This document shows, piece by piece, positions 1 to 42,779 of a stretch of DNA of 42,779 nucleotides. The DNA is taken from NCBI GenBank assembly GCA_013141255.1, contig JABFRJ010000120.1, forward strand, positions 1-42,779. The letters are read 5' to 3'. Under the pieces are notes generated by a model, which worked only from the letters and a program-made list of their open reading frames with translations, made no database searches and was not told where the DNA came from. The position numbers and the translations under genes are program-made. Every line of letters starts with the position of its first letter. The first letter of the stretch is position 1. Source of the DNA: Hyphomicrobiaceae bacterium. Its GTDB lineage: Bacteria; Pseudomonadota; Alphaproteobacteria; Rhizobiales; Hyphomicrobiaceae.

Positions 1-1
1 T

Positions 2-2581
2 GCCGAGATCAACAAGGCCGCGAAAATGGGCGCGCTGTCCGATATCGAGCGATCGGAGGCACTGGCGCGCGTCGAACATGGGTTCCATGCCCAGGCAGCG
101 GCTATCGGCAAGTCCACCAACGCAACCAAAACCAACACGGCAGCAGCCGTGTTGTCGAGCACCGCCATTTCGAACCTCGGCTTCCAGTTGAATGACATTG
201 TGACCATGGCTGCCATGGGCGCCGAACCGATGCGTATCCTCGCCTCACAAGGCGGGCAGGTGTTTCAGGTATTGCAGCAGGGAGAAGGCGGCGTCAGAGG
301 TTCGCTCACGTCGCTGACGCAAATGGTAAAGGCCGCCGTGACGCCCATGCGCCTGCTTACGGTTGGCGCTTTGTCATTTGCAGCCGCCGGCCTTTATGCC
401 GGGTACTCATGGCGCGAAGCCCAACGAGAAGTGAAGATGGCGCTGATCGGGATCGGCGGCGCTGCAGGTGTGACAGCGCGCGACATCAACGGCATTGCGG
501 ACGCGTCCGCGAAGACCGGCAAGCTCACCGTCGGCACGGCGCGCGAAATGGCAATTGCCTATACATCAACTGGCAAGATTGGTGCCGATATGACCAAGCA
601 ATTGGTCGAGGTAACGAGGCAGGTTGCAAACGTCTATGGCGAGGACCCGGTTGCCGCGGCGCAGCGGCTCGCATCGGCGTTCGCTGACCCGGCAAAGGGT
701 GTTGAGGACCTCAACAAGCGACTCGCCGCATTTGATGCGACAACTGTGCAAAACATCATCAATCTAGCATCGCAGAACAAGCGCTTCGAGGCGCAGCAAG
801 TGTTGTTGGCCGGCGTGAAATCGGCAACCGCAGCGGCGCGGTCTGAAACTGGCGGCTGGGCGGGAGCTTGGGACAAGCTGACGTCGGCGTCGTCGCGGTT
901 CTGGGCGGGTCTCGGGAAAGTTGTTGGCTCGGATGATAGTGACAAATCACTCGAGTCCCAGCTTTCTGAAGCAAAAAAGCGACTTGACGTGCTTCAGCGA
1001 AACGTTGAGCCAAACGCGTCGTATCTCTCGAAGACAATTGCTGATGTAGATCGTCTGACAGCAGCGCTTGAAGAAGAACGCAAGGCCAGCCAGAAGGCTG
1101 CGGAAGCAACGAAATCGATTGAACTCAGTGATGCGATTAGGAAGGCGCTACCAGACGTAGCCAGCTTGCGCGCCGCAACGTCGGCTTATGAAGACCTGAA
1201 CGCCAAGGTAAAGGACCGGGCCGCGTTCCTGGCTCTACCAGCAATCGAGCAGGCCGCAACCGCCCGTGCCGTCGCCTTGCGCGCCGAAGAGGTTCAGAGC
1301 ATCGAACTCAAAATGGCGAAGCAGAAGTCCAGCCTCGAGCTTGCTCAGCAGGACCAGAAATTCGCTCTTGAAGCAATCAACGCCCGCACGACAGCCCAGC
1401 GCGCAGACCTCGCATATCGCGAAACGCTCGCTAAGGAAGAGCAGTCTGGCAACGTCAACGCTAAGTTCGAAGCACAGGCGGCCAAGACACGCGTCATGAC
1501 AGAAGCGACAGTTGCACTGTCGGAGGCTTATCGTGAACGCCGGTTCGCCGCCGCTCAGGCAAACGAAGCCGCCAGCATGGATATCGCCCTCATTGGGCGC
1601 AGCGCGGGCGCCGTGGCCCAGGCCAAAACTGAGTTCCAGCTACTCGCACAAGCCAAGGAAGAAGCATTTCGAAACCGCACAAGCGTGACAGACGCAGAGG
1701 TCAAGGCAATCAAAGCTGAGGCAGCCGCAGCCGGCGAGCTGGCAACGAGCCTGGCACGCGTCAACGCTCTCAACGATCTGCGGTTCCAGCAGGCACAATC
1801 CGGCCGCTCTGAGTCAGAGCAGGCCGTGTTCAACCGCCTCAAGTCTGCCGGTCTGCTTGACAACGGAAAATCTATCGACCCCGCCATTGAAGGCATGTAC
1901 CGGCTGGACGAAGCAATCAAAACGGCACGCGGCAACGCCCAGGAATTTGCATCGACGTTCGTACACGACATTGCTGAAGGCAAGAACGCCATGGACGCCC
2001 TGTCTGGCGCACTCAAGAACTTCGCATCCAAGCTGATCGACGTTGGGTTGAACAACGCCTTCAACGCAATATTTGGTCAGGGTGGCGCTGGGTCAAGTCT
2101 GATCGGTGCGGCGACCGGCGGCGGGGCAGGCGGCGGCGGTCTGCTTGGAGGGGCGATTATCCCTGGCATTCTTCACGCCGGCGGCATCGCGGGCAACGAT
2201 AACATTCCAACGCGTGCCGTGTCCCCATCAGTGTTCGCCGGCGCGCATCGCTTCCACACCGGCGGCTGGCCAGGGCTGGCGCGTGACGAGGTGCCAGCCA
2301 TCCTGCAGAAAGGCGAGCGCGTCATCCGCAAGGAAGACGCTGGCAAGCCTACTCCTTGGGCATACTCGAGCCCGGGCTCTAACGGTGCAAGCGCGTCCGC
2401 TGCGCCAGCGGCGCCGCAGATCACTGTGCCGCTGTCGTTGAACATCACGATGCAAGGTGGTGCCGACAACGACACGGGGAACCTAGAACGGCGCTTGGCA
2501 GAAGCCCTGCCGGCATTGGTAGAACGCGGCATCAATAAGGTCTTCGACCGCAAACAGCGATTTCAGCGCATGGAGGGCTAA
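2..2581 (+). CDS. Phage tail tape-measure protein, 5' end truncated by window edge
   Basis: Open frame continues to the left edge; long Ala-rich helical protein with N-terminal tape-measure-like region (LGFQLNDIVTMAAMGAEPMRILASQGGQVFQVL) and lambda gpH-like C-terminus (HTGGWPGLARDEVPAILQKGERVI). Confidence 0.9.
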   Translation, partial: AEINKAAKMGALSDIERSEALARVEHGFHAQAAAIGKSTNATKTNTAAAVLSSTAISNLGFQLNDIVTMAAMGAEPMRILASQGGQVFQVLQQGEGGVRGSLTSLTQMVKAAVTPMRLLTVGALSFAAAGLYAGYSWREAQREVKMALIGIGGAAGVTARDINGIADASAKTGKLTVGTAREMAIAYTSTGKIGADMTKQLVEVTRQVANVYGEDPVAAAQRLASAFADPAKGVEDLNKRLAAFDATTVQNIINLASQNKRFEAQQVLLAGVKSATAAARSETGGWAGAWDKLTSASSRFWAGLGKVVGSDDSDKSLESQLSEAKKRLDVLQRNVEPNASYLSKTIADVDRLTAALEEERKASQKAAEATKSIELSDAIRKALPDVASLRAATSAYEDLNAKVKDRAAFLALPAIEQAATARAVALRAEEVQSIELKMAKQKSSLELAQQDQKFALEAINARTTAQRADLAYRETLAKEEQSGNVNAKFEAQAAKTRVMTEATVALSEAYRERRFAAAQANEAASMDIALIGRSAGAVAQAKTEFQLLAQAKEEAFRNRTSVTDAEVKAIKAEAAAAGELATSLARVNALNDLRFQQAQSGRSESEQAVFNRLKSAGLLDNGKSIDPAIEGMYRLDEAIKTARGNAQEFASTFVHDIAEGKNAMDALSGALKNFASKLIDVGLNNAFNAIFGQGGAGSSLIGAATGGGAGGGGLLGGAIIPGILHAGGIAGNDNIPTRAVSPSVFAGAHRFHTGGWPGLARDEVPAILQKGERVIRKEDAGKPTPWAYSSPGSNGASASAAPAAPQITVPLSLNITMQGGADNDTGNLERRLAEALPALVERGINKVFDRKQRFQRMEG

Positions 2582-2585
2582 CTAA

Positions 2586-3728
2586 ATGGCAGTCACTTAC
2601 CCGCGCGCCATGCCGTCAGGCCTCTATCAACAAGAAGAGGTCAACGACGATAGGTTTCAAAGCACGAATTTGTCGGGAGGTGGCAACACCAACGCCGCTG
2701 AGGTGTCGCCGATGCTTTGGCACGGAAAATGGTCAGGACAAACGGCAACGCCCCAGGACAGATCAGCTCTTGAGTCCTGGGCGGCGTCGCTCAAAGGCGC
2801 GATGAAATATTTCAAGGGATCTCCAGTCGCTGGCCGTTATCCTCTGGCCCATCGCAACGGCTGGGGTGATTTATCGTTGTCGGGCAGCCCGTTTATTGGG
2901 TCCGGTGTTTTGGCTGCTACCGCTAGTCGGACGAACATGGCGCTACGCTCGCAAGATTTTGATAGCGCTTCTTGGGGCAAAGATGCGGGCGTGTCCGTAT
3001 CGGCGAATGCGATGATCGCCCCTGACGGAACGTTGAGTGCTGACCGAGTTACGGCCGCAGGCATGATGTCACGAGGTATCAGCCAAGTATTTACAGTATC
3101 TGCAGGGACAACCTACACGGCGTCTCTCTGGGTCCGGCTGGGGTCACTCAACGCATCCGATCTGCGGCACGCGTTCTACAATGTTTCCGGGGCATCATTT
3201 ATCGTTTTGACTGCGCCATATATCGTCACAGCCAGCGTTGACGGTTTCGTGCGCTTGGCTGCAACAGTGACCACACCTGCTGGATGTATGTCGTTGCGCT
3301 GGTATCCGTTCTTTTCTGCCAATGCCACGACAGGCACGTTTTATCCTTGGGGCGCGCAGTTCGAACTTGGGCCCGCTGCAACGTCGTATATTCCAACAGT
3401 GGCGGCGGCCGGCGTATTCACACCTGCCGCAGATGAAATTACGATCTCATCACTACCGAATGGGCTAACACTGACGCCCGGCGATTGGTTGTCGTTTCCC
3501 GTTGGCGCCCGCCAACGCTTGTTCAAGGTCATTGAGGGCGGGGTCGCATCAGGAGGCCAGGTCAACGTGACGGTGGAGCCATCGAGACCACCTGACGCTG
3601 TTAACGGCGTGCCAGTGCGACTGGAAGAGCCATATTGCGACATGCAGCTGATCACGCCACCGAAGCGGGTCATCACAAATTACCAGATGGGTGAATTCGC
3701 GTTTGAAGGTTTGCAGGTGTTAGTCTGA
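2586..3728 (+). CDS. Distal tail (Dit-like) protein with inserted carbohydrate-binding-like domain
   Basis: Position right after tape measure; central segment TNMALRSQDFDSASWGKDAGVSV...GTFYPWGAQFELGPAATSYIPT resembles CBM-like jelly-roll domains of phage structural proteins. Confidence 0.6.
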   Translation: MAVTYPRAMPSGLYQQEEVNDDRFQSTNLSGGGNTNAAEVSPMLWHGKWSGQTATPQDRSALESWAASLKGAMKYFKGSPVAGRYPLAHRNGWGDLSLSGSPFIGSGVLAATASRTNMALRSQDFDSASWGKDAGVSVSANAMIAPDGTLSADRVTAAGMMSRGISQVFTVSAGTTYTASLWVRLGSLNASDLRHAFYNVSGASFIVLTAPYIVTASVDGFVRLAATVTTPAGCMSLRWYPFFSANATTGTFYPWGAQFELGPAATSYIPTVAAAGVFTPAADEITISSLPNGLTLTPGDWLSFPVGARQRLFKVIEGGVASGGQVNVTVEPSRPPDAVNGVPVRLEEPYCDMQLITPPKRVITNYQMGEFAFEGLQVLV

Positions 3729-4297
3729 TGCTCGCAATCCCTCCCCAAGTTCTCGCCATTATCGACCGCTGCAAAATCGCAACGATGGTGCAGTATGATT
3801 TCCCGAGTGGATCCGTTGGATTGTGGAATTGGCACTATTCCCTGTCGCATGGCGGTGTCATCTTTGGCCCAGCGCCTGGCTCTATCCTTCTTGAGGAGAT
3901 CCACGGCACGACACAGCTCGATTCAGACGCGGTGACGCTGAAACTTGGAGCCCTACTCAACGAAGCAATGGATATCATTGCTTCAACAGACTGGCACCAA
4001 GCGCCAGTGACGCTTTATCGGGCATGGCTCGATGACCACGATGTGCTGATCCACGTAGAGCCATTCTATTCCGGGTTCCTGGACGCGGCCCCAATCACAG
4101 ATGCCAGCGACGAAGCATTTGTCATCGACCAGAGTATTGAGAATTCCAACCGCGAGCTCAGCCGGGTCAATGGGCGCATGCGCTCAAACCCAGATCAACG
4201 AACGGTGTCATCAAATGACGGATCACTACGTTACACCGGAAAGTCCGTCACAACAGAAGTTCCATGGGGCCGCAATGGCTCCCGCTACCCGACTTGA
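3728..4297 (+). CDS. Tail assembly protein (DUF2163-like by position)
   Basis: ATG overlaps previous stop; located between Dit-like and cysteine hydrolase genes as in siphoviral/GTA tail clusters. Confidence 0.55.
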   Translation: MLAIPPQVLAIIDRCKIATMVQYDFPSGSVGLWNWHYSLSHGGVIFGPAPGSILLEEIHGTTQLDSDAVTLKLGALLNEAMDIIASTDWHQAPVTLYRAWLDDHDVLIHVEPFYSGFLDAAPITDASDEAFVIDQSIENSNRELSRVNGRMRSNPDQRTVSSNDGSLRYTGKSVTTEVPWGRNGSRYPT

Positions 4298-4712
4298 CCG
4301 GCGGCCGCGACTGCCATCATGGCAAATCGGCATGCGCCAGGTGATCGAATCGCATCGGGGAAGTGACTTCCTGCTCGGTTCAGCCGACTGCGCCACACTC
4401 TTCTCGAATGCTGTATTTGCCATGACCGGGTTCGATCCCGCCGAGGGGTGCCGAAACTACTCATGCCCAGTGTCAGCACTTCGCGTTCTGCGCGCGCGCG
4501 GCTTCCGGTCTGTACTGGAGCTCGTTGAGGCCAATTTTGTCGAAATCCCGGTCACTCTCGCACAGCGCGGGGATCTTGGTTTTCCAGAAATTCCCAACGG
4601 CGAACCGCTTATGAGCCCTGGCGTTATTGATGGCCCTGTTGCGTTTTCTATGAATGAAACGGGCTTTGTAATCCTTCCGCGTCAAATCCTTCAACGCGCT
4701 TTCGCGGTGTAA
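4275..4712 (+). CDS. DUF6950/NlpC-P60-like cysteine hydrolase of tail tip
   Basis: Internal ATG at 4275 gives MAPATRLDRRPRLPSWQIGMRQVIESHRGSDFLLGSADCATLFSNAVFAMTGFDPAEG; SADC motif; typical place in tail cluster. Confidence 0.65.
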   Translation: MAPATRLDRRPRLPSWQIGMRQVIESHRGSDFLLGSADCATLFSNAVFAMTGFDPAEGCRNYSCPVSALRVLRARGFRSVLELVEANFVEIPVTLAQRGDLGFPEIPNGEPLMSPGVIDGPVAFSMNETGFVILPRQILQRAFAV

Positions 4713-4717
4713 CATAC

Positions 4718-7456
4718 ATGCCAATGATCGTCGGGTTTCTCGCGCCGCTGGCTGGAGCTAGCGCGCTCACTACCGCATTCCTGCAAATTGGAGCGGGCGT
4801 TGGTCTGTCGTTTTTATCACGCAAGATCAACTCTAAGAAGGCTCAAAGCGCATCTGCTCCAACGGGTATCCAGGGCAGCTTGCAACTCGATGCCAGCACG
4901 CCGCGCCAAGTTCTTTTTGGGACGGCGGTGCCAGATGGCAGCCTGCATTATTGGCAACTCTCGGGCGAGAACAATGCTCTGCTGCAAATGGTCGTTATTC
5001 TCGTAGACCATGAATGCGACAGCTTAACCGGACTGTACGTTGATACTGTTCTCAAGTCATGGGACCCGGTTACCGGCCAAGTAGACGGCTACGGGCCTGA
5101 CCTGATCGTCAAGTTTTACAGCGGAGCTCCAGGCCAGACAGCAGCGTCCGAAATTGTCGTGAACTCCGGTGGACGCTGGACAGCTGACGATAAGTGCACG
5201 GGGATGTGTTACGCGACCATCAGCTGCAATTACGTTCCTGAGAAATTCCCGAACGGCATCCCCAAAATCACGTTCATCGTAAAGGGGGCAAAGCTCTACG
5301 ATCCACGCTTTGACAGCACTGCCGGTGGCTCTGGGGCGCAGCGGTGGAGCAACCCTGCAACTTGGGTCTGGACGGACAATGCCGCAACGGTCGAATATAA
5401 CGTTCTCCGCGGGTTCTCGTCTGGCGGTCTGCCTCTATTGGGTATGCGCGTGCCCGCTGCCGCAATCCGGTTTTCTGATTATGTTTCAGCGGCAAATTCC
5501 TGCGACGAAGCCGTTGCTAAAAAGGCAGGCGGGACAGAAGCGCGCTACCGGATCAACAAGGTCTTCAACACCCTCCAGTCCAACCGGGAAATTCTTGAGA
5601 CGTGTTCCGGCGCGATGGCCGGCGAACTGATCGAGTCGGGCGGCATCTATCGCATCATGGCCGGTGTCACCCAGCCTGTTGTTGCCGCATTGAGTGACGC
5701 TGATTTGGTTGTGAAGAAGCGGTACACTGTTGACCCTAAGCGCCCGCGCTCGCGGTTGACCAATGCCATCCAGGCAACGTTCACAGACCCTACCCATGGC
5801 TACACGCAAATGCCATTACCGCCGCGCCTGTCGAGCGCAGACGAGGCTATCGACGGCGGTGTTGTAGGCCCGATCAGACTGACCAAGACGCTGGACCTAA
5901 CGGCGGTTACATCTCGCTCACAAGCCCAGCGCGTCATGGAAATCGAACGCAAGCGGGCCCGCCGCCAAGCTGTCGTTGAGGTGACGCTCGTTGCGAAATG
6001 GTTCCGTCTTGAGCCGGGAGACTGGATTACGCTCTCGTCTACCCGCCGGTTTTTGCCAAGCCCAACATTCGAGGTCTTGCAGCGCCGGGTAGCCAACGAC
6101 CTAACGACAACCGTTACGTTGGGCGAGGTTGATAGCGCTATTGACGACTTTGTGGCCGCTACTGACGAGATCAACGACGATCAGGTTCTGGACCTGCTAT
6201 CCGCCGGCCCGCCGCTCAACACTGTTGCAGGGTTTGGTATTGCCAACGTGGTGATGTCTACAGGTTCGGCGGCATCCGCCCCAGCGCTGCGGGCAACATG
6301 GATCCCAATCCTTGACCAGACGGTCACAGAGCTTGTGATCGAATATCGACGCGTTGGGGATGCTGTCAGCCAAGAGAAGCGCGTCTCAAATCCTGCTGCA
6401 GGCGCGGCAATATGGTCGTCCGGTGTGCAGGGAGGAGCGATCTACGAAGCCCAGGCCATTGCAGTCGCCACACCGGCCAGAGCCATGTCTTGGTCAGGTT
6501 GGCAATCGGCCGGGGCGGCCACAGCTCCTCAGGTTGTACAAGTGGCAGCTGTTGCCGAGTACATCGCGCCGGAAAATATTCCACCGGCTGAATTGAGTGC
6601 ACAGGACAAATTCCTCGCCGGTCTCAGTGCAGCGCTGGGGGAAGTTCAGGGCTCCGTTGACGACCGGCTTTTGGACATTATCGCCGACGTTCAAGAAATG
6701 GCGCTTTCACAGCTGCAACATCGTCAACAAACCGGCGAAACCCGAGCGCGCATCTTAGTTGAGGAGCAGACACGCCAAACGCTATCTGAAAGTTTTGGGT
6801 CGTATTCCGTTATGGTTGACGCGGCTCTGGCAACCATTACCGGTGACGTACTTGGGACGTCGAACGCCGTCAATTCCCTGACCACGCGCGTAACAACGGT
6901 TGAAGGTGTCGTTGATGCCAACAGTGCGGCCATCACAGCTGTTGAAGCCACGCTCCCAGGTAAAGCGACGGTCACTGCCGTCAATTCCCTGACCACGCGC
7001 GTAACAACGGCAGAGGGAGAGATTACAACGCAAGGTGCCGCCGTCACCGGCCTCCAATCAACGGTTGGCGGGCATACAAACTCGATCAATCAGATCGTTG
7101 CCCTCGACGGAGTAAACAAGCGATATGCGTTGGTGTTCGACAATAACGGCAAGGCAGTTTCACCCATTGAAATCAATGGCAATGGCAAACTGCTCACAAT
7201 GGCTCTCGCGCTATCGCAACTTAAAATCTACGACCCTGGGCTGAATGGCGGCGCGCCCATACAGATGTTCACACTGCAAACTATCAACGGACAAGTGGTT
7301 GCTGCGCTTAACGGCACGTTTATCGCGCACGCGTTTGAAGCAGGATTGATTACGGCTCTGAAGGCGAACCTGACTGAGATTATCGGTGGGCTATTCCGCA
7401 ATGAAGCCAACACCTCGTATTGGAACACAGAGACCGGGGATCTGCAGGTAGGATGA
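4718..7456 (+). CDS. Tail tip / central fibre protein (gpJ-like)
   Basis: 912 aa, N-terminal hydrophobic segment then tail-tip-like region; coiled-coil repeats near C-terminus. Confidence 0.75.
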   Translation: MPMIVGFLAPLAGASALTTAFLQIGAGVGLSFLSRKINSKKAQSASAPTGIQGSLQLDASTPRQVLFGTAVPDGSLHYWQLSGENNALLQMVVILVDHECDSLTGLYVDTVLKSWDPVTGQVDGYGPDLIVKFYSGAPGQTAASEIVVNSGGRWTADDKCTGMCYATISCNYVPEKFPNGIPKITFIVKGAKLYDPRFDSTAGGSGAQRWSNPATWVWTDNAATVEYNVLRGFSSGGLPLLGMRVPAAAIRFSDYVSAANSCDEAVAKKAGGTEARYRINKVFNTLQSNREILETCSGAMAGELIESGGIYRIMAGVTQPVVAALSDADLVVKKRYTVDPKRPRSRLTNAIQATFTDPTHGYTQMPLPPRLSSADEAIDGGVVGPIRLTKTLDLTAVTSRSQAQRVMEIERKRARRQAVVEVTLVAKWFRLEPGDWITLSSTRRFLPSPTFEVLQRRVANDLTTTVTLGEVDSAIDDFVAATDEINDDQVLDLLSAGPPLNTVAGFGIANVVMSTGSAASAPALRATWIPILDQTVTELVIEYRRVGDAVSQEKRVSNPAAGAAIWSSGVQGGAIYEAQAIAVATPARAMSWSGWQSAGAATAPQVVQVAAVAEYIAPENIPPAELSAQDKFLAGLSAALGEVQGSVDDRLLDIIADVQEMALSQLQHRQQTGETRARILVEEQTRQTLSESFGSYSVMVDAALATITGDVLGTSNAVNSLTTRVTTVEGVVDANSAAITAVEATLPGKATVTAVNSLTTRVTTAEGEITTQGAAVTGLQSTVGGHTNSINQIVALDGVNKRYALVFDNNGKAVSPIEINGNGKLLTMALALSQLKIYDPGLNGGAPIQMFTLQTINGQVVAALNGTFIAHAFEAGLITALKANLTEIIGGLFRNEANTSYWNTETGDLQVG
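6866..7010 (+). repeat. Two identical 34-bp direct repeats in tail tip gene
   Basis: GCCGTCAATTCCCTGACCACGCGCGTAACAACGG at 6866-6899 and 6977-7010. Confidence 0.85.
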
Positions 7457-8679
7457 CGTATTTCCTAAAGTTCTTCCCCGCAACTGGACGGCTCGTCTCG
7501 CTGGACAAAGTCTCGCCCGGGATGCCAACGGTTTTTGATACTGATGCACCGATGCTCTACACGCCGCCGGCCAACGTCTTCTCTGGATCTATCAGCATTC
7601 CGGCCAGATCCGTATCGTCTTCCGGCGTAGATGGCGCGCAGAACATATTAGATACGACGGCGGAGTATTATGTTGGAACCCCAAATATCCCATCGGCGAA
7701 CATCATACGAGGGCTCATTAGTTTCGACGGTGTTACGTGGCGCAATGCCGTTGGATCGCACATCAAGGAGTTGGATGCTGTTGGGATAACGATCTCCCCA
7801 CAGACGGACACTATCGGAAAGCAATTTCTTGCGACTATGCAAACATTCACGCCATTAGTTAACGCGCTCGGCCATGTCGTCATACAAGAGCGCGTCGTCA
7901 TGAGGGCCCGTGATCCAGGTAGTCCGCCAGGCATCATGAAAACCATTCCAGCATTCACACTGCACTATCGGATTATTGCAGATTTTTGGTGGGGGAACAC
8001 TTTGGTCGTTCCGCACCCAGATGTCAGTCATATCGTTTCGCAAGGCGTTGGCACACAGTATGTGCCGTTGACTGTGATGAATGGCTTATACGCATACCCT
8101 GGCCAAAGGCGACTGGTCTTAGTGATCGAATCCGCTGAGTCCGCACCCGCCCCGTCCTCTGTGACCATCGATGGTGGTGCTGCAACGATCCACTCCAGCG
8201 TTGTCTCTGGCGTATTGAGGATAACTGTGGCGTCCAGAGTATTAAATGGTCCTGGCGGAGTTTCTGTGCCGATCGTTCTAAATGGATCGGTGCCAGTCAA
8301 CTCGGTCGTATCAGCATTTATTGTCCGCCACACATCGTTTGCAACCCCAACGTTCTCTTCAGCTACGGTTGCCTCTGGGAACTCAATATCAAAGTCAATA
8401 ACTGTTCCTGATGGCAAGGAATGCCTGGTTGTTTGCAGCAAATATGGATCAGCGGGAAGCCCAAATGACCTTGTGTCAACATGGGCGAATGCGAGTAAAC
8501 TCTATGACTACAAGCTGTCCAGCTACTACATTGGCAGCGGCAGCGGGCCAACAGCGTGGCACACTGCGGCTGAGACTTCCGCTGCAATCGTAGAAGCCGG
8601 CACTGGAACCGTTACTGTGCAAACGTCATGGAACGGCGCCGCCGGACCACTTCTGATGCTCGCCGTCATGTTCGGATAA
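7453..8679 (+). CDS. Tail fibre / receptor-binding candidate
   Basis: ATGA overlap with previous gene; MTYFLKFFPATGRLVSLDKVSPGMP; beta-rich, Ser/Thr/Val/Gly-rich. Confidence 0.6.
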   Translation: MTYFLKFFPATGRLVSLDKVSPGMPTVFDTDAPMLYTPPANVFSGSISIPARSVSSSGVDGAQNILDTTAEYYVGTPNIPSANIIRGLISFDGVTWRNAVGSHIKELDAVGITISPQTDTIGKQFLATMQTFTPLVNALGHVVIQERVVMRARDPGSPPGIMKTIPAFTLHYRIIADFWWGNTLVVPHPDVSHIVSQGVGTQYVPLTVMNGLYAYPGQRRLVLVIESAESAPAPSSVTIDGGAATIHSSVVSGVLRITVASRVLNGPGGVSVPIVLNGSVPVNSVVSAFIVRHTSFATPTFSSATVASGNSISKSITVPDGKECLVVCSKYGSAGSPNDLVSTWANASKLYDYKLSSYYIGSGSGPTAWHTAAETSAAIVEAGTGTVTVQTSWNGAAGPLLMLAVMFG

Positions 8680-8682
8680 TCA

Positions 8683-9741
8683 ATGCCAAATTGGATCATG
8701 AGAACGGACCCAGTTGCAGGGAACGTCGCGATGTTCTCTCGCCAATCTCCGAACATCACGTCCTTGACTTCCAGGACAATGGCAATCGGAGCAATGACGT
8801 TCACGGTATCGGCCGGACTATCGATAGTTGCTGGAAGTTGGGTCGCGGTAGAGTGCGTTGCGTTCCCAAAAAACTTCATGATTGGGTCTGTGACGAGTTA
8901 CACAGCGACCACTCTAACTCTGAATATAACGCGCGTTGTTGGCGGCGGTACGTTTTCGAATTGGCGAATGGTTGACGTAACGCCACTTTACAGTCCAGCA
9001 GTGCAATCGTCGATGCAGCGTTTGCACTGGACCTCGGCATTCTCCTCGATCAGTACGACCCCCGCGCTGACACAACAGAAAACATTCGCAATTCCTGCAC
9101 TGGCGCAGGGTGCGGAGTACGACAATGTGTTCCAGCTATTTGCTCACGGACAAGCAGCGGCATGCATGGTTGAGGGCCGCATTATGAACCTAGGTGTTGC
9201 CGGAAACCATGTTGCCCTAGCTGGATCCGTGCCTGTCTGGATGCAAACTATAGCTGGCCTGAACTGTGGTTTTGGTATTTTCGTAGAGTTAGGCTGCACG
9301 GCAACGCACGTCGTCGCCATTGTAAAAGGCCGGTTGTCTAATGACTCTTCATCGACAGTAAGCGGTGTTTTGAACATCACTATCGAGGCATCCGTTTTCA
9401 ACTTCGGAACTGCTGGCGTCCTACCAGGAGGAACGGCTGGCGTCCCGCTAATAAAACATGTTCCTGGTCAATACCTACTGCTGGGCCGTGGGCGCATTGA
9501 TACGCGGCGGCGCTACCCGCGCAAAGTAGATAGCGGACACGACTATTCAATACCGAAATGCCCAACGCTGACCATCGTAGGCTCTGGAAAGACTACCACC
9601 CCGAGCTACGCACAAAACGAAGTTGGTTGGCGCTGGCGGTATGCGTGCGACGGTCATGTTCGAGAGACCCAGCGCGGATGGAACGGCACGGCAACCAATG
9701 GTGGCTCGGCTCAGGCCGACGTCATTCGCATCAAGAAATAG
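8683..9741 (+). CDS. Tail fibre / receptor-binding candidate
   Basis: Position in tail cluster; beta-rich; shares a module with the next gene. Confidence 0.55.
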   Translation: MPNWIMRTDPVAGNVAMFSRQSPNITSLTSRTMAIGAMTFTVSAGLSIVAGSWVAVECVAFPKNFMIGSVTSYTATTLTLNITRVVGGGTFSNWRMVDVTPLYSPAVQSSMQRLHWTSAFSSISTTPALTQQKTFAIPALAQGAEYDNVFQLFAHGQAAACMVEGRIMNLGVAGNHVALAGSVPVWMQTIAGLNCGFGIFVELGCTATHVVAIVKGRLSNDSSSTVSGVLNITIEASVFNFGTAGVLPGGTAGVPLIKHVPGQYLLLGRGRIDTRRRYPRKVDSGHDYSIPKCPTLTIVGSGKTTTPSYAQNEVGWRWRYACDGHVRETQRGWNGTATNGGSAQADVIRIKK

Positions 9742-9753
9742 ACGGGAACCCCC

Positions 9754-10794
9754 ATGTCTCATCTTCCATATGTCGCAACGGCAACACTCACAAACGGCAG
9801 CGCCGTCGTTACTGGAACGCTATCGGCGTTCGAGATCAATGTTTTTCCTGGCGACATTGTTCGAGGTCCGGACGAGAAAATCTATGGAGTGCAGTCCGTC
9901 GAAAGCTCAACATCAATGACGCTCGACCGGCCATATCTCGGGGCGACCGTCACTGCGGCCGTCAACGTCTTTCGGCACTCTGAGCGGTGGAGTGCGATCG
10001 CAGACACCAATGCGCGACTTGCCAGGATTGAGGAGTCGATGGCTCGCGGCTACACCATGAAATCCGCATCATCGGTCGCAATTGGCACTGGCATCAAGAC
10101 GTTCACCGGGGTTGAGAGCGGTCTAAACATTCTGAACGGTGTAAGGTTACGCGCGTCTTCACGAGCCAACCCTGCGAACTGGTTGGAGGGGATCTGCACT
10201 TACACCGGGACGACAATCACGATGACCGTCGCCACTAACGATTTTGGTGGGGCCGGGACCTTCACAGATTGGAATATCAACCTCGCCGGTGCCAAGGGGT
10301 CCACCGGGTCTAGCGCAGCTACTCCAAACGTCACGACTCCGGGGAATGTCCCAACTTATTCAAATGCGAATGGTACGGCGCTTGGTGAAGGCTTCGCTGT
10401 TAGCCCGTTTTGCCAAGCAATGCTTTCTAATAATAGTGCGGCAAGCGTTCTTGGAGAACTGGGTCAACGGCTGACGATTGGAACGATTGCTAATGGGGGA
10501 GTTGTTGTACTTGATTTTGGCGCTGCTACTTACGGCATCATACTCTTGATGGCCACGTCAACCGGTTCGGCACGACCTGCGCTCATCCATGTTCGTGCGG
10601 CATCAACGCCGGGCGTCGCGCTGTTGGCTGATGGTGGGGCGGGCGCGGCATGGGGTTTGTTTGCTACTGCACTGACCGGCACAACTGGGACAGACGTTAC
10701 GCTTAATCTTGGCGTTGACGCGACTGGCAAGATCTACATCGAAAATAGACGCGGATACCCCGTCGCTATGACAGGCTACTTCTTCAGGATATGA
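9754..10794 (+). CDS. Tail fibre protein
   Basis: Position; low-complexity Gly/Thr/Ser/Ala stretch GAKGSTGSSAATPN; beta-rich C-terminus. Confidence 0.6.
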   Translation: MSHLPYVATATLTNGSAVVTGTLSAFEINVFPGDIVRGPDEKIYGVQSVESSTSMTLDRPYLGATVTAAVNVFRHSERWSAIADTNARLARIEESMARGYTMKSASSVAIGTGIKTFTGVESGLNILNGVRLRASSRANPANWLEGICTYTGTTITMTVATNDFGGAGTFTDWNINLAGAKGSTGSSAATPNVTTPGNVPTYSNANGTALGEGFAVSPFCQAMLSNNSAASVLGELGQRLTIGTIANGGVVVLDFGAATYGIILLMATSTGSARPALIHVRAASTPGVALLADGGAGAAWGLFATALTGTTGTDVTLNLGVDATGKIYIENRRGYPVAMTGYFFRI

Positions 10795-11189
10795 AAATGG
10801 AAACGAAACGAATCGCCGAAAACATCTTCGAAGTTATTGAAAGTGGCGTCGTTGAAATCGTAACCGGAGTATCAACCGCTGAGCAGGCTGTCGCCACCTA
10901 TCATGAAGCCCGACAGCCACCGCCGGTAACAGATGCTGACTACAGGGCAGCGGCGGAGTCCCTTGAGTTGGTTACTGCCCATCAACGCGACTTCGATAAT
11001 CCCTATGATGCGGCGGCGTATATCCAAAGCACAAACGCAACCTATCATGCCGAAGCGCGGGCCTATGTCGATTGGCGCGACCGGCTGTGGGGATACGTTG
11101 AAGCCAAGCTGGCACAAATGAAAACAGACAACGTCGTCGTTAGTGTCGACGAGTTCGCGGCAGGTCTTCCGCAGATTACTTGGCCATAG
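10791..11189 (+). CDS. Hypothetical, possible tail fibre accessory protein
   Basis: ATGA overlap with fibre gene; ends just before terminator. Confidence 0.5.
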   Translation: MKMETKRIAENIFEVIESGVVEIVTGVSTAEQAVATYHEARQPPPVTDADYRAAAESLELVTAHQRDFDNPYDAAAYIQSTNATYHAEARAYVDWRDRLWGYVEAKLAQMKTDNVVVSVDEFAAGLPQITWP

Positions 11190-11218
11190 CCGCTAAATAC
11201 CACACGGCCACGTGACGG

Positions 11219-11258
11219 GGGCACCAACACATTCGATGTTGGTGCCCTTTGTCGTTTT
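11219..11258 (+). terminator. Rho-independent terminator
   Basis: GGGCACCAACA-CATTCGA-TGTTGGTGCCC followed by TTTGTCGTTTT. Confidence 0.8.
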
Positions 11259-11304
11259 ATACGCTGCCACCAATAAGACTGTTCAACCAAATGGAGACCT
11301 CGTA

Positions 11305-12732
11305 ATGAAGACCATCACGCGCGACGACCTCGCGCGCATGTACCCTCGCGCCCAATCGCAGTGGATCGAAGCGTTCGTCGCTTTGGCGCCGATGTTGATG
11401 GTGCACTACCGATTTAACCGGTTCGATTGGTGCGGAATGTGCGGCCAGATTGACGCCGAATGTGATGGTCTAGCGCTGGCGCGTATGGAGGAAAATATGA
11501 GTATGGACGCCAAGTCTATCTTGCGTTTGTACTCATTTCGTCTCAACGACGCCATGAGGGCCGGACCCGTGTTTGGGAAGCGGTACTCAAGCAAGGAGGC
11601 GCTCGCGCGCGACCTGGCGCACAACAGCAAGAAGCTGGCTGATGTCGTTTACGGTGGCCCGCACGGGCGCGAAGGCACGCCGCCCTGGCAGGGGTCACTA
11701 TACCCAGGCCGCGGCCCGTTGCAGGAAACGCACCTCAATAACTACAAAGCCGCGCGCGATGAAATCAGGAATCAGCCCGGCGGGGAAGATTGCCCGGATC
11801 TCGTCGAGAACCCTGAGGTGCTGGCTGACCGCGCAGAAATGGGCGTTCGGGACATCTTTGCCCAATGGAAGCTCAAGCGCTTGTCGCGCTACGCCCAGGT
11901 GAAGGACTGGTCCACCCTGTCGGACGCCCTCAACACCGGCAACGTGCACGACAGCGTGAAACCGCACGGCTTGCCGCGCCGCCTTCGCGCCACCGCCCGG
12001 GCGCTCGCGATTTGGCCCGATGAATTTGACTTCGAAACGCCAGGAAATCGCCTGTCCGCGATTGCGTTTGACCCAAACCCAGCCAAAACCATCGCCGCTC
12101 GCGAAAAAACGCGGGTAGCAGCGGCAAACGCGGTGCGGTTGGGGGATAGTGGGGCCGAAGTTAAACGCCTCCAGGCGCGCCTCTGTGAGCTTGGTTTTGC
12201 TGTAGGCGCAACAGATGGCGACTTCGGAACACTGACCAAGCGCGCGCTTGTGGCGTTTCAGGCCGAGCATGAGCTTGCGCCGACCGGCGTTGCCGATGCC
12301 GCCACTTGGGAAGTGCTGGCGGCCAGCGCCCCTGCTGACCTCGGCGCCCGCGCTTCAATCACCGCAACAGACCTTGCAGCGGCCGGCTCTGAAACCATCG
12401 CGGTCACACAGCGTGCGAAGTGGTGGTCGAAGTGGACCCAGCGCGCCGGTCTTGGCGGTGTGCTCGACCAATACTTCGACCTTGGCATTGCTGATACCGC
12501 AGTTGCCAAGGCCGAGCAGGTCAAGTCTCTCATGTCGCGCAGCGGCGAACTGACCGCCGGGCTTCCTCCCGTTTGGAAGCTATTGCCCTTTGCACCGTCA
12601 ACCGGGCTGTTGCTGTGTCTCGCGGTCTGTCTGGCCGCCTGGGGCGTCCATTACGTGTTCGACCGTATCGAGTGGTTCCGCGTCCGCGACGCCCGGACTG
12701 GCGTGCATCTTGGCCGGGGAAAACCATCATGA
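11305..12732 (+). CDS. Endolysin: GH19-like domain, peptidoglycan-binding domain, C-terminal transmembrane segment
   Basis: ATG at 11305 with GGAGAC upstream; PGRGPLQETHLNNY, PG_binding_1-like GAEVKRLQARLCELGFAVGATDGDFGTLTKRALVAFQ, hydrophobic GLLLCLAVCLAAWGVHYVF near C-terminus. Confidence 0.75.
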   Translation: MKTITRDDLARMYPRAQSQWIEAFVALAPMLMVHYRFNRFDWCGMCGQIDAECDGLALARMEENMSMDAKSILRLYSFRLNDAMRAGPVFGKRYSSKEALARDLAHNSKKLADVVYGGPHGREGTPPWQGSLYPGRGPLQETHLNNYKAARDEIRNQPGGEDCPDLVENPEVLADRAEMGVRDIFAQWKLKRLSRYAQVKDWSTLSDALNTGNVHDSVKPHGLPRRLRATARALAIWPDEFDFETPGNRLSAIAFDPNPAKTIAAREKTRVAAANAVRLGDSGAEVKRLQARLCELGFAVGATDGDFGTLTKRALVAFQAEHELAPTGVADAATWEVLAASAPADLGARASITATDLAAAGSETIAVTQRAKWWSKWTQRAGLGGVLDQYFDLGIADTAVAKAEQVKSLMSRSGELTAGLPPVWKLLPFAPSTGLLLCLAVCLAAWGVHYVFDRIEWFRVRDARTGVHLGRGKPS

Positions 12733-13154
12733 AAGAAACTATCGCAACAGCGGTGACGGAGGCGCGCGACCGGCTCGACGACGCAAAAGCGCACGTCGAG
12801 GGGTTTGCGGAGAGTGCCGTCTATTTGCGGAACGCCGCGCCGACCCTGACCACGGCACTCCTGCTCGTGGTGTTTGCGCTGGGGGGCGGTGCGGGTTGGT
12901 TTATCTCTAAGCCGTTCGTCCGGCATGCCGTCAACACCGAATGGCGCAACCGCATCGCCCAGAAATCGAAGACCGTTCGTACAATCGTTGCGACCGGTGA
13001 CAAGGAAGCCGAGCAGGCCGACGACGACATCATCAAAGCCCTTGGAGATACCGATGAAAAACTCAGCACCGCGATCCACGAGCTCGAAGCGCTGCGCCGC
13101 GCTGTTCCTCTGGATCGTTGTTCCGTGCCTGCTGATTGCGTGCGCATCAAATAA
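12729..13154 (+). CDS. i-spanin (Rz-like)
   Basis: ATGA overlap with endolysin; single TM (TLTTALLLVVFALGGGAGWFI) followed by helical region; Rz1-like gene overlaps its 3' end. Confidence 0.65.
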   Translation: MKETIATAVTEARDRLDDAKAHVEGFAESAVYLRNAAPTLTTALLLVVFALGGGAGWFISKPFVRHAVNTEWRNRIAQKSKTVRTIVATGDKEAEQADDDIIKALGDTDEKLSTAIHELEALRRAVPLDRCSVPADCVRIK

Positions 13155-13398
13155 CGTGGTCGTTCAACCGCTCGCCCCGCGTCCGGTTGCCCAGCAGCTT
13201 ATGGAGGATCCGAAGCTGCTTGAGTGCGCTGAGCCTCAACCGGTGAACGGCCGCGAGGATGTGCGCGCCTGGGTGGCGCATTCGCGCTGTGTGACCGCGC
13301 GAGGGAACGCAATCTATGCACGGCTGACGGGCTTGCAACGCGCTGTCCGCGTCCGGGAAAAGTCTGCCGCGAAAGCAGTCAAGGCGTCGAAGATTTAG
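13054..13398 (+). CDS. o-spanin (Rz1-like lipoprotein)
   Basis: Internal ATG 13054; signal peptide with lipobox LIAC (ALFLWIVVPCLLIACASNN); out-of-frame overlap with i-spanin. Confidence 0.7.
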   Translation: MKNSAPRSTSSKRCAALFLWIVVPCLLIACASNNVVVQPLAPRPVAQQLMEDPKLLECAEPQPVNGREDVRAWVAHSRCVTARGNAIYARLTGLQRAVRVREKSAAKAVKASKI

Positions 13399-13450
13399 TG
13401 CGCGTCAGCGGCTCGCATTGCGCGCGCCTGCCAACCAACGGAGAACCACC

Positions 13451-13870
13451 ATGAATGAAAACACACCTGACACGACAGCGACTCCCACTTGGTACGGCCC
13501 AATTGTAGCCGTCCTGACAGCCTGGCTTCAACCTCTGTTTGACGGCGGTCGTGAAGCTATCGCCGCACTGTCCCCGGCAACGAAGCTTGTTTCGTCTCTG
13601 GCTGTCACCGGTAGCGCTATCACGGCCGTGCTTTGGTTCGGCGTTTTGAACATGACCGCGCCGACTGCGCCGCCGCCGGCATACGCGACCAAGGCGGAAG
13701 TGCGCGATGAAATCACAAGCGCAACCAGCTCCACCGTGACGCAGATCGACGCAATCATCACTGAGCGCGAGGAGGGGCAGAAGGCGGAACTTCGCGCTAC
13801 TATTGCCGAATTGAAAGCGCGCATTGACGCGCTGGAAACGAAGCCCCCCGCCAAACCTAAGAAAAAGTAG
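13451..13870 (+). CDS. Small membrane protein, holin candidate
   Basis: Lysis cassette position, hydrophobic segment LVSSLAVTGSAITAVLWFGVLNM, charged C-terminus. Confidence 0.5.
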   Translation: MNENTPDTTATPTWYGPIVAVLTAWLQPLFDGGREAIAALSPATKLVSSLAVTGSAITAVLWFGVLNMTAPTAPPPAYATKAEVRDEITSATSSTVTQIDAIITEREEGQKAELRATIAELKARIDALETKPPAKPKKK

Positions 13871-13885
13871 AAACGGAGACAGCAA

Positions 13886-14318
13886 ATGGCAGTCTTCAAC
13901 GAACGATTGGAGCGCATCAACGATGCACAACGGGGGGAGCGATCCCTGGGCTATTCTCCTCGATTGGCACCGGGATCACAGCGAAGTGTTGCGGGACATG
14001 AGCCGCACCATGGGAGAAGTGGAAGCGCGCCTCAATCACGGCGCGGAAGTGCACCGGGAGACGAAAGAACTGTTCCGGCTGCATCAGGGCGATATCCGGT
14101 CCCTGATCGGCAAGACCGACGCCTTGCACGCGCGGACGGCCGCATTGGAGAAGGCAGCCAAGGTAAAGCCGGTGGAGCGCACGTCCGTCAAGGACTGGAC
14201 GGAATTTCTGAAAGCGTTCTGGCCGTACCTGTTCGCAGTCTCGATGGTGGCAGCCAAGGTGTTTCTTGGCAGTGTCGAGCCTGTGATGCGCTGGGCAGAG
14301 CACTTGACCACAAAGTGA
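13886..14318 (+). pseudogene. Possibly frame-disrupted small membrane protein (N-terminus in one frame, remainder in another)
   Basis: ATG 13886 has a purine-rich SD (GGAGAC) and begins MAVFNERLERINDAQRG; coding-like protein continues in another frame as GGSDPWAILLDWHRDHSEVLRDMSRTMGEVEARL... to 14318; G6 run at 13932-13937 at the junction. Confidence 0.5.
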
Positions 14319-14416
14319 CGAAGGCGGCGGCACTGGTCGCCGGCGTCTTCGTCCTTGTGACGTTCTGAACTAATCGCTCCCGTCTGCGTCAGACTTCCAA
14401 GCTGGCGAAGACAACG

Positions 14417-14456
14417 AAGCCCCGGCGCTGCCTTCGGGTGGCGCCGGGGCTTTTTT
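14417..14456 (+). terminator. Rho-independent terminator closing the late operon
   Basis: AAGCCCCGGCGC-N12-GCGCCGGGGCTTTTTT. Confidence 0.9.
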
Positions 14457-14495
14457 GCGTGTGTGGGTGTTGGCTGGAAAGCTTCCTTCCCAATC

Positions 14496-14762
14496 TTAAG
14501 ACGTTGATTTAGTCACGACTACCGGAACTGGCTCGATCAGCGCTTGGCACACTTCGCACGTCACGAATGGGTCGCCCATCCAATCACCGCTTGTGTACGT
14601 TGCGCCGTCACCAGATTCGCTCATCATCACGTCGTTGTCGTGACCGCACGTACGGCACTCGACACTCCACTCAACCGGACGAGGCATGGATTTCTGAGCT
14701 TCGATTGTCATTGCGTCTGCGGTCACGGCCTGCCATCCATGGTTGCGATTGAATTTCATCAA
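14496..14762 (-). CDS. Small zinc-ribbon hypothetical protein
   Basis: CRTCGH...CEVC cysteine pairs. Confidence 0.5.
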   Translation of the reverse strand: MMKFNRNHGWQAVTADAMTIEAQKSMPRPVEWSVECRTCGHDNDVMMSESGDGATYTSGDWMGDPFVTCEVCQALIEPVPVVVTKSTS

Positions 14763-14811
14763 GCCTTACGCAACTTCCGCGTCAGTCTCGTGCAATTTTG
14801 CATCGTTTTTC

Positions 14812-14958
14812 CTATCTCAGCTTCATCAGCTTTAAGCTGCTTTCGTTGGCGTCACCTATTGCCTTCATCCAAATTCGACCTTCTTCATTATCTGGCAGAA
14901 TTTTAATGACGATACCGACCAGCCAATAGACAATGCCCATCCTGAAATCATCTATCAT
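14812..14958 (-). CDS. Small hypothetical protein with hydrophobic segment
   Basis: MIDDFRMGIVYWLVGIVIKILPDNEEGR from internal ATG. Confidence 0.4.
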   Translation of the reverse strand: MIDDFRMGIVYWLVGIVIKILPDNEEGRIWMKAIGDANESSLKLMKLR

Positions 14959-14981
14959 CGGCCTAGTCTCCTTGGTCTGGC

Positions 14982-15296
14982 TCAGCACATGTTGTTGATC
15001 CCGCCGCCGTTGGCGTGGTCCCATCCGCGTTCTCTAAAATCACGCTCAAGATTGAGCAACGCCACCATTTGCAAATTCGCATCCCAGATCAGGGCAACAA
15101 TTGCGTCAGCAGCGATAGGGCACGTTTTGACCGCTTCATCATACGCCTCTTTCAACCCGACATAGTTCAGCAGGTAGTGCTTGCCCTTGCCGCTTAACAT
15201 CTTTGGCGATTGACCGAGCACATAATCAAACCGCTCGCGGCTCATCTGTTCGCGCGCTGCGATCTGACCATATATCGTGTTGATTGCGTGCTCCAC
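14982..15296 (-). CDS. Hypothetical phage protein
   Basis: GTG start with GGGGAGG upstream; coherent ORF. Confidence 0.5.
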   Translation of the reverse strand: MEHAINTIYGQIAAREQMSRERFDYVLGQSPKMLSGKGKHYLLNYVGLKEAYDEAVKTCPIAADAIVALIWDANLQMVALLNLERDFRERGWDHANGGGINNMC

Positions 15297-15391
15297 GGCC
15301 TAGCCTCCCCTTATGGACGCAGCGCGATACGCGCGGCGCAAACTTCTCGTACACTCCCGGAGATACATCGCACGCCATAATCCGGTAAAGC

Positions 15392-15760
15392 TCAGTGAGC
15401 GCGGTTGCGTTGCGCCAACACCTCGCCCTTTGCCTTCAACGCAGACCGCATCTTGTCGAGCGCCACGGACGGACAACATGTGAACCCAAGCGTTCGCTTG
15501 TGCCACGCGAACGCTGCCATTTCCCGCGTTGTGATTTCAACGGCTCCGGCGCGCACGGCAGCCGCGCGCTTTGATTTTGTGATGTCATAGTGGTTGCCGC
15601 TCGGAACGCGTTGAAACCAATTGCGGGACACGCCGATCTTGTCGGCCATCGCGTGCATTTCATCTTCTGTGTCAGCCATCATGTGGCACATGATGTATTT
15701 GCGGGTGGGGGCATGGTCTGGGGTGAACGGTGCAGCCATGTTATCGACGTAAACGGTCAC
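15392..15760 (-). CDS. DUF4031 domain protein
   Basis: GTG start gives (M)TVYVDNMAAPFTP...KYIMCHMMADTEDEMHAMADKIGV; DUF4031 signature; start overlaps upstream stop. Confidence 0.75.
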   Translation of the reverse strand: MTVYVDNMAAPFTPDHAPTRKYIMCHMMADTEDEMHAMADKIGVSRNWFQRVPSGNHYDITKSKRAAAVRAGAVEITTREMAAFAWHKRTLGFTCCPSVALDKMRSALKAKGEVLAQRNRAH

Positions 15761-16092
15761 GTTGCACCTCCGGCCGTCTCGACGACAGTAACGAAGGGCC
15801 GCATCAACAAGCCGCCACGCACAACATGGTCGCGCGTGTTGTGCGCAAGGTTCGGCGGGAGCGGTTCGCAAATTCCGTCGAGTTCGACGGGCGATGGTTT
15901 GAACCACTCGAACGCGGGCTTCGTTTTGGCGAGCAGGGGTTGCGGGCACGCATAGAACAGGCTTCGCGCCGATTGTTTGCAGTGCTCGCACGCGATCATG
16001 AACGGGGTCACCCCTTCGTCTCGATCTTGGGTCACGACCGCGTGCCCGCAAGCGTCGCAGAGGTAGATATTCTTCTGGCGTTGATACGACAT
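15757..16092 (-). CDS. Zinc-ribbon hypothetical protein
   Basis: CDACGH...CEHC cysteine motifs. Confidence 0.55.
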   Translation of the reverse strand: MSYQRQKNIYLCDACGHAVVTQDRDEGVTPFMIACEHCKQSARSLFYACPQPLLAKTKPAFEWFKPSPVELDGICEPLPPNLAHNTRDHVVRGGLLMRPFVTVVETAGGAT

Positions 16093-16129
16093 CGATTGCC
16101 TCTTGTAGGTTGATTGAACGCGAACGCGG

Positions 16130-16894
16130 TTAAGTCGTCAGCAACAACGGTTTACCGGTGCACGGGTCGATCGCCATGCTGATTGCAACGTCATTCCCTG
16201 CCACCTGACCGGCACGGATTGCGAAGTGGTCGAGAACGAGTTTCGGCTTTTTCTTTGTTTCAGCCTTATGCGTTTTGTCCGACATGATCTGCTGCACGAC
16301 CTCGGCGGGTGCGGCACGCGCCGGCGTCATGGTCAACATGCGGGTGTTGATGCGACCGGCCATTCCCATTCCGAACGAACGGGACGCCACGCGGTCGAAC
16401 GCAAGCCCGCCGCCACGAAGTACGACTTGAAACTCCTTGTCGAGGCGAGACGGCATTTCACCGCCGATGGCTTTTTCCCAGATCGTTCGCGCCGCTGCGA
16501 CCCGCCGTGCGCGTTCGCGTTTCCATGATGCGTCAATGACGTTGCGCACCATGTCGAACAGGTAGTGCGCCAGCGTGCGCCCTACGTCATCACCAACGAC
16601 GTAGATGCCGAGCGTTGACGTGAACACACCGCAGCCCGTGATGTGGTTCACGCCCAGACCGGCATAGATACAAGGGTGGCTTTGGTGCGTGTTCAACCCG
16701 ACCCCCTTTATCGGTAACAGGAACCGGTCATAGTTCGCAGCGCCCATCGCGGCCGCGTCGATTTGATATTGTGCCATCAGCTTCGCGGCCAGTTCGGCAG
16801 CGGCGGCAGCTTCGGCTTCAGTCGCACCCGCGTCGACGCGCTTCGATTGCAGGGCCTTGATCTTCGCAATAATGCGTCGGGTGTGTTCGTTCAT
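16130..16894 (-). CDS. DUF2786 domain protein
   Basis: IIAKIKALQSKRVDAGATEAEAAAAAELAAKLMAQYQID signature. Confidence 0.75.
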   Translation of the reverse strand: MNEHTRRIIAKIKALQSKRVDAGATEAEAAAAAELAAKLMAQYQIDAAAMGAANYDRFLLPIKGVGLNTHQSHPCIYAGLGVNHITGCGVFTSTLGIYVVGDDVGRTLAHYLFDMVRNVIDASWKRERARRVAAARTIWEKAIGGEMPSRLDKEFQVVLRGGGLAFDRVASRSFGMGMAGRINTRMLTMTPARAAPAEVVQQIMSDKTHKAETKKKPKLVLDHFAIRAGQVAGNDVAISMAIDPCTGKPLLLTT

Positions 16895-18513
16895 TGCGCG
16901 CCGCCATCAATGTCGCCCAGCACGAACACGCCGCGGCCAGCCTCTTTGATTAACCCGTTCGACCGCAGCATTGAGATTGCGGAGTTCCATGACCCGCCGC
17001 GCGGTTGTCGCCCCGTAGTCTCGGCAAGGTTGGGTGCCGATATGCCCTTCGGATATTGAGCGACAACGGCAAGTAGTTCGTTCGCCGGCGCCGGCAACAC
17101 GTTGATCCAAAGCTCGACCAATTCGTCGCGCGTCATCGCAGGGCGTTGTTCGGCAACCGCCGGCACGACGAAGCCGTTGACCTCGAACACATGACCACCA
17201 TCGACAAGCGACTTCTTCGCGGTGTTGAACGCGCCGCCGCGCGCCTTGCGGCCCGTGAGTGCTGCGAGCTGCCCCCATGTGAAGCGGCACGGGAATCGCG
17301 CCTGGGCTTCCGACAATAGCCGTTGCGCACCGCTGTTTAGATCACTGCTGGGCGCGCTGGGGGTGCGTTCGACTGGTCGCGGGAGCGATCGTTTCGCGGC
17401 GTAGTCAGCAAGGCGCTTCGCTTGCGCCGGTCCGACCACTGGCACGAACTGGGCGACGGGTTCAACGCCCAGAGCTTCGACCGCTTTGCCCAGATCGCGC
17501 ACCGCCGCCTGATAGCCGCTCCGGTAACCGGTTTCCTCTGCCGCCAGCAACGCGGCGGGGTCGGGCTGCATAATAACCGGGGTCGGTTGCATATTCGGGG
17601 CGGTTTGTTGCGCAACGGCCTTGCCCTGTTTCGGTTTTGCGCGTTCCGTCTCGATTGCCGCGATCTGCTCTTTGAGCTTCCCCAGGTCGAGCGGCTTGAG
17701 GGACGCGGTGCGCTTCACCTCCCCGCGTTTCGGGGTCGCCGAACTGTCGAAGGTCAGTTTTTCGGGAAAGGTGGCATCATCAAGAACGCCACGCGCGGGA
17801 ATCCACACGACCCCTTGCCCGCGCTTCAGCGTCGCCATGCGTGCCAGCATCCGCTTTTCGTCGGACTTGTTGGCCTGTCCCTCGATCCAGGCGCCGAGAG
17901 CGGCCCGGTCCTGGGAGCTGGTCAGCTTCATCGCCACCAGACCGTCGGCCTGGCTGAGCACGTCCTTGGACAGCACCGCCGGCCGCTGCGTGATAAGCCA
18001 TGGGATGTAGCCCTTGACGCGGCCGCGGCGGACGATGTTCTCCATCAGGCTTTGCAGTTGCGGTTCAATGGCCCGCTGCGGTGCCCAGAGATCGGCTTCG
18101 TCGAAAACGAGGTGGCAAGGTTCACCGCTGGCGTGGCGGTACATGGCATCGAGAAACGCCAGCATGAAGCGCCGCTCCGCAGATTTAGTGCCAAGCTCGC
18201 TCAGGTCGATGAGGCAACTTTCCGACGCCGCGGCGATAGCTTCCCCAACGACCCGCCCCGAGTGCTCGGTGATGGGAATGTCGGCGCGCGCGCCACCGAA
18301 GATGACCACGGGATAGGCTTGGTCCTTACCGTTGGCTTTGACGCGCAGCCCCCACCACACCCCGAGCGGGTCAACGACGATAACCCGCGCCTTGCGGTCG
18401 AGCAGCTTTTCAACGGCAGTACCGGCAGCATAGGTCTTGCCGGCTCCACTGGTCCCGAGCCACGCAATCCTATCGTCTAATGCGTGGTCTGATAGGGGGT
18501 ATGGCTCAGTCAT
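16891..18513 (-). CDS. HerA/FtsK-like P-loop ATPase with tandem C-terminal winged-helix-like repeats
   Basis: Walker A GTSGAGKT, Walker B-like HLVFDEAD, LITQRP; ends overlap neighbouring ORFs. Confidence 0.8.
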   Translation of the reverse strand: MTEPYPLSDHALDDRIAWLGTSGAGKTYAAGTAVEKLLDRKARVIVVDPLGVWWGLRVKANGKDQAYPVVIFGGARADIPITEHSGRVVGEAIAAASESCLIDLSELGTKSAERRFMLAFLDAMYRHASGEPCHLVFDEADLWAPQRAIEPQLQSLMENIVRRGRVKGYIPWLITQRPAVLSKDVLSQADGLVAMKLTSSQDRAALGAWIEGQANKSDEKRMLARMATLKRGQGVVWIPARGVLDDATFPEKLTFDSSATPKRGEVKRTASLKPLDLGKLKEQIAAIETERAKPKQGKAVAQQTAPNMQPTPVIMQPDPAALLAAEETGYRSGYQAAVRDLGKAVEALGVEPVAQFVPVVGPAQAKRLADYAAKRSLPRPVERTPSAPSSDLNSGAQRLLSEAQARFPCRFTWGQLAALTGRKARGGAFNTAKKSLVDGGHVFEVNGFVVPAVAEQRPAMTRDELVELWINVLPAPANELLAVVAQYPKGISAPNLAETTGRQPRGGSWNSAISMLRSNGLIKEAGRGVFVLGDIDGGAQ

Positions 18514-19060
18514 TTGGTTGTTTCCTCTGCGCCTTCGTTCTCGCCGTTGCTACGACGCGCTTGCGCACTTGTTCGGCAGATTGTTTTGACCCTGTGAAGT
18601 GGAGCTCGGCGTGCTCGCTCTGCGAGGAAAGAACCACTAGGTTTCCCGGGGTGTTATTGGCCCTGTCCTCGTCCGCGTGGTGGACCGTCTCGCCGCGTCT
18701 TAATGGTCGCCCCAAGATGCTCTCAGCTACGACCCTGTGTTCATGTCGGCCGTTGAGCTTCCTGTAGGCCTTGCCCTGACCACGGCCACGTTGCGTGTTC
18801 CCACGGGCGACAGCGGATGCTCTCGCAACCTTGGCGTTGTGATCGGGCGGGTTGATCGCCTTCAGTGCGCACCCTCGTCGACAAAACCTTTGCGCTGGCT
18901 TCTTGGGATGGTTCACGAACGTCACCCCGCATCCTTGGCAAGTGCGCTCAGTCGGACGAGGGAGCTTGCGTTTCGCGTCTCCGAGGCACTGGCGGCTGCA
19001 ATACCTCTGCGGCGCACGGGCGCGCTTGAACATGAACGTATTTTTGCAGCTCTCGCAGAC
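18506..19060 (-). CDS. HNH homing endonuclease, in-frame fused to vestigial ATPase N-terminus
   Basis: Two zinc-ribbon-like Cys clusters and HNH_3-like core KLNGRHEHRVVAESILGRPLRRGETVHHADEDRANNTPGNLVVLSSQSEHAELH. Confidence 0.85.
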   Translation of the reverse strand, partial: VCESCKNTFMFKRARAPQRYCSRQCLGDAKRKLPRPTERTCQGCGVTFVNHPKKPAQRFCRRGCALKAINPPDHNAKVARASAVARGNTQRGRGQGKAYRKLNGRHEHRVVAESILGRPLRRGETVHHADEDRANNTPGNLVVLSSQSEHAELHFTGSKQSAEQVRKRVVATARTKAQRKQPND

Positions 19061-19156
19061 GCCGCTGCCGCTGGTCCCGACGAACGCCAGCCGGTCATCA
19101 AGCGCAGCGGCTGGGATTGGATATGTCGATGTCTTTATATCGGTTCGAGTGGTCAT
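19061..19156 (-). pseudogene. Vestigial N-terminus (first 32 codons) of HerA-like ATPase, interrupted in the Walker A motif
   Basis: MTTRTDIKTSTYPIPAAALDDRLAFVGTSGSG aligns with YPLSDHALDDRIAWLGTSGAG(KT) of the downstream ATPase. Confidence 0.8.
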
Positions 19157-19407
19157 GAATTATTTTCCGTTTTCAATTGAGCGCGAACGTCGTCGGCAAA
19201 ACATTCGGCGTCCTGCAACCGGGCAACAGCGTCGACCCCAGGCACGCCCATGACTTTCAGCAGGTCGCGCGCAACAGGCATCGACAGGGGGATTGCGGCG
19301 GCATAGTTGGCGACGACACGTTCAGCGAGACGCTCAACATCAATGCCGTTCTGCAGGATGGTCAGTTGGTTGGTCACTGTGCTCTTTCCTGATTGCAGAC
19401 TGGGCAT
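19153..19407 (-). CDS. Hypothetical phage protein
   Basis: ATGA overlap with the following ATPase/HNH ORF; MPSLQSGKSTVTNQLTILQNGIDVERLAERVVANY. Confidence 0.5.
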   Translation of the reverse strand: MPSLQSGKSTVTNQLTILQNGIDVERLAERVVANYAAAIPLSMPVARDLLKVMGVPGVDAVARLQDAECFADDVRAQLKTENNS

Positions 19408-19586
19408 GGGAGCCCCTTTTTTGCTTCTGCCACGCTGCCAACAGTGACCCACCCTGAAAACCATCCGCACCGGCAGCCAAACACAGCCCCAATGCTGTCG
19501 TCAGGAAGACTTCCAGCATCGATGACGTGCGCGCGCTTTAGGCGCTTGGCGCCGGGCTTGGCGAATAGTTCCTGCTGTCGGGGCAT
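19374..19586 (-). CDS. Hypothetical protein with CRC/CPVC zinc-binding-like motifs
   Basis: MPRQQELFAKPGAKRLKRAHVIDAG...CRCGWF...CPVC. Confidence 0.45.
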   Translation of the reverse strand: MPRQQELFAKPGAKRLKRAHVIDAGSLPDDSIGAVFGCRCGWFSGWVTVGSVAEAKKGLPCPVCNQERAQ

Positions 19587-19591
19587 CGCGC

Positions 19592-19894
19592 TTACTCCCC
19601 GTCTTGCTCGATCGACATTTCGTCGAAGGGACCGTCGAGGTTTCCGGTCACCAGCATGAAATGGTGAAAGGCTACGGCCTCGACGACTGCCGCCGGCGGC
19701 ATGACGAACGCCCGGGCGCACTCAGCAACGGTTGCTTTGCCGTTTTGCTGACCAACCCAGAAGAGGATCGCATTTGCCACGATGCCGATGCCGGGGCGGC
19801 CAGAAGCATCGCTCGCATCTTCAATGCTGCTATCGTAGCCTTCGAGATTGTAGCTATCCGGGTCAGGCCCAAAGAATGGGTGCAGTACCTTCAT
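19592..19894 (-). CDS. Hypothetical protein, possible HTH
   Basis: MKVLHPFFGPDPDSYN...GKATVAECARAFVMPPAAVVEAV. Confidence 0.5.
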   Translation of the reverse strand: MKVLHPFFGPDPDSYNLEGYDSSIEDASDASGRPGIGIVANAILFWVGQQNGKATVAECARAFVMPPAAVVEAVAFHHFMLVTGNLDGPFDEMSIEQDGE

Positions 19895-19941
19895 GGGCGG
19901 CCCCATGTGAGGCTCGCCGCCACGCCGCGGCGTGGTGCAAT

Positions 19942-20195
19942 CTGGTACTTCTCAGCGCTGGTACTTGTTACCAGGATTGCCAGCGCGTGGTGCACATCGT
20001 TGACAAAAATGCATTGCTGTTTGCACTGAACACGCATGATTGACAGTGCGTCACTACCTTGAGGTGGTAGCACTGGAAACGGTGTGAAGGTTCGAGTCCT
20101 TTCAACCGCACCACTCTGTATTTGCTGTGTTTTTTGCATGTTATTCGCCTTCGATAATGCCGATAGTGTCCGTCTCTGGTTTGGTACTTTTTACC
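19942..20195. promoter_or_regulatory. Candidate phage attachment site attP (arms plus core)
   Basis: tRNA-Leu 3'-half core at 20054-20113 flanked by GGTACTTGTTACC (19960-19972) and GGTACTTTTTACC (20183-20195); next to integrase. Confidence 0.75.
20054..20113 (+). other. 3' half of tRNA-Leu(GAG): anticodon arm, variable arm, T arm, acceptor 3' strand with CCA
   Basis: CTACC-TTGAGGT-GGTAG anticodon arm; CACTGGAAACGGTG variable arm; GAAGG-TTCGAGT-CCTTT T arm; CAACCGC-A-CCA; no matching 5' half upstream. Confidence 0.8.
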
Positions 20196-21391
20196 GGAGA
20201 CGGGACCACTTCAGCTTCTGAGCACTCTTTGTTCCGGGTTTCGTCGATTAGGTTGGGTAGTGCGGCGAGCCGCTTGTCGATCATAGCCGCTGCGGTCGCG
20301 GTCTTTTCGGGCCGGGCATGGATGTAGGTCAGCCGCGTGGTCCGCTCATCTTCGTGACCGAGCAGTTGAGCGATTTCCTTCACGTCAACGTTCTCATCGT
20401 CGGCCCACGACGCAATGGTGTGGCGGATCGTGTGTGGCGTGACATCGGTCTTGAACCGCTTCCCGCCCTTGCCGTCTTCCACATACCACCCAAGCCCGGC
20501 GCGCTCGCACGCAGCCCGGAAGCCATCGCGGCACGTCGTGAGCCGGGCTCCACCATGCTCAACCACGAATCCTGACGGGCTGCGCGCGTCGTGCGCGACC
20601 AGCAGGACATCATAGGCAATCTGCGTCATGACCATTTCGGCGCGGCCTTTGCGCCAGGACTTGTTCATCGGGTCGGGCGGCAGATCGACTTCGAGATCGA
20701 TCACGCGCCGGCGGAAGTCGATCCGGCTCCATTCGAGGTCCAGGATCGCAGTGTGGCGTCCCCCGGTCGAGAACAGGAGGATAATGAACAGATTGACGTG
20801 CGGATCGCTGCTACGCGCCGCTATCAGCAGGGCCTTTGCTTCATCCGGCGTCAGCACGCGGTCACGCTTGCGGCCGGCGCTCGGAAGCCAGACCAGCGGG
20901 GCGCGCTCGATCAGGTTGGAATCGAAGGCCCACTTGAGGCATTGGCGCAACCGGATCAGTTCGGTGTGCACCGTGTCCGGCGCGCGGCCGAGGGCAAACC
21001 GCGCCTTGGCATAATTTCGGTAATCGTCCGCCTTGGCAGATGCAGGGTTGCGGTTCTCGAACACCGGCGCCAGCGACACCCAATTGTATTTGTGGATGGC
21101 ATTGCTTTTGCCGTCCTGCTCACGGTCGGCCTGCCACAGCTTCCACAACTGCCCGAATGTGTATTCCTGGCGTTGTGCAATGACGGCGCGCCGGCCGTCG
21201 GCGAACTGGTCGAGGGCCTTGCGGGCGCGCTCTGGTATTTTCTTGCCAGACGCTTCACCCGGAAGGATCTCAATCAAGCGCGCACGCTGCCGCTTTTCGC
21301 CAGCTTGGAAATCTGCGATCCAGAAGCCCTTGTGTCGTCCGAGCTTAACGTCTCCGACGCGGTAGCTGTCCGTCTTTGCTCGTCTTCCCAC
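20141..21391 (-). CDS. int: Tyrosine recombinase integrase
   Basis: STGGRHTAILDLEWSRID, PHTIRHTIASW, LLGHEDERTTRLTYIH catalytic motifs. Confidence 0.95.
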   Translation of the reverse strand: MGRRAKTDSYRVGDVKLGRHKGFWIADFQAGEKRQRARLIEILPGEASGKKIPERARKALDQFADGRRAVIAQRQEYTFGQLWKLWQADREQDGKSNAIHKYNWVSLAPVFENRNPASAKADDYRNYAKARFALGRAPDTVHTELIRLRQCLKWAFDSNLIERAPLVWLPSAGRKRDRVLTPDEAKALLIAARSSDPHVNLFIILLFSTGGRHTAILDLEWSRIDFRRRVIDLEVDLPPDPMNKSWRKGRAEMVMTQIAYDVLLVAHDARSPSGFVVEHGGARLTTCRDGFRAACERAGLGWYVEDGKGGKRFKTDVTPHTIRHTIASWADDENVDVKEIAQLLGHEDERTTRLTYIHARPEKTATAAAMIDKRLAALPNLIDETRNKECSEAEVVPSPVKSTKPETDTIGIIEGE

Positions 21392-21576
21392 CGCTTAACC
21401 TCTTGTTCCAAAATGCGGGTGCCCTTTCGGCTCGGCACGCCGTTCTTGTTGACCGCGCTGTCATCTTGGCTGATAGAAAAGGACTTGAGCTTTCCCACAT
21501 CGATCAGGTTGTAAATGTGCATGCGCGAGCAACCCCATTCCGCGGCCAGCCTTGCGACCGTATATGCTGCCATCAC
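21274..21576 (-). CDS. Excisionase / HTH DNA-binding protein
   Basis: TVARLAAEWGCSRMHIYNLIDVGKLKSFSI winged-HTH; immediately upstream of and overlapping int. Confidence 0.65.
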   Translation of the reverse strand: MMAAYTVARLAAEWGCSRMHIYNLIDVGKLKSFSISQDDSAVNKNGVPSRKGTRILEQEVKRWEDEQRRTATASETLSSDDTRASGSQISKLAKSGSVRA

Positions 21577-21682
21577 TTCACCTCGTTAGTTGGTTGCAAT
21601 TGCCTGGACGCTGCGTTGTCAGTGTCCTTGGTGGGCTCAAAGCGCCAGTTGACCATGCCGGCGCCAGTGGTTTCCAAAGCCG

Positions 21683-22126
21683 TCAGCGTGTAAGCTTCAC
21701 CTTCGCGCTCTGCATCCGATCGCCGGCCTCAACAATCTTATTGAGAAGCGTCGCGAGCTTGACCCGTTCGGTTTGGGACAGGCACGCGAGCACGTCGGCT
21801 TCAGCCTTGAGTAAATGCTGGTTTGCCGCTTTCAGCGTGACCTCAGCATGTTCAGTCATTGATACGGCATAGGCACGTGCATCTTCGCGCGTGCGGCGGC
21901 GCGTCAAGAACCCGGCGCGCATCATACGGCGGACCATATCTGCCAGCGTCGAACGGTCGATGCCGGTGTAGCCAACCATCTGGGTCTGTGACGGTATTCC
22001 TTCAAACCATTTGAGGCACTGAAGCACTGCAACTTGGCGCACAGTAGGTGCGCCCTTATCAGCCCGGCTGTGGTAGGCGTTATGTGCGATCTGGTTGGCT
22101 CGGTGAAGGGTGTGGATCAGCGACAT
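21683..22126 (-). CDS. MarR-family transcriptional regulator
   Basis: VRQVAVLQCLKW...TQMVGYTGIDRSTLADMVRRMMRAGFLTRRRTREDARAYAVSMTE. Confidence 0.85.
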   Translation of the reverse strand: MSLIHTLHRANQIAHNAYHSRADKGAPTVRQVAVLQCLKWFEGIPSQTQMVGYTGIDRSTLADMVRRMMRAGFLTRRRTREDARAYAVSMTEHAEVTLKAANQHLLKAEADVLACLSQTERVKLATLLNKIVEAGDRMQSAKVKLTR

Positions 22127-22138
22127 TGCGTTGTCTCC

Positions 22139-22531
22139 TTATTGGTTAAACAAATCTTTTGAGGCCGTGCTCATGGCTGTTCCGATAGGCTGGACCGCAG
22201 TGGCGATTGCTTCCGGAAACACCTCCATGACTTTGCGCACTGCCGGGTCGGCTAACAGTTCTTCAATTGCAAAATCAGACACAACGTGATCGTGCGCATT
22301 GTGCTGTTGCAACGTTTTTATCAGCCGCCGCAGCGGCTCACTGTGCTTGGCAACGAATTGCAACGTGACCAGTGCGGCGCGTAGGTCGTCGAGCTTTTTG
22401 TCAGCCGTCGCCTTTTTGTATTTGCCGGCCTCTATCCAGCGAGGATAGAGGCGTTCCCGTTGCCGAATTTCGCGCTCGACTTCAGCGATCTGGTCATCCA
22501 GGGGCACGCGTGCGGGTGCGGTTTCCATCAC
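22139..22531 (-). CDS. Hypothetical phage protein
   Basis: Coherent ORF, overlaps neighbour by 4 nt. Confidence 0.5.
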   Translation of the reverse strand: MMETAPARVPLDDQIAEVEREIRQRERLYPRWIEAGKYKKATADKKLDDLRAALVTLQFVAKHSEPLRRLIKTLQQHNAHDHVVSDFAIEELLADPAVRKVMEVFPEAIATAVQPIGTAMSTASKDLFNQ

Positions 22532-22992
22532 GCGGCCACTCCCTTGTTGGGCGCATCCGACACGCGTTCCGCGAGCCGGCCGGAAGGCGCGGCCTCGCTG
22601 GGTTTGGCCTCAGCCGGTTTGGTGCGGCGGTCGAAGGCTGTTGGATCTCCGATGTTCAGCCGGTAGCGGCGCAGATGCGTGCGGTTGTCTCCGGTGTTCA
22701 GAATGACCGGCCCGCCGCTTTCGATGCGAAAGCGGCCTTCGGTGCGCGGTGGCCCTGCCAAATTTTCAACGATTGAGCAGAGCACCGGGAAGCGGTCGAG
22801 TGAACGCAGCGAACCGTATCGGTGCTTGTAGTGGTAGCCTGGGAGCAGGTTGGATTGCGTGTACCGTCCGGCGTAGCCGTCTCGGACTGAATACACATAG
22901 CCGCCGTTGTTTGGGCCCCACAGTGAAATGTAGGGCCGCGCATTCCATTCCGGGCGCAGGTCAATGATGTAGTATTCGAGCGCAGTGGTCAT
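22528..22992 (-). CDS. Hypothetical phage protein
   Basis: Internal ATG MTTALEYYIIDLRPEWNARPYISLWGPNNGGYVYS overlaps stop of upstream exonuclease. Confidence 0.5.
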   Translation of the reverse strand: MTTALEYYIIDLRPEWNARPYISLWGPNNGGYVYSVRDGYAGRYTQSNLLPGYHYKHRYGSLRSLDRFPVLCSIVENLAGPPRTEGRFRIESGGPVILNTGDNRTHLRRYRLNIGDPTAFDRRTKPAEAKPSEAAPSGRLAERVSDAPNKGVAA

Positions 22993-23711
22993 CACGCAGC
23001 GACCTTCTGGTTCAGCCAGTGGCGCGCGCAATACTTGGTGTCAGCATCCATGTCCGACTTGTTGACGATCCATTCGAGGTAGTCGCGCGGCGCGGCGTCA
23101 TACCTGATGCCCTTGTGCTTGCCGAACGTAATGACCGACTTCAACGGTGGTTCGTCACTCCATGCCAACATGTCAGCGAACGACGCGCGCTGAACAAGCG
23201 CGAGGAAGATGGCGCCGGTCACGTAGCAGTCGCCCAGGGCGCGGTGCGCGACGATCTGGTCACGCGCCATGCCGAGTGGGTTAACGAAGCCCAGGTGATA
23301 GCGAAGAAACTGGTTGCTGTGGGAAGGCAGGTCGGGCCACACGCGCAACGCCACCCGATAGGTGCAAACCCACTTCGGCTGGCACTCGCATTCGTCGAAC
23401 AGGGGCGTCAAGAACGACCGTTCGAACGATGCGTTGTGCGCCACCATGACCAGCTTGCTGTCATAATGTTCAGTGAACGGGAATATCACGGCTTGAATGC
23501 ATGGGGCATCGCGAAGATCACCATCGACGATGTGGTGCACCGCGGAGGCCTCTGCCAGCATGGGAATGCCGGGATTGACCAACGTCGAACGCCCGTTCGT
23601 TGAGATATACTTGTCAGACACTTTGGCGAGGTCGATCGAGGCAATTTCGCAAATGCGATCCTTTGCTGGATCGGAGCCGGTCGTCTCGATGTCAATCACT
23701 CGGATGGTCAT
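22992..23711 (-). CDS. DEDD 3'-5' exonuclease (exodeoxyribonuclease X-like) with DUF3820-like C-terminus
   Basis: RVIDIETTGSDPAKDRICEIA, VAHNASFERSFL, AHRALGDCYVT; C-terminal FGKHKGIRYDAAPRDYLEWIV. Confidence 0.85.
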   Translation of the reverse strand: MTIRVIDIETTGSDPAKDRICEIASIDLAKVSDKYISTNGRSTLVNPGIPMLAEASAVHHIVDGDLRDAPCIQAVIFPFTEHYDSKLVMVAHNASFERSFLTPLFDECECQPKWVCTYRVALRVWPDLPSHSNQFLRYHLGFVNPLGMARDQIVAHRALGDCYVTGAIFLALVQRASFADMLAWSDEPPLKSVITFGKHKGIRYDAAPRDYLEWIVNKSDMDADTKYCARHWLNQKVAA

Positions 23712-23914
23712 AGCGGTTGCACCTTTTTTGGCTCAGGGATCAAGAGCACGATAAAAACCGCGCTCCACGGCATCGTGATCAATAGGCACGCCATACCTGC
23801 CGGCGGCAAGGCGACGCCGGTTTTACGTTCGAGTTCGAGGGCCACAACGACGACCAGCGCGAACGCAACGATCAACGTTGAGATCCATGCAGCAATGCTG
23901 GTTGCTGTTTTCAT
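23708..23914 (-). CDS. Small membrane protein
   Basis: Two hydrophobic segments. Confidence 0.45.
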   Translation of the reverse strand: MKTATSIAAWISTLIVAFALVVVVALELERKTGVALPPAGMACLLITMPWSAVFIVLLIPEPKKVQPL

Positions 23915-24216
23915 GTGGCGTCTGCGACAGATTTTATGAATGTCAGCGCAGCCAGTTGCGCAGCATCAGGAAGGTCGGCAACGCGCACCGGGATCTCGTT
24001 CGGCGCTTGGTGCCAGTTCATCGTCGCATCTTCGCAGATCGCGTTTGCGGCCTCTGCTGTGTAGAGGCCTGCTTGCGCAATGTCCGCAGTATATCCGCAA
24101 CGGCCGGGCTTCCACCATGCTCGATGCTCGTTTGACCAGATCAAAAACACTATTGCCCCCTGTCGTTGCGTGCGTTGGTTTCGGCCAGCCGGTTGTCGCC
24201 AAAGTATTTGCGCCAA
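23911..24216 (-). CDS. Hypothetical phage protein
   Basis: IVFLIWSNEHRAWWKPGRCGYTADIAQAGLYT-type small phage protein; overlaps neighbour. Confidence 0.5.
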   Translation of the reverse strand: MAQILWRQPAGRNQRTQRQGAIVFLIWSNEHRAWWKPGRCGYTADIAQAGLYTAEAANAICEDATMNWHQAPNEIPVRVADLPDAAQLAALTFIKSVADAT

Positions 24217-24245
24217 CCGCTTTCATTGTATTCCGGCGTTACCTG

Positions 24246-24809
24246 CTAGGTCGTCGAGCCAGGTTGGGCAGCATCACTGGAGTTCGCCGCCACTGCAAAA
24301 GACCGGTTAACATACTTGATCATGTTGTCGCCGTAGAGGTGGATCCAGTGACGGACATAATCGGTGTCTGGTGACAACGTGCCGTCGCAAATCATCTGCA
24401 CAGAACGATGAACACGTTCAATTGCAGCGCCATCGTCGGCGTCAATGAACTGCGCTCCAAAGTTGAGTGGGGTTAGATATGACCATACGCAATGTCCTCG
24501 AATCGCCGGTTCACGAGGTACATCTGGGTTCAGTGCCTGCACCCAGACTTCATGCGTGGCGCCTTCGAGATAAATGTTAGGTGATGAGGCGCCAGAAAGT
24601 GGCCGCAAGTGCAGCATGACAATAGCGTAGCTGTGCCACAGCGGGTGCGCCCAAGGCGCATCAACGATCCAGACAGCAACGGTTCCATCGCTATCAGGTT
24701 CGTCTCTGAAGGCTCTACGCAAGGCCGCCAAATCGACAGACCACGCTACGCCACAACTGCCTGAAACATCAGGTTTCTGCGAAATTTCTTCCTGATTTTG
24801 ATTGATCAT
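24246..24809 (-). CDS. Hypothetical protein
   Basis: Coherent ORF in the operon; start uncertain. Confidence 0.45.
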   Translation of the reverse strand: MINQNQEEISQKPDVSGSCGVAWSVDLAALRRAFRDEPDSDGTVAVWIVDAPWAHPLWHSYAIVMLHLRPLSGASSPNIYLEGATHEVWVQALNPDVPREPAIRGHCVWSYLTPLNFGAQFIDADDGAAIERVHRSVQMICDGTLSPDTDYVRHWIHLYGDNMIKYVNRSFAVAANSSDAAQPGSTT

Positions 24810-24897
24810 AATGATTGTCCCCACTTGCTTGCCGTTGTCTTGCTAAACCAACCATCACTCCGGAAGAGACTCCGTTGTTGGCCTGTGACCTGCAATT

Positions 24898-25203
24898 TCA
24901 AATCCACGTTTCAACGATGCACGGATCATCGTCCTTCCACCGAACAGTGCGGAACAACCCTGCTGAGATGCACCTCCGGACGTCGTCTAAATTGTCACCA
25001 ACAACTGCCAGTGTTGTTGGTGCAGGGTAGCCGCGGCTGATAACAAAAAGACGGGCAATGAACTTCCCTGGGAAATCGCGCGGGCTCTGGTAGACTGTCC
25101 AGATTGGCAACGTTTGGTTCGTTCTGGCGGCTGTGGTTCCGGCCGCTGCCCGCAACGGTGACAGCTCACTAGTAGCATCGAGCGGTTCCAACTTCTCCGT
25201 CAT
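24898..25203 (-). CDS. Hypothetical protein
   Basis: Coherent ORF in operon. Confidence 0.45.
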   Translation of the reverse strand: MTEKLEPLDATSELSPLRAAAGTTAARTNQTLPIWTVYQSPRDFPGKFIARLFVISRGYPAPTTLAVVGDNLDDVRRCISAGLFRTVRWKDDDPCIVETWI

Positions 25204-25236
25204 GGCAGTTGCCTCAAAAATATCTGGTTGCTACAG

Positions 25237-27078
25237 CTAGGCGGCCTTCGGCCGTTTCGTGCCGAACAGCGCGTAAACTGGGTGTCGAAGCTCTACGGGA
25301 AGCCATCCAAGCTCTTTAGCCCCCTGCGCCGCCGCACTGGCGACAACCGGCTTTTTGGCCGCTTTGTCTGTCATTGCGATACCCATTTCAGCCAGCGCGG
25401 CGGTGGCGACTTTTGCAGAGGCTCTGTTGAAATAATCGACGGGATCGAAGTTGGCGCGCATGGCCTTGAGATAGACTGCGCCGGGCAACGAACCGACAAG
25501 CACATCGACGGCGGTGACATCCGGCTTTTTGTGGTTCAACTGACGTAGATCGAGCGCGCGACCTAGATTGTGTGCCAAAGTTGCTGCAGCGTTGCTTTGT
25601 GGGATAGCTTCAAAGGCGGCAGCAAACCCCTTCAGCACCTGAACATCGCCATTGTCGCCGCCGTCGTCATCACCATCCGTGTCGTCAGCAGACTGGCCGC
25701 TGTCTTTGGCCATGCCGTCAACCGTGATGCGCACCGGGCTCGTGCCGTAATAGCCTGCCGGCACCGGAGCAAGTGCGGCCGCAGCAACGCGAATTGCTAA
25801 GAGCGGGTTTTGTGCAAGCGCCTCAGCTACGGCAGCAGTTTGGAGCGCTGTGATATCAGCCAATAAGGCTTGGCTGATGTGCGCCCCCGCGTCTTCAGGA
25901 CTGTCCGCCGTCGAGCTATCGCCATCCGTATTGCCGCGTTGGCCGGGGTCGGCCGCTTTGCTCGCTGGCGTTTTATCACGGATGACACCATGCCGGATTT
26001 CAACAACGCCGCCGTCAATAGTCAGGATGCAACCGCTTTGTGCCTTCTGCGCCTTGGTGTACCCACGAAGTGCTGCTGCTTCCTCGATGGCATCGCGCGC
26101 GTTGCACGCGTCAGCGTAAGCATCATCATCTTGATTGTCGGATTTCTCGAGTGCGTCGATTTTCGTCTTAAGTTCAGCAACCAACACCTTTTCCTCTGGT
26201 GTGTATGCCTTACGTGCACCTTCAATGCGCGGCCATGACCAGATTTGTCCGCTCTTGAGCGTTGACCCAAGAACAGCGAACTGCCAGCCGTCCGCGACAA
26301 GTTCGGCGCAGCGCTCTGTGAGACGAGCGTCCACCAACTGATCCAGAAGGTCCTGATCTTCAATGTAGCCGTCGTTATCAAACAAGGATTCAACGACTTT
26401 GCCGCCGGCGGCCTTGTACTTGTCGATACCAACGAACAGCAGCCGCGGATCATTGATTTTAGCGCGGTCCTGAGTGAAATATGTTCGCACCCGCTGTGCC
26501 GAGATGAACCCTTGGTCTGCGAAGGCCTTGAATGCTTTGGCCTGCTTCTTGGCATCGCGGCACAGAGCAAACGCTTGAGCCGTTTCGGCATTGATCTTCC
26601 CGTCGCGCCATGCCTTGCGAATGGCCGGCGCCAGCGACCCGAGTGCAAGCCGCTGCCGCACAATCGCTGTTGTAACGCCATACCGGTGTGCAATTGCCCC
26701 TGCGTTGGCGCCGCCGCTGAACAGACGGGCAAAAACCTCAAACTCTTGCACGGGGTGCATGGGTTTGCGGCCGATATTTTCGATCAGCGATGTCTCGAGG
26801 GCTTGTTCATCATTCTCGTCACGGATATTGACATCAACGGTGCGTTCCGGAGCCCAGCGGCGTTGTTTGATCAGCTTGCCGATTGCGTGATAGCGGCGCT
26901 TGCCAGCCATGACCTCAAACTGCCCCTTGCTGACTTCGCGAACGATCAGCGGCTGCAGTAGGCCCTTGGCATCGATCAGCGCGGCCAGGTCGTCAACGTC
27001 CTTGTAACCGTCGGCTTCGCGAGCATTGATGGCGGCCGGAGCGGACAAGCTCGAATAGGGGACTGATTTCATGGTCAT
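25237..27078 (-). CDS. ParB/Srx-fold nuclease-like protein (large ParB-like)
   Basis: LAALIDAKGLLQPLIVREVSKGQFEVMAGKRRYHA, LIENIGRKPMHPVQEFEVFARL, HTH-like AIAHRYGVTTAIVRQRLALGSLAP. Confidence 0.85.
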   Translation of the reverse strand: MTMKSVPYSSLSAPAAINAREADGYKDVDDLAALIDAKGLLQPLIVREVSKGQFEVMAGKRRYHAIGKLIKQRRWAPERTVDVNIRDENDEQALETSLIENIGRKPMHPVQEFEVFARLFSGGANAGAIAHRYGVTTAIVRQRLALGSLAPAIRKAWRDGKINAETAQAFALCRDAKKQAKAFKAFADQGFISAQRVRTYFTQDRAKINDPRLLFVGIDKYKAAGGKVVESLFDNDGYIEDQDLLDQLVDARLTERCAELVADGWQFAVLGSTLKSGQIWSWPRIEGARKAYTPEEKVLVAELKTKIDALEKSDNQDDDAYADACNARDAIEEAAALRGYTKAQKAQSGCILTIDGGVVEIRHGVIRDKTPASKAADPGQRGNTDGDSSTADSPEDAGAHISQALLADITALQTAAVAEALAQNPLLAIRVAAAALAPVPAGYYGTSPVRITVDGMAKDSGQSADDTDGDDDGGDNGDVQVLKGFAAAFEAIPQSNAAATLAHNLGRALDLRQLNHKKPDVTAVDVLVGSLPGAVYLKAMRANFDPVDYFNRASAKVATAALAEMGIAMTDKAAKKPVVASAAAQGAKELGWLPVELRHPVYALFGTKRPKAA

Positions 27079-27116
27079 GTGGGAGCCCTCAGAAGTTGTA
27101 TCCGATAGATGTTCAA

Positions 27117-27605
27117 TTAGTGCGCCGGCGCCGGCTGGTCTGCATCGGTGGCAAAGAGATCGCCTTGAGTGCGCTTGCCCTTCAGGAATGCGCGGGCTTC
27201 CCGGCGCAGTTCTTCCAGCGCTTCAATCGCATCATCAGGCATAACGGGAGCGGTGCCACCTTCGTTGTATTGATCGAAAGGCAGGTGCGGTGTGTTGAAC
27301 GTGAATGGCGACTGCGAAGTCTTCAGATCAACTAAGCCGCTGATCACTGCGCCTTCAACGCCGCTGTCTTCGGACATGCTGAACGACACGCCGCCAATCC
27401 GAATAGCGCCGATCGCGTAGCTGACCGGCCATTCGAGGATGGTGCGGACGTGCTCGACCAATGCCGACATGGCATTCTTGAAGTCAGGGTGTGGCTCAGT
27501 GAAAATACGATGTGTCGTCTCGATTTCGTTCGAAGAGCCTTGGCCGCTGATATCCAGGATGTGAACAACGCCATCCTTGAACTTGATCTTTGCAATGCGC
27601 GACAT
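27117..27605 (-). CDS. Hypothetical phage protein
   Basis: Coherent ORF between ParB-like and YqaJ genes. Confidence 0.5.
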   Translation of the reverse strand: MSRIAKIKFKDGVVHILDISGQGSSNEIETTHRIFTEPHPDFKNAMSALVEHVRTILEWPVSYAIGAIRIGGVSFSMSEDSGVEGAVISGLVDLKTSQSPFTFNTPHLPFDQYNEGGTAPVMPDDAIEALEELRREARAFLKGKRTQGDLFATDADQPAPAH

Positions 27606-27640
27606 GGTTCGCCTTTTGGTTGGGTGTTGGGTGCGCTGGG

Positions 27641-28282
27641 TTACGCTGCGATGGGCCGGAACTTGGCGTTGAGTTCGCTCACGGTGTCATCGACCTCCTT
27701 TAGGAAGGTGATCACATCGCGCTCTATTTCCGCGAGTTTGATTGGGTCACGGGGAATGCGCCGGACTTCCAGCTGAAACTCTGGCGGCAGGCGCGGGTCG
27801 TAGCTTACGAAGTCCACCCATTTGCGGCCAGTGCACGCCAACTGCCAATGCATCTGCTGAAGGTAGGCGCTATCGATAGCGCCGCCGAGCAGGGTCTTGA
27901 TATGGGTTGCCGTGTTCGGGCATTTGATTTCCAATAGCCCATCATCATCAACTAGCCGGTCGGGAGAAGCGCACGCCATTGTAATTCGCGGGTGCATGAC
28001 CAGACCGACGCGTTCGCAGCGCGCCCCGGTCAAAAACTGGTATTGCATCCGCGCATTGTCTTCGTTCTCCTTCCCCCATTCCATCGGCTTTGTTGTGATA
28101 ATGTTTTCGATGGTGGTGCCGGTCAGCCGCTCGATCACGAGATCGGCAGCGTAGTTGGCCCGGCCTGCAGAGTATCCCTTGGCCGACTTTGCCAACACGT
28201 CTGACAGCCTGGACGCGGTGACTTTTCCGCGCCGCGCTTCAAACCATTCCGGAGAGTTCTGATCGCAGTCGATGACGATCAT
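27641..28282 (-). CDS. YqaJ-family viral recombinase / lambda-exonuclease-like nuclease
   Basis: SPEWFEARRGKVTASRLSDVL; GLLEIKCPNTATH; YLQQMHWQLACTGRKWVDFVSY. Confidence 0.9.
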   Translation of the reverse strand: MIVIDCDQNSPEWFEARRGKVTASRLSDVLAKSAKGYSAGRANYAADLVIERLTGTTIENIITTKPMEWGKENEDNARMQYQFLTGARCERVGLVMHPRITMACASPDRLVDDDGLLEIKCPNTATHIKTLLGGAIDSAYLQQMHWQLACTGRKWVDFVSYDPRLPPEFQLEVRRIPRDPIKLAEIERDVITFLKEVDDTVSELNAKFRPIAA

Positions 28283-28533
28283 GGCGTCACCGTTGCAGTC
28301 TGAGTTAAGGAGCGCTCTGCATTTTCGTGCCCGATCATCGCGTCAGCGATTGCAAACGCGTCGGCAGCAAATGCGCCCCAGTGTGCGCCAGCGCCGTCGT
28401 TGCACGCGAGTAGGCCCGCAAGCGCCTGCCCAGCGTACCACTGGCGCATCATCATGCCTTCTTGGTGGTAGTTGTACTGCGTATCTGGGCAAGGGAACGC
28501 ATGGGCGCCTTGGTCTTTTGGTTTGTGTGACAT
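28279..28533 (-). CDS. Hypothetical phage protein
   Basis: 4-nt overlap with YqaJ gene. Confidence 0.45.
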   Translation of the reverse strand: MSHKPKDQGAHAFPCPDTQYNYHQEGMMMRQWYAGQALAGLLACNDGAGAHWGAFAADAFAIADAMIGHENAERSLTQTATVTP

Positions 28534-28541
28534 GGTGCTCC

Positions 28542-29570
28542 TCAGTAGTTGATTGACACGTTTGGCACTTCACCGCGCACGATCAATTCGACCGCAGTGC
28601 GTGCAGCCTTGGTTGCGATGCCGGCGGCGACAAACGCTTCCATTGCCGAGCGGTTCACTGCTGCGCGGTGGTTTTTGTCGGCTTCGCGCTTTGCCTGTTC
28701 GTCAGCTTCGCGCTTTTGCTTCGCCGCCAATTCATCGCGCGCCTTTTGTTCGGCCCTGTCCGCGATGTCCTTCAATTCCTGTTCGCGCTTGGCAGCTTCT
28801 TGCCGCTCCTTGGCAAGTTGTGCTTCTGCGCGCGCTTCGGCTGCACGAACGCCTTCCTGGCGCAGAACCTCGTCACGCTCTGCGTCCGCTTCTTTCTTTT
28901 TCTGCGCGTCGATATCGGCACGCAGCTTGCGGAGTTCAGCGAGTTCCGCGGCGTCCTGTTCGCGCTTGATAGCGCTATCGAGCTTCGCTTTCAGGCTGGA
29001 GACCGCTTCACCGCGAATTTCAATTGCCGCTTCGAGGTAGTCACCAAAGTTGTCTTCGATCAGCTCGACAGCCTCGACTTCGGCCAACCGGTCGCGAATG
29101 ACTTCAGACGACCGCTCTGCGGCGTCGGTCAGTAGACTTTGCCATTCCTGAAGCTGACCCTTAATGTTGTCGTCGCGCTTTTTCTGCTCTGCTTCCCATG
29201 CAGTCAACGGCGCGCGCACGTCCTCCTTCCACTTGTCGAGCGTGTCGCGCGCGAATTTGCGATTGGCATCGATCTTCTTCGGGATTTCCTTTGCGACATC
29301 GGTGAGCTTTTTGCCAACATCGTCGATGTGCGTCTTGGACCGCGTGATGCTGTAGGCAAATGACGCAATGGCCTTGCGGCCGGCAGGCGTGGTGATGTCA
29401 CCGGCGAACGCGTCGATCTTTTCCTTGATCAGGTGCAGGGTTGGCTTGATTGCATCCTCGCCGCCGGTGAACACCGCATAGGCGTCCTTGTCCGACAGCG
29501 TAATGAGAGGGCCGACTTCCGCAGCATTGGAGGTATCGAAAATTGCGTCAGCTGTTGCTGTCGAGGTCAT
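28542..29570 (-). CDS. Coiled-coil protein of recombination cassette
   Basis: Extended charged helix-forming region between ERF and YqaJ genes; 4-nt overlap with the ERF gene. Confidence 0.6.
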   Translation of the reverse strand: MTSTATADAIFDTSNAAEVGPLITLSDKDAYAVFTGGEDAIKPTLHLIKEKIDAFAGDITTPAGRKAIASFAYSITRSKTHIDDVGKKLTDVAKEIPKKIDANRKFARDTLDKWKEDVRAPLTAWEAEQKKRDDNIKGQLQEWQSLLTDAAERSSEVIRDRLAEVEAVELIEDNFGDYLEAAIEIRGEAVSSLKAKLDSAIKREQDAAELAELRKLRADIDAQKKKEADAERDEVLRQEGVRAAEARAEAQLAKERQEAAKREQELKDIADRAEQKARDELAAKQKREADEQAKREADKNHRAAVNRSAMEAFVAAGIATKAARTAVELIVRGEVPNVSINY

Positions 29571-30406
29571 TGTGTTGCTCCATGGGTAACTGTGGCGGGC
29601 TTAGTTGCGGCATTGCCTTGTGCGTTCAACTTTTTGTTCAGGAGCGTTATTGCTTTCCCAAACTGGCTGACGTGCATGTCCGCTAAGCTTTCAATCCCGC
29701 CCAGTTCCAGGAAGTCGGCGATTTTGGTGTTGGTCTTGGTGATCAGTTGGGCAAGCTGCTTTTCCTGGTCGCCACTGATGTAGTCGGATGGCTCTGTTTC
29801 GGCAGGCGGTGTGCGGCCGTCAACATCGCGACCGACGGCAATGCCCAATGCCGCACGGAGGGTGTAGCGCTGCAGGTATGTCAACGAGGACGCGATGCTT
29901 TGAATTGCATTCTTGCCGCCTGAGTCGTCGCGGCCCGCTTCAAGTGTAGTTTCCGTAAACCAACCATCGTCGTGTGTAACGATGCAAGTTGCGCGAACGG
30001 GTTCTCCGACCTTTGCGCTGGTCTGCCACCGATAGCTCAAGCCATGCTTTGACAGTGACGCGCCAATGGCCGCTTCAATGTCGGCGATGTCTTCGTGCTT
30101 GTAGGATGTTGCAGCGCCACCCGTTTTTGACGGGTATGTAACGCCGTGCTTTTTGATGATTTGACCAAATTCAGCCTTAGCCGCAGCAAAGGATTTTTCG
30201 AATGCGCGGCGTGCGCGCTCATTGTGGACCCGCTGCATCAAATTGATGGCCTGCTCGATGCGAGCCATGTCGACATTAGGGTTCTCGACAAGGGATAAAA
30301 TTTTGTCGAGTTCCGACCGCTCAATAGGTTGATCGTTGTCCGTGGTTCGAGACACGGCAGTTGACGCGCGCGGGTGATCGACCGGCGCGAGCTCGGTTGC
30401 TGACAT
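29567..30406 (-). CDS. ERF-family ssDNA-annealing recombinase
   Basis: FEKSFAAAKAEFGQIIKKHGVTYPSKTGGAATSYKHEDIADIEAAIGASLSKHGLSYRW...SSLTYLQRYTLRAALGIA. Confidence 0.85.
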   Translation of the reverse strand: MSATELAPVDHPRASTAVSRTTDNDQPIERSELDKILSLVENPNVDMARIEQAINLMQRVHNERARRAFEKSFAAAKAEFGQIIKKHGVTYPSKTGGAATSYKHEDIADIEAAIGASLSKHGLSYRWQTSAKVGEPVRATCIVTHDDGWFTETTLEAGRDDSGGKNAIQSIASSLTYLQRYTLRAALGIAVGRDVDGRTPPAETEPSDYISGDQEKQLAQLITKTNTKIADFLELGGIESLADMHVSQFGKAITLLNKKLNAQGNAATKPATVTHGATQ

Positions 30407-30604
30407 CTAGCGTTGTCCTTTGGTTTGCTCAGGCGGCAGCACAAGGCTGCCCGCATCGACGGGGTAGGAAAACTCCGAGTGAAGCCGGTAAGCTGTTTTC
30501 CAGATCTCAGTTTCGTTTGGGTCGAATGGCAATCCGTCACGTGCCGCTGATGCACCACGCACGATCGTTGGAATGTCGCTTGACGTGATGTTGCTCAACG
30601 GCAT
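30407..30604 (-). CDS. Hypothetical, first gene of leftward early operon
   Basis: Downstream of candidate PL. Confidence 0.4.
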   Translation of the reverse strand: MPLSNITSSDIPTIVRGASAARDGLPFDPNETEIWKTAYRLHSEFSYPVDAGSLVLPPEQTKGQR

Positions 30605-30650
30605 GGCCGGGCTCTATGGTTATACGCAGCACCTCCTGGTTTACAAATGC

Positions 30651-30704
30651 AAGGTAGTTCACCAGCGGTGAAGTCGTCAATAGATAAAATTCACTGCCGG
30701 TGAG
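30651..30704 (-). promoter_or_regulatory. Candidate leftward early promoter (PL) with two operators
   Basis: Minus strand TTGACG-18 nt-TACCTT; operators TTCAC-CAGCG-GTGAA (30658-30672) and TTCAC-TGCCG-GTGAG (30690-30704). Confidence 0.65.
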
Positions 30705-30812
30705 TTTTGTTGTTCGTTGTGCGCGATCATGGTTGTTGCGCGCGCCGGTTGGACAACGTTGGTTGAATGCGGCTATCAGCCGACATGAGGTAGGCGGAAA
30801 GGTGGGACTGAA

Positions 30813-31289
30813 ATGAAATGCGCGCGGTCAATTGTGGTTCTGTATTTTGCGTTGGCGGGATGTGGACAGCACCCGCCGGCAGTGATCGCTGAACCTGTTG
30901 CACAACAGAAGTACGACCCGTTCCAGCCAACAACAAAAGAGCTGAACCAGAAGACTGCCGTTCAAGCGCTGAAGCCAACGACGCCGGCGGTGCTCTCGGA
31001 CCAACAAAAGTTGCGGATTACGGCCTATATTCGATCCACAATGAAAGACCCATCTTCGACCCGGATCGGCGACATTGCTTCCGGGCATGATGGGACCGGC
31101 GCAACAGCATTCTGCGTCTGGGTGAACTCAAAAAACAGTTACGGCGGATATACCGGTGCCAAGCCAATGGCGGGAAAGCTGTCCGCTCAAACGGTCGAAG
31201 AATTTGACTTCGACGTCTACGGTTACGATTTGCACGCGGTCTGCAAAGCGCTGGGTCTTGAACTTGCCAAAATTCGGAAGCCCACCTGA
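30813..31289 (+). CDS. Putative lipoprotein, lysogeny/moron candidate
   Basis: Signal peptide and lipobox LAGC (MKCARSIVVLYFALAGCGQ); in immunity region. Confidence 0.65.
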   Translation: MKCARSIVVLYFALAGCGQHPPAVIAEPVAQQKYDPFQPTTKELNQKTAVQALKPTTPAVLSDQQKLRITAYIRSTMKDPSSTRIGDIASGHDGTGATAFCVWVNSKNSYGGYTGAKPMAGKLSAQTVEEFDFDVYGYDLHAVCKALGLELAKIRKPT

Positions 31290-31374
31290 AGCTCAACGGC
31301 GCGCGGCATGCCGCGACTCACAATTCCGAATGCAGATTAAATTTGTATTTGGTTTGTTCTTGTGCTTGGCTTGA

Positions 31375-31662
31375 CTAGGGCCGGGCATTCCGCACGGCTT
31401 TTATCGCGTCCGCAGTCTCATAGCGAAGTCCAGATGGGTCTCCGCGGAATATCCAGTCGAGTGTCAAATGGTATGCGTCACAGAGCTTTATCGCGTTATC
31501 GATGCTCGGGCGCTTCTTGCCATTTTCATATTGATTGTACGTGTTTGGAGCTATTTGCGCGCGGTCGCAAAACTCATTTTGCTGAAGCCCCATCACCTGG
31601 CGGGTCAACGCAAGTCGCCTCCCAATTTCTATCATGCTGGTTTCGTCCGGGCCTTTTTTCAT
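31375..31662 (-). CDS. XRE-family CI-like repressor
   Basis: MKKGPDETSMIEIGRRLALTRQVMGLQQNEFCDRAQIAPNTYNQYENGKKRPSIDNAIKLCDAYHLTLDWIFRG; start codon uncertain (ORF track gives GTG at 31677). Confidence 0.85.
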   Translation of the reverse strand: MKKGPDETSMIEIGRRLALTRQVMGLQQNEFCDRAQIAPNTYNQYENGKKRPSIDNAIKLCDAYHLTLDWIFRGDPSGLRYETADAIKAVRNARP

Positions 31663-31713
31663 GCCCCGACACTGCACTTCTGTGGGCGCGATTTCTATTC
31701 GCCAAACACGATG

Positions 31714-31743
31714 TTGACAAACTTCACTATAGGTGAATAATAT
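31714..31743 (+). promoter_or_regulatory. Candidate rightward early promoter (PR) with operator in the spacer
   Basis: TTGACA-18 nt-TAATAT with TTCAC-TATAG-GTGAA (31723-31737). Confidence 0.75.
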
Positions 31744-31748
31744 TGATC

Positions 31749-32018
31749 ATGTCGAACTCAAAAATCCTTACATCAATTGCCGAAGTCGTCAAAGCATTTG
31801 GCGGAACGACAGGTATGGCGGAGTGGGCCGGCATTGGGTTGCCAGCTGTCAGTAATTGGATTGCAAAAGGGCAGATCCCTCCTGGATGGCACTTTCGTCT
31901 CGACAAGGAAGCGCAGCGTAGAGGGTACACGATTGACCCGTGCGTATTTGACGATCGACTGCCCGCACCACAACGGCTTCCGAACAGGAAGCCAGGCGGC
32001 TTACGTGCGGTTGGTTAG
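31749..32018 (+). CDS. Cro-like HTH regulator
   Basis: MSNSKILTSIAEVVKAFGGTTGMAEWAGIGLPAVSNWIAKGQIPPGWHF; divergent from repressor. Confidence 0.75.
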   Translation: MSNSKILTSIAEVVKAFGGTTGMAEWAGIGLPAVSNWIAKGQIPPGWHFRLDKEAQRRGYTIDPCVFDDRLPAPQRLPNRKPGGLRAVG

Positions 32019-32082
32019 CGCTGTTGTCACGCAGTAGCGTAATTGATTGAGAGTTGTTGCCTGATTTTCAGTGCGGGTAGCG

Positions 32083-32159
32083 TTGAGCGGTTGCGTTGCA
32101 AGTCTTCCCCCAGATCAACCGGGCCCCCGACCCTCCCGGCCTGCGATGCAACCGTTCAA
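32083..32159 (+). ncRNA. Candidate structured RNA / long hairpin between cro-like and replication gene
   Basis: TTGAGCGGTTGCGTTGCA / TGCGATGCAACCGTTCAA pair over 18 positions with three G-U wobbles on the + strand. Confidence 0.45.
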
Positions 32160-32201
32160 CAGTACCCGTTCCTAGTCGCGTTGTGTTTCGCCAGTAGCGT
32201 T

Positions 32202-32266
32202 CGGCGCTCGGGAGTCGCGGTAAAGGTGGGTTGCCCCACAATCCACCGGCAGGCATCCGAGCGCCG
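32202..32266 (+). other. Inverted repeat with nested hairpin
   Basis: CGGCGCTCGG (32202-32211) / CCGAGCGCCG (32257-32266); nested GTGGG-TTGC-CCCAC. Confidence 0.6.
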
Positions 32267-32320
32267 CGCGATAACGGCGATCCGTTGCTGCCCTTCTTGT
32301 GGGCGTTTCCTCCCTAACTC

Positions 32321-32346
32321 GGCGGTTCTTCTCGTGAGGAACCGCC
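32321..32346 (+). other. Hairpin, possible terminator or attenuator
   Basis: GGCGGTTC-N10-GAACCGCC followed by ACTTTTA. Confidence 0.5.
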
Positions 32347-32553
32347 ACTTTTAGGTGAGGAGTGAGTTGAGTGCGCGACGTTCAAGCGTCGCGGCCAGGG
32401 GACTAGGGGTGTTCATTTCCGCGTTTGTTTACGCGACCCGTTTCGGTCGCGATGAGACCAGTGAGGCGTTCAATCGGCCTCGCGGGGCGACGACGTTCGT
32501 TATCGCATCACGCGATTTTCCGTCAAGGCCCGCGACCAACGGAACTGTGGGCA

Positions 32554-33567
32554 ATGTCGACGTTACAACGACCAAAAACAATTTACCGGACCGCGAGCCG
32601 AGACAACCCATATGCGCAGATCGTGCGTGCAATGTTGCAAGACCCGTCTTTGTCGCTGGAAGCGGCGGGTGCACTTGGATTTATATTGAGCCTTCCGGAC
32701 AATTGGTCGTTCAACCTCGAATGGCTATGCGCAACACGCCGCGTAGGACGTGACAAAGCACAACGGATAGTGCGTGAGCTAATTGACAGAGGGTATTGCA
32801 AGAGGTCTCAAGATCGGGCTGCAACCGGTCGCCATGCGCCTGTGGAATACCTGTTTTCTGATGATCCAAAAGCCTTCTCACCGCAGCCTGAAAATCCGGT
32901 TGCCGTGACACAAGATGTAGTAGGACGGCAACCGGGTTTTCCGTCAACGGTTCAGCCGCTCACGGTAAATCCGTCACTACATAATAGACAGTCCAACAAA
33001 TCAAAAAGTAACAAAGCAAACATCAGTCCGCCAACCACAAGCCTTGCTTTGCAAGGGACTGAGACAGTGCTGGACGCGCTGGCATTGCCATTCACAACTG
33101 CCGTCGTGAACGAGATCACAGCTCTTGGCGTTGATGTTGAAAACCTGTTGACGCGATACGCTGAGCGAACGAAGGGCAAGCGCATCCGTGACCCGAACGC
33201 GTACTTGCTGCAAATGGGGCGCGACGAGGTCGCCAAGGCTGTGGGCGTCACCGCTGAACAGGTGAAGGCCAGCAACTCCAAAAACCGCGAAACGCGCGTC
33301 GCTTCCTCAGCAGAAGCATTGCGGGCATTCAACACACCGAGCGACGCCGTCCTAAAACGTCCTAGCGCTCGCAATTGCAAGTACCTGCCAGAAATTATTG
33401 CGGGGTTAGCGCGCCAAACCTTCCGCTCGCAGGAAGAATGCGATCGCGCGCTGCAAATGCAAATCACAAACGCCCGATTTCGTCCGCCGACAGGTTCGCT
33501 GGTTGGTGGCGCTGGGTTGGTGCCGAGTCAATCTGAACAACCACCCCAGGAGACGGAACCGTCATGA
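32554..33567 (+). CDS. Helix-turn-helix replication protein (replisome organizer-like)
   Basis: MSTLQRPKTIYRTASRDNPYAQIVRAMLQDPSLSLEAAGALGFILSLPDNWSFNLEWLCATRRVGRDKAQRIVRELIDRGYCKRSQDR N-terminal HTH. Confidence 0.65.
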   Translation: MSTLQRPKTIYRTASRDNPYAQIVRAMLQDPSLSLEAAGALGFILSLPDNWSFNLEWLCATRRVGRDKAQRIVRELIDRGYCKRSQDRAATGRHAPVEYLFSDDPKAFSPQPENPVAVTQDVVGRQPGFPSTVQPLTVNPSLHNRQSNKSKSNKANISPPTTSLALQGTETVLDALALPFTTAVVNEITALGVDVENLLTRYAERTKGKRIRDPNAYLLQMGRDEVAKAVGVTAEQVKASNSKNRETRVASSAEALRAFNTPSDAVLKRPSARNCKYLPEIIAGLARQTFRSQEECDRALQMQITNARFRPPTGSLVGGAGLVPSQSEQPPQETEPS

Positions 33568-33911
33568 GCATTGCACTCGACAAGTTCACCGCCGACCTTG
33601 ACCGGCTGCTGCTGGCAACGAAAGAACGCAACAACGTGACCGTCGTCGCAACCGAAGAGTTGGCACGCGAAGCCCGCTTGCTCGACATGTTGAAAAAGCA
33701 AATCGCGGTCAACGTTGACAAGCGCTTTGCCGTTTTGGTTGCGCTGACGCAGCCGCAACCAATGCCGCATAACTTCTCCGGAGGCGGGTATGGGGTCGAT
33801 ATCAGCCAGGCTGGCAAGGTTGAATCGCTGACACTCCGCGGTGGGAATGAAAGCGCAGAGCCGTTCCCACGCGTCCTGGGTCAACGCGATCAATTCGGGA
33901 AGGCAAACTGA
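33564..33911 (+). CDS. Hypothetical phage protein
   Basis: 4-nt overlap with previous gene. Confidence 0.5.
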   Translation: MSIALDKFTADLDRLLLATKERNNVTVVATEELAREARLLDMLKKQIAVNVDKRFAVLVALTQPQPMPHNFSGGGYGVDISQAGKVESLTLRGGNESAEPFPRVLGQRDQFGKAN

Positions 33912-34201
33912 TGCCTATGCTCACCAAGCGCCAGCAGGAAGTGTTCAACGCTTACATGCGTCTGCTCAAGCGCGACGGCTGCACGCCGACGCTTACGAAG
34001 CTCTGCGCAGAATTGAACGTGTCATCCCTCGGCGTTGTATCGAAGCATATCTCCGCGCTCCGGCAGGCTAGGGCGATTGGGCGCCAGAAGAGCAACCGTG
34101 TGAAAGTGCAGGCAGGGAAGTGCCCGTGTTGCGGGCAGAAGTTGAGCGTGCCATCCCGACAGGAGCCTCAAAAAACGGCGGTGATCTGTAATGGCCGGTA
34201 A
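33911..34201 (+). CDS. LexA-like HTH domain fused to zinc ribbon
   Basis: MLTKRQQEVFNAYMRLLKRDGCTPTLTKLCAELNVSSLGVVSKHISALRQARAI; CPCCGQK; no peptidase domain. Confidence 0.65.
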   Translation: MPMLTKRQQEVFNAYMRLLKRDGCTPTLTKLCAELNVSSLGVVSKHISALRQARAIGRQKSNRVKVQAGKCPCCGQKLSVPSRQEPQKTAVICNGR

Positions 34202-34565
34202 AAAACCAACTCTCGGCTACCCGAGCCGGACTGAAGCGGTCCGCGCGCTACTCGCAGCAAACGTAGAGAAAAGCGAGATAGCCCGTCGCATTGGCATCGC
34301 CGTCAAGGATATTTCAGCGCTCGAAGCATCAGCGGCGAGAACCACTAGCACGCGGCACGGAGTGGGAACGAACAAGACCGTTTTATTCTCACACGCAGAT
34401 TTGGTGAGGGGCCGGAAATATGCGGCGGCGCGCGGCATCAACGTCAACGAACTCTTCCGTCAAATCATTGAGGCTGTTCTGGACGATGAACTCGTTGATG
34501 CAGTCTTGGATGATGGCGCGGGACTGACAGCAGTTAGCAACAACCAACAGTATGGGGCCTCATGA
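34191..34565 (+). CDS. HTH-containing hypothetical protein
   Basis: RTEAVRALLAANVEKSEIARRIGIAVKDISALEASAA. Confidence 0.5.
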   Translation: MAGKKPTLGYPSRTEAVRALLAANVEKSEIARRIGIAVKDISALEASAARTTSTRHGVGTNKTVLFSHADLVRGRKYAAARGINVNELFRQIIEAVLDDELVDAVLDDGAGLTAVSNNQQYGAS

Positions 34566-35047
34566 CACCAGTTCACCAGAGCATAAAGCACAACCCGGAA
34601 GCCGGATTGTTTGGCGATTGCCACCGCGCAGCGATTGCCACCGTACTCGATCTGCCGTTGGACGCAGTCCCTCACTTTCTTTTTGATGGTTGCAGCGGCG
34701 AGGAGTTCGCGCGCCGCGAAGCTGTGTTCCTAGGCCACTACGGATTGTTCCCTGCGCTGATACCATACAGCGTTTCTGACGGCGATTATCAGGTTTTGCT
34801 GAGCACGATTGGCAACCTCAATGGGCGCGACTTTGTCTATCTTCTCGCAGGGACAAGCCGCACCGGCTGCAATCACACGGTTGTTTGTCGTGGTAGCGCT
34901 ATCGTTCATGACCCAAGCCCGATAAGCACCGGGATCGTAGGACCCTGCGATGACGGGTTGTTTTGGTTGACTGTATTCTGCGACTTGCGGATCTCGAAAC
35001 AGTCAGTTGCGGCACGATATCCGCAACCAAACCGACAGTCGGCATGA
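34562..35047 (+). CDS. Papain/C39-like cysteine hydrolase candidate
   Basis: GDCHRAAIATVLDLPLDAVPHF ... NHTVVCRGSAIVHDPSP: Cys-His-Asp order. Confidence 0.45.
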   Translation: MTPVHQSIKHNPEAGLFGDCHRAAIATVLDLPLDAVPHFLFDGCSGEEFARREAVFLGHYGLFPALIPYSVSDGDYQVLLSTIGNLNGRDFVYLLAGTSRTGCNHTVVCRGSAIVHDPSPISTGIVGPCDDGLFWLTVFCDLRISKQSVAARYPQPNRQSA

Positions 35048-35283
35048 TGGATCGCAGAAGCGCTGCACCCCAATTCGAATTGCACGGCGTCAAGTGGACG
35101 TGCTGGGTGGTTCACCCCGACAACGTCTACGAATGGCGTTCATCATGCGGACGCTTAACGGTGCGGCGGAACAATAAAACGTTCCGGTCAACAGTAAATG
35201 GCCACGACGTCGGCAAGCTATTCCCGACCATCAGGTCAGCAATGGACGCGGCGCAATCCGCGGTGAAGGCGAGGGCTGCATGA
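35044..35283 (+). CDS. Hypothetical phage protein
   Basis: ATGA overlap with upstream gene; internal ATG MMDRRSAAPQFELHGVKWTCW. Confidence 0.5.
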   Translation: MMDRRSAAPQFELHGVKWTCWVVHPDNVYEWRSSCGRLTVRRNNKTFRSTVNGHDVGKLFPTIRSAMDAAQSAVKARAA

Positions 35284-35981
35284 TTCCGAATGGTGGGAGT
35301 TCTGTGATGGCTACCCGGAGGGAGCCACCACATAGCCTTGATTTTTTCCCGACGCCTCCTTTCGGAACGCGGGCGCTTTGCGAACACGTTTTGCGAACGC
35401 GCTTCGATCTGCGGCAGATGACGTGTCTGGAACCGGCGGCCGGCGAAGGCCACATGGCCGAAGTACTGCGCGAATATTTCAAGAGGGTTCACGCATCCGA
35501 TGTGTTCGACTACGGCAAGGGGTATGCCGTTGGCGCGTTTGTAGCGAACCGCCTCGGGTTGGTCGACGATCTTTCACGCTGCCCATTTGCGCCTGATTGG
35601 GTCATCACAAATCCGCCATTCAATCTAGCGGAAGCGTTCGTTGAGCGAGCGCTCGCCGAAGCCAACGTCGGTGTTGCGATCTTGGTGCGTACCTCATGGC
35701 TGGAGACGAGCGAGCGCTATCACAAAATCTTTTCGGTCACCCCGCCAACAACGGTGGCCATCTTCGTCGAGCGCGTCGCAATGGTGAAGGGGCGGTGGGA
35801 TCACAACGCCTCCACAGCAACGTCTTATGCTTGGGTGATTTGGGACAAGTTCAAGGCATCAACGGAAACGGCGTTTATCTGGATACCACCGGGGTGCAAG
35901 GACACCCTGACCAAGCCCTCAGATTTTCAGAAATTTACTGCGGCTGCGCCGGATATGTTTGAGGAGGCAACCACTCAATGA
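35280..35981 (+). CDS. Phage DNA methyltransferase-like protein (N6-adenine type)
   Basis: LDFFPTPPFGTRALCEHVL, CLEPAAGEGHMAEVL, DWVITNPPFNLAEAFVERAL. Confidence 0.8.
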   Translation: MIPNGGSSVMATRREPPHSLDFFPTPPFGTRALCEHVLRTRFDLRQMTCLEPAAGEGHMAEVLREYFKRVHASDVFDYGKGYAVGAFVANRLGLVDDLSRCPFAPDWVITNPPFNLAEAFVERALAEANVGVAILVRTSWLETSERYHKIFSVTPPTTVAIFVERVAMVKGRWDHNASTATSYAWVIWDKFKASTETAFIWIPPGCKDTLTKPSDFQKFTAAAPDMFEEATTQ

Positions 35982-36268
35982 ACCAGCCGATGCAGCACAA
36001 CGACGATCTTCCAGAATTTAAAGAACAGCTCGCAGGCCTGATAGGGTTGGCGCAAAGTTATGCTGAGCAGACAGCAGATCATCTTGAAAAGCAGATGCGA
36101 CTAACCATGGCTATCGGATCATGCGTCGATGTTATTTCGGCGGCCAACCAACGCGCTGCAACCATCCTTCTCGACGCCTTGGAAAAGGCTGACAGCCCGC
36201 ATGAACCCGTGCCCCTGACGCGGGCTGAGCGGATTGCAAGCTGCATCATGGGGGATCTGCGTAAGTGA
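35978..36268 (+). CDS. Hypothetical phage protein
   Basis: 4-nt overlaps on both sides. Confidence 0.5.
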   Translation: MNQPMQHNDDLPEFKEQLAGLIGLAQSYAEQTADHLEKQMRLTMAIGSCVDVISAANQRAATILLDALEKADSPHEPVPLTRAERIASCIMGDLRK

Positions 36269-37065
36269 CGACGCTCAAGCCCACAGACAATATGAAGAAA
36301 GCAGTTGCGGCGTTGATCGCTGAAAAGCGCATTACAGCGTCGGCGTACGAGCGCGCCGTCGCGCAAAATTACACTGATGCCTATTTGATCAAGATCTTAG
36401 AGCGCAACAGAATGATCAAGGCATCTATAGAGATCAACGGGTCTCCCGCGCGGTACAAGGCTCCAGCACGTCCGTCCAATCCGAACGATCCAACACCAGA
36501 GCGCGTGGCACGATCTGGTGATGTGATGCACGCTACCACGATCGGCCGCGGCGCGGTGGTTCCGCTGAAGAGGTTTCAGGTTCGGAACCTGATTGAGCAA
36601 TACGCCGACAAATTCGGAATGGATAAGCGGTCGGCGCTTGCCCGCTTTATGCAAGATGCGGACTACGCCAAACGGGTGAGGTGCGCCGATCACAACTCTT
36701 CCGGAGGTGGTAGCCCTGGCGACAGGCTTGGTGGACTTGGTGAGGTCCCGCAGCACGTTCGCGACGGTCATGCGCGTCATCATTGGATGTGGGGGCGTTT
36801 GTCGCCAGAACACCAGTTGACAGGCACGGCCCTGGTGACGCGCGAGTTGTCCAAAGAAGACGGCACGCCGTTTTCAATGGAGGATTTCGGCGCCCACATT
36901 TTTCCAACGGTCATCGACAAGAACCGGCGATGGGGCGCCGCCGCCGGCGCGCTATGGGCGCTCGCCGGTGAGCTGGTGTTTCTCTATGCAACATGTCCAG
37001 TCCGCGTGCGGAGAATAGACGAAAGCGAACGCACGCTTGAAGCCGTGCGTGTCTTGAAACAATAA
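36265..37065 (+). CDS. Hypothetical phage protein
   Basis: GTG start overlapping upstream stop; 266 aa coherent ORF. Confidence 0.5.
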   Translation: MTTLKPTDNMKKAVAALIAEKRITASAYERAVAQNYTDAYLIKILERNRMIKASIEINGSPARYKAPARPSNPNDPTPERVARSGDVMHATTIGRGAVVPLKRFQVRNLIEQYADKFGMDKRSALARFMQDADYAKRVRCADHNSSGGGSPGDRLGGLGEVPQHVRDGHARHHWMWGRLSPEHQLTGTALVTRELSKEDGTPFSMEDFGAHIFPTVIDKNRRWGAAAGALWALAGELVFLYATCPVRVRRIDESERTLEAVRVLKQ

Positions 37066-37087
37066 AATTGAACGGTGGGCCGGCGGC

Positions 37088-37294
37088 ATGAACCAGATCG
37101 AACCAAGGACACTGACGGATGGCGAGATTGCTGCCGAGACGGAAGTCTTGAACGCGCACAGATACGTTCTGCGCTTGCTCAATTCCGGTGCCGGCGGGAT
37201 CTCGCAGCTTCGCGGCATCGTCAAGACGCGGATCAACGAATCCGAAGCGCGGCTCGGCCTCAATCGAACGTCGCCAGAGGCTGGCGGCAAATGA
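37088..37294 (+). CDS. Small hypothetical protein
   Basis: MNQIEPRTLTDGEIAAETEVLNAHRYVLRLLN. Confidence 0.45.
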   Translation: MNQIEPRTLTDGEIAAETEVLNAHRYVLRLLNSGAGGISQLRGIVKTRINESEARLGLNRTSPEAGGK

Positions 37295-37530
37295 TTTTCA
37301 GTCTCGCCACAATTAAACGCGTCCATGCGCGGCTCGCCGATCTGGCGCGCAGGCCCCGGCTGTTCAACGACCGGATGTTGCCGTCGCGGGTCGCGTTGCG
37401 CACTGAGCGCGTTCGCAGGTGGTGCGGGCCCGGGCTTTGGTTTGTGCTCGAAACGACTGACACGCCAGCCGGTGCCGAGAAGCGGTTCGGTCGATCATGG
37501 GCGCGGGTCACTAGCAAGCGGAGATATTGA
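37291..37530 (+). CDS. Small basic hypothetical protein
   Basis: Internal ATG with ATGA overlap, MIFSLATIKRVHARLADLARRPRL. Confidence 0.45.
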   Translation: MIFSLATIKRVHARLADLARRPRLFNDRMLPSRVALRTERVRRWCGPGLWFVLETTDTPAGAEKRFGRSWARVTSKRRY

Positions 37531-37531
37531 A

Positions 37532-38020
37532 ATGTCCATTCGTGATGTCTGGTCGAAGGCAAGGAAAGTGATTGTAGCGATAGCAAAGGCTATCCCAAAC
37601 ATGGTCCCAGTCGTCGCGTTCTTGGTTGCCTTATCAATTGTTGGAGCGAATGCTTTCAAGATGATGCTCTGGGCATTTGCGTTGTCGGACTGGCTTGCTG
37701 CTATTTCCTCTTGGCTTCGCGAAGGCGTTGGGATCGAAGCAATAGGCAAGCCTATCGGCTACGCAATGAATGCGGCGGGGTTCGTGTTGCTCTTTGGTGC
37801 CGAGATCGCAGCCGTCGGTATCTACGTTCGTTGGCAGTGGCGGCAGTGGTTGATTGCAAACCAAGACACCCAACGTCGCAAACGCGAAGCCCAGCGCTTT
37901 GAAGTACCGGCAGCTTATGACGATCTGGTCGACTCACTCGAACGCGCGCACGACCTCATGGTTCGTGGCGATAATCGCGGCGCGCGTCATGAAATTGAAC
38001 GGACGTTGGAGGCGGCATAG
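37532..38020 (+). CDS. Membrane protein
   Basis: Internal ATG MSIRDVWSKARKVIVAIAKAIPNMVPVVAFLVALSIVGANAF; hydrophobic helices. Confidence 0.5.
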   Translation: MSIRDVWSKARKVIVAIAKAIPNMVPVVAFLVALSIVGANAFKMMLWAFALSDWLAAISSWLREGVGIEAIGKPIGYAMNAAGFVLLFGAEIAAVGIYVRWQWRQWLIANQDTQRRKREAQRFEVPAAYDDLVDSLERAHDLMVRGDNRGARHEIERTLEAA

Positions 38021-38709
38021 TGCGCAGCGATGCCGAAACCGAAATTAGAACCGCGGTCGTTGAACGCCTGCGCCTGCTGCGCCCGAACGCGCGCATCTGC
38101 CACGAGGTCAACAGCGGGTCATTCGGCCCGAACCGGTTCGACGTGGTGGCCGTCGATGAGGCTGAAATCATCGCGGTCGAGATCAAGTCGGCCAAGGACA
38201 AGATGGATCGCGCGCCGAAGCAGATCAAATCCATGCTGGCTGTGGCACACCACACGATCATCGCCATCCACGAGTGTCACCTGATCGAGCAGGAAACCAA
38301 CGTGCATGCAGCCGGCTATTGCAGGACGGACGGCAAACACTATCTGCTGGAGCCGCCACCGGAGGCCGCTGGCGCAACCGTCTGGGTCTATCCTGAACGC
38401 TGGCGCAGCCCGTTCGGTGAGAACGGGTGGAAGTCACCCGAGTTGCGGCATCAAAGGGCGTTGCAATCGGGCGCGCTGCATCTGCTGTGGCGCGCTGAAC
38501 TGGCAACGCTATGCGACGAGCTGCTCGTATCACGCGGGCCGAGATCGACAATGCCGCAAATGATAAACGCGCTGTGGTGGCACGCCAACGGCCACGAGCT
38601 GACACGCGGGATATGCCGCGCTCTCCGGCGCCGGAAATTCGCGGAGGCCGATGAGCCAATGCGCTGCAATGTGCCCCGGTATGCTGCGGCAGAGATGTTG
38701 GGGGTGTGA
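38020..38709 (+). CDS. MmcB-like PD-(D/E)XK nuclease-fold protein
   Basis: GTG start; ICHEVNSGSFGPNRFDVVAVDEAEIIAVEIKSAKDKMDR. Confidence 0.65.
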   Translation: MRSDAETEIRTAVVERLRLLRPNARICHEVNSGSFGPNRFDVVAVDEAEIIAVEIKSAKDKMDRAPKQIKSMLAVAHHTIIAIHECHLIEQETNVHAAGYCRTDGKHYLLEPPPEAAGATVWVYPERWRSPFGENGWKSPELRHQRALQSGALHLLWRAELATLCDELLVSRGPRSTMPQMINALWWHANGHELTRGICRALRRRKFAEADEPMRCNVPRYAAAEMLGV

Positions 38710-38778
38710 TGGATGTGCGTGATTTGCCGGAGTGTGATCAGCGGGTGCCCGGACTGCGATACGGAAGGGGGAATTGAA

Positions 38779-38967
38779 ATGTACGAATGGCAACAAGAGC
38801 AGCGCCGCGCCTGGAAGTGGCGGCGCTGGCGTGAGGATGCAGCTGAGGGGTTTTGGATCGGCACGGTGCTGGCCGTCCGGTTCCTGACCGTCGCCGTGAT
38901 GCTTGGCGTATCGTGCGGCATTGCGTGGCGCGTCGCTCAGATCGTCGCCGCCGCGCTGGGAGGGTGA
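38779..38967 (+). CDS. Small membrane protein
   Basis: Internal ATG after GGAAGGGGGAATTGAA; MYEWQQEQRRAWKWRRWRED then TM. Confidence 0.5.
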   Translation: MYEWQQEQRRAWKWRRWREDAAEGFWIGTVLAVRFLTVAVMLGVSCGIAWRVAQIVAAALGG

Positions 38968-38971
38968 GGGA

Positions 38972-39055
38972 ATGACAATGTACGGCTACAGCAACGCTGC
39001 GTGCAAGGCGCTGGGCCTTCCACCGGCATGGATCAAAGAGGAACCTCGCGAATGA
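38972..39055 (+). CDS. 27-aa small ORF
   Basis: MTMYGYSNAACKALGLPPAWIKEEPRE, SD-like GAGGGTGAGGG, ATGA overlap with next gene. Confidence 0.5.
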   Translation: MTMYGYSNAACKALGLPPAWIKEEPRE

Positions 39056-39573
39056 GTTTTGATCACGCATCAAAGGAATTGGCGAAGGCGGCTGGTGTGC
39101 CAGAGTTGTCTGGCCTTGGCGTGATCCATGATGCCGCCATTGCGCGCATCGCACTGTTTGAGGAGCTGGCGCGTCGCTCGCTTGTGTTCGTTGGAACGAA
39201 GTTCTCGCATCACGACGATGAACAAAAACTGAAGAGCGATATTGAAACTGCTTTGTCGAAACCGGGAACCATCAAATGCCCTCGTTGCGGAGGGGCTGGC
39301 GGGGGCGTTGCGTTCATCAATCGCGGGCCCGATATTTCGAAACACTCTGTCGAAAATCGTGACTGTCTCGTCTGCGCCGGCACGGGGTCTGTGACCGATG
39401 AGCAGATGAAGCGCATCGAGATTGGCCGCGCGATGCGTGCCGAACGGATCACGCTATCGCAGTCTCTTTTAACGGCGTCTATCGCGCTTGGCTGCACCCC
39501 GGCTGAACTGAGCCGGTGGGAAACGACCGGCGAACCCATTAGCGAGCAGCGTGCGCGCAAGGTCTCGACATGA
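39052..39573 (+). CDS. DnaJ-type zinc finger plus HTH-like protein
   Basis: CPRCGGAGG ... CLVCAGTGS; C-terminal ALGCTPAELSRWETTGEPIS. Confidence 0.6.
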   Translation: MSFDHASKELAKAAGVPELSGLGVIHDAAIARIALFEELARRSLVFVGTKFSHHDDEQKLKSDIETALSKPGTIKCPRCGGAGGGVAFINRGPDISKHSVENRDCLVCAGTGSVTDEQMKRIEIGRAMRAERITLSQSLLTASIALGCTPAELSRWETTGEPISEQRARKVST

Positions 39574-39782
39574 AACACATCTGGGCATGTGAGGCGTGCA
39601 TCAAGACGTACAACCTCGACAGTCGAGGTCAAGGGCGGTCCGTCGGCAACGTCTGGTGCGGGTTCGGTCGGCATCGATTGGTTGGGACGGTGTTCGGTGT
39701 CGCGATGACGATTGAACCGGCGCCGGCGCTGCAGGACGTCGAGCACAAAGCCGCGCAACCGGTTCAAGGCATATTGTTCTAA
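39570..39782 (+). CDS. Small hypothetical protein
   Basis: 4-nt overlap with upstream gene. Confidence 0.4.
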   Translation: MKHIWACEACIKTYNLDSRGQGRSVGNVWCGFGRHRLVGTVFGVAMTIEPAPALQDVEHKAAQPVQGILF

Positions 39783-39800
39783 CCGCTAGGAGTTCACACA

Positions 39801-40322
39801 ATGACGCAATCGCTTCCGCTGCTAGCGCTATCCGTAAGGCAGCCCTGGGCCTGGGCGATCATACATGCTGGCAAGAACGTCGAGAACCGCGATTGGGTAC
39901 GCACGAACCCAGGCATGACCTATCGCGGCCCCGTTGCCATTCACGCCTCCCAGGGCATGACTCGCGCCGAGTACGACGAAGCAGCAGCGTTCATGGCGTC
40001 GATCGGCGTCACCTGTCCCCCCGCGATTGAGTTGCAGCGGGGCGGAATTATCGGCTCAGTCATCGTTCAGGATATTGTCCGCAATCGCGATATGCCGGGC
40101 GGTGACGGGAATAAGTTCAGCCCGTGGTTCTTTGGGCCGGTCGGCCTGCTGCTACGTAAGCCCGTGGCTTGCGAATTTGTCCTGGCCAAGGGTGCGTTAG
40201 GGTTTTTCAAATGGGCCGCTGGTGACCACTTAGAATCTCAGCAACCGGCACGCTGGATGCTGCCCGAACAGCCGACAAAGGCCAAACAGTCGAAACCCGA
40301 GGCACAAGGAACGCTACTGTGA
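39801..40322 (+). CDS. ASCH-domain protein
   Basis: LALSVRQPWAWAIIHAGKNVENRDW...GPVAIHASQG. Confidence 0.85.
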   Translation: MTQSLPLLALSVRQPWAWAIIHAGKNVENRDWVRTNPGMTYRGPVAIHASQGMTRAEYDEAAAFMASIGVTCPPAIELQRGGIIGSVIVQDIVRNRDMPGGDGNKFSPWFFGPVGLLLRKPVACEFVLAKGALGFFKWAAGDHLESQQPARWMLPEQPTKAKQSKPEAQGTLL

Positions 40323-40549
40323 CGAGATACCCGAACACGGTCGCCGCAGTCGCGGTTGTCGCATTGTTGACGATCGGCATTGCTTCGATCTTCGCCAGAC
40401 CGTCGCCCGAGTCGATGGCAACAGCGAACATGATCCAGGCGCGGGCTGATTTCATTCGGGCTTGCAGTCTCCGGGTGCGCCTGGGGTATGATTTGCCAGA
40501 GGCATGTGGCACTGAGGTGCAACGGGTCGCAATGGATCAGCCGCAATGA
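40319..40549 (+). CDS. Small membrane/secreted hypothetical protein
   Basis: N-terminal hydrophobic segment; 4-nt overlap. Confidence 0.45.
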   Translation: MTRYPNTVAAVAVVALLTIGIASIFARPSPESMATANMIQARADFIRACSLRVRLGYDLPEACGTEVQRVAMDQPQ

Positions 40550-40773
40550 ACCGGCAAGCCCAGACGACCGCGGACCGCTACATTGGTCGCGATGGCTCAC
40601 CCGTTGAAACCGTGCCGCGTTCGCGCGAACTGACCCGCGCTGCTGTTCGTGCGGCACAGAAAGTGCTTGCAGCATCGTTCGGCGGTGGCGAGTCCCCTAT
40701 CAGCGATGCCGAAATGCACAAAGTCTTAAAGGCGGCAATCTCTGCTTCGCCAGAACTGTTCGAGAAGGTGTGA
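40546..40773 (+). CDS. Hypothetical phage protein
   Basis: 4-nt overlap both sides. Confidence 0.45.
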   Translation: MNRQAQTTADRYIGRDGSPVETVPRSRELTRAAVRAAQKVLAASFGGGESPISDAEMHKVLKAAISASPELFEKV

Positions 40774-41162
40774 TGAAGCAGCAGAAGAAAAAACAGGTGC
40801 ACCACGAAGACATCGTGCAAGGCGCGGTCATCAACCATCTGCGCTACCGCCGGAAGCCAGGGGTGACATTCTTCGCCGTCCCTAACGGCGGGTTCAGGTC
40901 GAAGCACGAAGCCGCAATTATGAAAAGCCTGGGCGTGCGCGCCGGGGTTCCGGATATCATCCTGATTGCCAATGGGCACACCTACGGCCTCGAGCTCAAG
41001 CGCGAAAAGGGTGGCCGTACCAGTGATGCCCAGGACGCAATGATGGCCGAGATCACAGCTGCCGGCGGAACATGCGCCGTTGCCGCCGGCGTCGATGCAG
41101 CGGTTGGGCAGCTTGAGGCCTGGGGCCTAATCCGGCCAACCACGAACTTTGCAAAGGGGTGA
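40770..41162 (+). CDS. VRR-NUC domain nuclease
   Basis: FFAVPNGGFRSKHEAAIMKSLGVRAGVPDIILIANGHTYGLELKREKG. Confidence 0.85.
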   Translation: MMKQQKKKQVHHEDIVQGAVINHLRYRRKPGVTFFAVPNGGFRSKHEAAIMKSLGVRAGVPDIILIANGHTYGLELKREKGGRTSDAQDAMMAEITAAGGTCAVAAGVDAAVGQLEAWGLIRPTTNFAKG

Positions 41163-41165
41163 AAG

Positions 41166-41426
41166 ATGCGAGTTTCAATCGTTGACGGTGACCCAGGCCA
41201 AATCCCATATGCTGAACTGCGAAACGCGGGAAACGACGTTCGCGTTCTGCTTGATGGTGTCGAGCAGAACGACTGCACGACTGCGGATGACAAATATGGG
41301 GTCATCTATCGGTATGCGCGCGACAGCGCAGGTGTGCTTATCGATGACGGCAAAGAACTGGTCGTTGAACGTGTAACGGGGAGGGTTGAAATTGTCATTT
41401 TCAAACGGTCAGACAGTGCCGGTTGA
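41166..41426 (+). CDS. Hypothetical protein
   Basis: Coherent ORF in operon. Confidence 0.4.
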   Translation: MRVSIVDGDPGQIPYAELRNAGNDVRVLLDGVEQNDCTTADDKYGVIYRYARDSAGVLIDDGKELVVERVTGRVEIVIFKRSDSAG

Positions 41427-41661
41427 CTGGGGCCGCGACCCGGGGCGCATAATGTCGAATGTTACTTTGCTCGGTGTAAGGGTAGGCGACCGCATTTCGT
41501 TTCCTGGAGACCCAAACGCGGTCCGCCGTATCGTCACCGCAATGCCGGATTCGAACGCGTTTGAATACGTGCGGCACGTCAAGGGATCTAAGGGGTGGCG
41601 GCGGCATGTGCGGCGCGCAAAGCAAAAAAAAAGCCCCCGGCGCATGAACGCCGAGGGCTAG
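41386..41661 (+). CDS. Hypothetical protein
   Basis: Overlaps upstream ORF; C-terminal codons lie in terminator hairpin. Confidence 0.4.
   Translation: MKLSFSNGQTVPVDWGRDPGRIMSNVTLLGVRVGDRISFPGDPNAVRRIVTAMPDSNAFEYVRHVKGSKGWRRHVRRAKQKKSPRRMNAEG
41624..41659 (-). terminator. Rho-independent terminator for leftward gene
   Basis: Minus strand AGCCCTCGGCG-TTCATG-CGCCGGGGGCT followed by a T tract. Confidence 0.75.
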
Positions 41662-41692
41662 TCGTCATTTTTTCGACAAATCGACGGTCGGG

Positions 41693-42779
41693 TTAAGCGG
41701 TAACCTTATTTGGTACAGTTGCTTTGCACCGTCCATTGATTGTTCCGGCCGGGATCACACCATTCTTGCGCCATTCGATCATCCATTCTGAGATCGTCGT
41801 CTTCTTCCCATTATGGTGCTTGTCCGCCAACCATTGCTGGCTCGGGATCGTCCGTCCGTCCGCCAGGTGCTGCATGATGTCGTCAAAAACAGCAGCCTTG
41901 ACTGGGTTTTTCATTCCTCCGGACGGTCCAGGTGCAGGACGGTCCGGAGTGCGGCGACCGGACGGTCCGCCCTTGCCGGACGGTCCGTTGCGGCGTCCAA
42001 TAACCTCAGCCACCGTCGGACGGTCCGTTTCGTCCGGAAGCGACTTTTCAAACATCGTCCGGACGGCGGACAGTTCGTCGGACGGTGCGAGGCTCTTCAG
42101 CCCGATCGAACCAAATGCGATCAGTCCGGCAGCAGCGCCATTCAGCGCCACCGAGCGAAGGCACGCCACGAGCAAATCAACCGCCCAATCTGCCCAGCCG
42201 GTCTTGTCGGCAAAGATCGTTGGGCTGACTGGCGGCGCTGGGTTTGCCTCGACGACAGCCTTGGCAGCAGCGATAGCAGCGGCATGAACCGCAACCGCGT
42301 CAGCTAGAGCCGCTACGACTTCGGATTGAGCCGTAGCAATGCGCTGGGTCTGCTCGGTTGCAGCGAGCGCTAGTGCGGCTTTGAGATCGGCGCGGGCGGT
42401 GTCCGCAACGTCTTGCTTGCGCCAGCACTCTTTTTTGCAGCCGATGTTCTTTGCTTCGGCATCGACTGCACCCTGGGCAGTTTCAACCGCCTTGGTGGCG
42501 ATTTCAACGGCCGGATTTGTCGACTGCAACCTTGCATCGTTCAAAGCGGCCTTGGCGAGCGCAAGACGTGCGGTTTTCGGTTCGCTCTTTTCGAGGTTGG
42601 CAAGCGCCGCCAACGCATCACTGCGCTTCTGAGCCTGCTTCAAGATCGGCGCGATCGCTTCGGCACGCGAGATCATCGTCGTTTCTGCAGTCGTGATCAG
42701 GTTGTAGGCCTCGCTGGTGACAACGCCAAGAAGAAGGACAAGAGCAGCATAAAATGCGGTGCGCCAAGCGGTGCCAAAC
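41693..42779 (-). CDS. Membrane coiled-coil protein, 5' end beyond window
   Basis: Frame stays open to the right edge (FGTAWRTAFYAALVLLLGVVTSEAYNLITTAETTM...); second hydrophobic segment; HTH-like C-terminus IPSQQWLADKHHNGKKTTISEWM. Confidence 0.6.
   Translation of the reverse strand, partial: FGTAWRTAFYAALVLLLGVVTSEAYNLITTAETTMISRAEAIAPILKQAQKRSDALAALANLEKSEPKTARLALAKAALNDARLQSTNPAVEIATKAVETAQGAVDAEAKNIGCKKECWRKQDVADTARADLKAALALAATEQTQRIATAQSEVVAALADAVAVHAAAIAAAKAVVEANPAPPVSPTIFADKTGWADWAVDLLVACLRSVALNGAAAGLIAFGSIGLKSLAPSDELSAVRTMFEKSLPDETDRPTVAEVIGRRNGPSGKGGPSGRRTPDRPAPGPSGGMKNPVKAAVFDDIMQHLADGRTIPSQQWLADKHHNGKKTTISEWMIEWRKNGVIPAGTINGRCKATVPNKVTA
41921..42026. repeat. Cluster of five GGACGGTCC motifs
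   Basis: Exact copies at 41921, 41937, 41960, 41978 and 42018; degenerate copies near 42057 and 42079. Confidence 0.75.

Follow-up and report, generated by a model that had tools for sequence, protein, structure and literature searches.

An HNH endonuclease gene between two starts of a phage ATPase gene

The DNA analysed here (the window; 42,779 nucleotides (nt)) spans an entire contig of a metagenome-assembled genome (MAG). It encodes tape-measure, tail and fibre proteins together with a ParB-like protein and a tyrosine integrase, which identifies the contig as a siphophage or its prophage. Before the integrase end, positions 20041-20113 resemble the 3′ half of a tRNA-Leu gene (+ strand ...CTTGAGGTGGTAGCACTGG...GGTTCGAGTCCTTTCAACCGCACCA...) and likely represent the attachment core; a search of the window with ARAGORN returned no complete tRNA.

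The locus of interest lies on the minus strand and opens with a small gene (19153..19470) that has no match in Pfam or PHROG. The stop codon of this gene overlaps, as ATGA (19156-19153), the start codon of a chimeric open reading frame (ORF) of 216 aa (18506-19156). Its first 32 codons (MTTRTDIKTSTYPIPAAALDDRLAFVGTSGSG; 19061..19156), hereafter the fragment, correspond to the 5′ end of a HerA-like ATPase gene, finish with the Walker A Gly codon and are probably the native start of that gene. At the left junction (19060..19061; ...AGC GGC / GTC TGC...) the Gly codon is followed in an unbroken frame by an HNH endonuclease body (18506..19060; VCESCKNTF...HHADEDRANN), which comprises two Cys4 zinc fingers and then an HNH_3 domain and uses the ATPase start. 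The HNH stop overlaps by 8 nt (18506-18513) the ATG of a complete HerA-like ATPase gene (16891-18513) that begins MTEPYPLSDHALDDRIAWLGTSGAGKTYAAG (also written MTEPYPLSDHALDDRIAWLGTSGAGKT). The first 25 codons of this second gene, up to the Walker A Gly (18439..18513), form a divergent, recoded 5′ end, hereafter the copy, and the rest (16891..18438) runs from the Walker A Lys through a Walker B motif (HLVFDEAD) and RRGR to C-terminal winged-helix-like repeats. A PHROG match of the ATPase to the terminase large subunit was set aside, as the genome of a related podophage has a separate annotated terminase in addition to its HerA-like gene. When 19060-18439 (622 nt) were deleted in silico, Gly32 and the Walker A Lys became neighbours in one reading frame, so that the insertion is phase 0 and lies exactly between the Gly and Lys codons. 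These observations bear out a sequence-only reading that had placed an HNH gene at the Walker A codons, with its frame continuous from the old ATPase start, that start coupled to the upstream gene, and the intact ATPase restarting at an ATG that overlaps the HNH stop.

A Pfam scan of the chimeric ORF gave HNH_3 at residues 139-180 (E 4.5e-8) as the sole match, and the HNH body matched the PHROG HNH endonuclease family (E 2.9e-21). All 22 residues that are invariant across a 16-member HNH family, catalytic residues included, are kept in the window protein, which is therefore probably an active enzyme, judging by sequence conservation. When the complete chimeric ORF was modelled with AlphaFold2, residues 1-30, in the ATPase fragment, came out disordered (pLDDT 55-60), and folded structure (pLDDT mostly 80-96) was predicted for the zinc fingers and the HNH domain; a fold search of the Protein Data Bank (PDB) with the HNH model returned nothing below E 0.4 and was not informative. 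About 780 alphaproteobacterial genomes contained only short, weak matches to the window HNH.

Uninterrupted relatives and the divergent ATPase start

Relatives of the ATPase were collected in two scans of viral contigs, the larger of which yielded 55 loci, and one scan of bacterial genomes. The insertion site was free of HNH in 55/55 viral relatives, all of which run through uninterrupted, and their starts share a strongly conserved consensus, PIPxxALDDRL..GTSGSGKT(Y). Over the 19 residues before the Walker A Lys, 36 non-redundant relatives were identical to one another at 0.742 ± 0.064. The fragment fits this family well: its mean identity to the 36 relatives was 0.800, and 20/21 residues (95%) equal those of one relative, L002. 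Uninterrupted alleles matching 19061-19156, for which the sequence-only reading had called, thus exist, and the fragment is a family-typical start. The copy reached a mean identity of 0.557, which is 3.1 SD under the value predicted from its own gene body. In the nearest relative (L099; body identity 0.75), N-terminal identity was 0.89 with the fragment and 0.58 with the copy. DNA identity to the relatives followed suit (fragment, 0.63-0.82; copy, 0.47-0.60), and at residues held in common with relatives the same codon was used at 0.29 in the copy, 0.38 in the fragment and 0.47 in the gene body. The 32 residues right after the Walker A Lys were ordinary for the family (0.69), and the divergence is therefore confined to the stretch before the insertion point. 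Atypical starts do occur in the family: among relative pairs with comparable bodies, 4.9% have an N-terminal identity as low as that of the copy and L099, and the N terminus of one member (L128) is even more atypical than the copy. The starts closest to the copy (L126 and L113) were only 0.68 identical over 19 residues. The compared segments (19-25 codons) are too short for a tree. None of the relatives found carries both N termini.

The two starts were also compared directly. A hand count gave 13/21 residues in common, 9/13 of them with different codons, as the sequence-only reading had stated; a computed alignment gave 11/19 common residues, 4 of them by the same codon. The alignment score (76) was above chance, the 99th percentile of cross-locus controls being 58-59, and the DNA identity was 0.61. 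The sequence-only reading had argued from these codon differences against a fresh tandem duplication; the differences are real, but the contrasts in amino acid and DNA identity to the relatives are the stronger evidence. The third-position GC content (GC3) of the copy (0.58 vs 0.74 in the rest of the ATPase gene) is a weak sign of foreign origin, since values equally low occur in 7% of windows elsewhere in the gene.

Recurrence of the layout and stop-containing Walker A inserts

A wider scan for the HNH family allowed the sequence before and after the HNH to be compared systematically in 94 distinct phage HNH loci. Six other loci have a fragment, an HNH and a divergent remade 5′ end, three of them at Walker A itself; fragment/copy scores in the clear cases were 65-143 (controls, 58-59 at the 99th percentile). 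The sequence-only reading had proposed a phage version of gene-end replacement; such a layout is indeed present, not as a single oddity but as one that recurs in superfamily 2 (SF2) helicases and Sak4-like ATPases. In the SF2 helicases L307, L297 and L270, the fragment ends at Walker A (...VLAVLPTGGG) and the remade helicase starts read ...VLAVLSTGGGKTY or ...VLAVMPTGSGKTTC; the L297 layout is found identically in a separate contig (L298). Another SF2 helicase (L277) has a shorter fragment whose border lies further upstream than Walker A. The contig of the closest HNH relative (L011) has the layout in a Sak4-like recombination ATPase, the HNH ORF beginning MPREFTDSPAVRSQVPLL and the next ORF, which overlaps the HNH stop, beginning MRTFDDKPAERTQVPLLIGLVSPSGGGKT. 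A further Sak4-like ATPase (L236) is a weaker case, with a score of 46 that falls within the control tail, yet it is collinear from the start. As the fragments in L011, L236 and L277 end before Walker A, not every case is placed exactly at the P-loop. On inspection, neither L238 nor L240 had a duplicated 5′ end, and the scores of L240 and L043 were produced by out-of-frame or low-complexity stretches.

Comparison of L307/L297 with L270 separated the pieces of the layout. Identity was 0.85 in the upstream gene and 0.88-0.90 in the fragment, 0.70 in the HNH, 0.54-0.60 in the copy and 0.70-0.72 in the gene body, so that a breakpoint lies at the fragment/HNH border and the fragment groups with the backbone of the phage. 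Conservation is lowest in the copy. On these sequence comparisons, the data support the view that the fragment would be native and the copy its replacement.

Most relatives of the window HNH directly precede P-loop helicases, often in the order VRR-NUC, HNH, SNF2 helicase. At at least 30 distinct loci, the helicase Walker A codons hold an insert with a stop codon right after the last good codon (L049, L052, L048, L057, L060, L061, L065, L069, L070, L073, L074, L075, L076, L077, L082, L164, L195 and about 20 more among L237-L313). These loci include complete genomes (Paenibacillus phage Pd_22F, Ruminococcus phage NatCom_23091 and Glutamicibacter phage Montesquieu), and examples of the inserts are GGCTTAGGT TAGGT AAAACA and GGCCTCGGT TAGC AAGACC. 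The Walker A becomes perfect again if 4, 5, 6, 9, 10 or about 45 nt are skipped, and the helicase downstream is intact, with purifying selection between interrupted pairs (dN/dS 0.149/1.59, 0.080/0.858 and 0.258/2.16). Among 80 SNF2 helicases fetched regardless of HNH, 76 had no detectable HNH, and 73/76 of these were intact; L195, which does have an HNH, was scored as intact in error. At three loci (L173, L200 and L225), a stop-containing insert stands at or just before the SNF2 Walker A and no HNH of the window family was detected nearby; the insert may have outlasted an endonuclease that has since been lost. Other arrangements were also seen. In L063 (= L012) and L243, the HNH lies within an SNF2-type gene just before motif I and the gene is in pieces; in L243, the second piece also has its Walker A interrupted by a stop. 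In L189 (2380-2501), an SNF2 helicase beside an HNH is uninterrupted and reads FQECGLGKT vs the usual FLDMGLGKT, possibly a target-site escape by point changes. In L164, the upstream ORF resembles, by eye, the C-terminal part of a different homing endonuclease, with a NUMOD-like stretch (VQIISPTGEVFKFGNMREASQKLF).

The form of the stop-containing inserts suggests that they are candidate sites of ribosomal bypass or frameshifting. There is, in our estimation, an even chance that a single large family of phage HNH enzymes has Walker A coding DNA as its homing target, in ATPases and helicases that are unrelated to one another, and that the host genes survive in three ways: by a remade 5′ end (the window, L297, L307, L270 and others), by a split gene (L063) or by bypassed or frameshifted stop inserts (4 to about 45 nt). 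The third way, if true, would make natural short-range bypassing common in phages; to our knowledge, T4 gene 60 is almost the only established phage bypassing case. T4 gene 60 with its MobA neighbour provides a known parallel to the Walker A inserts, a likeness in form and not in function (PMC5009743). Short ribosomal hops have long been presumed to exist, according to a 2016 review (PMC5009743), and the Walker A inserts would offer many natural candidates for them.

Proposed replacement of a severed gene start and its known counterparts

We favour, with moderate confidence, a phage homing-endonuclease insertion followed by replacement of the severed 5′ end. Comparison with the relatives shows that the HNH gene entered the HerA-like ATPase gene after the Walker A Gly codon and before the Lys codon, and the fusion in which it has kept the native start and first 32 codons as a leader is seen in the sequence. 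It would be expressed as this fusion, coupled to the upstream gene, and the ATPase would be made from the second ATG, overlapping the HNH stop, via the divergent 25-codon 5′ end. In the DNA, that end meets the old gene body precisely where the insertion lies, and the comparisons show both its divergence and the limit of this divergence. Of the earlier claim that the displaced end was replaced by a divergent copy, the specific divergence of the first 25 codons stands; as to the source of the new end, import from some distant relative and recoding of the resident end in place, perhaps driven by escape from cutting, fit the data equally well. Either way, the divergent end would restore the protein and at the same time alter the recognition sequence, so that the phage's own genome would be spared from cutting. 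In a mixed infection, the HNH, presumably recognizing the DNA around Walker A, would cleave Walker A alleles that have no insert and place a copy of itself there; we infer such cutting and spread from the type of HNH family and from its repeated association with Walker A codons.

Alternatively, one-sided homing might have pasted the HNH together with a foreign 5′ fragment upstream of an intact resident ATPase gene, whose own start would then be the divergent one. A whole resident gene requires no repair step, and the uninterrupted helicase of Synechococcus phage S-H1, which is without the HNH, has a single start that resembles the copies, not the fragments (0.78 nt identity to the L270 copy). 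We consider this account unlikely, although it deserves to be taken seriously, because the window copy misfits its own gene body (-3.1 SD) and because in L307, L297 and L270 the fragment is conserved like the upstream backbone gene, whereas the HNH and the copy are not. An origin from two tandem paralogous ATPase genes, the first cut down to its N terminus by HNH insertion and deletion and the second intact, would agree with the divergence of fragment and copy (0.61 nt identity) but is improbable: a second upstream copy of the N-terminal motif occurs in 0/55 relatives, no pair of independent full-length ATPases was found, the anomaly sits in the copy and not in the gene body, and the layout in other gene families would demand repeated tandem duplications.

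Removal of 19060-18439 by splicing, as a group I or II intron or an intein, would restore the ATPase with its native start; the ends are in phase, the joined product is a perfect ATPase and HNH genes are commonly found in group I introns. Splicing is nonetheless very improbable. A loose Rfam search (E<=1) detected no intron in 17500-20500, HNH coding occupies nearly all of the 622 nt, Pfam detected no intein HINT domain, a stop codon stands at 18506-18508, and a second complete N terminus inside the insert would serve no purpose; the absence of intron and intein assumed in the sequence-only reading thus held. The window case is known from a single MAG contig, and its exact junction was not found in other viral contigs, as would be expected of a chimera of metagenome assembly. 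Such an artefact is hardly credible given the continuity of the frame, the ATGA and 8-nt overlaps, and the recurrence of the layout at six further loci, of which one is present on two separate contigs (L297/L298).

If insertion with replacement of the severed start is the right reading, endonuclease-linked replacement of gene ends, for which fungal mitochondria gave the only descriptions that we found, also happens repeatedly in phages, where it affects the opposite gene end and the ATPase motif that is conserved most. Selfish genes would have in it a definite way of rewriting the starts of essential genes, and the tolerance of a homing enzyme aimed at a near-universal motif can be put to the test. 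A phage counterpart at the N-terminal end was not found in a literature search that mostly did not extend to subscription journals.

Several known systems share parts of the layout. Inteins occur in the Walker A motif of phage and microbial ATPases and are inserted at the same conserved P-loop codons; the window insert, unlike these, has no HINT domain and ends in a stop codon, so that protein splicing does not apply. HNH homing endonucleases of the I-HmuI type (PDB 1u3e) have a similar HNH core, with a weak profile match (E 0.14) and a weak fold match, but the window HNH has a zinc-finger front end and is not intron-encoded. MobE in Aeh1 nrdA and MobA in T4 gene 39/60 are free-standing T4-type homing endonucleases that split genes (PMC2988022, PMC5009743). 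Like the window HNH, they are promoter-less phage HNH endonucleases that sit in a critical coding region and are translated via coupling; in those cases, however, the gene remains split or acquires an insert of 50 nt that is bypassed, whereas the window gene is whole by virtue of a second 5′ end. The ATPase gene of the window has no bypass cassette of the T4 mobA/gene 60 type, and its Walker A is intact. The closest likeness in layout is to the hybrid genes of fungal mitochondria, in Allomyces atp6 and in Glomus atp6, atp9, cox2 and nad3, where mobile endonuclease ORFs are accompanied by a foreign C-terminal end and the native end lies beyond (PMC3630166). Here too an endonuclease ORF lies in a conserved gene, a divergent end restores the gene and the native severed end remains. 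The fungal hybrids, however, concern the C-terminal end, LAGLIDADG or GIY-YIG endonucleases and mitochondria, whereas the window concerns the N-terminal end, an HNH endonuclease and a double-stranded DNA (dsDNA) phage, in which the endonuclease uses the displaced native start.
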